Source: an uncultured cyanobacterium (GTDB lineage Bacteria > Cyanobacteriota > Cyanobacteriia > PCC-6307 > Cyanobiaceae). Taken from it: a stretch of DNA of 64,000 nucleotides. Below the pieces are notes generated by a model, which had not been told where the DNA came from, did not search any database, and saw nothing but the letters and a program-made list of their open reading frames with translations. The stretch is from NCBI GenBank assembly GCA_903823115.1, contig CAIJRN010000023.1:1-64000 (forward strand). Direction: 5' to 3'. Position numbers and translations under genes: made by a program. How positions within the stretch are numbered: the stretch's first letter is position 1; each line of letters starts with the position of its first letter. Of the stretch, positions 1-64,000 are shown piece by piece.

Positions 1-1
1 C

Positions 2-442
2 CAGAGCGGCATGACCCTGGTGATGACCGTGGGCGGTGCCTCCGGACCGCTCTACGGCACGCTGCTGCTGGAACTGGGCAAGGCGCTGCAGGGGCAGCCC
101 GCAGACGCCGATCGACCCACCCTGGCCACAGCCCTCGGCCAGGCCGTCCTGGCGGTGAAGGCCCGCGGCCGCTCCGATGCCGGCCAGAAAACCCTGCTCG
201 ATGTGCTCGTCCCTCTCCAGCAGGCCCTGGCGTCGCCGCAACCGGTGACCTCCCTGGGCCCTCTGGCCCTGGCGGCCGCCGAGGCGACCACAGCGATGCT
301 CGCCACCCGCGGCCGGGCCTCGTTCCTGGGCGAGCGCTCGATCGGCCACATGGACCCCGGCGCCCGCTCCAGTGCGCTGATGGTGGTGGCCCTGCTCAAA
401 GCCCTGCCAGCGGCCCCTGCCGAGCCCGGACTGACGCCATGA
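2..442 (+). CDS. dhaL: dihydroxyacetone kinase subunit DhaL, 3' part
   Basis: The reading frame is open from the window edge, so only the C-terminal ~146 residues of a protein usually near 210 are present. The conserved GGASGPLYGT segment and a late MDPGA(R)SSA stretch are typical of the DAK2/DhaL ADP-binding domain, an all-helical barrel. In PTS-type DHA kinases DhaL holds ADP, which DhaM rephosphorylates, and passes phosphate to dihydroxyacetone bound to DhaK. The N-terminal Asp-rich Mg-ADP motif lies outside the window. The stop overlaps the dhaM start (ATGA at 439-442), which implies translational coupling. Family is clear; the true start cannot be seen. Confidence 0.9.
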   Translation, partial: QSGMTLVMTVGGASGPLYGTLLLELGKALQGQPADADRPTLATALGQAVLAVKARGRSDAGQKTLLDVLVPLQQALASPQPVTSLGPLALAAAEATTAMLATRGRASFLGERSIGHMDPGARSSALMVVALLKALPAAPAEPGLTP

Positions 443-822
443 CGGTCGGCATCGTGATCGTGTCGCACTCGCCCAAGGTGGCGGAAGGCACCGCCGACAT
501 GGTGCGCCAGATGGTGGGCGCGATCGTGCCGCTCGCCTGGTGCGGCGGCAATGGCCAGGGGGGCCTGGGCAGTGAGGTGGGGGCCATCCTCGGCGCCATC
601 GAGGCCGCCTGGAGCGACGACGGCGTGGCCGTGCTGGTGGATCTCGGCGGTGCCGCCATGCAGGCGGAGATGGCGATCGAACTGCTGGATGAGGAGCGGC
701 GGACCCGGGTGCAGATCTGTGAGGCGCCGCTCGTCGAAGGGGCCGTGATCGCCGCCACCGAGGCCTCCGGCGGCTCCGATCTGGCGGCGGTGCGGGCCAT
801 GGCGGAGCAGCTCTCGCCATGA
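439..822 (+). CDS. dhaM: DHA kinase phosphotransferase subunit DhaM, EIIA domain only
   Basis: 127 residues, the size of a single mannose-type EIIA domain. The N-terminal VGIVIVSHSP carries the expected phospho-accepting histidine (H10), and VLVDLGGAAMQAEMAIE matches the DhaM fold. DhaM takes phosphate from HPr and transfers it to the nucleotide held by DhaL; it acts in the cytoplasm. In many bacteria DhaM is longer, with HPr and enzyme I domains fused on. Here those functions sit in the next two genes. It overlaps dhaL and the HPr gene by ATGA on both sides, so the subunits are probably made in step. Confidence 0.92.
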   Translation: MTVGIVIVSHSPKVAEGTADMVRQMVGAIVPLAWCGGNGQGGLGSEVGAILGAIEAAWSDDGVAVLVDLGGAAMQAEMAIELLDEERRTRVQICEAPLVEGAVIAATEASGGSDLAAVRAMAEQLSP

Positions 823-1223
823 ACGAAACCAGTCCCGAGGCCACGCCCGCAGCCCCGGCTGCCCCTGAGCCGATCCGCCGCGGCCAGGCCGAACTGATCA
901 ACGCCGTCGGGCTGCACGCCCGCCCGGCCGTGCGCTTCACCCAGAGCGCCAAGGGTTTCCAGTCCCGCATCGAGGTCGCCCTGGCGGCGGCGGGCCCCTG
1001 GGCTGATGCCAAGAGCCCCGTGCAGATGATGCGGCTGCGGGCACCTCTGGGCTCGGTGCTGCATCTGCAGGTGCAGGGGCCCGATGCGGACGCCGCCCTT
1101 GAAACCCTGCTCAACCTGGTGCGCCGGGGCTTTGAAGGCAGCCAGGACGCTGAAAACAGCCATGGCGTTGAGAACAGCCATGGCGTCGAGAACAGCCGTG
1201 GCGTTGAAAACAGCCGTGGCTGA
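819..1223 (+). CDS. HPr-like phosphocarrier of the dha operon
   Basis: 134 residues. After an Ala/Pro-rich N-terminal extension of about 20 residues, a canonical HPr domain follows with the GLHARPA motif; H33 is the predicted phosphorylation site. HPr carries phosphate from enzyme I to DhaM. The usual regulatory-serine segment is poorly conserved (SPVQMMRL), so HPr-kinase control is doubtful. The last 24 residues are four copies of a hexapeptide V/A-ENS(H/R)G encoded by an 18-base tandem repeat, a tail HPr proteins do not normally have. It starts inside the dhaM stop (ATGA at 819-822). Confidence 0.88.
   Translation: MNETSPEATPAAPAAPEPIRRGQAELINAVGLHARPAVRFTQSAKGFQSRIEVALAAAGPWADAKSPVQMMRLRAPLGSVLHLQVQGPDADAALETLLNLVRRGFEGSQDAENSHGVENSHGVENSRGVENSRG
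1149..1220 (+). repeat. four 18-base tandem repeats encoding the HPr tail
   Basis: Units at 1149, 1167, 1185 and 1203 share the core GAAAACAGCC(A/G)TGGC with one to three differences. The repeat is in frame, ends directly at the stop codon and overlaps the probable GTG start of the enzyme I gene. Confidence 0.95.
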
Positions 1224-2991
1224 GCCAGTCTCCCAGCGGCACAGGGGCCAGGTGGCCTGCGCTGGTCTCGCCTGCGGTCCACTCTGGCGACTGCCGGCCC
1301 TCTCCCGGCAGGCCGGCACCGAGCCCGGCATCCCGACGCAGGCCCCACGGGGAGAGCCGCGCCCCAATGCCGTTGCGACCGCCGCGACCAACCCCACCCA
1401 GTCCCAGCCGGATCCAGGCACGCTGGCGCCGGGCCATCCGCAAGGTGGTGGCAGCGGCCCCGCTGGAGCCGAAGCGCTGCGCCTGGCCCTGGCCCGGGCC
1501 AGGGGCGATCTGGCCGCCCTGCTGGCCCGGCTCGACGCTGGTGACGGCGATGGGGCCAGCGAGATCCTGGGCTTCCAGGTGGCCATGCTGGAGGATCCCA
1601 CCCTGGCGGCGCCCGCCTTCGCGGCCTTGGAGCAGGCCGGTGCCGACGGCCCCACGGCCGAGGCCGCCTGGCTGGCCGCTCTCGATGCGGAGATCGCCCC
1701 CTACCTCAGCGATGCGGATGAGCACTTCCGCGCCCGCGCCAGCGACCTGATCGATCTGCGCGAGCGGGTGCGCGCCCAGCTGCTGCCGCCTTGCCCCGCC
1801 AGTCTTCAGGCCGCACCGAAGCCCGCCGGCGCCGTGCTGCTGGCCAGCGACCTGCTGCCCTCCGAGTTCCTCAGCCTCGACTGGAGCGCTGGCGGCGCGA
1901 TCGTGCTGGCCGCAGGCTCCAGCGCCTCCCATGTGGCCCTGCTGGCCCGCTCCCGTGCCATCCCGATGCTGGTGGGCACGGGCGAACCGCCGCCGGAGGC
2001 CCGTTTTGCCTGCGTCGATGGCGAGGCCGGCGAGGTGTTCTTTGATCCGGAGCCCGCCAGGCTGGCGACCTTCCAGGAACGGCTGGACGCTGCCGGGCGG
2101 ATCGCACGGCAGGCGGCCCTGCCGCTCGATCAACCGGCCCGCACCGCCGGGGGCGAGACGGTGACGCTGCTGCTCAACATCGACGATCCCGCCCAGCTGC
2201 GGGGCCTGGATCCGAGGATCTGCGACGGCATCGGCCTGGCGCGCAGCGAGTTTCTGTTCACGGCCCTGGGGCCCGGCGATCCGGCCACGGGCCTACCGGA
2301 CGAAGACACCCAGACCCAGCTCTACAGCGACCTGCTGCGCTGGGCCGAAGGCCGACCGGTGACGGTGCGCAGCCTGGACCTGGGCGGCGACAAACCCCCT
2401 CCCGGCCAGGCCACGGCGGAGCTCGATCCCGCCCTGGGCCTGCGCGGCCTGCGCCTGTCGCTGCTGCACCCCGAGGGCTTTCTGATTCAGCTGCGGGCCC
2501 TGGCCCGGGCTGCCTGCGCCGGTGATCTGCGGGTGCTGCTGCCGATGGTGACCCTGCCCCAGGAGTTCGAAGCCGCCGCCGCCCTGCTCGATCGGGCCGT
2601 GGCGGAGCTGGAAGCCGCCGGGGTGCCCTGCCGCCGGCCGGCCCTGGGGGTGATGCTCGAAGTGCCCGCCGCCGCCTGGGCCGCCGAGCGGTTCGAGGCC
2701 GACTTCTACGCGATCGGCAGCAACGACCTCAGCCAGTACACCCTGGCCGCCGGCCGCAGCCACGCCAACCTGGCCGCCCTGCAACAGGCCGGCTGGCCCG
2801 TGGTGCTGGAGCTGATCGGCCACTGCATCAAGGCCGCCGAGCTCCGCGGCCGGCCGATCTGCCTCTGCGGCGAAGCGGCGACCGATCCCGCCAGGCTGGA
2901 GGATCTGCTCCGTGTGGGACTGCGGGCGATCTCCGTGCCGCCAACGGCCCTGGCCAGCGTCCGCCAGGTGATCGGCGCCCATGGATCCTGA
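1216..2991 (+). CDS. ptsI: phosphoenolpyruvate-protein phosphotransferase (enzyme I) of the dha operon
   Basis: Enzyme I takes phosphate from PEP onto a histidine and hands it to HPr. I place the start at GTG 1216, overlapping the HPr stop; that gives 591 residues, near the usual ~575. Upstream codons in this frame only read through the HPr repeats. Seen in order: a short N-terminal strand, a Pro/Gly/Ala-rich insert of ~55 residues, the HPr-binding helical domain, the phosphohistidine segment GSSASHVALLAR (H239), a TIM-barrel PEP domain with GIGLARSEFLF, SLDLGGDKPP and GSNDLSQY, and the C-terminal CGEAA with the active cysteine. All key residues are kept, so it should be active. The insert is unusual. 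The gene name is used in the family sense. Confidence 0.85.
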   Translation: MAEPVSQRHRGQVACAGLACGPLWRLPALSRQAGTEPGIPTQAPRGEPRPNAVATAATNPTQSQPDPGTLAPGHPQGGGSGPAGAEALRLALARARGDLAALLARLDAGDGDGASEILGFQVAMLEDPTLAAPAFAALEQAGADGPTAEAAWLAALDAEIAPYLSDADEHFRARASDLIDLRERVRAQLLPPCPASLQAAPKPAGAVLLASDLLPSEFLSLDWSAGGAIVLAAGSSASHVALLARSRAIPMLVGTGEPPPEARFACVDGEAGEVFFDPEPARLATFQERLDAAGRIARQAALPLDQPARTAGGETVTLLLNIDDPAQLRGLDPRICDGIGLARSEFLFTALGPGDPATGLPDEDTQTQLYSDLLRWAEGRPVTVRSLDLGGDKPPPGQATAELDPALGLRGLRLSLLHPEGFLIQLRALARAACAGDLRVLLPMVTLPQEFEAAAALLDRAVAELEAAGVPCRRPALGVMLEVPAAAWAAERFEADFYAIGSNDLSQYTLAAGRSHANLAALQQAGWPVVLELIGHCIKAAELRGRPICLCGEAATDPARLEDLLRVGLRAISVPPTALASVRQVIGAHGS

Positions 2992-3082
2992 GCCGGCCGC
3001 TGCCGGCAGCTGACAGGTCCAGTGACGGTGTCGATACTCAGCAGGTGGCCCGCAAGGGCTGGAACCCCACGCAGCCGAGCCG

Positions 3083-4072
3083 ATGAAGAAACTGATCAAC
3101 GGCCCCGATGCGTTCCTGAGCGATGGCCTCGACGGCATGGCCCTGGCCCACCCCGAGCTGCTGCTGCTGGATGGGCAGCGCCGTTTCCTGCGGCGACGCC
3201 AGCTCACCCCGGGCAAGGTGGCCCTGATCTCCGGCGGCGGCACCGGCCATGAACCACTGCATGGCGGCTTCGTGGGCTTCGGCATGCTCGATGCCGCCTG
3301 CCCCGGCCAGGTGTTCACCTCCCCCACCCCCGACCAGATGCTGGCGGCGGCCGAAGCGGTGGCCTCGGAGGCCGGGGTGCTCTACATCGTCAAGAACTAC
3401 TCCGGCGATGTGATGAACTTCGCCATGGCGGCCGAGCTGGCCAGCGGGCCGGTGGCCAGCGTGATCACCAACGACGATGTCGCCGTGGAGGACTCCACCT
3501 GGACCCAGGGCCGCCGCGGTGTCGCCGGCACCCTGGTGGTGGAGAAGGTGCTGGGAGCCGCCGCCGAACAGGGGAGCGATCTCGACAGCCTGCGCAGCCT
3601 CGGCGAACGGGTGAACGGCCGCACCCGCACGATGGGCGTGGCCCTCAGCTCCTGCACCGTGCCGGCCATCGGCCGCCCCAGCTTTGATCTGGCCGAGGAT
3701 GAGATCGAGATGGGCGTGGGTATCCACGGCGAACCGGGCCGGCGGCGGCAGCCCATGGCACCGGCGGACAGCCTCGCCGCCGAACTGCTGGGCAGCGTGC
3801 TTGAGGATCTCAGGCCCGAGCGGGGCAGCGAGGTGCTGCTGCTGGTCAACGGTTTCGGTGGCAGCCCGCTGCTGGAGCTCTACGGCATGGTGAGCGCAGC
3901 CCACCGGGTGCTGGACGCCGCCGGGGTGACGGTGGTGCGCCATCTCACCGGCTCCTATGTCACCTCACTGGACATGGCGGGCTGCTCCCTCAGCCTCACC
4001 CTGCTCGACGCCACGATCACGCCGCTCTGGGACGCGCCGGTGCAGACCGCAGCCCTGCGCTGGGGGCGCTGA
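3083..4072 (+). CDS. dhaK: dihydroxyacetone kinase subunit DhaK
   Basis: 329 residues, full length for DhaK. The glycine-rich ISGGGTGHEP loop and the segment DEIEMGVGIHGEPG contain the histidine (H215) that binds dihydroxyacetone as a covalent hemiaminal. With DhaL and DhaM it makes dihydroxyacetone phosphate, which feeds lower glycolysis or the Calvin cycle. It lies 91 bases after the enzyme I gene on the same strand, so it is probably the last gene of the operon. The order dhaL-dhaM-HPr-EI-dhaK differs from the common dhaKLM order. It converges on rplA. Confidence 0.95.
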   Translation: MKKLINGPDAFLSDGLDGMALAHPELLLLDGQRRFLRRRQLTPGKVALISGGGTGHEPLHGGFVGFGMLDAACPGQVFTSPTPDQMLAAAEAVASEAGVLYIVKNYSGDVMNFAMAAELASGPVASVITNDDVAVEDSTWTQGRRGVAGTLVVEKVLGAAAEQGSDLDSLRSLGERVNGRTRTMGVALSSCTVPAIGRPSFDLAEDEIEMGVGIHGEPGRRRQPMAPADSLAAELLGSVLEDLRPERGSEVLLLVNGFGGSPLLELYGMVSAAHRVLDAAGVTVVRHLTGSYVTSLDMAGCSLSLTLLDATITPLWDAPVQTAALRWGR

Positions 4073-4114
4073 AAGGCAGCCAGCCAGCCCGGCTCTGGCC
4101 AGGGCCAGCCACGC

Positions 4115-4139
4115 AAAAGCCCCCGCCGAGGCAGGGGCT
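4115..4139 (-). terminator. Rho-independent terminator after rplA
   Basis: Read on the minus strand, AGCCCC pairs with GGGGCT across a short GC-rich loop and is followed by TTTTG. It lies about 100 bases beyond the rplA stop and separates it from the convergent dhaK. Confidence 0.75.
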
Positions 4140-4235
4140 GGAGCAGCCCGGGCTCGAATAGCCAGGGCTGGAGCGACCAAGGCCGGAGCGAAATCCGGCG
4201 ATGATCAGCGGCGATCCGCGTCTGGGCGGATCGAC

Positions 4236-4943
4236 TCAGCCTTCCTGCTTGATGTCCTGCAGGGCGGTGAAGTCCACCTGCACCGAGGGGCCCATGGTGG
4301 AGGTGACATAGAGCGTCCGCCAGTAGCGACCCTTGGCACCGCTGGGCTTCTGGCGATCAATCGTTTCCTGCAGGGCCTTGAGGTTGTCGAGCAGCTTGTC
4401 CGCATCGAAGCTCGCCTTGCCGAAGCGCACGTGCACGATGCCGGCCCGGTCGGCCCGGAACTCCAGCTTGCCGGCCTTGAATTCGTTGATGGCGCCGGCC
4501 AGGTCGGTGGTGACGGTGCCGGCCTTGGGGTTGGGCATCAGGCCGCGGGGACCGAGCACCCGGCCGAGCTTGGCCACCTTGGGCATCATGTCCGGGGTGG
4601 CGATCAGCAGATCGAAATCCATGGCGCCGCCAGCGATCTGATCCACCAGCTCCTCATCACCAGCGAGATCGGCGCCGGCGGCCTTGGCCTCGGCCACCTT
4701 CTCGCCACGGGCGATCACGGCGATGCGGATGGTCTGGCCGGTGCCGTGGGGCAGGGCCACGGTGGTGCGCAGCTGCTGGTCGGTGTACTTGGGATCGATG
4801 CCGAGGCGCACGTGGGCCTCGATCGTTTCATCGAAACGGGCATTGGCGTTGGCCTTGACCAGCTCGATCGCCTCGATGGGCTCGTAGCTGCGGTCTTCGA
4901 CCTTGGCGGCAATGGCCGTGTAGCGCTTGGAGATTCTGGGCAT
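4236..4943 (-). CDS. rplA: 50S ribosomal protein L1
   Basis: 235 residues starting [16 protein letters not shown], the normal L1 length. It forms the L1 stalk of the large subunit and in many bacteria also binds the rplK-rplA mRNA to repress it. Conserved segments [27 protein letters not shown] and [14 protein letters not shown] are present. An in-frame extension upstream to 5090 reads as junk and was dropped. It follows rplK by 165 bases. The usual next genes, rplJ and rplL, are absent; a terminator and the convergent dha operon are found instead. Confidence 0.97.
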
Positions 4944-5108
4944 GACGGGAATGGGGTGCAGGCGACCGAATGGTCTCCCCCGATGGGGTGAACGATTGGG
5001 GACAGGAGCACCACGGGGCCGAAGGCGCCTTGATGGTGGTGCGGGCCATGCGGCGAAGCAGCAGATCCGCCGATAGGGCAGAGCTGGCACTGGGCCTGGT
5101 GGCGCAGC

Positions 5109-5534
5109 TCAGTCGTTGACGGCGACGCCCATGTTGCGGGCGGTGCCCTCAATGATGCGCATGGCCGACTCGACGCTGCTGCAGTTGAGATCGGGCAGCT
5201 TGGTCTTGGCGATCTCCTCGAGCTGGGCCCGACTGATCGCACCGACCGAACCCTTGGCGGACGTGGCGGCACCCTTGTCGATGCCGGCCGCCTTGGAGAT
5301 CAGCACCGAGGCGGGCGGCGTCTTGGTGATGAAGGTGAAACTGCGGTCTTCAAAGACCGAAATCTCCACCGGAATCACATAGCCGGCCTTGTCCTGGGTG
5401 CGGGCGTTGTATTCCTTGCAGAACGCCATGATGTTGACCCCGTGCTGACCGAGGGCAGGGCCCACCGGAGGTGCGGGGTTGGCTTTGCCGGCATTGAGGG
5501 CCAGCTTGATCACGGCTACGACTTTCTTGGCCAT
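5109..5534 (-). CDS. rplK: 50S ribosomal protein L11
   Basis: 141 residues starting [20 protein letters not shown], as in other bacteria. The N-terminal domain with [27 protein letters not shown] and the C-terminal 23S rRNA-binding domain are complete. L11 forms the GTPase-associated centre and is needed for RelA-type stringent signalling. A seven-residue in-frame extension upstream is not typical of L11 and was left out. It lies in the secE-nusG-rplK-rplA cluster, preceded by a long leader (5535-5781) with several hairpins. Confidence 0.97.
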
Positions 5535-5781
5535 CGGCTGGGCTGAGAGACGCACACCCTTGCGGAGGTGCGGGACGGGAAAGCTCCTTGCGGGAGCGTG
5601 GACGGATTTCCCTGAGGGGGGAACAGGCGACCGTACACCCCGGAGGGGGAACGGAGGGCGCTGGACCCCGCAGGGAGTTTGCGGATCACCCAGCCCGGGG
5701 GCAAGGGTGGGCCGGTGGAGACCCCCTGGGGATGCCCCACCACAAGGGCCGTCCTCCGCAGGGAGACGGCCGCAAAGCTGA
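5535..5781 (-). promoter_or_regulatory. structured leader between nusG and rplK
   Basis: 247 bases without a gene. On the minus strand it contains a GGCCGTC/GACGGCC hairpin just after nusG (5747-5771), then a compact GCTCC-CGCAA-GGAGC hairpin (5583-5597), then a second hairpin with a CCGCAAGG apex about 20 bases before rplK. In many bacteria this mRNA region is where L1 binds to repress rplK-rplA. That role here is inference from position and structure. Confidence 0.4.
5747..5771 (-). terminator. possible attenuator hairpin after nusG
   Basis: An interrupted stem GGCCGTC...GACGGCC lies 10 bases past the nusG stop and is followed by CTTGTGG rather than a real T-run. It may slow rather than stop transcription, or be part of the rplK leader. 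Confidence 0.35.
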
Positions 5782-6486
5782 TCAGTTCTGCTTGCTGATC
5801 TGGGAGAACTCGAGTTCCACCGGGGTTTCCCGGCCGAAGATCGACAGCAGGGCCTTGAGCTTGCTGCGCTCGCCCGACACTTCGATCACTTCCCCCTGGA
5901 AGTCCTTGAACGGACCGGCGGTGACCAGGATCTGATCGCCTTCGGCCAGGTCGACCTTGACCACGGGCTTCTTCTCGGCCGCCCGCTTGAAGATGCGACC
6001 CACCTCGTCGCGGCTCAGGGGGCGGGGCTTGATGTGGCCGCGGGCTTTGCCGGTGGCGCGGCGATCCTCCGCCCCGACGAAGTTGATGACGTTGGGGGTG
6101 CTGCGCACGGCCATCATCGTGTCCTCATCGAGGACCATCCGCACCAGCACGTAGCCGGGGAACACCTTCTCCTCGATCGACTGGCGGCTGCCATCTTTCT
6201 TGAGCTTCATCCCCGGGGTCTGGGGGATCTCAATCTCGAGGATGCGGCTGTCAACGCCGAGGGTGACGGCCCGCTGCTCCAGGGTGGCTTTCACCTTCTT
6301 CTCACAGCTCGAGGCCACCTGAACCGCATACCAGCGGGCCACCTGGGGCTTCTCCTTGGCCTCAGGGGCATCGGCCACGGCGGGATCCAGAACAGGGGCG
6401 GGATCCAAGGCCTCGGCAGGGGGCAGCTCCAGGCCCTCCTGAACATCCAGATCGCTGTCGGACACGGCACTCACGGAAGGAAACAT
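5782..6486 (-). CDS. nusG: transcription termination/antitermination protein NusG
   Basis: 234 residues from ATG 6486, which shares a base with the secE stop (TGATG). After an acidic, Pro/Ala-rich N-terminal extension of ~50 residues, the NGN domain begins at [15 protein letters not shown] and includes FPGYVLVRM. The C-terminal KOW domain has [21 protein letters not shown]. NusG binds the RNA polymerase clamp, controls pausing and links polymerase to Rho or the ribosome. The acidic N-terminal tail is common in cyanobacterial NusG. A TTG one codon upstream is an alternative start. Confidence 0.96.
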
Positions 6487-6785
6487 CAACTGAACACCTG
6501 CAGGGAGACCCAGCGATAGAAGCGATCAAGGGCGGCGATCGCCGCCGCCGACAGCCCCACCATCAGGATCACGGCCACCGACTCACTGAAGAGCTGCTGA
6601 CGGCTGGGCCAGACCACCTTGCGCAGCTCGGCGAGGGTGGCCGCAACGAAGCGACCCTCCACCGGCTCCTCGGGCGCGGACTCGGGCTCAGCGACGGGAC
6701 TCTCGCCGACGGGACCGGTGACACCGGTGATTCCCGGACGTTCGGCGTCGCTCTGGGTGGATCCGGAAGGGGTGATCTGGGCCAC
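6486..6785 (-). CDS. secE: preprotein translocase subunit SecE
   Basis: About 99 residues from GTG 6785; no ATG is available in frame nearby, and GTG 6818 is an alternative. The C-terminal 60 residues match SecE: an amphipathic helix with ATLAELRKVVWPSRQQL, followed by one membrane helix (VAVILMVGLSAAAIAAL). The first ~40 residues are Pro/Ser/Glu-rich and not conserved. SecE clamps SecY in the plasma and thylakoid membranes. It is coupled to nusG by a one-base overlap. The 136 bases up to the clpB stop probably hold the promoter of secE-nusG-rplK-rplA. Confidence 0.9.
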   Translation of the reverse strand: MAQITPSGSTQSDAERPGITGVTGPVGESPVAEPESAPEEPVEGRFVAATLAELRKVVWPSRQQLFSESVAVILMVGLSAAAIAALDRFYRWVSLQVFS

Positions 6786-6921
6786 GATTGAGGTGCCACT
6801 GGGAAGTGGCAGAGCCACGGTGGGGAAATCCGCCGGAGCCCTCAGGCTTCGACAAACGATCACCCTACCGGACGTGGCACCAGCCCGGCCCAGGAGCCCG
6901 TCGCAGCATGGCTCGCCTTCC

Positions 6922-9753
6922 CTAGAACGGCACGAAGCTGAGCTCACTGCTCCCCGCCGCTGCCGCCGCCACGCGCACGCCGCGGGCGCCGCTGAAGTGA
7001 TCCGCCAGCAACTCAGTGGCCAGGGGGTTCTCGATGCGCCGTCGCAGCACCCGCCGCAGCGGCCGCGCCCCGTATTCGGGCTCATAGGCCTGATCCGCCA
7101 GTGCCGTCACCACCGCCTCATCCACCAGAAACTCCAGCTGCTGTTCGCGCAGCAGGGCCGCCAGCTCGGCCAGCTGCAGCCGCACGATGCGCTGCAGCTC
7201 GGCGGGCCCCAGGGGCCGGAAGCGGATCACCTCATCGATGCGATTGAGGAACTCGGGCCGGAACTGGCGCGAGAGGGCCTGCTCCACCGCCTGCTCCAGC
7301 TCCGGCTCCTGCAGGCTGCCGCGAGCGCGATCGAGGATGGCGCGGCTGGCCAGATTGCTGGTCATGATCACCACGGTGTGGCGGAAATCGACGGTGCGGC
7401 CCTGGGAGTCGGTGAGGCGGCCGTCGTCGAGCACCTGCAGCAGCAGGTTGAACACCTCGGGATGGGCCTTCTCCACCTCGTCAAGCAGCAGCACCGCATA
7501 GGGCCGGCGCCGCACCGCCTCGGTGAGCTGGCCCCCCTCCTCGTAGCCCACGTAGCCCGGCGGCGCCCCCACCAGGCGCGCCACGGCATTGCGCTCCATG
7601 AACTCGCTCATGTCCAGGCGCACCAGGGCCTCCTCCTCGTCGAACAGGGCCGCCGCCAGGGCCTTGGCCAGCTCGGTCTTACCGACACCGGTGGGCCCCA
7701 GGAACAGGAACGAGCCCACGGGCCGGGTGGGGGCCTGCATGCCGGCCCGGGCCCGCCGGATCGCCGCGGCCACCGCCGCCACCGCCTCGGGCTGACCGAT
7801 CACCCGCTCCCCGAGGCGCAGCTCCAGATCCAGCAGCTTCTGGCGCTCGCCCGCCAGCAGCCGCTGCACCGGAATGCCGGTCCAGCGGGCCACCACATCG
7901 GCGATGTCCCCCTCCTCCACCTGCTCGCGCAGCATCGGCTCCGCCTCCAGCTGGGCCTCCAGTTCCAGGCGCCGCTGCTGCACCCCATGCAGCTGGTCGT
8001 ATTCGAGCCGCGCCGCCTCCTCGAGATCGCCATCGCGCTCGGCCTCGGCGATCGCATGGCGCAGATCTTCGTCCTGCTGCAGCAGCTCGCGCAGTTCGGC
8101 CAGTCGCTCGCGCTCGCCGGCCCAGCGTTCCTGCAGCCCCTCCAGCTGGTCGTGGGCCAGACGCCGCTGCGCCTGCAACTGCAGCCGCTCCTCCACCGGG
8201 GCCGTCTCGGCCGCCAGCAGAGCCAGCTCCACCCGCCGCAATTCGGCCTCGGCGGCCTCCACCAGCTGGGGCTTGGAGGTGACCTCCATCTTCAGCTGCG
8301 CGGCCGCCTCATCGACCAGATCGATCGCCGAATCCGGCAGGCAGCGATCGACGATGTAGCGGGCCGCCAGCCGGGCTGCCGCCGTCAGGGCGCCATCGGT
8401 GATCGTGACGCCGTGGTGCAGCTCGTAGCGCTCCTTCAGGCCCCGCAGAATCTGCACGCAGGTGTCCTGATCGGGCTCGCGGATCAGCACCTGCTGGAAG
8501 CGGCGCTCCAGGGCCGGATCCTTCTCGATGCTGCGGCGGTAGTCCTCGGGGGTGGTGGCGCCGATGCAGCGCAGATCGCCCCGGGCCAGGGCCGGCTTGA
8601 GGATGCTGGCGGCATCGGGCCCGGAGCGCTCCCCCGCCACGACGTTGTGCAGTTCATCGATGAACAGCACCACCCCACCGCGCTGGCCGGGAGCGTCACC
8701 GCCACTGCCATCGGCCTGACGCACCTCCTCCAGCACACCCCGCAGTCGTTCCTCGAACTGGCCGCGGAACTTGGCGCCGGCGATCAGGGCGCCGAGATCA
8801 AGGGCCACCAGCCGCAGGCCCCGCAGGGCATCGGGCACCTCGCCGGCGACGATGCGCTGGGCCAGGGATTCGGCCACGGCGGTCTTGCCGACGCCCGGCT
8901 CGCCGATCAGCACCGGATTGTTCTTGCTGCGGCGCGACAGCACCTGGATCAGGCGCCGGATCTCCGTGTCCCGGCCGACCACCGGATCGAGGCTGCCGTC
9001 GCGGGCGGCGGCGGTGAGATCGCGGCCGAAGCGCTCCAGGGCTGAGCGTTCGCCCCCCGCCTCGGCCTCGCCGCCCTCCGGCTCAAGCCGCAGCTGGGAC
9101 TCGGCGGCCGGCCCGGCAGCGGCCCGCGGCCGATCCCGAGGGGGGGATGACCCTGCGGCACCGCCGCCAGCCGCGTCGACTCGCCCTGGCGCAGCTGCTG
9201 CCGCTGCGGCTGACCTGGACGCCCCTGTCCTTCCCTGTCCCGTCGCCGGCCCCGCCGGCCAGCCGGCGGTCGGCGGCATGTCCCCAGGAGCCACCGGGGC
9301 GGCCACCGCAGGACGCCACTGGCGCAGCAGCAGATCTTCGCTGAGCCCCTCCTCGGCCAGCAAGACGGCCGCGATGCGGCGATCGTCGAGCAGGGCCAGG
9401 AGCAGGTGGGGCACATCGATCAGCCGGGAGCCCCAGGCGGCGCGGCGGCGATCGGCGGCCTCCAGCAGATCCTCCAGCGCCTCACCGATGTACAGGGTGG
9501 TGCCGACGCCCTCGGGCTGATCGGCACAGAAGCCCTCCAGCCGGTCCAGAAGGCGATCGACATCCAGCGGCAGCGGATCGATCCAGCTGGCGCAGCGCCG
9601 GTCCCGCAGCAGGGTGAGCAGCAGATGCTCCACATCCATCGCCCCATGACGCCAGCGCCGGGCCACGTCCTGGCTGGCGAGCAGCAGCTCCCAGGCCTGG
9701 TCGCTGAAGCGATCGGGATCGGTGGTGAGGCTGACCGTGGAGCTGGAGGTCAC
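6922..9753 (-). CDS. clpB: ClpB-type AAA+ disaggregase paralog
   Basis: 943 residues from GTG 9753. Order: Clp N-domain repeats (1-150), a low-complexity Ala/Gly/Pro linker (about 150-235), AAA-1 with GEPGVGKT (284-291) and pore loop AKFRG, a coiled-coil middle domain (about 490-620), AAA-2 with GPTGVGKT (686-693) and pore loop GYVG, then a C-terminal D2-small domain. ClpB pulls apart aggregates together with DnaK. The long linker and the aromatic change in the first pore loop suggest the divergent cyanobacterial ClpB2 type rather than the heat-induced form; that assignment is inference. It follows gloA by 38 bases. Confidence 0.9.
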
Positions 9754-9791
9754 GCGGAAACACTTCAGTGGGGCATGGACTCAGGCCGGAC

Positions 9792-10238
9792 TCAGGCCGT
9801 GGCCGGATCCGCCGGGGAGGTGGCCGGATCCGTGGGGGAGACGGAAGCGGCCGCGGCTCGCCGTTCGATCAGTTCGATGCGATAGCCATCGGGATCCTCC
9901 ACGAAGGCAATCATCGAGGAGCCCCCTTTGACCGGACCGGGTTCGCGCACCACCTTGCCGCCCTTGGCACGGATCGTCTCGCAGGTGGCGACGATGTCCT
10001 CACAGCTGACGGCCAGATGGCCGAAGGCCGTGCCCAGCTCGTAGTGATCGGTGTCCCAGTTGTGGGTGAGCTCCAGCACCGCCGTGTCGCTCTCATCGCC
10101 ATAGCCCACAAAGGCCAGGGTGTAGCGGTACTGGGTGTTGTCAGCACGGCGCAGCAGCCGCATCCCCAGCAGCTCGGTGTAAAAGGCGATCGAGCGTTCC
10201 AGTTCGCCGACGCGCAGCATGGTGTGCAGGAATCTCAT
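9792..10238 (-). CDS. gloA: lactoylglutathione lyase (glyoxalase I)
   Basis: 148 residues beginning [20 protein letters not shown], with the four metal ligands expected for glyoxalase I visible: H in RFLHT, E in VLELTHN, H in FGHLAV and E in RIELIE. It converts the methylglyoxal-glutathione adduct to lactoylglutathione in the cytoplasm. In-frame sequence upstream to 10340 is not GloA-like. The last ~16 residues repeat SP(T/A)DPAT and are encoded by two 21-base repeats. It is divergent from eno and probably co-transcribed with the clpB paralog, a plausible carbonyl/protein-damage pairing. Confidence 0.93.
9799..9840 (-). repeat. two 21-base tandem repeats at the gloA 3' end
   Basis: GTGGCCGGATCCG(C/T)(C/G)GGGGAG occurs twice in a row, in frame with gloA. 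An 11-base tandem repeat (GACTCAGGCCG, 9778-9799) directly adjoins it and spans the stop codon. Confidence 0.9.
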
Positions 10239-10500
10239 GGTCATGGCGGGCTGATTCCTCATGGCGAGCGGAAGGTCATGGTGGGCTGAAGGCCAGCTCG
10301 GGCCCCCGCTCCGGTTGAAGCAAGGCGACTGGATCGGCACAGGACCGGTCCCACCAGGAAATCGTCACCCATTCTGACCAGCCGCAACGGCCGCATGATT
10401 GCGTCCTGACCGCGCAGCCCAAGGCGCTGCCCGATGCCGGAGCGGTGCCAACCGTCACATCAACATGGACCGGGGCGGCCCATAGGATCCACCGGACTGA

Positions 10501-11808
<1,308 letters not shown>

Positions 11809-12165
11809 GCACCAGGGAGGGGGGAAACGCTGTCAACGGCGTTGGCCCCCAGCTCCTGCCGAACAGCAGGCCCAAGGGAGAACAGCGCCAGGCCGCTGAA
11901 CAACGGCCTCGCCTGGCCTCAATGGCGCTGCTCAAGCGCTGTGCTGAGCGGCAAAGGCCGTCCGCACCGACTCAGCCTGCGACGCGGGTGCCAGCCCCAG
12001 CGGAGACCTTGCGACCTTGGTCCAGGCGACCCTGCGATCTCAATCGAGGCGAGCGGACTGGCCTCACCAGCCGCCGCCGGGCCAAACCTTAAGGAATCTG
12101 CAAGGTCCGTGCTTTCGGAAGCCTTGCTGCCCATCCTGAGGCGGTTCCATTCCTGTTCTCACTTC
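11809..12165. other. intergenic stretch after eno
   Basis: 357 bases with no convincing gene, RNA or mobile element. A small CCTGC-CGAACA-GCAGG hairpin lies near 11856 but has no T-run. Reading frames here are low-complexity and lack protein-like composition. Confidence 0.6.
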
Positions 12166-12513
12166 ATGGCCCTTCTCGATGATCTGATCGGTGGCGTCGT
12201 CAGCGCCGTTGCCGGTGACAAGGCCCCGGCTCTGAACCAGTTCCTGCAGGCCAATGGCGGCGTCTCCGGGCTGTCCGAAAAGTTCCAGAAAGGCGGTGCC
12301 GCCGATGTCTTCTCCAGCTGGGTGGGCACCGGCGAGAACAAGCAGATCACCGCCGACACGATCAATCAGGTGCTGGGAAGCGCCCAGGTGCAGGAGTTCG
12401 CCAAGAAGATGGGCGTCGATCCCAGCCAGGCCTCCAGCTTCATTGCCCAGGCCCTGCCCCAGGTGATCGACAAGCTCACCCCGACCGGCCAGGTTGCCGA
12501 CGCCGCCAGCTGA
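12166..12513 (+). CDS. YidB/DUF937 family protein
   Basis: 115 residues beginning MALLDDLIGGVVSAVAG. The whole length matches the YidB/DUF937 pattern: a hydrophobic start, SSWVGTGENKQITADTINQVLG, and a final AQALPQVIDKLTPTGQV. No catalytic residues are known. Homologues are small soluble or loosely membrane-bound proteins of unknown function. I start at the ATG where similarity begins; in-frame sequence upstream is not protein-like. It stands alone and converges on the ABC1 kinase-like gene with a 43-base gap. Confidence 0.85.
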   Translation: MALLDDLIGGVVSAVAGDKAPALNQFLQANGGVSGLSEKFQKGGAADVFSSWVGTGENKQITADTINQVLGSAQVQEFAKKMGVDPSQASSFIAQALPQVIDKLTPTGQVADAAS

Positions 12514-12556
12514 GCGCCAGAGGGCTGGCCCATGGCCCCGCCTCAGCCAGGACAGT

Positions 12557-14233
12557 TCAGTCGCCCTTCACTCCGGGCATCTGATCCAGCCGTCCATCGC
12601 GCTTGAGGCGGGCTTGGAGCTTCAGCCAGCCCAGTCCCACTGGAACCCCTAACAGCAAGGGCACCGCAGTGAAGGCCGGGCGATTGCTGGCCGCCAGCAG
12701 GGACGCCGCCACCGCCAGACCACCGAGAAGAAAGGACTGGCCGGCCGACTGCTGAGCCAGGGCCAGGCGCCGCAGCAGGCGATCGGTCTCGCCGGCGCGG
12801 ATCTGCACCTGCAGATCGCCCTGCTCGATGCGCGCCAGGCTCTCGTCGAGCCGGCGCGGAATCCCGAGGGCACGGCTGCCCACCTCGGCCGCCTGGCGCG
12901 AGATTTCGTTGAACAGATCGTTGGGGCCGTTACCGCTGGCGGTCATCAGGGGCAGCAGGTAGGGACGGGCAATCGCCATCAGGCTAAAGCCCGGATCGAG
13001 GCTGCGGCCGACCCCCTCGAAGGTGGAGAGGGCACGCATCACGAAGATCAGCTCGGGCGGCAGGCGAAAGGGCTGGCCGTAGACGAGGTCGTAGAGGTCG
13101 GAGGAGAGCTTGCCCAGCACATTGGCGCTGAACGGCGGGGTGAGGGCCTCATTGAGCATCAGCCGCACCAGACGGCGCACCGGGCCGGTTTCAATGCCGC
13201 TGGCGATCACACCGGCCTGCTGCAACTCCTCCACCAGGGCAGAGGCATCGCGGCCGGCCGCCGCTCGCACCATGCGGCCGATGCGGCTGCGCAGGCGCTC
13301 GGAGATCTGACCCATCATGCCGAAGTCGTAGTAGATGAGGGCGCCATCGGCGGCCACGGCGAGATTGCCGGGATGGGGATCGGCGTGGAAGAAGCCGAAG
13401 CGCACCAACTGCTGCAGATAACTGGCCGCCCCCTTTTCCGCCACCGCCGAGGGATCGATGCCCGCCGCCAACAGGGCAGGCCGATCGGTGATCTTGATGC
13501 CCGGCAGGAAATCCAGGCAGAGAACCCGCCTGGAACTGAGCTCCCAGATCACCGCCGGAATGCGGATGCCCGGGTCATCGAGAAACTGCTGGCGGAAGCG
13601 GGCGGCATGCTCGGCCTCCAGCCGGAAATCCAGTTCCCGCAGCAACACCCGGCGGCACTCCTTGGCGATGCCGACCCAGTCCCGGCCCTGGCCCCAGCGG
13701 GGATGGCGCTGAATCGCCGCCGCGACCTGCTGGAGCACCTCCAGATCCAGGCGGAACAGGCGCTCGAGGCCGGGCCGCTGCACCTTGAACACCACCTGAC
13801 GGCCACTGCGCAGGCTGGCGCGGTGCACCTGGGCCAGGCTGGCCGAACCCAGGGGCAGCTCTTCAAGATCGATGATCTCGGCACAACGATCGCCGAGCTC
13901 CGCCTCCAGGGTCGCCTGCACCACCGGGAAGGGGAAAGCCGGCACCTGATCCTGCAGGTGGGCCAGCTCCTCCACCACATCGGCGGGCAGCACGTCAGGG
14001 CGAGCCGAGAGCAACTGGCCCAGCTTGATGAACGCTGAACCCAGCGCCAGAAACTCCGCCGTCAGCCAGTGGGCGGTGCGGCGCTGGCGATCGGCCCGCT
14101 TTTCGGGGCTGTAGCCACCGGGGTAGCTCCAGCGGCGCCCGTCCCACCACAGACCAGCCAGCAGCCGCAGGGCCAGCCACCAGATCCGCAGGGACCGGGC
14201 CAGCCGCAACCACCAGGAGGACGGCGCCGTCAA
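12557..14233 (-). CDS. ABC1/UbiB/AarF family kinase-like protein
   Basis: 558 residues from a TTG start that overlaps the upstream stop (14230-14233). The atypical kinase core is complete: the KxGQ-type loop [13 protein letters not shown], the [11 protein letters not shown] loop replacing a P-loop, the FKVQRPG lysine, the HADPHPGN catalytic loop and the YDFGMMG metal site. Two hydrophobic segments near the C-terminus suggest membrane anchoring. Relatives act in quinone biosynthesis or in lipid and tocopherol homeostasis in thylakoids; several paralogs exist per cyanobacterium, so the substrate here is unknown. Confidence 0.92.
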
Positions 14234-14559
14234 GTGCTGGGCTGCTCCAGCCGGCGCGCCAGCTCGGCCACCTGGGCCCGCAGGGCATCGATCTGTTCCT
14301 GGGGTTCGGCGTTGGCGCGCGGCGCCGCTGGCGCTGGCGTCGTTGAAGTCGAGACCACCTCAGCGGCGGCCTCGCCGCGCTCCAGTCGTTCGGCTTCCAG
14401 TTCCACCTCCTCCCAGAACAGCTGCCACTCCTGTTGCAGCCGGGCCGGGGCGTCCTGGGCCAGCACCGCCAGTCCGGCGGCGGTGTCCGCCAATCCACTG
14501 CCAACGCGGGCAGCCAGACGGCCGATGGCGGCCTGGAGCAGGGACTGGGGCGCGCTCAT
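14230..14559 (-). CDS. small cyanobacterial protein of unknown function
   Basis: 109 residues starting at ATG 14557-14559. The N-terminal half is helical with charged repeats (WQLFWEEVELEAERLERG). The middle is Ala/Pro/Thr-rich, and the end is a short coiled coil (EQIDALRAQVAELARRLEQ). No enzyme motif or signal peptide is visible. It overlaps the ABC1 kinase-like gene by four bases, so the two are probably translated together and may act together. I do not recognise a named family. Confidence 0.75.
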   Translation of the reverse strand: MSAPQSLLQAAIGRLAARVGSGLADTAAGLAVLAQDAPARLQQEWQLFWEEVELEAERLERGEAAAEVVSTSTTPAPAAPRANAEPQEQIDALRAQVAELARRLEQPST

Positions 14560-14594
14560 CGACAGGCCGGGATCATCGCTGAACTGTGCCAGAT

Positions 14595-15185
14595 CTAGGG
14601 GGTGGTCGGCGGATTGGCGACGGGAGCCTGGGCAGCGGGGGCGCTGGGCGTCGTCGGGGCTGGCCTGGCTGCGGGCGGCAGCGAAGGGGTCGTCAGCGGT
14701 GCCGGAGCGAGAGGCAGGGGCTCCTGAACCGGGGCGGGCTCAGCCGCAGGCGGCGGCGAGATCTCCTGCTGATCCTGGGGCAGGGCCTCGAGACGCTGGC
14801 CCTCAGCCTCGCCCTGAGGCTGCTGGCTCTGCTGCTGCTCACGGGCCGCCATCTCCGCCTGGCGCTTGGCGAGCTCGGCCGCATTGAGCTTCTGCTGGCG
14901 CTCCAGTTCGAGCAGGTCCAGGTCACCGCGGATCTGCCCCTGGCGATCGCCGTACTGTCGCCGGAGGCTGTCGAGCTCGCTGCCGGGGAAGGGCTTGACA
15001 CCAAAGCGCTGGACCCCCTTCCAGCTGCTGGCGATCGGCAGATCCAGCAAGCGCATCGTCAGGCCGTAGCCGAGTCCGAAACACAGGCCCAGGCCCAGGG
15101 CCCGGTGCCAGCTCCAACGGCTCCGGCCCGCCTGGCTGCGCCGAACCGGGCCCGGGGTGCTGTTGGCGGATGGGGACTGGGACAT
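14595..15185 (-). CDS. membrane-anchored protein with coiled coil and Pro/Ala tail
   Basis: 196 residues from ATG 15185; the in-frame extension to 15275 looks spurious. A single membrane helix (ALGLGLCFGLGYGLTM) near residue 30 is followed by a charged Gln/Glu-rich coiled coil (about 75-135) and a Pro/Ala/Thr tail of about 55 residues. This is the layout of a membrane-tethered spacer or scaffolding protein. It lies 35 bases before the next minus-strand gene and probably shares its transcript. Function unknown. Confidence 0.75.
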   Translation of the reverse strand: MSQSPSANSTPGPVRRSQAGRSRWSWHRALGLGLCFGLGYGLTMRLLDLPIASSWKGVQRFGVKPFPGSELDSLRRQYGDRQGQIRGDLDLLELERQQKLNAAELAKRQAEMAAREQQQSQQPQGEAEGQRLEALPQDQQEISPPPAAEPAPVQEPLPLAPAPLTTPSLPPAARPAPTTPSAPAAQAPVANPPTTP

Positions 15186-15450
15186 CGGGGCGGTCAGCGA
15201 GGTTGTGGCCGTTCTCGTATCGCCATTCTCTCCCCTGGGAGGCAGCGACTCGCCTGGAGGGATCGAAGGACGCAAACGGCCGGATCAGGACAGAGCAGCC
15301 CTGGCCATCACCCGCAAAGGAGGAGAGCCTGGACAGCCAGGCAATGGAGGCTCGAAAGCCAGCCCTTTCCGATCAGGTGCCATTGGCACAGAGCCAGATT
15401 GCCCCTTCAACCCAGAACCGGGAGCCCGTGGACGCCAACCTCTTGCTCGC

Positions 15451-16281
15451 CTAGTTCCAACAATGAACGGAAAGCTGTTTTTGATCACAGAAATAGCTGG
15501 ATTGCCCAGCCAAGCCATCACCAATGGCATGCAGCAACCGCAGGACCTGAGCATGCTCCTCCCACTCTTTCAAGACGACCAAATACTCCGCATAGGGAGC
15601 AGACAACGCGTAATCGAGAACCTTGAGACCATTGAATGAAGACAGGGATATACCCCAATAACGATAATCCCGCTTGACATCAACCTCGCCGATGGACGAG
15701 AAGATCTGCCCATCCACCTTGGCGCTGCAGGAGCCAACTTCCGCCGGCACGAAACTCAACGCACCCGGACATGTTGCCACCTCGACATCACGAAGGGAAA
15801 GACTTCGCTCATTGGCCAGAACACAATCCGATCGCGTCAGTAAAACCAGGCCAGTGGAGTAGAGGGGAATCAGCGCAAACCGATCCCGATCGAGATTGGC
15901 GATCATCGGATAGGGCGCACACAGCGCATCAATCACCCTGTCACCGAGCAATTGCAAGGCCGGAGCCACAGTGGTCGACATTTCAAGGGGATTGGATGTC
16001 CAGGAAACCGGCAGACCCTCCTTCAGCAGCCTATTGACCCAGCGATACATATGCACCCGCAGATCCCTGCCTTTGGCAAAGCGCCAGCATTGATGCACAT
16101 GCCGCTCAAGATCCACATAGAGCAGATCTTCGGGAATGCTGGCAGCAGCGAAAAGCCAGCGAGACTCGGCCCACTTCCTGCTGACGGTTGATTGATTACA
16201 GCTTAATTGCTTCGCCGCAAGCCTGCCACAGCCGGCCCACTGGTAATAATCGACAATACGCAGAGAGCCACGATCGATCAC
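15451..16281 (-). CDS. LysR-like transcriptional regulator, divergent
   Basis: 276 residues from GTG 16281. The N-terminal 45 residues resemble a LysR winged helix-turn-helix (LRIVDYYQWAGCGRLAAKQL, then NQSTVSRKW). The remaining ~200 residues could be a periplasmic-binding-type effector domain (VAPALQLLGDRVIDALCAPYP, LALIPLYSTGLVLLTR-like strands), but it is poorly conserved and cysteine-rich. The GC content is visibly lower than in neighbours, and codon choice includes many A/T-ending codons, which suggests transfer or relaxed selection. The target is unknown. The start may lie further upstream, as the frame stays open. Confidence 0.65.
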   Translation of the reverse strand: MIDRGSLRIVDYYQWAGCGRLAAKQLSCNQSTVSRKWAESRWLFAAASIPEDLLYVDLERHVHQCWRFAKGRDLRVHMYRWVNRLLKEGLPVSWTSNPLEMSTTVAPALQLLGDRVIDALCAPYPMIANLDRDRFALIPLYSTGLVLLTRSDCVLANERSLSLRDVEVATCPGALSFVPAEVGSCSAKVDGQIFSSIGEVDVKRDYRYWGISLSSFNGLKVLDYALSAPYAEYLVVLKEWEEHAQVLRLLHAIGDGLAGQSSYFCDQKQLSVHCWN

Positions 16282-16437
16282 CGGAACCTGGAGCCGGAAT
16301 CGATGCCGGCGCAGCCATGTCTGTTCAGGTTATGCCATTCCCAGGCACGGCAAACAGGCCATCCCGAAACCGGAAGTCCCAAGGTGTGTGTGCGCTGACG
16401 GTGCAGCCAGAATCGCGGCTGGGCCGAAGGGCCGCGC

Positions 16438-17682
16438 TCAGGTCGTGTAATCGGCGTTGATGCGCACGTACTGATCGGAAAGATCGCAGCCCCAGGCCAC
16501 CCCCTCACCGGGGCCCTCGCCGACCACCAGGCGGATCAGCACCGTGTCATCCAGCAGATAGGCGGCGGCGGCGCGCTCCTTCATGTACTGGCTGGCGGCG
16601 GGGCGATCAAAGGGCAGCGGCTGGCCGGCGGCCATCAGCTGGTGCTCGCCCAGCCACAGGGCCACCGCATCCGGATCGAAGGGCACCCCGGCCCGGCCGG
16701 CGGCGGCCACGATCCGGCCCCAGTTGGGATCGCGGCCGTGGATGGCGCACTTGACCAGGGACGAGCCGCAGACGGTGCGGGCGATGGTGCGGGCGGCGGC
16801 CTCATCAACCGCCCCCTCCACCCGCACCTCGATCAGGCAGGTGGCCCCTTCACCATCGCGGGCGATCGCCTTGGCCAGATGCTGCGACACCGCCGCCAGG
16901 CCGGCCTCCAGCGCGTCATGGAATTCCGGGTTCAGGGGCTCGCCGGCTGCAAAGGCCAGGAACGTGTCGTTGGTGCTGGTGTCGCCGTCCACCGTGATCG
17001 CATTGAACGAACGATCCACCACCCGCCGCACCATCGCCTGCCACACCTCGGCGGGCAGGCCGGCATCGCAGCTCAGATAGCCCAGCAGCGTCGCCATGTC
17101 GGGGTGGATCATGCCGGAACCCTTGGCCATGCCGCCGATCCGCACCGTGCGGCCACCCAGCTCGGCCTCCAGGGCGATCTGCTTCTCGACCAGATCGGTG
17201 GTGAGAATCGCCCGGGCCGCCGCCTCACCGCCCGCCTCGCTCAGGGCCGCCACCAGGGGATCGAGGCCCGCAATCAGGGTGTCCATCGGAATCGGCACGC
17301 CGATCACGCCGGTGGAGCAGATCAGCACCTCCTCAACCACCAGGCCCAGGCGCTGGGCCAGCTCCGCCGTGGCCGTCAGGCTGTCGATCAGGCCGCGGGC
17401 GCCGGTGCAGGCATTGGCCTGGCCCGAGTTGGTGAGCACCGCCCGGGCCCGGCCGCCCGTGGCCGCCAGCCGCTTGGCGCAGAGATCCACGCAGGCCGCT
17501 CGCACCCGGTTGAGGGTGAAGCTGCCGGCGCAGACCGCCCCGACAGGGGCCAGCAGCAAGGAGAGATCGGGCTTGCCGCTGGGCTTGAGGCCAGCGGTGA
17601 TGCCGGCGGCCAGGAAGCCTTCGGGGGCGGTGAGACCACCGGCGATGGCCTGCCAGCCGGGGGGGAAGGGGAAAGGGCTCAA
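16438..17682 (-). CDS. argJ: bifunctional ornithine acetyltransferase / N-acetylglutamate synthase
   Basis: 414 residues from TTG 17682, giving the expected start SPFPPGWQAIAGGLTAPEGF. ArgJ transfers acetyl from N-acetylornithine to glutamate and often makes N-acetylglutamate from acetyl-CoA, closing the arginine cycle. The autocleavage site GMIHPDMATLLG is present; the threonine becomes the N-terminal nucleophile of the beta chain. LTNSGQANACTG and the C-terminal INADYTT are also typical. It follows the two-component genes by about 20 bases on the same strand. Confidence 0.97.
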   Translation of the reverse strand: MSPFPFPPGWQAIAGGLTAPEGFLAAGITAGLKPSGKPDLSLLLAPVGAVCAGSFTLNRVRAACVDLCAKRLAATGGRARAVLTNSGQANACTGARGLIDSLTATAELAQRLGLVVEEVLICSTGVIGVPIPMDTLIAGLDPLVAALSEAGGEAAARAILTTDLVEKQIALEAELGGRTVRIGGMAKGSGMIHPDMATLLGYLSCDAGLPAEVWQAMVRRVVDRSFNAITVDGDTSTNDTFLAFAAGEPLNPEFHDALEAGLAAVSQHLAKAIARDGEGATCLIEVRVEGAVDEAAARTIARTVCGSSLVKCAIHGRDPNWGRIVAAAGRAGVPFDPDAVALWLGEHQLMAAGQPLPFDRPAASQYMKERAAAAYLLDDTVLIRLVVGEGPGEGVAWGCDLSDQYVRINADYTT

Positions 17683-17701
17683 GGGCTCAACGCATCTGCC
17701 C

Positions 17702-18787
17702 TCATCCTGCCGAGGAGGGGTCCGGCTCCCGGGCTGGGCTCTGGACCCGGCGATGCTGGCGCCGATCCGTGCCGCTCACCAGCACCGACAGGGGCAGATG
17801 CAGTTCCACCGCCAGCCCGCCCAGGGAGGATTGGCCCAGATGCAGCACCCCGCCATGGCGGCGACAGAAGTGCTGGGCAATCGAAAGCCCCAGGCCCCGA
17901 TGCTGGCTTTCCTGGCGATCATCGGCCCGGGGCAGATGGACCATCGAGAGCAGCTCCGAGGAACGCATGCCATGGCCATGGTCCTCGACCAGGATCAGCA
18001 GGGCATTTCGCGCCAGACGGGCTGAGATCTGCACCGGCGCCTGGCCGTATTCGAGGGCATTGTCGATCAGGTTGTTGAGGGTGCGCTGCAGGGAACCCCG
18101 ATCCAGTCGCACGATCAGCCGGGGGGTTCGCACCTCAACGCGCCCATGGCCGTAGGTATCGGCGATGCGATGGCAGAGATCGTCCAGGGCCAGCGCCACC
18201 GCCCGACTCTCCAGCGGCTCGTCATCGGAAAGGGCCGCCAGCTGATCGCTGAGATTGCGCAGGGCATCGATATCGCCGAACAGCCCTTGAATCGTGCCGG
18301 AGTCCGCCTCGCCGTCCAGCCGCAACTGCTCCACCCGCAGGATCAGGCGGGTCAACGGTCCGCGCAGATCGTGCACGAGCCCCCGCAGCAGCGCCTCACG
18401 GGCCACCGCATTGCTGTTGAGCTGCTCCAGCAGGCGGTTGATGCGCAGACTCAACAGCCGCAGGGGTGCGAATCCCTCCTCCAGCACCAGATCAATCCGG
18501 GGCGCCGCCTCCTGGGGCAGTCCGCGCACCAGGGCGGCCAGGGGCAGCTCCACCCAGCGGCGCAGGTAAGCCAGCAGCCCGATCAGCAGCCCCAGCAGCA
18601 CCACCAGGCCGCCCCAGAGCATCCCCCAGACCACGCCGCCGGCAGCCTGCTCCAGCAGCCACCAACTCAGGGGCAACAGCACCAGCGCACTGACCAGCGT
18701 GCCCACCACTCCGTATCGCAGCAAGCGCCAGCGATCCCCGGCGCTGAGATGCAGGGGCCGCTCCTGCCGGCGCGGAATCAGTGACAA
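17702..18787 (-). CDS. sensor histidine kinase
   Basis: 361 residues if translation begins at TTG 18787, overlapping the response regulator stop by 10 bases; the exact start is uncertain. Two membrane helices (about 30-80) enclose only a very short loop, so there is no real external sensor domain. A HAMP-like linker follows, then the H-box GLVHDLRGPLTRL (H139), N-box LNNLIDNALEYG, and G-boxes EDHGHGM and GLGLSIAQHF. It should phosphorylate the regulator encoded just upstream. The signal is unknown; kinases with such short loops often sense the membrane or a partner protein. Confidence 0.88.
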   Translation of the reverse strand: MSLIPRRQERPLHLSAGDRWRLLRYGVVGTLVSALVLLPLSWWLLEQAAGGVVWGMLWGGLVVLLGLLIGLLAYLRRWVELPLAALVRGLPQEAAPRIDLVLEEGFAPLRLLSLRINRLLEQLNSNAVAREALLRGLVHDLRGPLTRLILRVEQLRLDGEADSGTIQGLFGDIDALRNLSDQLAALSDDEPLESRAVALALDDLCHRIADTYGHGRVEVRTPRLIVRLDRGSLQRTLNNLIDNALEYGQAPVQISARLARNALLILVEDHGHGMRSSELLSMVHLPRADDRQESQHRGLGLSIAQHFCRRHGGVLHLGQSSLGGLAVELHLPLSVLVSGTDRRQHRRVQSPAREPDPSSAG

Positions 18788-19557
18788 GGGGCGGTTTCCA
18801 GATGGAGGCGATAGCCCAGTCCCCGCACCGTTTCGATCCGCACGGTTCCCTCCGAGATCGACTCCAGCAGGCGCCGCAGCCGTGACAGGCGCACATCGAG
18901 GCTGCGACTGGTGTTGGCATCCACCAGGCTGCCACTGGCCCCGAGCAGGTGATCGCGGCTGAGCACCTGATCGGGGGCCTGGCAGAAGGCCAGCAGCAGG
19001 GCCACGGCACCGCGACTGACCGGATAGTGCAGGCCGTCGGCCCCGGTGAGGCGGCACTGGGCGGGCTCGAACTGCAGCCTTCCCATCGCGAATGCACCCT
19101 CCAGCCGCTGGGCCTGGCGATGCCGCGGATGCTGCTGCAGCAATTTCTCGATGCGCAGCTGCAACTCCCGTGGCAGGAAGGGCTTGGCGAGATAGTCATC
19201 GGCCCCCACCTCCAGGCCGCAGATGCGATCGGCCGGGGCCCCCAGGGCCGAGAGCATCAGCACCGGAAAGCGCCAGCCCGCCTGGCGCAGGTTGCCCAGA
19301 ACGTGGGTGCCGGGCTTGTCCGGCAACATATGATCGAGCACCAGCAGATCGGGTGCACCGCCATCGAGGGCCCCGAGCAGGTCATCGGGGCGATGAAAGC
19401 TGCGCGGCCGCCAGCCCCTGGAATTGAGAATCGGCTCCAGCAGGCAGCAGAGAGCCTTGTCGTCGTCGAGAAGCCAGATCTGGCATCCCATCAGGCCATC
19501 GTCGCCCGAGGGGCCAACAGCAGAAGGGGGATCAGATGGCGACATGGGCTGTCGCAT
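18778..19557 (-). CDS. OmpR-family response regulator
   Basis: 259 residues from ATG 19557; ATG 19545 is an alternative. The receiver domain has the acidic pocket LLDDD, the phospho-acceptor D75 in LLVLDHMLP and the lysine in LAKPF. A winged-helix DNA-binding domain ends with RIETVRGLGYRLH, typical of OmpR/PhoB. It is coupled to the histidine kinase. The divergent gene across a 118-base gap encodes the SPFH protein, so that gap probably holds its own or that gene's operator. Confidence 0.93.
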   Translation of the reverse strand: MRQPMSPSDPPSAVGPSGDDGLMGCQIWLLDDDKALCCLLEPILNSRGWRPRSFHRPDDLLGALDGGAPDLLVLDHMLPDKPGTHVLGNLRQAGWRFPVLMLSALGAPADRICGLEVGADDYLAKPFLPRELQLRIEKLLQQHPRHRQAQRLEGAFAMGRLQFEPAQCRLTGADGLHYPVSRGAVALLLAFCQAPDQVLSRDHLLGASGSLVDANTSRSLDVRLSRLRRLLESISEGTVRIETVRGLGYRLHLETAPCH

Positions 19558-19675
19558 CAAAGAAATAATCCTGCCCGTTCCACCTGCCCCTGTCCAGTTT
19601 TCAGGCTTCGCCGAAACAGGCCGATTATTCTGAACTCAGTCCTGCGACCGTCCCGATGGGCCGGACAACCTGCCG

Positions 19676-20536
19676 ATGGACCATCTGTGGCAGGCGATCC
19701 GGCGGGAAGGCCTCGACATTGTCGAGTGGTCCGATGACGGATCCCTGGGCCAGGCCGACACGATCGTCTGGCGCTTCGATCGCCACGACAACGCCCTCAA
19801 ACTGGGCTCCCAGCTGATCGTGCGTGAAGGCCAGTGGGCCGTGTTCGTCAACGAGGGCCGCATCACCGACAGCTTCGGACCGGGCCGCCACGTGCTGGCG
19901 ACCCGCAATCTGCCGATCCTCACCAGCCTGCTATCCCTGCCCTTCGGCGGCGAGAGCCCGTTCAAGGCGGAGGTGTACTTCGTGGCCACCCACCTGTTCA
20001 CCGATCTCAAGTGGGGCACCCGCCATCCCCTGATCGTGCGGGACCCGGAACTGGGACCGGTGCGGCTGCGGGGCTTCGGCAGCTTCACCCTGCGGGTCAA
20101 CGACCCCAGCTGGCTGATCCGCGAGGTCACCGGCAACCGGGGCCAGGTCAGCCTGGAAACGCTCAGCGACCAGCTGCGCAACCTGATCGTCAGCCGCCTG
20201 GCCGACGCTCTGGGCAAGGGGAACCACTCGATCCTCGATCTGGCCGGCCGCTACGACGAGCTGGCCCGGGACCTGCGCCTGCGGCTGCTGGAGGAGGTGC
20301 AGGAGCTGGGGCTGGAGATCCCCAGCCTGTTGATCGAGAACCTCACCCTGCCGGCGGAGGTGGAAGCGGCCCTCGATCGCCGCAGCGGCCGGGTGATCAG
20401 TGGCGAAGGCCCGATGGTCGCCGCTGGCGAGACACTCAGCGCTGGGGACGGGCCGCCATTGCGAGCCACTGGCCTGGGGCGCCTGGCACCACCGCTGCCA
20501 CCACCGCTGCCGGCCGCTCCGCCGGCGAGCCCGTGA
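19676..20536 (+). CDS. SPFH-domain protein (YdjI-like)
   Basis: 286 residues beginning MDHLWQAIRREGLDIVEW. The sequence matches the SPFH group also called virion-core-protein-like: LIVREGQWAVFVNEGRITDSFGPGRHVLATRNLPILTSL, then FGSFTLRVNDP and SRLADAL. A Pro/Ala tail ends the protein. There is no signal or membrane helix. In Bacillus subtilis the related YdjI is recruited to the membrane with PspA-like and zinc-ribbon partners during envelope stress; that is family knowledge, not shown here. Its stop overlaps the zinc-ribbon gene start (GTGA at 20533-20536). Confidence 0.88.
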   Translation: MDHLWQAIRREGLDIVEWSDDGSLGQADTIVWRFDRHDNALKLGSQLIVREGQWAVFVNEGRITDSFGPGRHVLATRNLPILTSLLSLPFGGESPFKAEVYFVATHLFTDLKWGTRHPLIVRDPELGPVRLRGFGSFTLRVNDPSWLIREVTGNRGQVSLETLSDQLRNLIVSRLADALGKGNHSILDLAGRYDELARDLRLRLLEEVQELGLEIPSLLIENLTLPAEVEAALDRRSGRVISGEGPMVAAGETLSAGDGPPLRATGLGRLAPPLPPPLPAAPPASP

Positions 20537-21228
20537 ACTGCCCCTGTTGTTCGGCACCGCTGCAGGACAGCGGCCCCCGCTGCTCCTACTGCGGCAGCTA
20601 TCTGGACATCGACCTCGAGGGCTGGGCCAGGGCCGAGGTCCAGGGTCCGCGGGCGGATCTGCACTGCCCGGACGGCCACGGCCCGCTGGAGGCCATCCAG
20701 CTGAGCCATCCCTCCTCGATCAGCCTGGATCGCTGTCCCACCTGCCTGGGCCTGTTTCTCGAACACGGCACCCTGCAGCAACTGCTGCGCGAGGCGGTGG
20801 GCCCGGTCTGGGAGGTGGACACACCCCTGCTCAACAGCCTGGTGGAGTCGCCCCACAGCCAGCCTGGAGCGCTGCGCTACCGGGCCTGCCCGGCCTGCGG
20901 CGACATGATGAACCGCAGCCTGTTCGGCAAACGCAGCGGCGTGATCGTCGATCGCTGCCGCAGCCACGGCACCTGGCTTGATCCGGGCGAACTGCGGCAG
21001 CTGCTGGAGTGGACCCGAGCCGGCGGCGCGCTGCGCCACGAGGAACAGAGCGAGCAGGAACGCCTGCGGCAGGAGCTGCGGGAGACGCGCGAAGCAGAGG
21101 AACGGCGGCGCAGACTCGAAGGACTGGTGGCCCTTGAGACCAGTTCGCCGCAGCGCTCCCTGCTGGAGACGGATCTGCTGGTGCTGCTGGGGCGAGCCCT
21201 GCGCCAGCTATGGCGAGTCAGGGAGTAG
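20533..21228 (+). CDS. zinc-ribbon protein paired with SPFH protein
   Basis: 231 residues from GTG 20533. Three cysteine clusters: CPCC...CSYCG at the N-terminus, a middle CPDGHG...CPTC pair, and a TFIIB-type ribbon CPACG...DRCRSHGTWLDPGEL. A Glu/Arg-rich coiled coil (about 165-200) follows, then a conserved-looking tail ETDLLVLLGRALRQLWR. It probably binds zinc and works with the SPFH protein through the tight overlap. The tail recurs in a small reading frame at 24321-24386. Confidence 0.85.
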   Translation: MNCPCCSAPLQDSGPRCSYCGSYLDIDLEGWARAEVQGPRADLHCPDGHGPLEAIQLSHPSSISLDRCPTCLGLFLEHGTLQQLLREAVGPVWEVDTPLLNSLVESPHSQPGALRYRACPACGDMMNRSLFGKRSGVIVDRCRSHGTWLDPGELRQLLEWTRAGGALRHEEQSEQERLRQELRETREAEERRRRLEGLVALETSSPQRSLLETDLLVLLGRALRQLWRVRE

Positions 21229-21255
21229 CGATGACGATGGGGCGATGACGATGGG
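21228..21255 (+). repeat. 14-base direct repeat at the zinc-ribbon stop
   Basis: GCGATGACGATGGG occurs twice in tandem directly after (and touching) the stop codon at 21226-21228. Confidence 0.85.
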
Positions 21256-21276
21256 GCGAGAAAGGCCAGGAGCAGG

Positions 21277-23994
21277 TCACGAAATCATCTGCTTGCTGGA
21301 AGTCTGGACCAGTTTGCCATAGAGATCTTCGATACGAAGTGCCAGCTGGCGTAGCAGGCTTCGGCTGAATTCCGGCGATGTCTGCAACAAACTCTCGAAG
21401 CGATCCGACGGAAAGACCAGCAACTGCACGGGCTCATCATCGGCTCTCACCTGCGCCCGGCGATTGTGGTCTGCGAAGTAGGCCACTTCACCAATCGATT
21501 CACCAGCGAGCACCCTGGCCACAGGGATCAGCTGGCCATCGGGGCTATAGCCACGCAGAACCAGGCACTGGCCCTCCAGCAGAATCGCCACCAGGTCGGC
21601 GGGATCTCCAACCTGGAACAATCGGGCCCCGGGCTCCAATTGCCTCAGCTGACCCCAGCGCACCATGTTGAAGAGAGCCGCTGGCGACAGGCCCGACGCC
21701 AGTGGGACTGCCAGCAGGCGCCTGAGCAGCAACTGCTGCTCAGGACTGTTGTCGAAGAACAAGGAATCCTGGTTGTCAAGGCGCGAGCCGTCCGGCCGCC
21801 CCTGGCGCAGCAACGCCTCAGCCCGATGGGGTGATCGCTGGCTCTGCACCCACAACACCCATCGCGCCGTATCGGGATCCGGATCACTCCAGAGGCCATC
21901 GATCACATCGGCAGGATCCGGCAACTCACCAACAATCGCCTGATCACCGGGAGGCAGCCTCGGTGCGATGAGCTCGTGCCGAGGCTGCAGCGCAGCCAGC
22001 ACCTTGGCAGGGCAATCGCGGAGCAGGTGTTCAAACCGCAGGCGCACAGGGTGCTCGGGTTGGATCGCCTCCAGGCCGGGGCTTAGCGCCACGTAACAAC
22101 TGACAATGCGCCGGTCCATCACCGGCAGCAGGGGATTCAGCAGAGGCTCGAGCTCAGCCGCATTGGCCAGGCTCAGCCTGGCTGCCAACTGTTGGCTGAG
22201 AACCTCAACTTCTCTTTCCAGGTTGTTGATGGCGAAAGCAGAAGCTGGTCCAAATTGAGCCAGCAGCTCCTGCCAGCTGACATCATCGAGCCCGAACTGA
22301 CGACGGATCTGCTCCAGGCTCTCCTTCTGACGCGGATTACTGAGAATCTCCTGGGCATTGCTGCTCCCCTGTACCAAAGTATGCAGGGCCTGAAAAGCAG
22401 CCTGCTGACGCAGGTTACGGCTGTCCAACTGGAGCTGGTCGAGATCCAGGATGCGGGGGTCACTGATGGCCAGCACCCGGATCGCCGCGTAATGATCCTC
22501 ATCCACAAGGCCCAGGGACAGGCGTAGCTCCTCTAATTGCACCAACGACTCGGCTCGCTCCAATCGTCCCGTGCTGAACAGATCTTCCAACACGGAGCGA
22601 TAGATCTGGCGCTTGGTCTCTCCCACCTGAGCCGGCAACACCTTGGCCAGGGTATAAACCTCCTGGGGAGAGAGATCATTCAGGCTGCGTCCTTCAAGGT
22701 GCTGCTCAAACTGGGGCAAGATCTTGGCCAGCTGCCTGCGAAGACTGTTGCTGGCGCTCTCGCGGGTGTAGGTGCTGCGATCTCGGAACCAGCCGCGATA
22801 CAGCCACATGCCGCTGGCACCAAGCACCAGCGAGCGGAGCAACTGACCCGTCACGCCACCGAAAGCACCCAGGGAGGGATCGGCAAACCAGAAAAACCCA
22901 TTGACGGCAACAAAGCTGGCCAGCAGGCGGGTTTGGTGGCGGGCACGATCCCGGGCGCCCTCGGCATGGAGTGCCTTGCTGAGGCGACGGCCCATCCAGC
23001 GATCGACGGCGGTGAAGATCGCCACCGAAAGGCAGCCACCCAGCACCAGCAGAATCGGCAACGTGAACAAGCGCGGCAAACCCAAGCCCAAACCGTGGGG
23101 CAAAGGCGCGAAAATCAGCGAGATCGCCCGGCTGTCATAGGCCCACATCCCACTACGCAGATAATCAACTCCGCCACGAGATTCGTCCTGAATCAAGAGG
23201 AAAAAAGCGACAACCAGGCCCGGATAAGAATACCAAGCCCAATGCAGTCCAGGTTTTCCAGATAGACCTTGCCAGTAGGCCCGCTCCGAATCGATATCCA
23301 TGCATGGCGACTGGCAGGCAACACAGGCACTCATCTCCTTGCCACTGGCGCCGACGCTGCGGCACATCGATTGGGTCAGCGGCGAACCGGTCTGGAGTTG
23401 GGCAGCGGTGCCCAGCAGACTGCGCGGCCCGGTGATCAGGGTCTGCACCGGAGCCATCGGACAGAAGTACTGACACCAAGCCTTGCCGGCATAGGCCCAG
23501 CCAACCCCCAGGGCCGCCAGCGCCGTGAAAGCGAGGAACAGGCCCAGCGCCAGGGGATTGCTGTTGACCACGAGCAACCGCAGGCTCAGTCCGGCGATGA
23601 ACAGGGTCCACTGCAGCTGGACATGGTGACGGGCCAACCAGGAGTTGGCTTCCACCTTCACCACATCCCGCCGTCCACCCTTGCCAACCACCGTGCGCTG
23701 CAGGCCCAGGGCGCGGAACAGCTGGGAAACAAAAGCCAGGGGACAGATCCGTCGCCAGATCTCATGGCTGAGCAACACCAGCATCAGCACACCCAGAGGC
23801 ACCACGACCCCCCAGAACATCTGGTTGCCCTCGTGGTGATGGCACTGGCGCAGACCGCCGCAATGGTCAAGATCAAAAGGCCAGGGATCCCAGCCCGGCA
23901 CGAGCATGGTGAGGATCAGCGCGCACCAGCCAGTCAGCAGAGCCCAGCGAGCCAGATGGGCCCTTCTCTCGGACCAATGGCTCAGCGCCTGCAC
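21277..23994 (-). CDS. membrane iron-sulfur protein with C-terminal cNMP-binding domain
   Basis: 905 residues from GTG 23994. Residues 1-400 hold about seven membrane helices with NapH/CcoG-like motifs: C174-x3-C178 in WCQYFCPMAP, and C211 plus C224-x2-C227-x3-C231, enough for one or two [4Fe-4S] clusters. Residues 410-760 are an alpha-helical, Leu/Gln-rich cytosolic region. Residues 780-890 form a cyclic-nucleotide-binding domain with GESIGEVAYFADHNRRAQV, close to the phosphate-binding cassette. It may move electrons across or along the membrane under nucleotide control. Base composition is somewhat less GC-rich than in neighbours. The domain calls are firm; the physiological role is unknown. 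Confidence 0.85.
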   Translation of the reverse strand: MQALSHWSERRAHLARWALLTGWCALILTMLVPGWDPWPFDLDHCGGLRQCHHHEGNQMFWGVVVPLGVLMLVLLSHEIWRRICPLAFVSQLFRALGLQRTVVGKGGRRDVVKVEANSWLARHHVQLQWTLFIAGLSLRLLVVNSNPLALGLFLAFTALAALGVGWAYAGKAWCQYFCPMAPVQTLITGPRSLLGTAAQLQTGSPLTQSMCRSVGASGKEMSACVACQSPCMDIDSERAYWQGLSGKPGLHWAWYSYPGLVVAFFLLIQDESRGGVDYLRSGMWAYDSRAISLIFAPLPHGLGLGLPRLFTLPILLVLGGCLSVAIFTAVDRWMGRRLSKALHAEGARDRARHQTRLLASFVAVNGFFWFADPSLGAFGGVTGQLLRSLVLGASGMWLYRGWFRDRSTYTRESASNSLRRQLAKILPQFEQHLEGRSLNDLSPQEVYTLAKVLPAQVGETKRQIYRSVLEDLFSTGRLERAESLVQLEELRLSLGLVDEDHYAAIRVLAISDPRILDLDQLQLDSRNLRQQAAFQALHTLVQGSSNAQEILSNPRQKESLEQIRRQFGLDDVSWQELLAQFGPASAFAINNLEREVEVLSQQLAARLSLANAAELEPLLNPLLPVMDRRIVSCYVALSPGLEAIQPEHPVRLRFEHLLRDCPAKVLAALQPRHELIAPRLPPGDQAIVGELPDPADVIDGLWSDPDPDTARWVLWVQSQRSPHRAEALLRQGRPDGSRLDNQDSLFFDNSPEQQLLLRRLLAVPLASGLSPAALFNMVRWGQLRQLEPGARLFQVGDPADLVAILLEGQCLVLRGYSPDGQLIPVARVLAGESIGEVAYFADHNRRAQVRADDEPVQLLVFPSDRFESLLQTSPEFSRSLLRQLALRIEDLYGKLVQTSSKQMIS

Positions 23995-24429
23995 AAGACG
24001 GATAGCAAGACAGGAGCCAACTACAGCATATTTGCGGAAAAGTGCGGCATTTTAGGTAAAGCGATTAACACCGTTGTGCCGGCCTCACCCCATCTGTCGC
24101 GGAGGAACCGCCGGCGACCCCTGCCTCCCATGGCAGCGGCCTGGAGTCGATGGACCCCAGGCCGCTGGCCTACGGTTTGACCGATCAGCAGCAGCGGCCA
24201 TCGGAGCCGATGCTGATCAAGGGGAGCGCCGCAAGGCCACCACAGCCGCATCGCCGAGATGGCCGCCCGCACCCCATCGCCGCAGCCTTCGCCGACAGCG
24301 AACATGTCCCGCTCTCATCCAGCCTGCCGGAGACGGACCTGCTGGCGCTCCTTGGCCGGGCCCTCAGCCAGCGATGGCGAAACAGGCGTGACGCCGAGGG
24401 GAATGCAAGGAACAAGTGGCGTTGACGCC
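23995..24429. other. intergenic region between FeS/cNMP gene and coaE
   Basis: 435 bases. The first ~90 are AT-rich compared with the rest of the window and probably hold the promoter of the minus-strand iron-sulfur gene; I see no clear -35/-10 pair. The remainder carries a small reading frame (24150-24425) described separately. Confidence 0.5.
24150..24425 (+). CDS. possible small gene with a zinc-ribbon-protein tail
   Basis: 91 residues from ATG 24150, ending five bases before coaE. Most of it is Pro/Arg-rich and unremarkable, but residues 58-79 (SLPETDLLALLGRALSQRWR plus two) match the last residues of the zinc-ribbon protein at 21157-21222, with about 16 of 22 identical. It may be a genuine short gene, the end of a decayed paralog, or a targeting or interaction tail shared by two proteins. 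No Cys clusters remain. Confidence 0.4.
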   Translation: MDPRPLAYGLTDQQQRPSEPMLIKGSAARPPQPHRRDGRPHPIAAAFADSEHVPLSSSLPETDLLALLGRALSQRWRNRRDAEGNARNKWR

Positions 24430-25059
24430 ATGGCGATGAAGCAGCGCCGCATCGGCCTCACCGGCGGCATCGCCAGTGGCAAGAGCACGGTGGGCCAGCT
24501 GCTGACCGTCCACTTCGACCTGCCCGTGCTGGATGCGGACGCCTACGCCCGCGAGGCCCTGGCACCGGGCACGGCCGCCACGGCGGCGGTGCTGGCCCGC
24601 TATGGCGCGGCCGTGGCGGCGGCTCCGGCCATCGACCGGGCAGCCGTCGAACGGGCAGCCATCGACCGGCTGGCCCTCGGCCGCCTTGTTTTTGCCGATG
24701 CCGCAGAACGGCAGTGGCTGGAGGCGCTGATCCACCCCCTGGTGCGCCAGCGTTTCAGCGCCGAGCTGGCCCGGCTGAGCGAGGCACCGGTGCTGGTGCT
24801 GATGATCCCGCTGCTGTTCGAAGCCGGGCTTCAGGATCTCTGCAGCGAGGTGTGGTTGGTGAGTTGTGGCGAGGCTGAGCAGGTGCGCCGGCTGATCGAG
24901 CGCGACGGCCTCAGCGAGGCGGCCGCCCGGCAGCGCCTGGCGGCCCAGTGGCCGCTGGCCCGCAAGCAAGCGCTGGCCGATCGGCTGATCGCCAATGACG
25001 GCAGCCGTGAGGAGCTGCTGGCCGAGCTGGGGCGAGCCCTGGTCGCCAGGGCGGTCTGA
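24430..25059 (+). CDS. coaE: dephospho-CoA kinase
   Basis: 209 residues from ATG 24430 (ATG 24436 is an alternative). The P-loop GLTGGIASGKST, the acceptor-site segment LDADAYAREAL and the lid region around LIERDGLSEAAARQRLAAQ are characteristic. CoaE phosphorylates the 3' hydroxyl of dephospho-CoA, the last step of CoA synthesis, in the cytoplasm. A 15-base triplet repeat (24628-24672) inserts AIDRA/AVERA/AIDRL into the variable CoA domain. It converges on gatB with a 42-base gap. Confidence 0.96.
   Translation: MAMKQRRIGLTGGIASGKSTVGQLLTVHFDLPVLDADAYAREALAPGTAATAAVLARYGAAVAAAPAIDRAAVERAAIDRLALGRLVFADAAERQWLEALIHPLVRQRFSAELARLSEAPVLVLMIPLLFEAGLQDLCSEVWLVSCGEAEQVRRLIERDGLSEAAARQRLAAQWPLARKQALADRLIANDGSREELLAELGRALVARAV
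24628..24672 (+). repeat. three 15-base tandem repeats inside coaE
   Basis: GCC(A/G)TCGA(C/A)CGGGCA repeats three times in frame, the last unit ending CTG. Confidence 0.88.
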
Positions 25060-25101
25060 ACATCGGATCCGGGCTGAGGCGAGCGGCCCAGGAGCAACCC
25101 C

Positions 25102-26586
25102 TCAGCCCTGCAGGCGCGCCACCAGGATCTGATTGGCCAGCTTCGGATCGGCGCGGCCACCAGTGCGCTTCATCAGCTGGCCGACGAAGAAACCCTGCAG
25201 TTTGGTCTTGCCGGCGCGGAAGGCCGCCACTTCCTCGGGATGGGCCTCCAGCAGCTCCTCGACGATCGCCGTGATCGCCGCCGGATCGCTGATCATGCCC
25301 AGACCCCTGGCCTCGACGATGGCGCGGGCCGAACCACCCTGCTGCAGCAGTTCCGGCAGGATCTCCTTGGCGATCTTGCCGCTGATGCTGCCGTCCTCGA
25401 TCAGGCCCACCAGCTCGGCCAGCTGGGCCGGCCGCAACGGCAGCTCGCCGTAGGCCAGGCGGTTGGCGTTGACATGGGCGGCGATGTCGCCGGTGATCCA
25501 GTTGGACACCGCCTTGGCATCGGCTCCGGCGGCCACGGTGGCCTCGAAGAACTCGGCCATCGGCCGCTCGTCGGTGAGCACGCGGGCGTCGTAGATCGAG
25601 AGGCCGAACTGCTCGACGTAGCGATGGCGTTTGGCGGCCGGCAGTTCCGGCAGCTCCGCCCGCCAGGCCTCGCGCTGCTGCTCGCTCACCTCGATCGGCC
25701 CCAGGTCGGGATCGGGGAAGTAGCGATAGTCGCTGGCGCCCTCCTTGCTGCGCATGCTCTTGGTGAGCTGCTTGCTCTCATCCCAGAGACGGGTTTCCTG
25801 CACCACCGGCTCCCCGGTCTCATAGGCCTTGATCTGGCGGGCGATTTCGTAGTCGATCGCCTTCTGAATCGCCGAGAAGGAGTTCATGTTCTTGATCTCC
25901 ACCTTGGTGCCAAAGGGAGCGTCAGGCCCGCGCCGCACCGAGATGTTGACGTCACAGCGCAGGGAACCCTCCTGCATGTTGCCGTCGCTGACGCCCAGAT
26001 AGCGCATGATCCGGCGAATCTCCGAGGCATATTCCGCCGCCTCCCGGCCAGTGCGCAGATCCGGCTTGGAGACAATTTCGGCCAGGGCGACGCCGGCGCG
26101 GTTGTAATCCACCAGGGAATGGCTGGAGCCATCGAGGCGATCGCTGCCGGCATGGACCAACTTGCCGGCGTCCTCCTCCATGTGCAGGCGCTCGATGCCG
26201 ATCGTCTTGAGATAGGTGTCCTTGCCCTTTTCAGCCACCTCGACCTCAATCGCGCCGTCCTCGGCAATCGGCTCGTCGTACTGGGAGATCTGGTAATTCT
26301 TGGGCAGGTCGGGATAGAAATACTGTTTGCGGTCAAACTTGCTGTGTTCAGCCACACGCAGATTCAGGGCCAGGGAAGCCTTCACCGCATATTCGAGCAC
26401 CTTCTGATTCAGCACCGGCAGGGTGCCCGGCAGGCCGCAGACCACCGGATCAATGTGGGAGTTGGGATCGTCACCGAAGGCCGTGGAGGCACAGCTGAAG
26501 ATCTTGCTCTCGGTGCCCAGCTGCACGTGGGTCTCCAGGCCGATCACCGCTTCCCAGGCCGCCTGCGTTGCCGTGCCTCCAGCCAT
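25102..26586 (-). CDS. gatB: Asp-tRNA(Asn)/Glu-tRNA(Gln) amidotransferase subunit B
   Basis: 494 residues from ATG 26586 (MAGGTATQAAWEAVIGLETHVQL). GatB holds the kinase-like site that activates the misacylated tRNA before ammonia delivered by GatA completes Gln-tRNA or Asn-tRNA. Motifs seen: GLETHVQL, DLPKNYQISQYDEP, MEEDAGKL, LVDYNRAGVALAEIVSKPD and the C-terminal YqeY-like tail ending in LKGFFVGQLMK-like sequence (LQGFFVGQLMKRTGGRADPK). Further in-frame starts upstream to 26664 are less likely. It is divergent from the Rieske gene with a 76-base gap. Confidence 0.98.
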   Translation of the reverse strand: MAGGTATQAAWEAVIGLETHVQLGTESKIFSCASTAFGDDPNSHIDPVVCGLPGTLPVLNQKVLEYAVKASLALNLRVAEHSKFDRKQYFYPDLPKNYQISQYDEPIAEDGAIEVEVAEKGKDTYLKTIGIERLHMEEDAGKLVHAGSDRLDGSSHSLVDYNRAGVALAEIVSKPDLRTGREAAEYASEIRRIMRYLGVSDGNMQEGSLRCDVNISVRRGPDAPFGTKVEIKNMNSFSAIQKAIDYEIARQIKAYETGEPVVQETRLWDESKQLTKSMRSKEGASDYRYFPDPDLGPIEVSEQQREAWRAELPELPAAKRHRYVEQFGLSIYDARVLTDERPMAEFFEATVAAGADAKAVSNWITGDIAAHVNANRLAYGELPLRPAQLAELVGLIEDGSISGKIAKEILPELLQQGGSARAIVEARGLGMISDPAAITAIVEELLEAHPEEVAAFRAGKTKLQGFFVGQLMKRTGGRADPKLANQILVARLQG

Positions 26587-26662
26587 CCTCAAGTCACTCC
26601 AGCCAGCTTGAAGGGGCATCCTAGGAGCCTGAGATTCGCAGGCCAGCCAGGCCCCTTCGCCC

Positions 26663-27658
26663 ATGGATCCGCTGCTTCAGCGCCTGGAACCGTTCTGGTA
26701 TCCGCTGCTGCCCCTGCAGGAGCTGGGCTCTGAACCGACGGCCGTGACGCTGCTGGGGCGATCGCTGGTGGTGTGGCGCGGAGAGAACGGCCAGCTGGGC
26801 GTCCTGGACGATCGCTGCCGCCATCGCTCCGCCTCCCTCGCCGGCGGCCGCATCGGCGCCGAAGGGCATCTGCACTGCCCGTACCACGGCTGGGCCTTCG
26901 ACACCGGGGGCCGCTGCCGGCTCCTGCCCCAGCAACCCGACCAGCCGATCCCGGAGCGCTGCCACACCAGGGCCTACAGCGTGCAGGAGCGGCACGGGCT
27001 GGTGTGGGCGTGCCTGGCGCCGGAGGCCCGGCTGCCGATCCCGGCGCTACCGATGGCCGAGGCAGGCCGCCAGCGGCGCATCGAGGGCTTCCACGAACGC
27101 TGGCAGTGCTCCGCCTTCCGGGTGATCGAAAACGGTCTGGACAACATCCACCACTACTTCGTGCACCGGGGGGTGCTCGATGCCCTCTCCCCGGTGCCGG
27201 ACCCGATCGAGGGCGGCATCACCGTCACGGCGGACGGGCTGGAATTCAGCATCCCGCTGAAGGTGAGCACGACAGCGGCGCTGGAGGCCACCGTGGCGGA
27301 CGGCAGCGCCAGCCTGCGGGTGGAGCGACACGTGCGCTGGCTGGCTCCCCTGGGACTCACCCTCGAGCTCACCTGGCCCAACGGACGGCAGCAGTGCATC
27401 GTGCTGTTCGCCGTCCCCCGCGACGCCCAGTCCTGCACAATCCTGCGCTTCTATCTGCGCAATGACCTGGAAGCGGACGTGAGCGCCGCCAGCGTGATCG
27501 CCTTTGAGCGCGCCCTGATTGATCAGGATCGCCGCATCCTGGAGGCGATGCCGGCGCAGCTGGATCCCTGGCCCACAGGGGAGCAGCTGATCGAGGCTGA
27601 CCAACCGATCGCCCGCATGCGTCAGCTGCTCCAGAAGTTTCTGGCCACCAGCTCCTGA
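26663..27658 (+). CDS. Rieske non-heme iron oxygenase (PAO/Tic55-like)
   Basis: 331 residues. The Rieske [2Fe-2S] ligands are C52-x-H54 and C72-x2-H75 (CPYHGW). The catalytic mononuclear iron site is D160-x2-H163-x4-H168 within ENGLDNIHHYFVH, with the bridging aspartate kept. Such enzymes use electrons from ferredoxin to hydroxylate aromatic or tetrapyrrole-type substrates. Cyanobacterial relatives include pheophorbide a oxygenase-like proteins, but the substrate cannot be read here. Its 3' end overlaps that of the opposite Rieske gene by 37 bases. Confidence 0.88.
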   Translation: MDPLLQRLEPFWYPLLPLQELGSEPTAVTLLGRSLVVWRGENGQLGVLDDRCRHRSASLAGGRIGAEGHLHCPYHGWAFDTGGRCRLLPQQPDQPIPERCHTRAYSVQERHGLVWACLAPEARLPIPALPMAEAGRQRRIEGFHERWQCSAFRVIENGLDNIHHYFVHRGVLDALSPVPDPIEGGITVTADGLEFSIPLKVSTTAALEATVADGSASLRVERHVRWLAPLGLTLELTWPNGRQQCIVLFAVPRDAQSCTILRFYLRNDLEADVSAASVIAFERALIDQDRRILEAMPAQLDPWPTGEQLIEADQPIARMRQLLQKFLATSS

Positions 27659-28797
27659 ACGGAGGCCTTGGCGAAACCGAAATCGATCGGCGTGCCGGTC
27701 ATCTGTTCGAGGTAACGGAAGAAGTGGTACACCGGTGCATCGTTGCTGGAGGCATAGCCGATCGGCAGTTCCCCTGGATCCAGAAAGCGCGCCTGGCTTT
27801 CGATGAAGGGCCGATCTTCCTCGCTGTTCTGGATCGATAGATCGCGCAGCCGGTTCAGAAACGGTGGAAACTCCAAGCCCCCCCAGGTGCGGCTGTCGAT
27901 GTAGATGCAGCCGCGGGTCATGGTCGCCTTGGAGTCCTCCGGCACAAACAGCACGGCGATGTACAGCCCCTCGTCAAGCTTGTTGAGCCAGAGGTTCGGC
28001 GCTCCCCCCACCTTCCAGTAAGCCCGCAGGGAATCGCTGAATTGCTCATAGGTGACCAGCACCGAACGCTCCGCATCGTTGCGAACGACGTGCATGCCGC
28101 TGAGGGTTTCAGCGCCGAACCAGCTGCGCAGTCGATGCACCACCTGGGCGATGCCATGGACCTGAAAGCCATGGGTGTGGTCGATGCCGCTGGTGATCGT
28201 CAGGCCCCAGGGGCCACAGGGATAGCGGTACTCAAACAACGGATGGCAGCGGAAACGGCTCGGATCGTTGAGCTGCTCGAACTCCTGCGGCAACCGGATG
28301 GCCGCCCGGGCCGCCTCGACCTGCTCCGGCGCCATGGCGAGCTGGCCGCGGTCAGCGAAGAGACTGCGGCTCAGTGGCAGCCACAGGAACCCTCCCTCCT
28401 CCAGCAGCGGCAGGGTGAGCAGGGTCTGTGACTTGTCGTTCTCGCCATGCAGCGTGCGCACGCAGCGGCCCTGCTGGTTGAACGTCTGGGAATGGAACGG
28501 ACAGCGCACGGTGTCGCCCTCCACCAGGGGCGGCTCGGGCCCGGCGAAGAAGGAGACGAGTCGATGGGGGCAGCGATCGATGTGGGCCGAGGCGAGCCCA
28601 TCGGCACCCCGCAGCAGCAGCAACGGCAGCCCGAAGGCCTGCAGCGCCTTCGCCTGCTCCCGTCCCAATTCCACCGAGGCCAGCAGCGGCCAGGCCAGCG
28701 GCAGGCGCGACAGCCAGGGGCGACTGAGATCGAGGCTGGCCGGATCCCGCTGGCGCACCGACGGCTCGGGGGCTCCCTGCGCTGGCTGGTGGGTCAT
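27622..28797 (-). CDS. second Rieske non-heme iron oxygenase
   Basis: 391 residues. Rieske ligands C76-x-H78 and C99-x2-H102 (CPFHSQ); mononuclear site D206-x2-H209-x4-H214 in GIDHTHGFQVHG. The rest differs strongly from the neighbouring Rieske protein, so the two are not a recent duplication. No C-terminal membrane helices of the Tic55/PAO kind are obvious. It should be a ferredoxin-dependent oxygenase in the cytoplasm or on thylakoids with unknown substrate. It converges with and overlaps the other Rieske gene by 37 bases and is divergent from thiO. Confidence 0.85.
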   Translation of the reverse strand: MTHQPAQGAPEPSVRQRDPASLDLSRPWLSRLPLAWPLLASVELGREQAKALQAFGLPLLLLRGADGLASAHIDRCPHRLVSFFAGPEPPLVEGDTVRCPFHSQTFNQQGRCVRTLHGENDKSQTLLTLPLLEEGGFLWLPLSRSLFADRGQLAMAPEQVEAARAAIRLPQEFEQLNDPSRFRCHPLFEYRYPCGPWGLTITSGIDHTHGFQVHGIAQVVHRLRSWFGAETLSGMHVVRNDAERSVLVTYEQFSDSLRAYWKVGGAPNLWLNKLDEGLYIAVLFVPEDSKATMTRGCIYIDSRTWGGLEFPPFLNRLRDLSIQNSEEDRPFIESQARFLDPGELPIGYASSNDAPVYHFFRYLEQMTGTPIDFGFAKASVQELVARNFWSS

Positions 28798-28879
28798 GGG
28801 CGACGCGAGCTGCAGTGGGGCGATTCTCCCTCAACCCTGAATACTGAGAGATCCCCCCTGCCCCGACGACGTTCTGGCG

Positions 28880-30055
28880 ATGACAGCTGCCGCCACCCCG
28901 CCATCGCAACCCGTGCTGATCCTGGGCGGCGGCCTGATGGGCCTGGCGGTGGCCCATCAACTGGCCCGCCGCGGCCGCTCGGTGCTGGTGCTCAGCCGGC
29001 GCCGCAGTGAGGCCGCCGGCTTCGTGGCCGCCGGCATGCTCGCCCCCCATGCCGAGGGCCTCGGCGGCGCCCTGCTGGCCCTGGGGCAGGCCTCCCTGGG
29101 GCGGATTCCAGCCTGGGTGGCCGAGATTGAAGCCGACAGCGGCCTGGGCTGCGGCCTGCGGCCCTGCGGCATCGTCGTGCCCTTCGCCACGGCGGCCGAA
29201 CGCGACGCCTACCCCACCGCCGCCTGGGGCACGGCCCTGGATCGCAGCGCCCTGGAGCGGGAGATTCCGGGCATCGGGCCGCTCTGGCAGGCGGGCCTGC
29301 TGTTTGAGCAGGACGGCCAGATCGACAACCGCCGCCAGCTGATGCGAGCCCTGGAGCGGGCCTGCGTGCAGCGGGGCGTGCGCTTCGAGGAGGGCAGCGA
29401 GGTGCTGGAGCTGATCACCACTGGGCGGACAAGCCCAGCGGCGGCATCAGCTCCAGCGGCAGGCACCAGCACCCCGCCGCCAACCCCCGGCCCCCGGCTG
29501 GAGGCCGTGCGCCTGCGCCGCGCCGATGGCAGCACCCTGTCCCTGCCCTGCCGGCAGGCGGTGCTCGCCTGCGGCGCCTGGAGCGCCCGGCTGCTGCCCC
29601 AGCTGCCGGTGTATCCCGTCAAGGGCCAGATGCTGTCGCTGCAGGGGCCGATCGGCGCCCTGCCGCGGGTGGTGTTCGGCCCCGGCACCTACCTGGTGCC
29701 GCGGGAAGACGGCCTGCTGGTGGTGGGCGCCACCAGCGAAGCGGAGGCCGGCTTCAGCGAGGGCCTCACCCCCTGCGGCCAGCGCCGACTGGAGCAGGGC
29801 ATCGCCGCCCTGCTGCCGGCGGCGAGCGGCTGGCCACCGATGGAGCGCTGGTGGGGCTTTCGCCCCTGCACCCCCGACGAGGGGCCTCTGCTGGGGCCCG
29901 GACCGATCGGCGGGCTCTGGCTGGCCACCGGCCACCATCGCAACGGCGTGCTGCTGGCGGCGCTCAGCGCCGAACTGGTGGCTGGGGGGATCAGCGGCGA
30001 GGCGAGCCCAGGGGCTGGGGAGCACCTGGAAGCCTTCCGCTGGGATCGCTTCTGA
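28880..30055 (+). CDS. thiO: glycine oxidase ThiO
   Basis: 391 residues. An FAD-binding Rossmann motif (VLILGGGLMGLAVAHQLARRG) opens the protein, AAGMLAPHAEG follows, and the C-terminal GLWLATGHHRNGVLLA completes the D-amino-acid-oxidase fold. ThiO makes dehydroglycine for the thiazole of thiamine. In several cyanobacteria it is fused to ThiG; here it stands alone. A Pro/Ala/Thr-rich insert of about 25 residues (near 185-210) breaks the FAD domain. I see no TPP riboswitch upstream. Confidence 0.9.
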   Translation: MTAAATPPSQPVLILGGGLMGLAVAHQLARRGRSVLVLSRRRSEAAGFVAAGMLAPHAEGLGGALLALGQASLGRIPAWVAEIEADSGLGCGLRPCGIVVPFATAAERDAYPTAAWGTALDRSALEREIPGIGPLWQAGLLFEQDGQIDNRRQLMRALERACVQRGVRFEEGSEVLELITTGRTSPAAASAPAAGTSTPPPTPGPRLEAVRLRRADGSTLSLPCRQAVLACGAWSARLLPQLPVYPVKGQMLSLQGPIGALPRVVFGPGTYLVPREDGLLVVGATSEAEAGFSEGLTPCGQRRLEQGIAALLPAASGWPPMERWWGFRPCTPDEGPLLGPGPIGGLWLATGHHRNGVLLAALSAELVAGGISGEASPGAGEHLEAFRWDRF

Positions 30056-30132
30056 ACCCGATCGGCAGCCTGGGAGCCAAGGAGCAGGCGCAAGGACGCC
30101 CCAGGGGATGGCGACAGCGGGGCCGCGGGGCT

Positions 30133-30591
30133 TCAGCCCTCGACGCGCCAGCTCTGATCGGCGGGGGTCCAGTCGCTCAGTTCGGCGGCGGTGAACCAGA
30201 GGCCGATCTCGAACTCAGCGGTTTCAGGGGCGTCGGAGCCGTGGATCACATTGCGGCCGATGTTGATCGCCAGATCACCGCGAATCGTGCCGGGCTCGGC
30301 CTCCAGGGGCTTGGTGGCGCCGATCAACTTGCGGGCACTGGCGATGACGCCGTCGCCTTCCCACACCATCGCCACCACCGGGCCGCTGGTGATGAAGTCG
30401 ACCAGGCCGGCGAAGAAGGGACGCTCGCGGTGCACGCCGTAGTGGCTTTCGGCCAGCTCACGGCTGGGGGTGAGCTGCTTGAGGCCCACCAGCTTGAAAC
30501 CCTTGCGCTCAAAGCGGCCGAGGATTTCCCCCACCAGGCCCCGCTGCACGCCGTCGGGCTTGATGGCGATGAAGGAGCGTTCGACAGCCAT
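30133..30591 (-). CDS. ndk: nucleoside diphosphate kinase
   Basis: 152 residues from ATG 30591 ([24 protein letters not shown]). Active-site histidine lies in [15 protein letters not shown]. It moves gamma-phosphate among nucleotides and keeps NTP pools balanced. In-frame residues upstream to 30648 are not conserved. It converges with thiO, and no clear terminator is visible in the 77 bases between them. Confidence 0.98.
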
Positions 30592-30728
30592 GGATTCGGG
30601 ACAGGAGGTTGGAGGGCCATCGTCCGCGCTGGGGTGGCCGCTTGGCAAGCGCGGGGCACACCGGATCGCGCAGCCCTATCCCAGTGCCGCCGGCGCCGGT
30701 TCAGTGCGGGCAACGCCAATCGGTGCGC

Positions 30729-31115
30729 TCAGGCCGAAATCAAGCGGACCGGGAAGCAGAGCACCGGCGGCTGGCCATCCACCGCCACGTAGCCCATACC
30801 CGCCTTGCCCAGCGCCGCGATCGCCTGATCCAGGGCAGCGCCTGGGAGCGTCAGGGCCATGGAAGCCGACTGGGGCGGCACCAGCGCCACCCGGCCGTTG
30901 GGCAGCTGCTGACGGCGGAATCCCGCCAGCAGCAACCCGAAGATGTGCTCCATCAGCAGCAACTCCTCGCTGAACGGGCGCTCGCCACTGAGATGACGGA
31001 TTTCGACGGCGAGGCTGAGCAGCACGGCCTCGGGGCTGTCGTCCAGGCTGCGGCAGCGATCCGAGGACCGGCGCTGCAGGGAATGGCCGGCCGTGGGCCT
31101 CTGGATGACTGTCAT
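30729..31115 (-). CDS. cyanobacterial protein of unknown function
   Basis: 128 residues from ATG 31115. The N-terminal ~25 residues are basic. The body has a hydrophobic helix (ELLLMEHIFGLLLAGFRRQQL) and alternating strands ending in GMGYVAVDGQPPVLCFPVRLI. No signal peptide, metal site or named domain is visible. It lies 138 bases upstream of ndk on the same strand. Codon use looks like a real gene. Confidence 0.65.
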   Translation of the reverse strand: MTVIQRPTAGHSLQRRSSDRCRSLDDSPEAVLLSLAVEIRHLSGERPFSEELLLMEHIFGLLLAGFRRQQLPNGRVALVPPQSASMALTLPGAALDQAIAALGKAGMGYVAVDGQPPVLCFPVRLISA

Positions 31116-31379
31116 GGCTTGATGCCCAACGACCAGAGCGCAACGGATTCATTTCAGCTCAAAAAATGCATCACCAAGCCATCCAGGCGGGTAACCCCCT
31201 CCCAATTGGAGGTGGCGCGGCATCCGGCTCAGCCCACAACAACGCCTCCAGCAAGGACGTTTGCGCCCTCCAGGCACTGGTGGCCCCAGCCGCCGCCAAC
31301 AGACCCGAGTCCGTAAATCTGTTAACAGCCCGCAACCTGAACCAGGAAACGGGGACCGGACTGTCCAACAAAAGGCGCC

Positions 31380-31688
31380 CACCTCGAACCCCCCGGGCTG
31401 CTGGTCTCGGCGATCAGCTGCTGGGAGGTGGCGATGCTCGTCCAGCGGGGGCGGCTGGCCCTGAGCCTGGAGGTGGAGCGCTGGCTCGCCGTGGTGGCCT
31501 CAATTGCCGCCGTGCGCCTGCTGCCCCTGGAGCCCGCCGTGGCGGTGGCGGCCACGCGGCTGCCGGAGCCCTTTCATGCCGATCCCGCCGATCGCTTCCT
31601 GGTGGCCCAGGCCCGGGAGCTGGCGGTACCCCTGCTCAGCGCGGATCGAACGATCAGGGACTATCCCCATGGCCAGAGCCTGTGGTGA
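31380..31688 (+). pseudogene. truncated PIN-domain (VapC-like) toxin gene
   Basis: The frame encodes HLEPPGLLVSAISCWEVAML, then RGRLAL, PFHADPADRFLVAQARELAVPLLSADRTI: the middle and C-terminal parts of a VapC PIN ribonuclease, with the later acidic residues (E of WEVA, D of ADPADR, D of LLSADRTI). The first ~40 residues with the initial catalytic Asp (usually LLDTHVLLW) are missing upstream, where the sequence is unrelated. No antitoxin gene is adjacent. A GTG at 31428 could give an 86-residue product, but it would lack the active site. It is most likely a remnant. Confidence 0.7.
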
Positions 31689-31769
31689 GCCGCAGCCATG
31701 GCCGAGTGAGCGGCCTGCGATTCGGCGCCTTCGGCGGGCGTGAGCACCAGGCCAGCCGGGCAGCGCCGC

Positions 31770-32543
31770 TCAGGGCGTGGTCGCAGCCGCAGCCCCGGCC
31801 TGGAGGGAGCCAAAGCGATAGCGCCAGCCCAGTCGCAAGCCCCAGCTGCTCAGCGCATTGCGCTCGAGGCTGCCGCTGCTGCGCCCCGGGGCCCCCTGGA
31901 ACACCACCTCGCTGAACAGCTCACTGCGGGGGGAAGCCCGGAAACTGAGGCCGGCCTTGGCCTGATAGGCAAGGGTGCCGTTGCTGCCGCCACCGAAGGA
32001 CTGGCTGCCACTGCGCAGGCTGATGGTGGTGGCACTGGTGTTGAGCGCTGAATAGCCGATGCCACCGCCGACGTAGGGCACCAGGCGGGCGTTGATCGGC
32101 AGGTCGGCGTAGAGGCTGGCGAAAACGCTGTTGCTGCTCACCACGGGATCGGCCACGGCCGCCGCCAGCGGGAAGGGGCCCACCGACCACTTCGACGACG
32201 TGATCGTGGCCTGGCGATGCACGTAGCTGAGCTCCGTCCGCCAGCGTCCGAAGTCGTAACCCAGGCCCAGATCGGCGGCAAATCCTGGATCCGCCAGCAC
32301 CGTGCCCTTGATCGGCAGCAGCGGTCCCAGCTGGTTGTCGTTGTAGTGAATCGGCTGGGGCCAGCTGGCGCCGGCGCCCAGGCTGACGTACGGGCCCTTC
32401 GGATCGGCCGGGCCGGGGAGCGGCGGCAGCGGCTCGGCGCCAGCCCCTGCGGCCTGGAAACCGGCCAGCAGCCCGGAAAGCAAGCCGGTGAGCACCAGGG
32501 GCGCAGCGGTCAGCCGCAGGCAGACAGATGCTGCAGGGGGCAT
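31770..32543 (-). CDS. outer-membrane beta-barrel protein
   Basis: 257 residues with a signal peptide of about 36 residues (basic start, hydrophobic LVLTGLLSGLLAGF, then Ala-rich cleavage region). The mature part alternates polar and aromatic residues in strands (LGYDFGRWRTELSYVHRQA, VPYVGGGIGYSAL, LGWRYRFG), the pattern of an OmpA/OmpW-like 8-stranded barrel. No periplasmic OmpA peptidoglycan-binding domain follows. It should sit in the outer membrane as a small porin or surface protein. It is divergent from speA with 136 bases between. Confidence 0.8.
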   Translation of the reverse strand: MPPAASVCLRLTAAPLVLTGLLSGLLAGFQAAGAGAEPLPPLPGPADPKGPYVSLGAGASWPQPIHYNDNQLGPLLPIKGTVLADPGFAADLGLGYDFGRWRTELSYVHRQATITSSKWSVGPFPLAAAVADPVVSSNSVFASLYADLPINARLVPYVGGGIGYSALNTSATTISLRSGSQSFGGGSNGTLAYQAKAGLSFRASPRSELFSEVVFQGAPGRSSGSLERNALSSWGLRLGWRYRFGSLQAGAAAATTP

Positions 32544-32626
32544 CAGGAATCTCGGCGGCTGACACCGGTAAACCTATGCGGGAAGGGTTTAATCCAGTCC
32601 GCCCAGGGTGTCAGTGAGCCATCTGC

Positions 32627-32649
32627 CCGAATCGAACACCTAGATTCGG
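32627..32649 (+). promoter_or_regulatory. inverted repeat upstream of speA
   Basis: CCGAATC and GATTCGG form a perfect 7-base inverted repeat with a 9-base spacer, about 30 bases before the speA start. It could be a dimeric-regulator site or a 5' UTR hairpin. Confidence 0.45.
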
Positions 32650-32679
32650 TTCCACCCAAACCGCCACATCCCAGGCCTG

Positions 32680-34692
32680 ATGGTGCTAGCCAACCCCTCC
32701 GGCACCACGGCCGTCCCGATCACCAGCAACGACTCCTGGAGCGCCAGCGACAGTGCCGCCCTCTACGGCCTCGATCGCTGGGGTGAGCCCTACTTCTCGG
32801 TCAGCCCACGCGGCCACGTGATGGTGCAGCCCCGCGGCGAACGGGGCGGCGCCCTCGATCTGGTGGAGCTGGTCAAGGAGCTGCAGGGCCGCGACCTGAC
32901 GCTGCCGTTGCTGATCCGCTTCGACGACATCCTCGAAGATCGGCTGGAGCGCCTGCACACCGCCTTCGAGCGGGCGATCGCCCAGTACGGCTACGCCGGC
33001 CGCTACCAGGGCGTGTTCCCGGTGAAATGCAACCAGCAGCGCCACGTGGTGGAACAGCTGGTGGAAACCGGCAGACGCTGGCACTTCGGCCTCGAGGCCG
33101 GCAGCAAGGCGGAACTGTTGATCGCCCTCTCGCTGCTTGAGGATCCCGAGGCCCTGCTGATCTGCAACGGCTACAAGGATCACCGCTACATCGAAACGGC
33201 GATCCTGGCCCGCCGCCTCGGCCGCAAGCCGGTGGTGGTGATCGAGCAGGCCGACGAGGTGGAGCGGATCATCGCCGCCAGCCGCGACCTCGGCGGTGCC
33301 CCCCTGATCGGCATCCGCGCCAAGCTCTCCAGCCGCAGCACCGGCCGCTGGGGCAGCTCGGTGGGGGAGCGGGCCAAGTTCGGCCTCTCGATCCCCGATC
33401 TGCTGGCCACGGTGGAGGCCCTGCGCCAGGCCGATCTGCTCGACGATCTGCGCCTGCTGCACTTCCACATCGGCAGCCAGATCAACGACATCGCCGTGCT
33501 CAAGGACGCCCTGCAGGAGGCGGGCCAGATCTATGGGGAGCTGACGCGCCTGGGAGCGCCGATGGGCTACCTCGATGTCGGCGGTGGCCTCGGCATCGAC
33601 TACGACGGCAGTCGCACCGCCAGCGCCGCCTCCACCAATTACTCGCTGCAGAACTACGCCAACGATGTGGTCGCCACCGTGCGCGAGTGCTGCGAGCCCC
33701 ATGGCATCGCCGTGCCGACGCTGGTGAGCGAGAGCGGCCGGGCGATCGCCAGCCACTTCTCGGTGCTGGTGTTCGACGTGCTGGGGGCCGGCGCCCTGCC
33801 CGGCGGGGTGCCGGAGCCGGCCGCCGGAGAGCCGTTGATCCTGCGCAACCTGCGCGATACCCAGGCAGCGATCGTGGCCAACGGCTCCGGCGGAGCAGCT
33901 GGCCGTGAAGCTGGGGACACCCCTGCCGCAGCCCCCTCGGTCGAGCGACTGCAGGAGGCCTGGAACGATGCGCTCAAGTTCAAGGACGACGCCCTGGCCG
34001 CCTTCCGCCTCGGCTACCTGAGTCTGCCGGAGCGGGCCAGGGCCGAGCAGCTCACCTGGGCCTGCTGTCAGGCGATCGCCTCCCAACTGGAGACGATGCC
34101 AGCCGGCACGGCGATCCCCGAGGAGTTGAAGGCCCTGGCCTCAGCGCTGGCCGGCACCTATTACGCCAACCTCTCGGTGTTCCGCTCCGCCCCGGACACC
34201 TGGGCGATCGATCAACTGTTCCCGGTGCTGCCGATTCACCGCCTCGAGGAGCAACCCACCCGACTGGGCAGCTTCGCCGATCTCACCTGTGATTCCGATG
34301 GCAAGCTGGCCCGCTTCATCGATCGCGGCCACAGCAAACCCCTGCTCGAACTCCATCCCCTGCGGGACGGGGAGCCCTACTGGATCGGCCTGTTTCTGGC
34401 CGGGGCCTACCAGGAGGTGATGGGCAATCTGCACAACCTGTTCGGCAGCACCAATGCCGTGCACATCCGCCTGGCCGATGGCGGCAGCTATCGGGTCGAT
34501 CACGTCGTGCGGGGTGACACCAATGCCGAGGTGCTGCAGGCGATGGAGCACGATCCAGCCCAATTGCTGGAGAGGCTGCGCCTGGCCAGCGAGGCCGCCA
34601 TCGGCCGCGGCAGTCTGGCGATCAGCGATGCGCGCCGCCTGATGGCCCATCTCAAGGCCAGCCTGGAGCAGACCACCTACCTGGAGGGCTGA
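32680..34692 (+). CDS. speA: biosynthetic arginine decarboxylase
   Basis: 670 residues. PLP-dependent fold-III enzyme making agmatine for polyamine synthesis. The PLP lysine is in GVFPVKCNQQ; further family segments are GLEAGSKAEL, RAKLSSRSTGRWGSS, LHFHIGSQI, YLDVGGGLGIDYDG and VSESGRAIASHFSVLVFDV. A Gly/Ala/Pro-rich insert (about 370-425) interrupts the later domain, as in other SpeA. Length is close to the usual 630-660. Start chosen at ATG 32680, a little upstream of the conserved WGEPYFSVSPRGHV. Confidence 0.96.
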   Translation: MVLANPSGTTAVPITSNDSWSASDSAALYGLDRWGEPYFSVSPRGHVMVQPRGERGGALDLVELVKELQGRDLTLPLLIRFDDILEDRLERLHTAFERAIAQYGYAGRYQGVFPVKCNQQRHVVEQLVETGRRWHFGLEAGSKAELLIALSLLEDPEALLICNGYKDHRYIETAILARRLGRKPVVVIEQADEVERIIAASRDLGGAPLIGIRAKLSSRSTGRWGSSVGERAKFGLSIPDLLATVEALRQADLLDDLRLLHFHIGSQINDIAVLKDALQEAGQIYGELTRLGAPMGYLDVGGGLGIDYDGSRTASAASTNYSLQNYANDVVATVRECCEPHGIAVPTLVSESGRAIASHFSVLVFDVLGAGALPGGVPEPAAGEPLILRNLRDTQAAIVANGSGGAAGREAGDTPAAAPSVERLQEAWNDALKFKDDALAAFRLGYLSLPERARAEQLTWACCQAIASQLETMPAGTAIPEELKALASALAGTYYANLSVFRSAPDTWAIDQLFPVLPIHRLEEQPTRLGSFADLTCDSDGKLARFIDRGHSKPLLELHPLRDGEPYWIGLFLAGAYQEVMGNLHNLFGSTNAVHIRLADGGSYRVDHVVRGDTNAEVLQAMEHDPAQLLERLRLASEAAIGRGSLAISDARRLMAHLKASLEQTTYLEG

Positions 34693-34738
34693 GTCGCAGG
34701 ACTCCTCGCCGCCGCGATCCAGCCCGGGGTTCTGCGGT

Positions 34739-36724
34739 TCAGCGGCGCGGCGCGGCTGAGCCATCGCCGGCGACGGCAGGATCTGCAGCGGCGGGGTCTG
34801 CAGTGGCAGGATCTGCAATGGCAGGGGCAGTGGCGGCGGGAGAAAACACCTCGATCTCGCCCAAGCCCTTCACCGGCTGGACGCCCAGAGACACCGGGGC
34901 GCCCAGGGCCGGATCGAGGCGCTCGGCCGTGGCGCGATCGAACAGCACCGGGGTCTGCAGGCTGCGGGTCAGCCCCTCGAGCCGGGCGGCCAGGTTCACC
35001 GTGTCGCCGATCACCGTGAACTCCATGCGGCGGGGACTGCCGATCTGACCCACCACCACCTGGCCACTGGCCAGGCCGATGCCGCTGTCGAGGCGAGTGA
35101 GGCCCTGGCTCTGCCAGCTGCGATTGAGTTCCGTCAGGGCCTGGCGCATCGCCTGAGCACAGGCCACCGCCGCGCGGGCCTCCACCAGCACGCCGCGGCC
35201 CACCGGCGAGCCGAAGACCGCCATCACCGCATCGCCGATGAACTTGTCGACGGTGCCGCCGTGGGCCGTGATCACCTCCACCATGGCGCCGAGGTAGGTG
35301 TTGAGCTGGCTGACATGCAGTTCGCTCTCGCCGGCGAGGCTGCGCTGGCGGGTCAGTTCGGTGAAGCCCTTGAGATCCGAGAACAACACCGTCACATCGA
35401 GCAGGCGGCCGCGCAGGATGCCCTGGGCCGCCTCGGGATCGGCCAGGATCTCAGCCACCACCCCCGGAGCGACATAGCGCTCGAAGGTGCGCCGCAGGCG
35501 GCGCCGTTCCCGCTCCTCCAGCAGATAGGCGTCACCGCCATGCAGCAGGGCCAGCAGCCCCAGGCCGGCAGCCGGGGCCAGCAGCGGCAGCCAGAGCTGA
35601 CGCTCTCGCAGAGCCAGCCCGGCGATCGCGACCTGCAGGATCAGGATCCCGGCGATGACGCCGAGCCGCCAGACCAGAGAACGGCGGGCCAGGGCCAGGG
35701 CCAGGACCAGCCCGGCCGCCAGCAGCACCGGCAAGACGGCCAGCAGGGCCCGCTCCCGATTGCCCTGCGGCCAGGGACGCAGCCCATCCCCCTGCAGGGA
35801 GTTGGCGGTGGCGGTGGCCAGCAGCTCCAGCCCCGAGAGCGAACCGAAGGCGGTGGGGTAGCCATCGTCGCCCTGGGCCACCACCGGACCCAGCACCACC
35901 AGGGAGCCGGCCAGGGCCGCCCGCTGCGGATGCCGCAGCCAGCGGCTGGGATCCAGCACCTCCCAGGCCGGCAGGCGACGGAAGCTCCCCTCCGGTCCGT
36001 AGACATTGAGCGCGGTCAGCTCGTCCCGCTGACGGCTGGAGCGACCGGCCCTGTGCAACAGGGTGGAGGAGAGCGAGGGGAAGGGCTTCACCCCCTGAGC
36101 CGGCAACAGGCCACGCCCATAGGCCTCCGGATGCAGCAGCCGCTCCCCCGGTGCACGCAACGGTGTGTTGGTGAGGCCAAGGGCGTCCTGACCGCCGACG
36201 GCCGCCATGAACGGCTCCGGCCGCACCAGGGTGAGCGCGCCGGAACCCTGTTGATCGGACGACTCGAGCATCTCCGCCGCCAGGGCGACGCGGCCCGGAT
36301 GGGCCCGCAGGATCGCCGTCATCGCCGCATCGTCGGCGGGGCCGTTGCGGCTCGGGCCCTCGAACACCACATTGATGGCCACAGCCGCGGCGCCCGCATC
36401 CAGCAGCCGGGCCGCCACCCTGGCGTAGGCAGCCCGCGGCCAGGGCAGCGTGCCGATTCCCCTGGCCCAGTCCGGGATCTGACGGCTCTGCTCAAACCAG
36501 CTCCCCTGCTGCAGGGTGGCGTCATCCACCGCCACCACCAGCACCTGGCGGGGCGGCCGGCGCTGGCCGCGAAGCACCAGCAACTGATCTTCGAAGGCCC
36601 GCTCCCAGACCCGCCAACGGGGGCCGGGCCAGCCCGCCGTGGCACCGCTCCAACCCACCACCAGGGCACTGAGCATCACCAGGGTGACGGGCCGCTTCAA
36701 CGCCTGGCTGGGTCTCACGAGCAC
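34739..36724 (-). CDS. CHASE2-domain adenylate cyclase
   Basis: 661 residues from GTG 36724. An N-terminal membrane helix, an extracytoplasmic CHASE2 sensor (about 45-320), two to three membrane helices (325-395), and a class III cyclase domain (440-625). Metal aspartates D450 (FSDLKGFT) and D498 (KFIGD), the substrate lysine K494, and N577/R581 in IGDTVNLAAR are all present, so it should be active; K494 favours ATP over GTP. The C-terminal tail is a degenerate ADPA(T/A) repeat from a 15-base tandem repeat. It lies next to a FecR-domain gene, a pairing seen in other cyanobacteria. Confidence 0.92.
   Translation of the reverse strand: MLVRPSQALKRPVTLVMLSALVVGWSGATAGWPGPRWRVWERAFEDQLLVLRGQRRPPRQVLVVAVDDATLQQGSWFEQSRQIPDWARGIGTLPWPRAAYARVAARLLDAGAAAVAINVVFEGPSRNGPADDAAMTAILRAHPGRVALAAEMLESSDQQGSGALTLVRPEPFMAAVGGQDALGLTNTPLRAPGERLLHPEAYGRGLLPAQGVKPFPSLSSTLLHRAGRSSRQRDELTALNVYGPEGSFRRLPAWEVLDPSRWLRHPQRAALAGSLVVLGPVVAQGDDGYPTAFGSLSGLELLATATANSLQGDGLRPWPQGNRERALLAVLPVLLAAGLVLALALARRSLVWRLGVIAGILILQVAIAGLALRERQLWLPLLAPAAGLGLLALLHGGDAYLLEERERRRLRRTFERYVAPGVVAEILADPEAAQGILRGRLLDVTVLFSDLKGFTELTRQRSLAGESELHVSQLNTYLGAMVEVITAHGGTVDKFIGDAVMAVFGSPVGRGVLVEARAAVACAQAMRQALTELNRSWQSQGLTRLDSGIGLASGQVVVGQIGSPRRMEFTVIGDTVNLAARLEGLTRSLQTPVLFDRATAERLDPALGAPVSLGVQPVKGLGEIEVFSPAATAPAIADPATADPAAADPAVAGDGSAAPRR
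34775..34819 (-). repeat. three 15-base tandem repeats at the cyclase 3' end
   Basis: GGC(A/G)GG(A/G)TCTGCA(G/A)(C/T) repeats three times in frame and a partial fourth unit follows. Confidence 0.88.
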
Positions 36725-36821
36725 CCCCGATCCCGAACAGGCCCAGCGTCCCTGGAACAGCGGGAGCTGGCCATCACGGGTTGGGGAGCCAAGGGTGTCA
36801 TCACAGCTGCTGTCATCGCGT

Positions 36822-37553
36822 TCAGAAGAAGCGCGGCAGGCTGATCGGCAGCGAAGGCAGCGTCACCGGCAACGACGGCAGCGACACCCCCGGCACATGG
36901 GCGCGCAGGTAGCTGTCGAGGGCCTCGGCGGCGGGCAGGGGCAACCGGAACCCCTCAAACAGCGGGCCGGAGAGGATGCTGCTGTAGTCCCCCGAACTCA
37001 GGGCCAGCAAGGTCAGCACCACCCCCTCGGGCGACAGGCGCAGGCGCTGGCCCGCCTGGACCGTGGCCGGAGCCGCGCCGGTGGGCTGGCCATCGCGCAG
37101 GGGTTCCACCTCGACCGAACCCTCCAGCACGGAGAGCTCGGAATCGCCGTTGTCCTTCACCTCCAGCAGGTAGTTGGTGCCGCGCACGCTCAGGCGAGCG
37201 GAACGGGTGCAGCCGCTCTGCTTGCCCGACACCAGAACCTGGCCGCGATCGACCAGAAAACAGCCCTGACCCAGCCGCAACATCGAGAAGCGGTTGAGCC
37301 GGCCGACCGCACCGGCCTCAAAGCGGATCTGGCCACGGCTGTTCTGGGTGCTGAGCTGCTGGGGCGCCTCGGCCTTCTCCTTGACCCTGGCCTGCTTCTG
37401 ATCGATGTAGAACTCCTTGCCATCGAGAATTTCCTGCACTTCAGCCGATTCGGCCGCCCGGGCCGCCGGGGCCAGCAGCAGCGTCAGGACCAGAAGGCCC
37501 GGCAGCAGGGCAGCCCTGGAACGTTGGCAAGAAGTCCGGAAAGCCGACGGCAT
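36822..37553 (-). CDS. secreted FecR-domain protein
   Basis: 243 residues from ATG 37553 with a clear signal peptide (RSRAALLPGLLVLTLLLAPAARA). The mature part carries a FecR-like beta domain around residues 95-165 (VDRGQVLVSGKQSG, SVRGTNYLLEV, LSVLEGSVEVEP). The end repeats SLPSLPVTLPSLPISLP. FecR domains transmit periplasmic signals; here no sigma factor is adjacent, but the CHASE2 cyclase follows 97 bases downstream, so it may feed periplasmic information to that sensor. This partnership is inference from adjacency. Confidence 0.82.
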   Translation of the reverse strand: MPSAFRTSCQRSRAALLPGLLVLTLLLAPAARAAESAEVQEILDGKEFYIDQKQARVKEKAEAPQQLSTQNSRGQIRFEAGAVGRLNRFSMLRLGQGCFLVDRGQVLVSGKQSGCTRSARLSVRGTNYLLEVKDNGDSELSVLEGSVEVEPLRDGQPTGAAPATVQAGQRLRLSPEGVVLTLLALSSGDYSSILSGPLFEGFRLPLPAAEALDSYLRAHVPGVSLPSLPVTLPSLPISLPRFF

Positions 37554-37599
37554 GGCGAAGCACCTGCAGAGTCCCATTCTGGGCGCACCAGCCGGGCCA

Positions 37600-38415
37600 T
37601 CACTCGGCACAGAAACGCACCAACATCGTCAGGCGATCCAGGGGAGGAGGCAGTTCGGCCGGATCAAAGGGGGGCGGCGCGGCATCGGCGGCGACGGCCC
37701 GCATCATCATCGGTCGAATTTCATTGCCATCCAGCACCACCTCCAGAGGGCGCAGTCGGGGAGCACCGATGACGCCGGCCAGCTCCCGGGCCTGAGCCTG
37801 GGCATCGCCATAGGCCCGGCGCAGCAGCTCGCGACGGACGCTGGCGTCCTGGGACGGATCGGCCTCGGTGCTGACCGGCGACAGCCGCACCCCGGCCAGG
37901 GCCCCCACCTGCCGGATCAGCGGCTGCAGCCGCTGCGGCAGCAGCCGACCCGTGACCTGCAGGCTGGCCTGAACCGCCGCCGGACGCGCCGTCTCGGCCG
38001 GGCGCTGCCAGGTGCTGGGGGAACTGGCCCGGAACTCCTGCACCTCCAGCCGCTGCAGGGCAGAGCGCACGGCCGCCAGCCGTCGCTGCAGCTCGGACAG
38101 GGCGCCATCGGTGTCGGCGGCCTCGGCCTCCAGCGCAAGAGAGAACTGCAGCCGGCGGATCGGGCGGGGCTGCTCGGCGCTGCCGCGGGCCTCCAGCTTG
38201 GTGCCCTCACAGCGCAGCTGCACCTCGGCCCGGGCGGCCAGCCCCGGCAGCAAGACGGCCGCCGCCAGAGCCGCGGCAGCCGCTATCTGCCCTGCTGCAA
38301 CAGCCGTCTGCCCTGCAGCAACAGCCATTGGCCCTGCAGCAACAGCCGGTGGCCCCGGAAGCCGGCAACGGCGGAACAGCACCTGCAGGGCAGGAGCCTG
38401 GCGGACGACGAACAT
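37600..38415 (-). CDS. SIMPL-domain (YggE-like, DUF541) periplasmic protein
   Basis: 271 residues. A long Ala/Gly-rich signal region (about 1-63) includes three copies of a seven-residue AVAAGQT-type repeat from a 21-base DNA repeat. The mature domain has the SIMPL pattern: LQVTGRLLPQRL, EADPSQDASVRRELLRRAYGDAQAQARELAGVIG, and a final acidic/proline segment. Related YggE proteins limit oxidative damage or bind envelope partners; the precise role is unknown. It is 46 bases upstream of the FecR gene and probably in the same transcript. Confidence 0.8.
   Translation of the reverse strand: MFVVRQAPALQVLFRRCRLPGPPAVAAGPMAVAAGQTAVAAGQIAAAAALAAAVLLPGLAARAEVQLRCEGTKLEARGSAEQPRPIRRLQFSLALEAEAADTDGALSELQRRLAAVRSALQRLEVQEFRASSPSTWQRPAETARPAAVQASLQVTGRLLPQRLQPLIRQVGALAGVRLSPVSTEADPSQDASVRRELLRRAYGDAQAQARELAGVIGAPRLRPLEVVLDGNEIRPMMMRAVAADAAPPPFDPAELPPPLDRLTMLVRFCAE
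38287..38349 (-). repeat. three 21-base tandem repeats in the SIMPL signal region
   Basis: Units at 38287, 38308 and 38329 share the core GCCCTGC(T/A)GCAACAGCC (plus-strand reading); in frame, extending the hydrophobic Ala-rich segment. Confidence 0.9.
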
Positions 38416-38549
38416 GGCTGCCGATGGTCAGTGTCGCTTCCAGCCTGCCCGCGCTGGCTCCCAGCCGCCACGCCCCAGCTGCCAAAACGGCTCCGCAACA
38501 GCGGCCATGACCGGCAGGATGGGGCGAACCGAGCGCCAGCACGGGTGCC

Positions 38550-40031
38550 ATGCATGTGGTCGAGATCTGGATCGAGGCGTTCGCCGCCATCACAGCCCTG
38601 CTGCTGATCCGGCGGATTGCCCTGGGCCGTCACCTGCCCCTGCCGCCCTTGCGGCTGCCGCTGGTGGCGTTGTTGACCTGGGCGGTGATGCAGAGCCTGC
38701 CCCTGCCGCCCCTGGCAGCCAGCTACCGGCTCTGGTATTCCATTTCCGACGACCTGCTGCTCACCTATGCGGCGATCCGCCTGCTGATCTGGGCCCTGCT
38801 GGAGCTGCCGGGAGGCTTGCGCTGGTGGAGCCAGCCGCCGGCGCTGCTGATTCAGCTGCTGACCCTGGGGAGCTGGAGCCTGGCCACCGTGATGATGGTC
38901 CGCCAGTCGACCCACTTCGATCTGGTGGGCCTGGTGACCACCTCGGCCGTGCTGACGGCCGTCATCGGCCTGGCGGCCCAGGAGCCACTCAAGGATCTGT
39001 TCTCCGGTCTGGAACTGCAACTCGATGACGACTTCGTCATCGGCGACTGGCTGGAGGTGCCCGGGGGATTGCGGGGCCTGGTCACCTCGATCACCTGGCG
39101 CGACACCACCCTGCGCACCATGGATGGCTATCTCCTGGTGGTCCCCAACAGCAAGATCACCGCCGAGATTCACACCAACCGCTCCCGCTACGGCTTCTCC
39201 GGTGATCGCTTCACGATCGGCCTGGACTACGACTTCCCCCCCGCCCGGGCCCTGGCCCTGCTGGATCAGGTGGTGAGACAGCATCCCAAGGTGCTCGCCG
39301 ATCCACCTCCCCGGGTGCGGATCAAGGCCTTCGACGAGAGCGCCATCACCTATGAGCTGCAGGCCTGGCAACGGGAGCCGGGGGACCAGGCCATGGTCGA
39401 CCTGCGCAGCGATCTGCTCGAACAGATCTGGTATGCCCTCAAGCGAGAGGGCCAGACCATTCCCTACCCGGTGCGGGAGCTCGCTCGGCGGCGCTCGGCC
39501 GTCCCCGCCGACCTGGCCCAGCCGCCCGACCCGGAGGCCTGCTGCCACGCCCTGGCGGGTCACGGCGTGTTCGCTGAACTGGATGATGCCCAGATCCAGC
39601 AACTGGTGGCGGGCAGCCAATTGCTCGCCTACGGCCCAGGCGAAGCCGTGGTGGTGGAAGGGAGCGAAGGGGAATCGCTGTATCACCTGCTGCGCGGGCG
39701 CGTCGAGGTGATCAAACAAGTGGCGGATGGCCGCACCATTTCTGTGCGGGAACTGCAACCTGGCGACGTCTTCGGCGAGATGACGCTGTTTCTCGATGCC
39801 CCCCGCAGTGCCACGGTCAGGACGCTGCAGGAATGCCTGCTGCTGCGGGTCGGACGACCGATCGTGCGCGAACTGCTGCAGGCCAATCCCGCCCTGCTGG
39901 AACGCCTGGCCGGCCTCGTCGGCGCCCGGCAGGCGGAGCTGGAGAGCCTGGGCAAGGAGCAGATCGAAGCCCAGTCCAACGTCCTGATCGAAACGATGAA
40001 GACCCTGTTTCTGGCCGTACGCGGCGGCTGA
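38550..40031 (+). CDS. MscS-family channel with cyclic-nucleotide-binding domain
   Basis: 493 residues. Three or four membrane helices (1-130), the MscS pore and beta domain (about 125-300) with GLAAQEPLKDLFSGLELQLDDDFVIGDWLEV and VVPNSKI, then a linker and a CNB domain (about 345-470) whose phosphate-binding cassette FGEMTLFLDAPRSATV looks competent for cAMP. This is the bacterial cyclic-nucleotide-gated (bCNG) layout; such channels usually do not respond to tension. It lies 134 bases from the divergent SIMPL-FecR-cyclase genes, so locally made cAMP is a plausible ligand. Confidence 0.9.
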   Translation: MHVVEIWIEAFAAITALLLIRRIALGRHLPLPPLRLPLVALLTWAVMQSLPLPPLAASYRLWYSISDDLLLTYAAIRLLIWALLELPGGLRWWSQPPALLIQLLTLGSWSLATVMMVRQSTHFDLVGLVTTSAVLTAVIGLAAQEPLKDLFSGLELQLDDDFVIGDWLEVPGGLRGLVTSITWRDTTLRTMDGYLLVVPNSKITAEIHTNRSRYGFSGDRFTIGLDYDFPPARALALLDQVVRQHPKVLADPPPRVRIKAFDESAITYELQAWQREPGDQAMVDLRSDLLEQIWYALKREGQTIPYPVRELARRRSAVPADLAQPPDPEACCHALAGHGVFAELDDAQIQQLVAGSQLLAYGPGEAVVVEGSEGESLYHLLRGRVEVIKQVADGRTISVRELQPGDVFGEMTLFLDAPRSATVRTLQECLLLRVGRPIVRELLQANPALLERLAGLVGARQAELESLGKEQIEAQSNVLIETMKTLFLAVRGG

Positions 40032-40216
40032 GGGCGTTTCAGCCACCGCGCACGGCCAGCGGTGGCGACCAGATCAAACAGTCCGGCACGATCACCACCC
40101 AGCGCCCGAAAGGGATCAACCCATCAGAGCTGTTCGGCAGAGCGGCAAGGGGGATCGATGCCCATCAATTCGATTCACAGCCACGCGATCCACATCCGGG
40201 AGAACCGGAGCGCGTC

Positions 40217-40576
40217 TCAATGAATCCAGCCTGGCTCCGAAGCCAGCGCGATGGCAGCGAGAGCCCAGAGGACCTTGCAGACAAGGTGGAGACTCTGATC
40301 CATCCGCAGGCCCCAGAGATTGCGGCATTTGGCGATGTCAATGCCGATATGGGCGATCCATTCGGCCAGCCCAAGCAAGGGAATGCCGGTGATCACGGCC
40401 ACCAGAAAAGCGTGGATCCCGCCATGGGCGGTCAGCCACCATTGCCAACTGAGGGTTTGGCCGCAACCGGGGCACTTCTCGCGGGCCATCCTGTCGCCCT
40501 GAAGGCCAAAATCACCGACGAAGTGCCCCATCGCCAGCAGCAGGAAGAGATTGAAGGCAGCAGAGAAGTCGAGCAA
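40217..40576 (-). CDS. DUF3307-like integral membrane protein
   Basis: 119 residues from a TTG start. The opening LLLAMGHFVGDFGLQGDRMAREK resembles DUF3307, with the HF.GDF.LQ signature and a CPGCG insert. Then come HGGIHAFLVAVITGIPLLGLAEWIAHIGID and a third hydrophobic helix. Conserved histidines and aspartates lie at membrane edges. Function unknown. It is somewhat less GC-rich than its neighbours. It lies 181 bases downstream of the cyAbrB gene. Confidence 0.7.
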   Translation of the reverse strand: MLDFSAAFNLFLLLAMGHFVGDFGLQGDRMAREKCPGCGQTLSWQWWLTAHGGIHAFLVAVITGIPLLGLAEWIAHIGIDIAKCRNLWGLRMDQSLHLVCKVLWALAAIALASEPGWIH

Positions 40577-40757
40577 GCAAAGGCCACACCATCCATGGCC
40601 ACCCTAGACACTGGCGGTGGATTCAGCAGCCCATTGCTGGGGCCCCAGGCCCAGGGGCACGGCCCGAAGGACAGGCCCCCTGCCGAAGCCCAGCCCATCG
40701 CCAGCCGGGGGATCGACCGAGCCGAATCCCCCCAGCAAGACAACCGAGACGGCGAAA

Positions 40758-41126
40758 TCAATCCTCTTCGTCAGCGGAACCTGCAGGAATCAGACGAATC
40801 TGCTTGCGGCCGAGCTTGATCTCAAATTCATCACCAGGCGCCAGGTCAAGCATGGCGGTGTAGGCCTTGCCCACCAGGAGATTGCCATTGCCCTGCACGG
40901 TGGCCACATAGCTGAGCTTGCGGCCGCCCTTGCCTCGGCCCTGGCCACCGCCATCGCCCAGGCTCACACCTTTGGCTTCAAGGAGGGCCTCGTAGAAGGC
41001 GGTGAAGTTCAGACGCTCAGTGCCATCCTTCTTGGTGCTGACGTAACCACAGCCACGGACGAGCTCAGATTTAGAGACGTCACCGAGTTCCTTGACCTTG
41101 GCGAGCAGATCGGGGCCTTTGAGCAT
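40758..41126 (-). CDS. cyAbrB transcriptional regulator
   Basis: 122 residues from ATG 41126 (MLKGPDLLAKVKELGDVSKSELVRGCGYVS). The C-terminal AbrB-like domain YVATVQGNGNLLVGKAYTAMLDLAPGDEFEIKLGRKQIRLI is diagnostic of cyAbrB. These abundant proteins are nucleoid-like regulators of carbon and nitrogen genes and are essential or important in most cyanobacteria. Whether this is cyAbrB1 or cyAbrB2 cannot be settled by eye. In-frame sequence upstream to 41240 is not conserved. It is the strongest single-gene marker of the organism's phylum here. Confidence 0.93.
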   Translation of the reverse strand: MLKGPDLLAKVKELGDVSKSELVRGCGYVSTKKDGTERLNFTAFYEALLEAKGVSLGDGGGQGRGKGGRKLSYVATVQGNGNLLVGKAYTAMLDLAPGDEFEIKLGRKQIRLIPAGSADEED

Positions 41127-41403
41127 GATGAAGTCCTGAAAACAGTTCCGCCGAACTCTATCGAACAATGGGGCACGTTGCATCATGGTTCTCTGGCTGA
41201 AACCAGGAAGTTGACTCCTTACCCTCGCCAACCCGTTCACCCCCGGATGACGACAGCTCCGACTGGATGGAGGGCTTGCACCATGCCATCGTCAGCCTCT
41301 GGCCAAGAACAAGCCAGGCGAATCTCGCCCCTATCGAACGATCAGCGATCCATCTGGATTGAGTGATCGGCTCAGCTACAGACCCAGGAGCCCACGCCCC
41401 CGG

Positions 41404-44067
41404 TCAGGCCGCCGCCAGCAATGCCTGCAGGTCCTGCTCGGCAGCCGCCAGGGCTCCATCGAGGGCCGCCGCATCGCGGCCGCCGGCCTGAGCCAGGTTG
41501 GCACGACCGCCACCTCCGCCACCACAGAGCCTGGCGATGCCGCCGATGAAGCCACCAGCCTTGGCACCAGAGGCGATCACGGCGGGCCCGAAGGCCGCCA
41601 CGAGCACCACCTTGCCGCCATCGGCGACATCGGGCTGACCGCCGAGCACCACCGCCGCCCCGGCGCCGAGCTGCTCCTGCAGGCCCTGGGCCGCGCTCTG
41701 CAGGCCGGCCCCTTCCACCCCATCCAGCCGTCCCACCAGCAGCTGGAAGGTGCCGATCGGGCGGGCCCGGGCCGCCAGGACTGCCGCCTTCGCCACCGCC
41801 AACTCCTGCCGAACCGCCGCCAGGGCCTTGCCGCTGGCCCTGAGCTCCTCCTGCAGGGACGCGACCCGCTCGACGATCTCACCGGGCTGCACCTTGAAAC
41901 GATCGCCCAGCTGGCGCACCACCTGATCGCGTTCCTTCAGATAGGCGAGCACCGCCGGCCCTGCCACCGCTTCGATGCGGCGGATGCCAGCGGCCACGCC
42001 GGTTTCACTGACGATCTTGAACAGGCCGATCTCGGCGGTGTTGGCCACATGGGTGCCGCCGCAGAGCTCCATCGACACGCCCGGCACCTCGACGACCCGG
42101 ACCCTCTCGCCGTACTTCTCGCCGAACATCGCCACGGCGCCCGCCGCCCGCGCCCGCTCCAGGGCCATGTCCTGCACCTCGAGCTCGTGGGCCTCGGCGA
42201 TCCAGCCGTTGATCAGATCCTCGATCTGCTCCAGTTCGGCCGGCAGAATCGCCCGGGGGCAGTGAAAGTCGAAGCGCAGCCGATCGAAATCCACCAGGGA
42301 GCCAGCCTGGCCGATCGCCGGATCCACCACCTGCTTCAAGGCCGCCTGCAACAGGTGAGTGGCTGTGTGATTGGCCTGGGCCCGGCGGCGGCAGGCGCGG
42401 TCCACCCGGGCCTGGAGCAGATCCCCCACCGCCAGCTGGCCCCGCTCCAGCCGGCCGCTGTGCACAAAGACACTGCGGTTGCGGCTGACGCCATCAATCC
42501 TGACGATCACGCCCTCGGAGCCACCGGCACCAGCGCCGCTGAGCAGACCGCGATCGCCCACCTGGCCACCGCCTTCGCCGTAGAAGGGTGTGCTGTCGAG
42601 CACGAGTTGCACCGCGTCTCCGGCATGGGCTGAGGGGGCCGGTTCGCCGTTGACGACCAGAGCCAGCACACAACAGGGATGCTCCAGCTCTTCGTAGCCG
42701 CGGAACTCCGTGGCCGGGTGCTCGGCAGCCAACTGGTCGATTGCGTCCTGCAGGGTGAGATCGATGCTCACCGCCGCCGCCTTGGCCCGCTGCCTCTGGG
42801 CGTCCATGGCCGCCTCGAAACCGGCCAGATCCACCGTCAGGCCATGTTCCTGGGCGATCTCCTCGGTGAGCTCCAGCGGGAAGCCATAGGTGTCGTAGAG
42901 CTCGAAGGCCTGGGCGCCCGTGATCCGGCTGGGACGCGCCGCCAGCACCTCGGCCAGCAGCTTTTCGCCCCGCTCCAGGGTTTCGAGAAAGCGGGCCTCC
43001 TCGCGGGCCAGTTCCGACAGAATCGCCTCGCGCCGCTCGAGCAGCTGGGGAAAGGCCTCGGCCATCAAGCTGATCGCCGACTCCCCCATCGCCGTTAAAA
43101 ACGGCTTGTCGATGCCGAGTCGACGACCATGGCGAACCACCCGCCGCAGCAGACGGCGCAGGATGTAGCCACGGCCGAGATTGGAGGCGGTGACGCCGTC
43201 GCCGATCAACTGGGTGATGGCGCGGCTGTGGTCGCCGATCACCTTGAGGCTGGTCTGGCCCGGGCCATCGAGAGCCTGGTAGTCAACGGCGGCCAGGGCG
43301 GCAGCGGTCTCGATCAGGGGATAGATGAGATCAGTTTCGTAGTTGTTGGCCACCCCCTGCAGGATCTGGGCCATCCGCTCCAGCCCCATGCCCGTGTCGA
43401 TGTTGCGGTTCGCCAGGGGCGTGAGCGTGCCGCCGGCGTCGCGGTTGTACTGCATGAACACGAGGTTGTAGAACTCGATGAAGCGGCTGTCGTCCTCGAG
43501 GTCGATGCCGTCGTCGCCGAGCTCCGGCCTGAAGTCGTAGTAGATCTCCGAGCAGGGGCCGCAGGGGCCGGTGGGGCCTGAGGCCCAGAAATTGTCGGCT
43601 TCATCCATGCGCACGATGCGCTTCGGGTTCACCCCCACCAGGTCCCGCCAGATGACGGCGGCTTCGTCGTCCTCCCGGAAGACGCTGACCACCAGGTTGG
43701 CGGGATCCAGGCCGAACACCGCCGTGCTCAGCTCCCAGGCCCACTGGATCGCCTCGGCCTTGAAGTAGTCACCGAAAGAGAAGTTGCCGAGCATCTCGAA
43801 GAACGTGTGATGCCGCGCCGTGCGACCGACGTTCTCGATGTCATTGGTGCGGATGCACTTCTGGCTGCTGGTGGCCCGGGGTGCCGGTCTTGGCGCCTGG
43901 CCCAGGAACACGGGCTTGAAAGGCAGCATGCCGGCGATCGTCAGCAGCACCGTCGGGTCCTCGGGCACCAGGGAGGCACTGGCCATGCGCCGATGGCCGC
44001 GCTGCTCGAAGAAGTCCAGGAAGGCCGCGCGGATCTCAGCGCCGGTGCGGGGGCGGACGGCGGTCAT
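41404..44067 (-). CDS. alaS: alanyl-tRNA synthetase
   Basis: 887 residues from ATG 44067, normal for AlaS. Aminoacylation core with [43 protein letters not shown] and GLGLERMAQ-type sequence ([13 protein letters not shown]). The editing domain zinc ligands are in HTATHLLQ and CGGTH. A C-terminal coiled coil and the glycine-rich C-Ala domain ([15 protein letters not shown]) end the protein. In-frame codons upstream to 44472 overlap another gene and lack AlaS character. Confidence 0.98.
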
Positions 44068-44241
44068 GGCGGAACGGCGGGTTGGGAAGGCGGCGGGCAG
44101 GCCGAAGGGATCCATGATCCCCCAGCGCCTGCGCCAGTCGGCACGGCGCCCGGACACGGGCAGCGAACACAATCCCCGCAAAGGAGCGGAAGCAAAGGGC
44201 CGTGACTCGGCATGATCAGGGCACCTTGAGCGGTCCCGTTC

Positions 44242-44697
44242 ATGCCGTTGGCTGAGGTGGCCCCGGATCAGCGCGGCGCCATGCGCCTGCAGTCGATCAG
44301 TTGGGGCCTCGGCTCGGCCCTGGTGGCCCTGCTGATCAGCTGGGGCCTGGCCCTGGCTGGCGCCGTCTCCCTGCTCGCCGGCCTGGAAACGGCCCTGCGC
44401 TCGGCGGGCTGCGGCTTTTTCTACGGCCTGCTGGCCTTCCATCTGCAGCGGGTCGACCCCGACGACTCCCATCTGCAGGCGGGACTGGTGGGGGCCATCT
44501 GCGGGCTGCGCAGCCTCGGCGCTCCCCTGGGCATGGCCGCCCTCGGCACCGCTCTGAGCCGGGCCCCCCTGGCAGAAAGCCTGCCCTCAGCGATGATGTT
44601 GGCGGTCAAGGGATGGCTGCCACTGTGGCTGCCCCTGATCGGCAGTGCCCTGGTACTGCACGGAGCCCAACGGCTGCTCCCCGTCCTGCGTCCATGA
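44242..44697 (+). CDS. small integral membrane protein, unknown
   Basis: 151 residues, mostly hydrophobic: about four helices ([68 protein letters not shown]). Short charged loops contain VDPDDSH. No transport or enzyme motif is recognised. The head lies 174 bases from the divergent alaS, and the 3' end is 112 bases before the SNF2 helicase start on the same strand. Confidence 0.7.
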
Positions 44698-44809
44698 CCC
44701 TGCGGTCAGGCCGGAGCCAACGGTTGAGCAGCTCTGCGCCATCCGGCTGTCACTCGCGATCGCACGGTTTCTTGCGACCCCCCATCTCGAGACCCCGTAT
44801 CTCGCGACC

Positions 44810-47800
44810 ATGAGCCTGCTGCACGCCACCTGGCTGTTTCCCCCCGCTGGAGCGGGAGGTCGCCTGCTGCTCTGGGCCGATACCTGGCGCGTGGCCGAAC
44901 CGACCACGCCCGAGCGCGGCGCCCCCGACCACCCCTTCAGGCTCGACGAATCCGCCCTGGCGGACTGGCTGGAAGAGCACGATCTCTGGGCTGAGGCGCT
45001 GCGGCCGGCCAGTGCCACGCTGACCCTGCCGAGCCGCACCCAGGCAGCCAAGGGGCGCCGCAAGAGTGGCGCTGCCAGCTGGAGTGGCCTGCCCTTGCAG
45101 GCAGGAGAACCGATCCCCAGGGAGCCCGTGTGGTGGCCCTGGCGGGTGGAGGGCCTGGCCCTCGATCCCGCGGCGGCGGCGGAATGGCTGAGTCGCCTGC
45201 CCCTGTCGGGGGAGCATCCCGAACTGGCCGACGATCTGCGCTGGTGGACCCATCTGCAGCGCTGGGCCCTGAGCCTGATCGCCCGCGGCCGCTGGCTGCC
45301 CCAGGTGGAAGAGGGCGAAGCCCGCTGGCTGCCCCTGCTGAACCGGGAGGGCGATCGCCGCCGGCTGGAGGAACTGGCGATTCGCCTGCCCCAGGTGGCC
45401 TGTTGCGCCATGCCCGCCGATCCCTACGCCGAGGCGGCCCTGGCCTGCCGCCGGCCCGGCAGCGGCAGGTTGCGGGTGGCGAGCCTGCTGGAAGCCCTGC
45501 TGGACGGCCAGTTGCGCTCGGGATTCAGGCCGGCGCTGGGTGAACTCGATCCCCTGCTGGAGGCCTGGCAGAAAGCCCTCGGCCCCGGCGACGGCAGGCT
45601 CGGCCTCGACGAGGAGGAGCAGGAACGGCTGGAGATCGCCACCCACCACTGGCGCGAGGCGGTGGCGGGCCGGGTGGCACCGGCCAGAGCCTGCCTGGAA
45701 CTGTTCGCGCCGCCGCCGGAAGCGGATCTCTGGGAGTTGCGCTTCAGCCTGCAGGCCGAGGCCGATCCCAGCCTGAGGATGCCGGCCGGTTCGGTCTGGG
45801 CCCGGGGCGACACCCCCCTGCAGCTGGGCGAAGTGGAGGTGAATCAACCCGGCGAACTGCTGCTCGAGGGCATGGGGCGGGCTCTGCAGGTGTTCGAACC
45901 GATCATCCGAGGGCTGGATTCGGCGGCGCCGGAAACCATGGAGCTGACGCCGGCGGAGGCGTTCGTGCTGGTGCGCACGGCCGCCAGCCAGCTGCGCGAT
46001 GTGGGCGTGGGGGTGGTGCTGCCACCCAGCCTCAGCGGCGGCCTGGCCAGCCGGCTGGGGCTGTCGATCGAAGCGGAATTGCCGGCCGGCTCCCGGGGCT
46101 TCAGCCTCGGTGAAGGCCTCGACCGCAAATGGGAGCTGATGATCGGTGGCGTCACCCTCAGCCTCAAGGATCTCGAGCGCCTCCAGGCCAAGCGCAGCCC
46201 CCTGGTGCAGCACAAGGGCGCCTGGATCGAGCTGCGCCCCAGCGATCTCAAGAACGCCGAACGCTTCTGCGCCGCCGACCCGACCCTGAGCCTCGACGAC
46301 GCCCTGCGCCTCACCGCCACCGACGGCGACACCCTGATGCGCCTGCCGGTGCATCGCTTCCTCGCCGGCCCGCGCCTGCAGGCGGTGCTGGAGCAGTACC
46401 ACCAGCAGAAGGCGCCCGATCCGCTGCCGGCGCCGGAGGGATTCTGCGGCCAGCTGCGGCCTTACCAGGAGCGGGGGCTCGGCTGGCTGGCCTTCCTGCA
46501 CCGCTTCGACCAGGGCGCCTGCCTGGCCGACGACATGGGCCTGGGCAAGACGATCCAGCTGCTGGCCTTCCTGCAGCATCTCAAGGCGGAGCAGGAGCTC
46601 AAACGTCCGGTGCTGCTGGTGGCCCCCACCTCGGTGCTGACCAACTGGAAGCGGGAAGCGGCCGGCTTCACCCCGGAACTGGTGGTGCGCGAGCACTACG
46701 GCCCCCGGCGTCCTGCCACCGCGGCCAAACTCAAGCAGGCGCTCGAAGGCGTCGATCTGGTGCTCACCAGCTACGGCCTGCTGCAGCGGGACAGTGAACT
46801 GCTGGAGACGATCGACTGGCAGGGGGTGGTGATCGATGAGGCCCAGGCGATCAAGAATCCCGCCGCCAAGCAGAGTCAGGCCGCCCGCGACCTGGGGCGA
46901 CCCGGCAAGCAGGGCCGCTTCCGCATCGCCCTCACCGGCACGCCGGTGGAGAACCGCGTCAGCGAGTTGTGGGCCCTGATGGACTTCCTCAACCCGCGGG
47001 TGCTGGGGGAGGAGGCCTTCTTCCGCCAGCGCTATCGCCTGCCGATCGAGCGCTATGGCGACATGAGCTCCCTGCGGGATCTCAAGGCCCGGGTGGGTCC
47101 CTTTCTGCTGCGGCGCCTCAAGACCGACAAATCGATCATTTCCGACCTGCCGGAGAAGGTGGAGCTGCGCGAATGGGTGGGCCTCAGCACCGAGCAGAAG
47201 AAGCTCTACAACCAGACGGTGGAAGCCAGCCTCGATGCCATCGCCCGCGCCCCTCTGGGCCAGAAGCACGGCCAGGTGCTGGCGCTGCTCACCAAGCTCA
47301 AGCAGATCTGCAACCATCCCGCCCTCGCCCTCAAGGAGGCCCAGGTGGACGGCAACTTCAGCGCCCGCAGCGCCAAGGTGCAGCGCCTCGAGGAGATCCT
47401 CGAGGAAGTGATCGAAGCCGGCGATCGGGCCCTGCTGTTCACCCAGTTCGCCGAATGGGGCCATCTGCTCAAGGCCCATCTGGAGCGCAAGTGGCGCCAG
47501 GAGGTGCCCTTCCTCTACGGCAGCAGCAGCAAGACCGAACGCCAGGCGATGGTGGATCGGTTCCAGGACGATCCCCGCGGCCCCCAGTTGTTCCTGCTGT
47601 CGCTCAAGGCCGGTGGCGTGGGCCTCAACCTCACCCGCGCCAGCCACGTGTTCCACATCGATCGCTGGTGGAATCCGGCGGTGGAGAATCAGGCCACCGA
47701 CCGGGCCTATCGCATCGGCCAGACCAATCGGGTGATGGTGCACAAGTTCATCACCAGCGGCTCGGTGGAGGAGCGCATCGATCGGATGATCCAGGAGAAA

Positions 47801-47902
47801 TCGAAGCTGGCCGCCGACATCATCGGCAGCGGCGAAGACTGGCTCGGCGGCCTGGAGATGGGCCAGCTGCGCGAGCTGGTGGCCCTCGATGAGGAGGCCT
47901 GA
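44810..47902 (+). CDS. SNF2-family DNA-dependent ATPase (helicase-like)
   Basis: 1030 residues from ATG 44810 (MSLLHATWLFPP). An N-terminal ~500-residue region typical of bacterial SNF2 proteins precedes the RecA-like core: ADDMGLGKTIQLLAFLQ (motif I), VVIDEAQAIKNP (motif II, DEAQ), ALTGTPVENR (III), then LFLLSLKAGGVGLNLTRASHV and DRAYRIGQTNRVMVHKFI (V-VI). It uses ATP to move along DNA and remodel protein-DNA complexes. It heads an operon with DUF3598, SWIM and MEKHLA genes; SNF2-SWIM adjacency is a recurrent bacterial pairing. Confidence 0.95.
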   Translation: MSLLHATWLFPPAGAGGRLLLWADTWRVAEPTTPERGAPDHPFRLDESALADWLEEHDLWAEALRPASATLTLPSRTQAAKGRRKSGAASWSGLPLQAGEPIPREPVWWPWRVEGLALDPAAAAEWLSRLPLSGEHPELADDLRWWTHLQRWALSLIARGRWLPQVEEGEARWLPLLNREGDRRRLEELAIRLPQVACCAMPADPYAEAALACRRPGSGRLRVASLLEALLDGQLRSGFRPALGELDPLLEAWQKALGPGDGRLGLDEEEQERLEIATHHWREAVAGRVAPARACLELFAPPPEADLWELRFSLQAEADPSLRMPAGSVWARGDTPLQLGEVEVNQPGELLLEGMGRALQVFEPIIRGLDSAAPETMELTPAEAFVLVRTAASQLRDVGVGVVLPPSLSGGLASRLGLSIEAELPAGSRGFSLGEGLDRKWELMIGGVTLSLKDLERLQAKRSPLVQHKGAWIELRPSDLKNAERFCAADPTLSLDDALRLTATDGDTLMRLPVHRFLAGPRLQAVLEQYHQQKAPDPLPAPEGFCGQLRPYQERGLGWLAFLHRFDQGACLADDMGLGKTIQLLAFLQHLKAEQELKRPVLLVAPTSVLTNWKREAAGFTPELVVREHYGPRRPATAAKLKQALEGVDLVLTSYGLLQRDSELLETIDWQGVVIDEAQAIKNPAAKQSQAARDLGRPGKQGRFRIALTGTPVENRVSELWALMDFLNPRVLGEEAFFRQRYRLPIERYGDMSSLRDLKARVGPFLLRRLKTDKSIISDLPEKVELREWVGLSTEQKKLYNQTVEASLDAIARAPLGQKHGQVLALLTKLKQICNHPALALKEAQVDGNFSARSAKVQRLEEILEEVIEAGDRALLFTQFAEWGHLLKAHLERKWRQEVPFLYGSSSKTERQAMVDRFQDDPRGPQLFLLSLKAGGVGLNLTRASHVFHIDRWWNPAVENQATDRAYRIGQTNRVMVHKFITSGSVEERIDRMIQEKSKLAADIIGSGEDWLGGLEMGQLRELVALDEEA

Positions 47903-47927
47903 AAGCGATGACTGCAGGCCCGAACCG

Positions 47928-48611
47928 ATGACTGGACCTCTCAAGCCGCTGGCGGATCGCCGCAGCCGGCTCCTGGCCCACAACGCCGGCACCTGGGTGG
48001 GCCAGTTCGTGCGACTCGATGCCAGCGGCGTCGAACAGAATCGCTTCGACAGCCACCTGCTGGTCACGGACCTCGATGGCCTGATCGAGGCCAGCCTCAC
48101 CAATCGCGACAGCGGCGAGGTGCGCCGCATGGCCTTTGGCGAGCCGCCCGCCGAAATGCAGATCAGCCGCGAGGGGCACTGGAGCCTCGGCCCCGACCGC
48201 ATCGGCCCCTGGCCCTGGGTGAGCGAACTCTGCCTGGTCCATGGCGAGCAGCGCCGCCGAGCTGTGGTGCGCCTGGGTAGCGATCAGCTCGAGAGCCTGG
48301 TGATCGTCTGGGAAGGGCGGCCGGAACAGGCGGATCCAGCCCCGGCGGCACCGCTGCGGGCCAGGGCGGCGGCGCCTGTCGGCCTGGCTGCCGCCGGCGA
48401 GCAGGGACTGACGATCTGGACGATCGCGGCCGGCCTGGAGATCGTGATCCCGGATCGCCGCCATCCGGGCAGCGCCCAGGCGCTGGCCCTGCGCTGGCAA
48501 CCCCAGCCGGGCCTGCAGCTGGAGATCCAACGGGCCTACGACCCCTACGGCAACCTGCTGGGCCCCGGGGTGGCAGGCGGGGCAGACTGGCCGGGAAGCG
48601 CGGCGCCATGA
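47928..48611 (+). CDS. DUF3598-family protein
   Basis: 227 residues from ATG 47928, 25 bases after the SNF2 stop. The start LAHNAGTWVGQFVRLDASGVEQNRFDSHLLV resembles the DUF3598 lipocalin-like beta-barrel found in cyanobacteria, and the later LTIWTIAAGLEIVIPDRR and LEIQRAYDPYGNLLGP fit the second half. No catalytic residues are known. Its stop overlaps the SWIM gene start (ATGA), so it belongs to the same operon. Function unknown. Confidence 0.78.
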   Translation: MTGPLKPLADRRSRLLAHNAGTWVGQFVRLDASGVEQNRFDSHLLVTDLDGLIEASLTNRDSGEVRRMAFGEPPAEMQISREGHWSLGPDRIGPWPWVSELCLVHGEQRRRAVVRLGSDQLESLVIVWEGRPEQADPAPAAPLRARAAAPVGLAAAGEQGLTIWTIAAGLEIVIPDRRHPGSAQALALRWQPQPGLQLEIQRAYDPYGNLLGPGVAGGADWPGSAAP

Positions 48612-49603
48612 CCATCACCCAGGCCATCACCACCCAGCTGGGCCAGCAGGGCCTGGGGCAGCAGCCCTGGTGGGTGGTGCACTGGATGGAGCTGATCAAC
48701 TCCTACCGCTACAAGAAACGGCTGGAGCGCGCCTGGGACTACGCCCGCTCCGGCAACGTGCTCTCGATCCGCTTCGAAGGGCGGCGCGTGCACGCCCGGG
48801 TGCAGGGCACCGAAAAGGATCCCTACAAGGTGAAGCTCTGGCTCGACGTGCTCAATGACGAGGACTGGGGCTACGTGCTCGAAGCCCTCAGCCAGAAGGC
48901 CCGCTGGTCGGCCCAGTTGCTGGCCGGGATCATGCCCGAGGACATCGAGCGGGCCTTCGCCGCCAGCGGCAAGCGCCTGTTCCCCTTCAAGCTGCAGGAG
49001 GTGCGCAGCGAGTGCAGTTGCCCCGACAAGGCCAACCCCTGCAAGCACACCAGCGCCGTCTACTACCTGATGGGGGATCGCTTCAGCGAAGACCCCTTCG
49101 TGCTGTTTCAACTGCGGGGCCGCACCCGCAACCAGCTGCTGGCCGACCTGGCCGCCCGCCGCCGCGCCGGGATCGCCACCGCCATCAGCCAGGCCCCCCA
49201 TCCGCTCCATGCCGCCATCGGCGATCCGGTGCGCTGGTGGCGCTACGACGCGGCCCTCGACCCCGACCTGGTGGTGATCACCCCGGCGCTGGAAGGGGAA
49301 CTGGGTCTCGATGGCGCCGGCCCCCTGCCCCTGGCGATCGACCCGCGCTTCCCGGAGGCCAACCAGTTGTTCCTGGAGCGGCTGCACCAGCAGGGAACGG
49401 CCATGGGCCAGCTGGCGATGGTGCGGGCCATGGCCGCCGGCGCCGAGAACGGCGCCGGCGAGGCCACTGCCAGCGAGGCCACTGCCAGCGAGACAATCCC
49501 CGGCGAGGCCAGCGCCGACAAGATCACCGCTGCGGGTAACGGAGCCGGAAAAGGAACAGGCAAAGCGGCGAGCAGCGGCCGCGGCCGGACCGGCGGTCCG
49601 TGA
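48608..49603 (+). CDS. SWIM zinc-finger protein
   Basis: 331 residues. The SWIM motif C-x-C-x(n)-C-x-H appears as ECSCPDKANPCKHTSAVYYL at about 136-155. Before it, YKKRLERAWDYARSGNVLSIRFEGRRVHARVQG is the usual SWIM-associated domain. SWIM fingers bind DNA or proteins and often partner with SNF2 ATPases. The C-terminal ~60 residues are low-complexity and carry a 15-base repeat (EATAS twice). It overlaps both neighbours by four bases (ATGA, GTGA). Confidence 0.92.
   Translation: MTITQAITTQLGQQGLGQQPWWVVHWMELINSYRYKKRLERAWDYARSGNVLSIRFEGRRVHARVQGTEKDPYKVKLWLDVLNDEDWGYVLEALSQKARWSAQLLAGIMPEDIERAFAASGKRLFPFKLQEVRSECSCPDKANPCKHTSAVYYLMGDRFSEDPFVLFQLRGRTRNQLLADLAARRRAGIATAISQAPHPLHAAIGDPVRWWRYDAALDPDLVVITPALEGELGLDGAGPLPLAIDPRFPEANQLFLERLHQQGTAMGQLAMVRAMAAGAENGAGEATASEATASETIPGEASADKITAAGNGAGKGTGKAASSGRGRTGGP
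49460..49489 (+). repeat. two 15-base tandem repeats in the SWIM gene
   Basis: GAGGCCACTGCCAGC occurs twice exactly, in frame, and is followed by two degenerate copies. Confidence 0.9.
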
Positions 49604-50076
49604 TCGAGGCGCCCTGGCTGACACCCGCGTCCATTGCCCTGGCCGGCTCGATCCTGGCGTCCCACCAGCGGGCCTTCGGCCACCCCCTGCTGGCGGGTTG
49701 CGCCGCGGAGCGATCCGCCCGCCAGGGCGCCCAGGAGCTGTTCGGAGCCACCGCGGCGGTGCTCGCCCACGACGGTGCTGCCGACCCTCGCCTGATCTAC
49801 GCCAACGCCACGGCCCTGCGCCTCTGGCGCCGCGACTGGGACGCCATGGTGGGCATGCCCTCGCGCCTGACCGCGCCCGCCGACCAACGGCGCTCCCGGT
49901 CCGCCGCGCTCAATCAGGCCCGCGCCCAGGAGGCGATCAGCGGCTACAGCGGCATCCGCGTCGACAGCACTGGCCGCCGCTTCCAGATCCAGGGTGCCCG
50001 GCTCTGGAGCCTGCGCGACGGGGACGGACAGCTCTGCGGTCAGGCGGCCAGCTTCGAGAGCTGGTGGTGGATCTGA
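49600..50076 (+). CDS. MEKHLA-domain protein
   Basis: 158 residues from GTG 49600 inside the SWIM stop codon. The PAS-like MEKHLA fold is recognisable: SILASHQRAFGHPLL near the start, YANATALRLWRRDWDAMVGMPSRLTA, and YSGIRVDSTGRRFQIQGARLWSL at the end. No catalytic domain is attached. MEKHLA occurs in cyanobacteria, green algae and plant HD-ZIP III proteins, where it is thought to sense redox or small molecules. It ends the SNF2-DUF3598-SWIM operon. Confidence 0.88.
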   Translation: MIEAPWLTPASIALAGSILASHQRAFGHPLLAGCAAERSARQGAQELFGATAAVLAHDGAADPRLIYANATALRLWRRDWDAMVGMPSRLTAPADQRRSRSAALNQARAQEAISGYSGIRVDSTGRRFQIQGARLWSLRDGDGQLCGQAASFESWWWI

Positions 50077-50267
50077 GCCGCCTCTGAAGCGGGCCCGGCG
50101 CCGGAGCGCAGCCAGCCCGATCGGTTCTCGCGACAACCCTGGTGGGGCAGCCGAACCTGGGGGTGGGCGCCGAACCGGGGCGGACGGTTCTCGCCCTCCG
50201 CCGGCTGGTTCGGGGCCGGCACATTGGCTCTGCGGGTGCATCCCCGCCCCCATCCGAGGCCATTGCC

Positions 50268-50702
50268 ATGCTCACCCTGCGCCATTCCCCCTTTGATCTC
50301 TTCGATCGCCTTGAGCAGCAGTTGCAGACCGCCGAGCGCGTGCCGGCCGCCGAGGTGATCGACACCCCCCAGGCCTACGAAATCACCCTGGAACTGCCCG
50401 GCGTCGACAAGGACAGCATCGACGTCAAAGCCACCGACCGCAGCCTGATCATCTCGGCCGAGCGCCGCGCTCGCCAGGAGACGACGAACGACAGCGGCAG
50501 CAGCGAAAACAGTGGCCGCGAGAACAGTGGCCGCGGCACCCTGCTCAGCGAGGTGCGCTACGGCACCTGGAGCCGCAGCTTCCGCTTCCCCGGCGGCATC
50601 CAGCGCGAAGGACTGGAGGCCCAGTACCGCGACGGTCTGCTGACCGTGAAGGCCCCCAAGGCCCAGTCGATGACCAGCGTCAGCGTCAAGGTGGAGGGCT
50701 GA
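50268..50702 (+). CDS. hspA: small heat-shock protein Hsp20
   Basis: 144 residues from ATG 50268 (MLTLRHSPFDLFDRLEQQL). The alpha-crystallin domain includes AYEITLELPGVDKDSIDVKATDRSLIISAERR, YGTWSRSFRFPGGI and YRDGLLTVKAPKA. The loop before the dimerisation strand holds an ENSGR repeat from a 15-base tandem repeat. Hsp20 holds unfolding proteins and protects thylakoids under heat and light stress. The upstream in-frame extension to 50142 is not conserved. A strong terminator follows 56 bases later. Confidence 0.93.
   Translation: MLTLRHSPFDLFDRLEQQLQTAERVPAAEVIDTPQAYEITLELPGVDKDSIDVKATDRSLIISAERRARQETTNDSGSSENSGRENSGRGTLLSEVRYGTWSRSFRFPGGIQREGLEAQYRDGLLTVKAPKAQSMTSVSVKVEG
50505..50534 (+). 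repeat. two 15-base tandem repeats in hsp20
   Basis: GA(A/G)AACAGTGGCCGC occurs twice in frame, giving ENSGR twice. Confidence 0.9.
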
Positions 50703-51008
50703 TCACCAGCCGGGTTCCACCTCCGAGCCCCCCCGCACGAGAGACCGAGAGACTCCGCCCCGGCCGCCTGCGCGGTCGGGGTTTTTGCTGGTCAGGGCAG
50801 CTGGTCCGATCGGAGCCGGATGCACGGCCGGGCCAGGGGAAAGGGGCTCGGGCTTGGGGGCCGTGAATCTCCGGACCTGCGAGACGACCGCCGTGGGCGC
50901 TGGGTCTGGCGGCCCGCCAACGGCTGCGGCGACCAGTCCCTGGTGGTTCGCCAGCACACTTGTCGCCCTGCTTACAGTCTCGCCAGAGCAGCCGCAGAGA
51001 CGCAGGCC
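50703..51008. other. intergenic region hsp20 - flv3
   Basis: 306 bases. It holds the hsp20 terminator (50758-50786) and presumably the flv3 promoter; TACAGT at 50970-50975, preceded by TGCT, is a possible -10 without a good -35. Nothing else is recognised. Confidence 0.5.
50758..50786 (+). terminator. Rho-independent terminator after hsp20
   Basis: A ten-pair stem CCCCGGCCGC / GCGGTCGGGG (one G-T pair) with loop CTGC is followed directly by TTTTT. Confidence 0.88.
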
Positions 51009-52784
51009 ATGACCCTCGCCGCCCCCCAGGCCACCAGCGACAGCCAGAGCGCCGCCGGCCGGCTGAGCCTGCAGTGCGAAGCGATCGGCCCCGACACCAC
51101 CACAATCCGCTCGCTCGACTGGGATCGCAGCCGCTTCGACATCGAGTTCGGCCTGCGCAACGGCACCACCTACAACGCCTTCCTGGTGCGGGGTGAGCGC
51201 ACGGCCCTGATCGACACCAGCCATCTCAAGTTCGAGGGCACCTGGCTGCCGTTGCTGCAGCAGCAGATCGATCCCCTGGCGATCGACCATCTGATCGTCT
51301 CCCACACCGAGCCGGACCATTCCGGTCTGATCGGCCATCTGCTCGACCTGAACCCCGAGATCGAGATCGTGGCCTCGAAGGTGGCGATCCAGTTCCTGGA
51401 GAATCAGGTGCACCGGCCCTTCAAGAGCCGGGCGGTGAAAAGCGGCGAGGAGCTGGATCTGGGCACCAACCCCACAAGTGGCGTTTCACACCGCTTCGAG
51501 TTCCTCAGTGCCCCCAATCTGCACTGGCCCGACACGATCTTCTCCTTCGATCACGGCACCGGCATCCTCTACACCTGCGATGCCTTCGGCCTGCACTACT
51601 GCTCCGAGGAGCTGTTCGACAGCGATCCGGGCGCCATCGCCCCGGACTTCCGCTTCTACTACGACTGCCTGATGGGCCCCAACGCCCGCAGCGTCCTGCA
51701 GGCCCTCAAGCGCATGGACGCCCTGCCGCCGATCAGCACGGTGGCCGTCGGTCATGGCCCCCTGCTGCGCCATCACCTCGGCCTCTGGCTGGGGGACTAC
51801 GGCGACTGGAGCCGGGATCGCAGCAAGGGCGAGGCCTATGCCGCCGTCTGTTACATGAGCCAGTACGGCTTCTGCGACCGGCTCAGCCAGGCGATCGCCC
51901 GCGGCATCGGCAAGGCGGATGCCCAGGTGCAGCTGGTGGATCTGCGCGCCACCGACCCCCAGGAGCTGGCGGCCCTGGTGGGCGAAGCGGCAGCGGTGGT
52001 GGTGCCCACCTGGCCCGCCAGCCCCGACCCGGAACTGCAGGCGGCGATCGGCACCCTGCTGGCGGCGCTGCAGCCCAGGCAGTGGGTGGGCTGCTACGAC
52101 GCCTTCGGCGGCAACGACGAGCCGATCGACACCCTGGCCAGCCAGCTGCGCAGCCTGGGCCAGAAGAGCGCCTTCGAGCCGCTGCGCATCCGCCAGGTGC
52201 CAGGGGCAGCCGATTACCAGCTCTGCGAAGAAGCCGGCACCGACCTGGGTCAGCTGCTCACCAAGGCCCGCACGATCGCCGCCATGAAGGCCCTCGACGG
52301 CGATCTCGACCGGGCCCTGGGCCGGCTCGCCGGCGGGCTCTATGTGGTCACCGCCCGCCAGGACGACGGCGGCACCGAGCGCAGCAGCGCCATGGTGGCC
52401 AGCTGGGTGAGCCAGGCCAGCTTCGATCCGCCGGGCCTCACCGTGGCCGTCGCCAAGGACCGGGCGATCGAGGCCCTGATGCAGGTGGGCGATCGCTTCG
52501 TGCTCAACATCCTGCGCGAGGACAACCACCAGCAGCTGCTGCGCCATTTCCTCAGGCGCTTTCCCCCCGGCGCCGATCGCTTCGCCGGGGTGGAGGTGCT
52601 CAGTGGCCTGGCAGCCGGCGGGCCGGTGCTGGGGGATGCCCTGGCCTACCTGGGCTGCCGCGTCGCCCAGCGGCTGGAAGGCCCTGACCACTGGATCATC
52701 TACGCGGTGGTCGAGGAGGGCAACGTCGCCGACACCCAGGCCAGCACCGCCGTGCACCACCGCAAGGTGGGCAACCACTACTGA
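51009..52784 (+). CDS. flv3: flavodiiron protein, Flv3 type
   Basis: 591 residues from ATG 51009. Metallo-beta-lactamase diiron domain (1-260), flavodoxin domain (about 270-415), C-terminal flavin-reductase domain (about 430-591), the three-domain layout unique to phototrophs. All diiron ligands are kept: H99, E101, D103, H104 (SHTEPDHSG), H172, D191 and H249. That marks it as the Flv3 rather than Flv1 type. With Flv1 it reduces oxygen to water from the photosynthetic electron chain, protecting photosystem I in fluctuating light. Its 3' end overlaps the convergent gene by seven bases. Confidence 0.93.
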   Translation: MTLAAPQATSDSQSAAGRLSLQCEAIGPDTTTIRSLDWDRSRFDIEFGLRNGTTYNAFLVRGERTALIDTSHLKFEGTWLPLLQQQIDPLAIDHLIVSHTEPDHSGLIGHLLDLNPEIEIVASKVAIQFLENQVHRPFKSRAVKSGEELDLGTNPTSGVSHRFEFLSAPNLHWPDTIFSFDHGTGILYTCDAFGLHYCSEELFDSDPGAIAPDFRFYYDCLMGPNARSVLQALKRMDALPPISTVAVGHGPLLRHHLGLWLGDYGDWSRDRSKGEAYAAVCYMSQYGFCDRLSQAIARGIGKADAQVQLVDLRATDPQELAALVGEAAAVVVPTWPASPDPELQAAIGTLLAALQPRQWVGCYDAFGGNDEPIDTLASQLRSLGQKSAFEPLRIRQVPGAADYQLCEEAGTDLGQLLTKARTIAAMKALDGDLDRALGRLAGGLYVVTARQDDGGTERSSAMVASWVSQASFDPPGLTVAVAKDRAIEALMQVGDRFVLNILREDNHQQLLRHFLRRFPPGADRFAGVEVLSGLAAGGPVLGDALAYLGCRVAQRLEGPDHWIIYAVVEEGNVADTQASTAVHHRKVGNHY

Positions 52785-54001
52785 ACGGCGCCCTGATCAA
52801 TCTCGAACACGCCCTGGTCGTTGACGTCCAGGATGTAGACGGGCAGCTTGAGGCGATTGCCGGTGATGGCGTCGATGCTGATCGTGCCGGTCTGGCCCTC
52901 ATAGCCCTGGGTGTGGCGCAGCGCCTTCAGCACCGGCTCATAGGCCGTCGTGTCGAGTCGATCCACATCCCGGGCCCAGAGCTTGAGGGAGTCGTAGGCG
53001 AAGGTGCCCCAGACATCGGGCTGCACGTTGTAGCGGGTGATGTAGTCGGCGGTGTAGTCCTTGGCCGTGGGCAGCTCGCCGGCTGCGGGGACACCACTGA
53101 AGACACCGCGTTGGCTGGCCTCCAGACCCGCTGCCTGCACGAAGCCGGCATCGACATTGGCCAGGCCGAACAACACCGGCAAGCCGGTCTGCCGGGCCAA
53201 CAGATCGCTGGCGATCTTGGCGCCTTCGGGGAAGTAGGTGCTCACGTACAGCACATCCGGCGAGCTCTCCAGGGCGCTGGACACGACAGCGCTGTAGTCG
53301 CTGAGGCCCTCGACCACCGCAATCCGCTGCACCTCGACGCCATCGGCCTCAAGGGCCTGCTGATCGCGGTCCGCCATGCCGGCGGTGTAGTCGGACGGAT
53401 CGACCAGCATCGCCACCCGCTGGGGCTGGAAGGACTCGATGTAGGCGATCTCCGTCGGGGCGATCTGATTGTTCTTGGGCTGGATCGTCACCCCGTCACC
53501 ATCGGTCTGGTTGGTGGAGGTGAGGTGCAGGGGAACCACCCCCAGCTCTTCGTAGCGGGGCAGGTTGCGAATCCCCACCGAGGAGTTGTAGGGGCCGACC
53601 ACCGCCACAGCGCCGCGGGCGGCGGCCCGGTTCGCCACCGGCAGAGCCTGCGCCGGATCGGCCTGGTCATCGGCCGGCACCAGCTGGATCAAGTGCCCAT
53701 TGACGCCGCCGGCCCGGTTGACCTGCTCGGCCGCCAGCCGGGCGCCGCGCAGGATGTCCTGGCCCGTGCTGGCCTGGGAACCGCTGAGGGGCGCTTCGAC
53801 GGCCACCTTGACCGGATCCCGCAGCAGGGCGACTCCAAACTGGTCCAGGGCGTCATACCAGCTCAACGAGCCGGCGGCCTCAAAGCCGTAGCGGGACGCC
53901 CAGGGATCGGACGCCGAGCCCTGATCGGCTGGCGACAGAAAGGGGCTGCGGGAAACATAGACAAAGACGTCCTCGATGCTGAACTCTTCCAAGCCGAACA
54001 T
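52778..54001 (-). CDS. ABC-type substrate-binding-like protein without signal peptide
   Basis: 407 residues from ATG 54001; an in-frame stop lies 16 codons upstream, so the start cannot move far. From about residue 60 it matches the branched-chain amino-acid/urea binding fold (Peripla_BP_6): VKVAVEAPLSGSQASTGQDILRGARLAAEQVN, AVVGPYNSSVG, LYVSTYFPEGAKIASDLL, DVWGTFAYDSLKLWA. The N-terminal ~55 residues are acidic and aromatic with no hydrophobic segment, so no export signal or lipobox is visible. No ABC permease or ATPase is adjacent. It may be an intracellular ligand sensor or a truncated exported protein. It sits between flv3 and flv1, convergent with flv3. Confidence 0.8.
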   Translation of the reverse strand: MFGLEEFSIEDVFVYVSRSPFLSPADQGSASDPWASRYGFEAAGSLSWYDALDQFGVALLRDPVKVAVEAPLSGSQASTGQDILRGARLAAEQVNRAGGVNGHLIQLVPADDQADPAQALPVANRAAARGAVAVVGPYNSSVGIRNLPRYEELGVVPLHLTSTNQTDGDGVTIQPKNNQIAPTEIAYIESFQPQRVAMLVDPSDYTAGMADRDQQALEADGVEVQRIAVVEGLSDYSAVVSSALESSPDVLYVSTYFPEGAKIASDLLARQTGLPVLFGLANVDAGFVQAAGLEASQRGVFSGVPAAGELPTAKDYTADYITRYNVQPDVWGTFAYDSLKLWARDVDRLDTTAYEPVLKALRHTQGYEGQTGTISIDAITGNRLKLPVYILDVNDQGVFEIDQGAVQ

Positions 54002-54149
54002 TTCAAGCCGATTCGCGATAGCTCGCGAGCCTAATCAGCTGCCTGCCTTTGCCAGCACGGGTTTCTCGGCTACGTGCCAGCCATCGGCATCATTGATCGC
54101 AGCCAACCCAACCAGCCCCGGTGACGCCTTGCCTGGCTTGCAGGGATCT

Positions 54150-54159
54150 GAACCGGTTC
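54150..54159. promoter_or_regulatory. perfect palindrome upstream of flv1
   Basis: GAACCGGTTC lies 34 bases before the flv1 start, next to a possible -10 (TAGAGT at 54164). It is a candidate operator; no regulator is identified. Confidence 0.4.
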
Positions 54160-54193
54160 TCCCTAGAGTCAGACTGTCACCCGCTGCTGGCTG

Positions 54194-56068
54194 ATGGGCC
54201 TGTCCGGACAAGACCGCCGTGTCATCCGCCTGCCCGTCGATCCGGGGCTCACCTGCCTTCGCTGCCTCAGCCCGCGGCGGCTGCGCTTCGAGGTGGAATA
54301 CGGCCTGGAGCGCGGCACCAGCGCCAACAGCTTCCTGTTCGACGCCGGCAGCAACAGCGCCGGCCAGAACGTGCCACCGGTGTTGGTGCACCCCCCCGGC
54401 GCCTCTTTCGCCGCGCCCTACCTGGAGCAGCTCGCCGCCCTGGTGCCCGCCGACGCCGCCCTCAAAGTGGTGGTGGGCCATGTCAACCCCAATCGGGTGG
54501 CCCTGTTGCGGCAGCTGGCCAGCCGCTGGCCGGGCCTGATGCTGGTCGCCTCCAACGCCGGCGCCCGGCTGATCGAAGAGCTCTGGAACCAGCAGAAGCC
54601 TGCGGCTGCTCCTGGGGAAGGTGCTGGCAGCGGTTCGAACGCCGATTCGAGCGAGGGCAGGGCCAGCCAGCCAGTCAGCCCCCCGATTCCGCCGCTGCCC
54701 ACCATCGATGTGGTGAAACATGAGGCCTGCCGCAACCTGGCGGCGGGCCATCGCCTCTGCCTGATTCCCGTGCCGACGCCGCGCTGGCCCGGGGCCCTGA
54801 TCGCCTTCGAGGAACGCACCGGCCTGCTGATGAGCGGCAAGTTCTTCGCCGCCCACCTCTGCAGCGAAGACTTCGCCGAAGCCAATCGCGACAGCACCGA
54901 AGAGGACCGCCGCTACTTCTACGACTGCCTGATGGCGCCGATGGCCCGCCAGGTCGAGAGCGTCGTCGACCGCCTCGATGACCTGCCGATCCGCACGATC
55001 GCCCCGGGCCATGGCCCGGCGATCGCAGAAAGCTGGCGCAGCCTGCTGGCCGACTACCGCCGCTGGGGAGCGGCCCAGGGGCGGGCCAACCTCTCGGTGG
55101 CGCTGCTCTATGCCAGCGCCTACGGCAACACCGCCGCCATCGCCGATGCCCTGGCCCAGGGGGTGGCGCGCACCGGGGTGCGGGTGGAGAGCCTCAACTG
55201 CGAATTCGCGCCAGCCGAGCAACTTCTTGACACCATCCGTGCCTGCGATGCCCTGCTGATCGGCTCCCCCACCCTGGGGGGACACGCGCCCACACCGATC
55301 GTCTCCGCCCTGGGCACGGTGCTGGCGGAAGGCGACCGGGCCAAACCGGTGGGGGTGTTCGGCAGCTTCGGCTGGAGCGGCGAAGCGATCGATCTGCTGG
55401 AGAGCAAGCTGCGCGATGGCGGTTTCAGCTTCGCCTTCGAACCGATCCGGGTGAAGTTCAGCCCCGATCTGGCCACCCTGCGCACCCTGGAGGAAACGGG
55501 CACGGCCCTGGGCCGGAGCCTGATCAGCGAACAGCGGCGCGGCCAGCGGCGCAGCGCCGCCGGCGGCCTCAGCGACAGCCTCAGCAATCCGGCCGTGCAG
55601 GCCCTGGGCCGGGTGGTGGGCTCCCTCTGCGTCGTCACGACCCGCAAGGGGGAAGGGGCCGCCGGCCTCAGCGGCGCCATGGTGGCCAGCTGGGTGAGCC
55701 AGGCCAGCTTCAACCCGCCAGGCTTCACCGTGGCGGTGGCGAAGGATCGCTCCGTGGAGAGCCTGCTGCATGTGGGCGATCGCTTCGCCCTCAATGTGCT
55801 GGCGGCCGGGCGGGAACGGGAGCCGATGAAGCGCTTCCTGCGGCCCTTTCCCCCCGGTGCCGACCGCTTCGCCGACCTCGAGACCCAGACCAGCCCGGGG
55901 GGGCAGCCGCTGTTGCCTGAGGCCCTGGCCTGGCTGGAAGCCAGCGTCAGGCAGCGGATGGAATGCGGCGACCACTGGCTGATCTACGCCCAGGTCGAGC
56001 ACGGCGGCCTGCTCGATGCCAAGGCCACCACGGCCGTCCACCAGCGCCGCAACGGCGGCAGCTACTGA
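54194..56068 (+). CDS. flv1: flavodiiron protein, Flv1 type
   Basis: 624 residues with the same three domains as flv3. The diiron ligands are largely replaced: the HxExDH motif reads H96-x-N98-x-N100-R101 (GHVNPNR), the later His is Arg (PTPRWPG) and the Asp is Lys (MSGKFF); only the last His (APGHGP) remains. This pattern is characteristic of Flv1, which works as a heterodimer with Flv3. An unusual Gly/Ser/Pro-rich insert (about 135-175) lies in the beta-lactamase domain. The flavin-reductase domain repeats the MVASWVSQASF(N/D)PPG segment found in flv3. Confidence 0.92.
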   Translation: MGLSGQDRRVIRLPVDPGLTCLRCLSPRRLRFEVEYGLERGTSANSFLFDAGSNSAGQNVPPVLVHPPGASFAAPYLEQLAALVPADAALKVVVGHVNPNRVALLRQLASRWPGLMLVASNAGARLIEELWNQQKPAAAPGEGAGSGSNADSSEGRASQPVSPPIPPLPTIDVVKHEACRNLAAGHRLCLIPVPTPRWPGALIAFEERTGLLMSGKFFAAHLCSEDFAEANRDSTEEDRRYFYDCLMAPMARQVESVVDRLDDLPIRTIAPGHGPAIAESWRSLLADYRRWGAAQGRANLSVALLYASAYGNTAAIADALAQGVARTGVRVESLNCEFAPAEQLLDTIRACDALLIGSPTLGGHAPTPIVSALGTVLAEGDRAKPVGVFGSFGWSGEAIDLLESKLRDGGFSFAFEPIRVKFSPDLATLRTLEETGTALGRSLISEQRRGQRRSAAGGLSDSLSNPAVQALGRVVGSLCVVTTRKGEGAAGLSGAMVASWVSQASFNPPGFTVAVAKDRSVESLLHVGDRFALNVLAAGREREPMKRFLRPFPPGADRFADLETQTSPGGQPLLPEALAWLEASVRQRMECGDHWLIYAQVEHGGLLDAKATTAVHQRRNGGSY

Positions 56069-56145
56069 GCGGGCCCGCGGCGCTGCTCCCGCCACCACCA
56101 CAGGTGCTGCCGTCGCCGCTTATCCATACTCACTCCGACTTAGTG

Positions 56146-56151
56146 TAAGAT
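56146..56151 (+). promoter_or_regulatory. possible -10 box of the rubrerythrin gene
   Basis: TAAGAT lies 28 bases before the ATG in an unusually AT-rich stretch (56121-56152); no -35 at the right distance is convincing. Confidence 0.35.
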
Positions 56152-56178
56152 CCGGCCATTGTCCTTCTGCTGGTCAGC

Positions 56179-56895
56179 ATGGATCTCAGCAACCCCGGTA
56201 CCCTCGCCAATCTCGAGGCCGCCTTCGGCGGCGAGAGCATGGCCAACCGTAAATATCTGTTCTTCGCCGATGTCGCCAAGCAACTCGGCAATGCCGAGCT
56301 GGCCAAGCTGTTCCGCGACACCGCCGCCCAGGAAACCGAGCATGCCTTCGCCCATTTCCGCCTGCTGCATCCGGAACTGGTGATCGCCGATGCCGCCAGC
56401 CTCAGCGACGAACAGAAGCAGGCGATCCTGAGCCGCTGCCTCGAACTCGCGATCGAAGGTGAAACCTACGAGTTCACGACGATGTACCCGGAGTTCGCCG
56501 CCCAGGCCCGCAGCGACCGGGACGCCGGCGCCGAAGCCGAGTTCAACGGCCAGACCGCCGAATCCCAGGACCACGCGGCCATCTTCCGCAAGGCCGCCAG
56601 CAACTTCGGTTTCCTGACGCCGATCGAGCAGCACCATGCCGAGCGCTACGGCGTCGCCCTCGAGTCCCTGCAGGGTCAGGGCACGGCCGGCCAGTCCGCC
56701 GATGCCCTCGCCGGCAAGTGGATCTGCAAGGTGTGCTCGATGATCTACGACCCCGCCATCGGCGACCCCGACTCCGGCATCACCGCTGGCACCCCGTTCG
56801 AGGCCATCCCCGAGGACTGGATCTGCCCGATCTGCCAGGCGCGCAAATCCAGCTTCGTTCCCTATCACGAACCCGAGCTTCTGGCAGCGGCCTGA
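56179..56895 (+). CDS. rbr: rubrerythrin
   Basis: 238 residues. The ferritin-like diiron domain (1-160) carries E-x2-H pairs such as ETEHAFAHF and EGETYEF. A C-terminal rubredoxin-type domain has CKVCSMIYDP and CPICQARKS, holding one FeCys4 centre, and GITAGTPFEAIPEDWICPIC matches rubredoxins. Rubrerythrin reduces hydrogen peroxide with electrons from NAD(P)H-linked donors. In cyanobacteria homologues protect oxygen-sensitive processes. Placed 110 bases after flv1 with its own likely promoter and a strong terminator, it extends the oxygen-defence cluster. Confidence 0.95.
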   Translation: MDLSNPGTLANLEAAFGGESMANRKYLFFADVAKQLGNAELAKLFRDTAAQETEHAFAHFRLLHPELVIADAASLSDEQKQAILSRCLELAIEGETYEFTTMYPEFAAQARSDRDAGAEAEFNGQTAESQDHAAIFRKAASNFGFLTPIEQHHAERYGVALESLQGQGTAGQSADALAGKWICKVCSMIYDPAIGDPDSGITAGTPFEAIPEDWICPICQARKSSFVPYHEPELLAAA

Positions 56896-57081
56896 CCACC
56901 ATTCCTGAGGGCGGCTATATGTCGCCCTCAGGGCAGTCTTCTGCTTTGTTTGCGAGTGAAAACGGCGCCATTTAAAACGCCTGACAAAAGCCAAGCGATG
57001 ATCGCCCTTGCGGCACGTTCGGATTCAACGCCTTGAATCCAACTCAGCGCCCCATGCAAAGGTCAGGGTCTGCCTGGCCGT
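56896..57081. other. non-coding stretch after rubrerythrin
   Basis: Contains the terminator (56904-56932) and then about 150 bases of lower GC with no recognised element. Together with the weak small gene at 57082-57273 and 100 further bases, it makes the sparsest part of the window. Confidence 0.5.
56904..56932 (+). terminator. terminator-like hairpin after rubrerythrin
   Basis: Twelve-pair stem (CCTGAGGGCGGC with GTCGCCCTCAGG, one G-T pair) around loop TATAT, nine bases past the stop; a weak T-rich tail (TCTTCTGCTTTGTTT) follows. Confidence 0.75.
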
Positions 57082-57273
57082 TCAGGCAGCGTGAGGCGGC
57101 GTCGGCGTGAAACCACCACCCGCCTGGAAGGACAGCACCAGGGTGGCCCAGTGATCGGGGCGGGCCGGACGGCTACGGCGGGCACGCCGGACCCCGAAGG
57201 GAACGCGCACGACGTTGGTGCCCTCAACCCTTGTCGTGGCGTTCGGTCCGCCATCAGAGCCGTTGCCGTTCAT
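57082..57273 (-). CDS. possible small protein, unknown
   Basis: 63 residues from ATG 57273: a Gly/Asn-rich start (MNGNGSDGG), then VVRVPFGVRRARRSRPARPDHW and a final AGGGFTPTPPHAA. Basic and without hydrophobic segments. The composition looks more protein-like than the surrounding frames, but there is no domain or neighbour support. It lies downstream of gcvP on the same strand. Treat as tentative. Confidence 0.4.
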   Translation of the reverse strand: MNGNGSDGGPNATTRVEGTNVVRVPFGVRRARRSRPARPDHWATLVLSFQAGGGFTPTPPHAA

Positions 57274-57373
57274 GGTCCCCAGAGTGGTGAATGGCGAGAT
57301 GCCCGGCAGCCTGAGAGGCGGCAGGCACCGGAATGATGAGCCATTGCTTCGCGAAATGGTACCCCAGGAACCT

Positions 57374-60376
<3,003 letters not shown>

Positions 60377-60483
60377 CGGTCGGTCGGTGGCGGGATCCTA
60401 AGGACCTGGCCAGGAGGGCGGCTGATGACAGCCTCGCGGCCAGACCCCAGCCCGATGAGCCGAGTCCCCTGACCCTTTCCGCA

Positions 60484-60507
60484 GCAGTTGGAGTGGCAGT
60501 TGGAGTG
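60484..60507 (-). repeat. 12-base tandem repeat between gcvH and gcvP
   Basis: GCAGTTGGAGTG occurs twice exactly (plus-strand reading) in the 160-base gap. Confidence 0.85.
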
Positions 60508-60536
60508 GCCGCTGGTGTGGCGGCCTGAGGGCAGCG

Positions 60537-60926
60537 TCAGTGGCCCTCCACCTTGCCGCGATAGGTGGCCGCATCCATCAGGGTCTGCGGCTCAGCGGCG
60601 TCCAGGGGGCGCACCACCAGCAGCCAGCCCTCGCCATAGGGGTCGTTCTGCAGCTCCTCCGGGCTGGCCAGCACAGCCTCATTGCGGGCTTCCACCACGC
60701 CGCTGATCGGCGCCAGCAGATCTTCGACGGCCTTCACCGATTCGACGCTGCCGAAACCCTGGCCGGCGCTGATCGAGGCCCCCACCTCGGGCAGCTCCAC
60801 GAACACGATGTCGCCCAACTGATCCACCGCGAAGGCACTGATGCCGATCCGGGCCCTTTCCCCCTCCAGCCGAACGTATTCATGGCTGTCGGCATAGCGG
60901 CAGTCGTCAGGGAAGGTGAGCGCCAT
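60537..60926 (-). CDS. gcvH: glycine cleavage system H protein
   Basis: 129 residues, the usual length. The lipoylation lysine is K65 in [17 protein letters not shown], with [20 protein letters not shown] at the start and [12 protein letters not shown] towards the end. H protein shuttles the aminomethyl group and reducing equivalents between the P, T and L proteins. It is upstream of gcvP on the same strand and 68 bases downstream of the PLP lyase gene, so one transcript is likely. Confidence 0.98.
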
Positions 60927-60994
60927 CGCCGGGGAGCAGCAGGTCGGGGTCGGCGTTCAGTCTGCTCGATACCCGCCCAGGCCTGCAGCCGGCC

Positions 60995-62278
60995 TCAGGC
61001 CTGGGCTGCAGCGGCCAGTCCCAGCCCCGCCACCGCGTCCAGGGCCACCAGGGCCCGCTCCAGGGCCAGGCCCACGTGGCCGTGATGGGTGCCGCCCTGC
61101 ACATAGAGCACATAGGGCTCCCGCAAGGGGCCATCGGCGGAGAACTCGCTGGTGCTGCCGTCGATGAAGGTGCCGCCGGCCATCACCAGCTCACTGGCGT
61201 AACCGGGCATCGGCGCCGGCACCGGATCGAGATAGGCCCCCACCGGCGAGCAGGACTGAAAGGCGCGGCAGACCGCCTGCAGCGGTGCGCTCGCGCCGAG
61301 GCGCACCGCCTGGATGACGTCGCTGCGAGGGGCGAGCGGGGCTGGATGGACCGGATAGCCCAGATCGGCGAAGACCGTGGCCACCAGCTCGGCACCGATC
61401 AGGGCCTCCGCCACCATCTGGGGCGCCAGGAACAGGCCCTGAAACAACAGGCGGTTGCAGTCAAAACTGGTGCCGCCCTCGCTGCCGATGCCGGGCGCCG
61501 TCAGCCGGCAGCAGGCCCGCTCCACCAGATCGGCCCGGCCCGCCACGTAGCCGCCGGTGGGGGCGATCGTGCCACCGAGGTTCTTGATCAGGGAGCCGGC
61601 GATCAGATCGGCGCCCACGGCCGTGGGTTCGCAGTCCTCCACCAGCTCGCCGTAGCAGTTGTCGACGAACACCACGCAGTCGCTCTGCAGCGCCTTGACC
61701 CGCTCCACCAGCCGGCCGATCTCGGCCACCGACAGCGAGGGTCGCCAGCTGTAGCCGCAGCTGCGCTGAATCAACACCAGCCGCGTCGGCACGGCCAGGG
61801 CCTGCTCCAGTGCCTCGTCGTCAACCCGACCGGCCGCCGTCAGCGGCAGCTCGTCATAGAGGACCCCGAACTCCGCCAGGGATCCCTGCCCCTGGCCCCG
61901 CAGCCCGATCACCTCCTCGAGGGTGTCGTAGGGGCGACCGGTGATCGAGAGCAGGCGATCGCCCGGCCGCAGCACCCCGAACAGGGCGGCCGCGATCGCG
62001 TGGGTGCCGGAGACGAACTGCAGGCGCACCGCCGCCGCCTCGGCCTGCAACACCCGGGCGAAGACCCGATCGAGGGTCTCGCGGCCGAGATCGCCATGGC
62101 CATAGCCACTGACGGAGGCGAAGTGGTGCACCCCGAGGCGCTCGGCCGCGAAGGCCGCCAGCACCCGCTCCAGCCGCGGGGCGACGCTGGCCGTGCGGGC
62201 GGCGATTTGAGGGGCGCACACGGCCAGGGCGGCAGCGACCCGATCCCGGGCCCAGCTCGGACGATCCACGCTGGTCAT
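60995..62278 (-). CDS. methionine gamma-lyase / aluminium-resistance family PLP enzyme
   Basis: 427 residues from ATG 62278. The family (YnbB-like, formerly aluminium resistance protein) is marked by FASVSGYGHGDLGRETLDRVFARVL, QFVSGTHAIAAALFG, VDNCYGEF-type sequence (VDNCYGELVEDCEP) and the PLP lysine in GSLIKNLGGTIAPTGGYVAG. It has the Cys/Met-metabolism fold I. The annotation as methionine gamma-lyase is family-level; the actual substrate is untested. It is divergent from the desaturase and upstream of gcvH-gcvP. Confidence 0.88.
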   Translation of the reverse strand: MTSVDRPSWARDRVAAALAVCAPQIAARTASVAPRLERVLAAFAAERLGVHHFASVSGYGHGDLGRETLDRVFARVLQAEAAAVRLQFVSGTHAIAAALFGVLRPGDRLLSITGRPYDTLEEVIGLRGQGQGSLAEFGVLYDELPLTAAGRVDDEALEQALAVPTRLVLIQRSCGYSWRPSLSVAEIGRLVERVKALQSDCVVFVDNCYGELVEDCEPTAVGADLIAGSLIKNLGGTIAPTGGYVAGRADLVERACCRLTAPGIGSEGGTSFDCNRLLFQGLFLAPQMVAEALIGAELVATVFADLGYPVHPAPLAPRSDVIQAVRLGASAPLQAVCRAFQSCSPVGAYLDPVPAPMPGYASELVMAGGTFIDGSTSEFSADGPLREPYVLYVQGGTHHGHVGLALERALVALDAVAGLGLAAAAQA

Positions 62279-62455
62279 GGCGAAAGCAACGGCGACCCCG
62301 CGTCATCGTGGCCCTTGGCCGCTCCAATCGGCGAGCGATCAGCGGCGGACGCCAATCCCGACGGCACGGGGGCAGCCAATCCCACCGCTAGATTCCTGCG
62401 TCCGTACCGGTGTGCCGCCGGCGTTCCCCGCCCGACCGGAAGTCGATCCCGCGCC

Positions 62456-63397
62456 ATGACCGGTCCCCACAGCCTGATGATCCCTCCGGGTCCGGACCCT
62501 CTGGAGTCCTCGCCCTCGGTGCGCCGCGAGGCCGCCCTCCGGCTGGGGCTGACCATCGCCCGCGATCCCCTGCCGCCCCGCCAGCGCAAGTTCAAGACCG
62601 GCACCACCGCCTTCATGCTGGCCATGCATGTCGGGGCTGTCGTCGCCCTGCTGCCCCGCTTCTGGAGCCTGCAGGGGCTGATTGTGCTGGCGGTTCTCTA
62701 TTGGGTCACCGTGCTGGGGGTGACCCTGGGGCTGCACCGGCTGGTGGCCCATCGGGGCTTCGATGCCCCCCGCTGGCTGGAGCGGCTGCTGGTGCTGATG
62801 GGCGCCATGGCCTGCCAGAGCGGTCCGATCGAGTGGGTGGGCCTGCATCGCCATCACCATCTGTTTTCCGATCAGCCCAACGACCACCACGACGCCGCCC
62901 GGGGCCTCTGGTGGGCCCACAGCGAGTGGATGCTCCATGACATCCCGGCCCTGCGGGAGATCCACCGCTTCACCGGCGATCTGGAGCGGGATCCCTTCTA
63001 TCGCTGGCTGGACCGCTGGTTCCTGCTGCTGCAACTGCCACTCGGGGTGGCGCTCTACTTCTACGGCCAGCGAGCCGGCGTGCACGGCGGTGGGCTGGGG
63101 CTGGTGCTCTGGGCGATCCCGCTGCGGCTGGTGCTCGTTTATCACGTCACCTGGCTGGTCAATTCCGCCACCCACGCCTTCGGCTATCGCAACTTCGACT
63201 GCCCCGATCGCTCGCGCAACTGCTGGTGGGTGGCCCTGCTCAGCTTCGGGGAGGGCTGGCACAACAACCACCACGCCCACCCGGCCAGCGCTCGCCACGG
63301 GCTGCGCTGGTTCGAGTTCGACATCACCTGGCAGCACATCCGTCTGCTGCGGGCCCTGGGCCTGGTCCGCCGTCTGCGGGTGGCCCGGCTTCCCTGA
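62456..63397 (+). CDS. desC: acyl-lipid delta-9 desaturase
   Basis: 313 residues from ATG 62456. Three histidine boxes that bind the diiron centre are present: HRLVAH (H94-H99), HRHHH (131-135) and HNNHH near residue 275. Four membrane helices surround them. DesC introduces the first double bond at position 9 of lipid-bound stearoyl or palmitoyl chains, using ferredoxin, in plasma and thylakoid membranes, which supports fluidity at low temperature. The downstream WWVALLSFGEGWHNNHHAHP is a strong family match. Confidence 0.94.
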   Translation: MTGPHSLMIPPGPDPLESSPSVRREAALRLGLTIARDPLPPRQRKFKTGTTAFMLAMHVGAVVALLPRFWSLQGLIVLAVLYWVTVLGVTLGLHRLVAHRGFDAPRWLERLLVLMGAMACQSGPIEWVGLHRHHHLFSDQPNDHHDAARGLWWAHSEWMLHDIPALREIHRFTGDLERDPFYRWLDRWFLLLQLPLGVALYFYGQRAGVHGGGLGLVLWAIPLRLVLVYHVTWLVNSATHAFGYRNFDCPDRSRNCWWVALLSFGEGWHNNHHAHPASARHGLRWFEFDITWQHIRLLRALGLVRRLRVARLP

Positions 63398-63424
63398 CGA
63401 TCCAACAACGACCAAGTGCGACCC

Positions 63425-63928
63425 ATGGGATCCGAGTCAGCCATGCCCCGATGGGAATATCAGGTCATCCACCTCAATGTGGAGGGGTCGGCAACGCCGC
63501 CGGCAACGCCAGGCACGGGTCAGGCCCCGGCTGCGGGACCGGCCCCAGCAGCCGACTCCAGCCCGTCCAAGCCTGGGACGGTGTTTTCCCAGGAATATCT
63601 GCGGAAAGAATTTCCCGGCTTCTACACGCCGAATTCCTCCGGCCAGCAGCATCCCGCCCAGCAACTGCAGGGTTTCCTCAATGGCGTCGGCCAACAGGGC
63701 TGGTCCCTGATCGGGGTTTTCCCGCTGGGGCATCTGTTGATGATGATTTTCCGCCGCCGTCTGAGTGCCGCAGCGCCCAACGACGAATCCACGCCCGTCT
63801 CAACGGCCGCCCCAGCCGATCCAGGCACTCAGACCAGGACGGGGAGCCTCTCAGGCCCTGACCTGGAAGACCTGCTGAGGCGCATCGAGACCCTTGAACA
63901 GCGCCTCGATCCCCCCGCCCAACCCTGA
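63425..63928 (+). CDS. conserved cyanobacterial protein, unknown
   Basis: 167 residues if starting at ATG 63425; ATG 63443 (MPRWEYQVIHLNVEG) is equally possible and closer to where a structured region begins. A Pro/Ala/Ser linker (about 20-50) separates it from SQEYLRKEFPGFY and LNGVGQQGWSLIGVFPLGHLLMMIFRR, and a short coiled coil ends the protein. The pattern WEYQVI...GWxLI...MIFRR resembles DUF4177-type small proteins. No signal peptide. It lies 27 bases after desC and may be co-transcribed. Confidence 0.65.
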   Translation: MGSESAMPRWEYQVIHLNVEGSATPPATPGTGQAPAAGPAPAADSSPSKPGTVFSQEYLRKEFPGFYTPNSSGQQHPAQQLQGFLNGVGQQGWSLIGVFPLGHLLMMIFRRRLSAAAPNDESTPVSTAAPADPGTQTRTGSLSGPDLEDLLRRIETLEQRLDPPAQP

Positions 63929-64000
63929 GCTCAGGCGCCGCTCTCCTGGCCAGCTCTGGCAGGGGCCCGTCCATAGACGAGGGCCGGCCGCTGCCGCATC

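Follow-up and report, generated by a model that had tools for sequence, protein, structure and literature searches.

The question raised by this locus

What might a cyclic nucleotide control when its binding domain (CNB, for cNMP-binding domain) is carried by a membrane iron-sulfur protein? This question arises from a gene on the minus strand of the window, by which we mean the whole 64,000 nt stretch of DNA from an uncultured cyanobacterium that was analysed. The gene is a single open frame, running from a GTG at 23994 to a stop codon ending at 21277, and encodes a protein of 905 amino acids with the following parts:

21277..23994, minus strand: whole gene, 905 codons, with membrane Fe-S core, helical region and CNB domain (open reading frame)
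22705..23994, minus strand: membrane Fe-S core, residues 1-430 (AlphaFold model)
21730..22704, minus strand: helical region, residues 431-755, with a conserved block at about 433-530 (alignment and model)
21379..21645, minus strand: CNB domain, residues 784-872 (PF00027; CRP-type domains matched in Foldseek and VIA)
21448..21492, minus strand: phosphate-binding cassette, residues 835-849, with Glu836 and Arg845

A sequence-only reading had proposed that one chain joins a membrane Fe-S part, a helical region and a CRP-type CNB domain, and this layout was confirmed by the frame itself, by a PF00027 match (E 8.2e-15) and by the AlphaFold model. The frame is a real gene under purifying selection: a relative, L034, shares 83% identity over the whole length, and dN/dS is 0.168 for the entire gene, 0.124 for the membrane core and 0.165 for the CNB part. 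The genome search returned one full-length match of the protein. The upstream frame is divergent and the downstream frame convergent, so that the gene has no operon partner in the window and an operon with its neighbours there is ruled out; no sigma-70-like promoter was found at 20900-24400. A literature search at the level of listings yielded nothing on such a protein. We favor, with a little less than even confidence, the view that it may be an effector-gated membrane Fe-S electron carrier that would be gated by cAMP in the window's lineage.

A membrane core with invariant cysteines

The AlphaFold model of residues 1-430 (pLDDT 85.8, pTM 0.87) contains nine helices of at least 20 residues. 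Judged by hydrophobicity and charge, eight of these probably span the membrane (9-31, 55-75, 124-143, 147-167, 250-271, 308-338, 344-370 and 379-402), which would place the Fe-S residues on the cytosolic side. The cysteines concerned are these:

23743..23745, minus strand: Cys84 of an R-R-[IV]-C-P stretch (R81, R82, C84 and P85 invariant in 70/70)
23461..23475, minus strand: CX3C of the invariant CX3CP motif (C174, C178, then P179; 70/70; Fer4_5 region 152-189)
23302..23364, minus strand: four-Cys set C211-X12-C224-X2-C227-X3-C231, candidate [4Fe-4S] site (70/70)
23842..23862, minus strand: loop Cys pair C45 and C51, residues 45-51 (69/70 members, the remaining one a gap)

The earlier proposal of [4Fe-4S] cysteine motifs stood or fell with their conservation, and seven cysteines (C84, C174, C178, C211, C224, C227 and C231) are invariant in all 70 aligned members, far beyond chance. 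They are likewise kept in both aligned Rhizobium homologues, and this invariance is one reason for reading the core as an electron carrier. The motifs themselves, one complete CX3CP and an irregular four-Cys set, depart from the regular NapH pattern, a correction to the sequence-only reading. The loop that holds the four-Cys set has low pLDDT, so that the predicted geometry of the candidate cluster site is not usable.

Profile comparisons suggest a likeness of the core to NapH and CcoG that is real but weak. At E <= 0.01, 69 of the 70 sequences aligned over the core matched Fer4_5 (PF12801), seven the NapH profile (best E 1.8e-4) and four the CcoG profile. The gathering cut-off of Fer4_5 (22 bits) was passed by L077, L090, L038 and L022, and the window protein scored 16.6 and 17.9 bits. 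The window core matched no NCBIfam profile at E <= 0.01, neither NapH nor CcoG, and fell short of the curated cut-off of the NapH/MauN family (TIGR02163). The "NapH/CcoG-like helices" of the sequence-only reading are thus to be understood as a distant resemblance, and the profile scores together with the motif pattern rule out NapH or CcoG proper.

The NapH/NosR/RdhC module has two CX3CP motifs, and NapH and NosR have two C-terminal 4Fe-4S binding motifs, according to PMC5928378. Common to that module and the window protein are a helical membrane part and a CX3CP beside further Fe-S cysteines, and the family shows the weak profile similarity. In contrast, the window protein has one complete CX3CP, the other being reduced to C84-P85 with Trp80 at the place of the first cysteine; a single irregular set in place of two 4Fe-4S motifs; eight helices read as transmembrane; a 470-residue regulatory tail; and no match to an FMN domain. 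The core profile matched no PDB sequence up to E 10. A Foldseek search of the core against the PDB, a library that may lack NapH and NosR, gave no match at E <= 0.001 and none showing a redox site; this fold result we counted against the electron-carrier reading. The best hit in a second fold comparison (Z 6.0, an ABC importer, 79 residues) was not taken as meaningful.

CcoG is a cupric reductase, and the protein might accordingly be a CcoG-like accessory reductase or maturation factor that reduces a metal or cofactor at the membrane for another enzyme, its tail restricting the conditions. Arguments for it are a weak match to the CcoG profile (the likeness to CcoG/RdxA/FixG lies around residues 153-228), the near-universal presence of the loop pair C45/C51 in the alignment and, within a few kb of the copy on a Leptolyngbya BL0902 plasmid, genes for zinc/metal ABC transport. 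We nevertheless consider this role improbable: the full-length window protein misses the CcoG cut-off (TIGR02745) widely (E 0.18, 10.7 versus 316.7 bits), both loop cysteines are missing from the two aligned Rhizobium homologues, and no metal or oxidase-assembly gene recurs among the neighbours examined. A further difference from CcoG/RdxA/FixG is that these neighbours include no oxidase-assembly genes. The loop itself would face outwards, to the periplasm or the lumen; a DsbD-like electron path to its cysteines is weakened by their loss in both Rhizobium homologues, and a plain disulfide is likelier.

Exchangeable tails and a linked reductase

The family of the protein is uncharacterised; its members are mainly cyanobacterial, and some are encoded on rhizobial plasmids. 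The survey of domain order suggested by the sequence-only reading showed that CNB tails recur on this core, but also that the core may carry FHA plus CNB, FHA alone or EF-hands (L123, an EF-hand protein by its depositors' annotation, had no Pfam match at E <= 0.001 and was left out of the EF-hand count). Since the Fe-S core is kept while the receiver is swapped, an electron-transfer device that can be switched by different internal signals is suggested, and this exchange of tails is the basis for the gating part of our reading.

A second line of evidence for electron transfer comes from the gene order in other lineages. A gene for a FAD/NAD/[2Fe-2S] (Fer2) reductase was found directly downstream at 20 of 80 loci, and 18 of these 20 have FHA tails; seven further loci have an FHA tail and no downstream reductase, and 53 have neither. 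Since six of the 80 loci hold less than 1 kb of downstream DNA (L034, L041, L050, L053, L107 and L108), the count of 20 is a lower bound; among the seven FHA loci with no reductase are L050 and L107. The same pair of genes is also present on a plasmid of Rhizobium etli. The best NCBIfam matches of the clade B partner, taken from L054, were GbcB (E 2.9e-115) and the NADH oxidoreductase PRK10684 (E 2.3e-60), which we take to be Hcr, below both cut-offs. It differs from GbcB- and Hcr-type FAD-NAD-[2Fe-2S] reductases by an FHA domain of its own in L054 and L099, the two cyanobacterial copies scanned with Pfam; none was matched by Pfam in the R. etli partner. The earlier notion of a redox module in the membrane, fitted with a regulatory tail, is in keeping with both this gene order and the invariant cysteines.

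Counted against the carrier reading is that the linked reductase was not found in 150 genomes of the window's order at E <= 1e-40 (the positive control for this query, by blastp only, was the 20 loci of other orders). The window's own genome gave three ferredoxin-length matches, one partial match in a 396-aa frame and a weak one, none of which we accept as the linked reductase.

The core could alternatively sense redox state or nitric oxide and pass the signal on by way of the tail, a role at first assigned to NosR-type proteins; the CNB domain would then tune the sensor, with a protein partner as the output. Such a sensor is favored by the FHA or EF-hand tails of relatives, which are typical of signalling, by a kinase-WD40 gene that immediately precedes the family member of Leptolyngbya boryana in the same direction, and by the lack of an adjacent partner on the strand of the window gene. 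A pure sensor would, however, not need the NADH-oxidoreductase-type reductase that adjoins part of clade B. The members scanned have no fused kinase, cyclase or DNA-binding domain that could serve as output; on balance we find a sensor rather unlikely, and prefer an electron carrier.

The single-linkage clusters of neighbouring genes included many frame artefacts of high-GC DNA. One nrtA-like cluster of 11 loci ("cluster 8") shrank on inspection to three loci with nrt/cmp-type operons (L075, L089 and L091) and an ABC gene at L104.

The CNB domain and its cassette

The identity of the CNB domain is certain. The PF00027 match reached 55 bits against a gathering cut-off of 27.5, and the model superimposed on GlxR with cAMP over 144 residues (Z 18.8, rmsd 1.9). 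A full-length fold search also returned sperm Na+/H+ exchangers (SLC9C1, a transporter-CNB fusion) at a TM of about 0.13; this likeness was set aside and only the CNB matches were accepted. In the helical region, the conserved block bears a weak likeness to ENT, which was matched in 8/45 relatives.

In functional cNMP-binding domains the cassette Glu and Arg are present, and the window domain has both, as Glu836 and Arg845. It thus shares fold and cassette pair with CRP-type and CNG-channel domains; it differs in its fusion to a membrane Fe-S protein and in the residue after the cassette Arg, an Arg in place of the small residue (Ser, Thr or Ala) of known cNMP binders. The sequence-only reading had tied its case to these residues being kept in homologues as well, which holds for the window protein but for only 18 of the 66 CNB-bearing members; the cassette Arg is missing in 47. 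A redox module switched by cAMP or cGMP would accordingly suit the window protein, with its cassette pair and a cyclase 10.7 kb away, but fails as a description of the whole family, given the 18/66 and the FHA or EF-hand tails.

The 48 members lacking the pair are also the main argument for the CNB domain being a relic or a plain dimerisation domain, in the window as elsewhere, in a protein that is constitutive or otherwise regulated. Members whose genomes gave no class III cyclase match (G032, G069 and G086) point the same way; Synechococcus RCC307 gave none either, but is probably conspecific with G086, the match figures of L021 and L040 being identical. Yet the window protein keeps both residues, as do 12 of the 20 clade A rows of the alignment (counting L034, with Asp for Glu), the domain evolves under constraint, and the pair goes with a nearby cyclase, though in few independent events; a relic therefore seems quite unlikely to us.

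The cyclase neighbourhood

Two further genes of the window bear on the ligand:

34739..36724, minus strand: CHASE2 plus class III nucleotide cyclase (CHASE2 E 3.8e-26; cyclase E 4.3e-18)
38550..40031, plus strand: MscS-type channel with a CNB domain of its own (E 6e-19 for NCBIfam MscS and E 2e-14 for CRP, neither reaching its cut-off)

The CHASE2 cyclase is the only PF00211 match in the genome and the likely source of the ligand; the channel is a candidate second cNMP effector nearby. Our case for cAMP gating rests on this one cyclase lying close by, on Glu836 and Arg845, and on the constraint on the nucleotide-binding part. Within the same order, 16 of 25 window-type copies have a cyclase within 20 kb, as against one of 26 paralogues, among the matches listed. 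Of the seven clade B members with the Glu/Arg pair, four lie 0.2-3.7 kb from a CXXCH-bearing cyclase; of the 39 clade B rows without the pair, one has a cyclase within 20 kb among the matches listed. Across both clades and among the matches listed, a cyclase lies near 11 of 15 rows with the Glu/Arg pair and 4 of 45 without (Fisher 4e-6), with clade A judged at 20 kb and clade B mostly within flanks of up to 8 kb. At a single radius of 10 kb the counts, again among the matches listed, are 7/15 and 1/45 (row-level Fisher 1.2e-4); the window's own cyclase, at 13.6 kb from start to start, is unlinked at this radius. Both Fisher values treat relatives as independent, and tree-corrected tests had only three usable pairs, so that significance was unreachable. 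In two surveys only some of the PF00211 matches in relatives were listed, in one of them down to about E 1e-17 (G073, for example, has two and none listed), and a few more cyclases could therefore lie near copies of either clade.

Several observations were weighed against cAMP gating, besides the Arg that follows the cassette Arg. The gatB region holds cyclases and the MscS-CNB gene also in genomes that lack the protein, so that the linkage is partly inherited synteny, and we do not claim it as functional proof. For two of the 25 window-type copies the genome, G032 or G086, gave no class III cyclase match, and the G032 copy (L017) keeps the pair nonetheless. Conversely, L018, L019, L020 and L078 lack the pair yet are cyclase-linked.

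Proposed mode of action

The protein would act in the inner or thylakoid membrane as a [4Fe-4S] electron carrier, would represent a distinct NapH-like family and would have its activity set by a cytosolic receiver tail. In the window's lineage, the CNB tail would bind a cyclic nucleotide, most likely cAMP from the CHASE2 cyclase, and binding would shift the helical linker, opening or closing electron flow from a soluble donor to a membrane acceptor. The donor may be the linked reductase in part of clade B and in R. etli, and is probably a ferredoxin in the window's lineage; the acceptor may be a quinone or something in nitrogen-oxide chemistry. To our knowledge, few targets of cyanobacterial cAMP are known. 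If the proposal is true, cAMP would gain a new output in cyanobacteria, electron flow itself, through a CNB domain in the same chain. The swap of CNB, FHA and EF-hands on one core offers a natural experiment for gating, and the nearness of cyclases in picocyanobacteria and of CXXCH-bearing cyclases in some filamentous ones makes the proposal on the role of cAMP falsifiable.

A wider scheme, in our view rather unlikely, would treat the core as one socket for exchangeable plugs (CNB for cAMP, FHA for phospho-peptides, EF-hands for calcium) that all gate one redox line fed by NAD(P)H or ferredoxin. A neighbouring cyclase of an NO-binding c-haem type would then, in some filamentous cyanobacteria, make cAMP in response to NO, and the cAMP would open a route in the membrane for nitrogen-oxide redox chemistry.

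A conserved membrane core with probable Fe-S sites

The minus strand of window positions 21277-23994 carries a single gene of 905 codons with a GTG start at 23994, and its product has no second full-length match in its own 3.4 Mb genome. Against the 83% identical homologue of locus L034 (L denotes relatives' loci, G genomes of the window's order, PCC-6307), dN/dS was 0.168 overall, 0.124 for the core (residues 1-430) and 0.165 for the cNMP-binding (CNB) part. The neighbouring frames are divergent upstream and convergent downstream, so the gene is probably a separate transcription unit.

The sequence-only reading had described a membrane iron-sulfur protein, and the cysteines on which that assignment depended are conserved: when the window protein was aligned with 69 homologues, C84, C174, C178, C211, C224, C227 and C231 were invariant in all 70 members and were also kept in both aligned Rhizobium homologues. 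C45 and C51 were found in 69 of the 70 members and in neither Rhizobium homologue, and we therefore read them as a putative lineage-specific disulfide. The proposed likeness of the membrane part to NapH and CcoG proved weak. Fer4_5 is sub-threshold in the window protein (152-189, Pfam); its profile matched 69/70 core members at E ≤ 0.01, and the NapH and CcoG profiles matched 7/70 and 4/70, respectively, at the same threshold. A PDB fold search with the core gave no match at E ≤ 0.001. The model of residues 1-430 (pTM 0.87) has nine helices of at least 20 residues, eight of which we read as transmembrane, and low confidence in the four-Cys loop. From the charge distribution, we place the invariant cysteines and the entire tail on the cytosolic side. 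We are highly confident that this is an Fe-S protein.

Exchangeable tails and family distribution

The CRP-type nucleotide-binding domain expected in the same chain was confirmed by Pfam (CNB, 784-872, 55 bits against a cut-off of 27.5). On the common core, a CNB-only tail occurs in the window protein, L042 and L090, an FHA + CNB tail in L043 and L063, an EF-hand tail without CNB in L077, and an FHA tail without CNB in the Rhizobium etli homologue. Among 45 Pfam-scanned relatives of clade B, the main clade of paralogues other than the window-type clade A, 41 had CNB, 19 FHA and 3 EF-hand domains, of which L076 and L086 likely contribute the remaining two EF-hand members:

L077:5250-7694, EF-hand-tailed member without CNB, ~815 aa (Pfam scan)
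L076:7983-10427 and L086:7983-10427, probable EF-hand-tailed members (no aligned CNB, length as L077, ~815 aa)

A tail-less membrane core of 462 aa is encoded on a Rhizobium leguminosarum plasmid (L121:7911-9299), surrounded by GH15, GMC oxidoreductase and ferritin-like genes.

A single contig-collection scan confirmed 192 loci, the best 80 of which are cyanobacterial by record title and underlie all locus counts out of 80; a separate scan found FHA in 25 of these 80. The core was present in 29/244 genomes and 21/108 genera of the phylum, and 42 of 150 genomes of the window's order, its own counted, had a homologue of the window protein at E ≤ 1e-20. Plasmid records gave 54 matches among 72,556, 45 of them in rhizobial genera. 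We regard the protein as an assembly of known kinds of part within a modular family that is uncharacterised; its layout, which the sequence-only reading could match to no characterised protein, was likewise without a published description in the literature searched, which misses most subscription papers.

Cassette competence and linkage to cyclases

Cyclic-nucleotide binders of known type use a cassette Glu and Arg. Both are present in the window protein (Glu836 and Arg845, though with a second Arg at the following position), as the sequence-only reading would require, and most CNB-bearing members lack the pair, which is kept in 18/66. Pair-bearing members occur in both main clades (12/20 in clade A and 7/50 in clade B, counts that include L034 with Asp for Glu), so cassette integrity, as judged from these residues, has changed several times. 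Most clade-B paralogues examined probably do not bind cyclic nucleotide, and for the window CNB we lean slightly towards binding of cAMP or cGMP.

The only PF00211 match of the genome lies inside the window, 10.7 kb from the Fe-S/CNB gene and fused to a CHASE2 domain, and an MscS-type channel that also carries a CNB domain lies at 14.6 kb:

34739-36724 (-), CHASE2-cyclase
36822-37610 (-), FecR-domain protein (25 bits, cut-off 24)
38550-40031 (+), MscS-type channel with CNB domain

For at least 16/25 window-type copies in the order, versus at least 1/26 clade-B copies, the start of a cyclase among the matches listed lay no more than 20 kb from that of the gene. The remaining nine window-type copies include two whose genomes gave no cyclase match (G032, G086), five on contigs other than those of every cyclase among the matches listed (G135, G104, G010, G054, G094) and two far from such cyclases (G143, G083). 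This proximity is partly inherited synteny, because the gatB region has cyclases and the MscS-CNB channel also in genomes in which the Fe-S protein was not found (e.g., G013, G014, G028, G055). More broadly, gatB, cyclases and this channel are neighbours in many picocyanobacteria. Fragments with 67-72% identity to the window protein occur at G010:C45:111338-112025 and G142:C9:350-1258; those of G010 lie near gatB, with a longer copy on a different contig, a pattern suggestive of gene decay and turnover.

In clade B, three pair-bearing loci (L056, L067, L083) have a divergent CXXCH-motif cyclase 0.2-0.6 kb away and a fourth (L046) has one at 3.7 kb:

L056:6188-7780 (-), CXXCH-bearing cyclase
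L083:6097-7620 (-), CXXCH-bearing cyclase
L067:5827-7368 (-), CXXCH-bearing cyclase
L046:8432-9913 (-), CXXCH-bearing cyclase

All four adjoin FHA + CNB Fe-S proteins. The Pfam naming (Tll0287-like plus class III cyclase) rests on L056, the others having been identified by a local profile. L049, L050 and L063 keep the pair and have no cyclase in the available flanks. Among 60 decidable rows, 11/15 with the pair versus 4/45 without were cyclase-linked at unequal search radius, and 7/15 versus 1/45 at a uniform 10 kb, where the window counts as unlinked; tree-corrected tests, with only three independent pairs on well-supported branches to draw on, could not reach significance. Nitric oxide binding by a Tll0287 domain of the signalling type is reported in a 2026 preprint (PMC12889525). 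A line from NO via cAMP to redox chemistry, running through the CXXCH cyclases and pair-bearing Fe-S proteins, is possible.

A linked reductase and the proposed electron path

At 20 of the best 80 of 192 loci, an FAD/NAD/[2Fe-2S] reductase gene follows downstream on the same strand, within 0.6 kb at 19 of them and at 1.3 kb, as a partial frame, in L049. An FHA-tailed member stands beside it at 18/20 loci; seven FHA-tailed loci are without the reductase (downstream flank incomplete at two), and 53 loci have neither feature. Both Pfam-scanned cyanobacterial reductases (L054, L099) have their own FHA domain. The nearest NCBIfam models were GbcB and the NADH oxidoreductase PRK10684, which we take to be Hcr, each below cut-off. 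The R. etli plasmid shows the same gene order, with a reductase that gave no FHA match. On this plasmid, pRsp8C3a (L120:6651-13276), the genes for the FHA-tailed homologue and its reductase share a single block with a divergent gene for a di-haem cytochrome c peroxidase, and repC is a few kb away. A search of 150 genomes from the window's order turned up no such reductase at E ≤ 1e-40, so the donor in the window lineage is probably a different one; ferredoxin would be our guess.

The sequence features and linkages were seen directly. The most likely mechanism, which goes beyond them, is one in which a soluble donor would feed electrons to putative Fe-S clusters on the cytosolic face of the core, the clusters would pass them to a quinone or N-oxide-related acceptor, and the tail would work as a gate via the helical linker. 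We consider a role in electron transfer probable, and the gating of electron flow by a ligand is put forward more tentatively, at somewhat less than even chances.

Other neighbours

None of the neighbours was universal among the Fe-S/CNB loci examined. An nrtABCD-type operon, for nitrate or belonging to the related bicarbonate system, lies ahead of the Fe-S/CNB gene in two loci (L089, L091) and diverges from it in a third (L075). In Crocosphaera-type loci, the Fe-S gene is immediately preceded by genes for a ParA/MinD-like ATPase and for a small protein whose MarR match falls below threshold:

L091:2105-7690 (+), L089:2533-7960 (+) and L075:1870-7474 (-), nrtABCD-type transport operon
L102:1998-2792 (+), ParA/MinD-like ATPase, Crocosphaera-type example
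L105:7467-7964 (+), MarR-match protein, Crocosphaera-type example

These neighbours, the likeness to NosR/NapH and the CXXCH-bearing cyclases jointly hint at nitrogen-oxide chemistry.

A TPR + DUF928 gene lies ~0.3-0.5 kb upstream in many heterocystous cyanobacteria (up to 16 loci), its identity coming from one scanned copy (L054:6621-7607 (+)) and the locus count from neighbour clusters. In the window, two genes arranged tail to tail adjoin gatB (26663-27658 (+) and 27622-28797 (-)), which we take, from sequence motifs, to be Rieske-type oxygenase-like.
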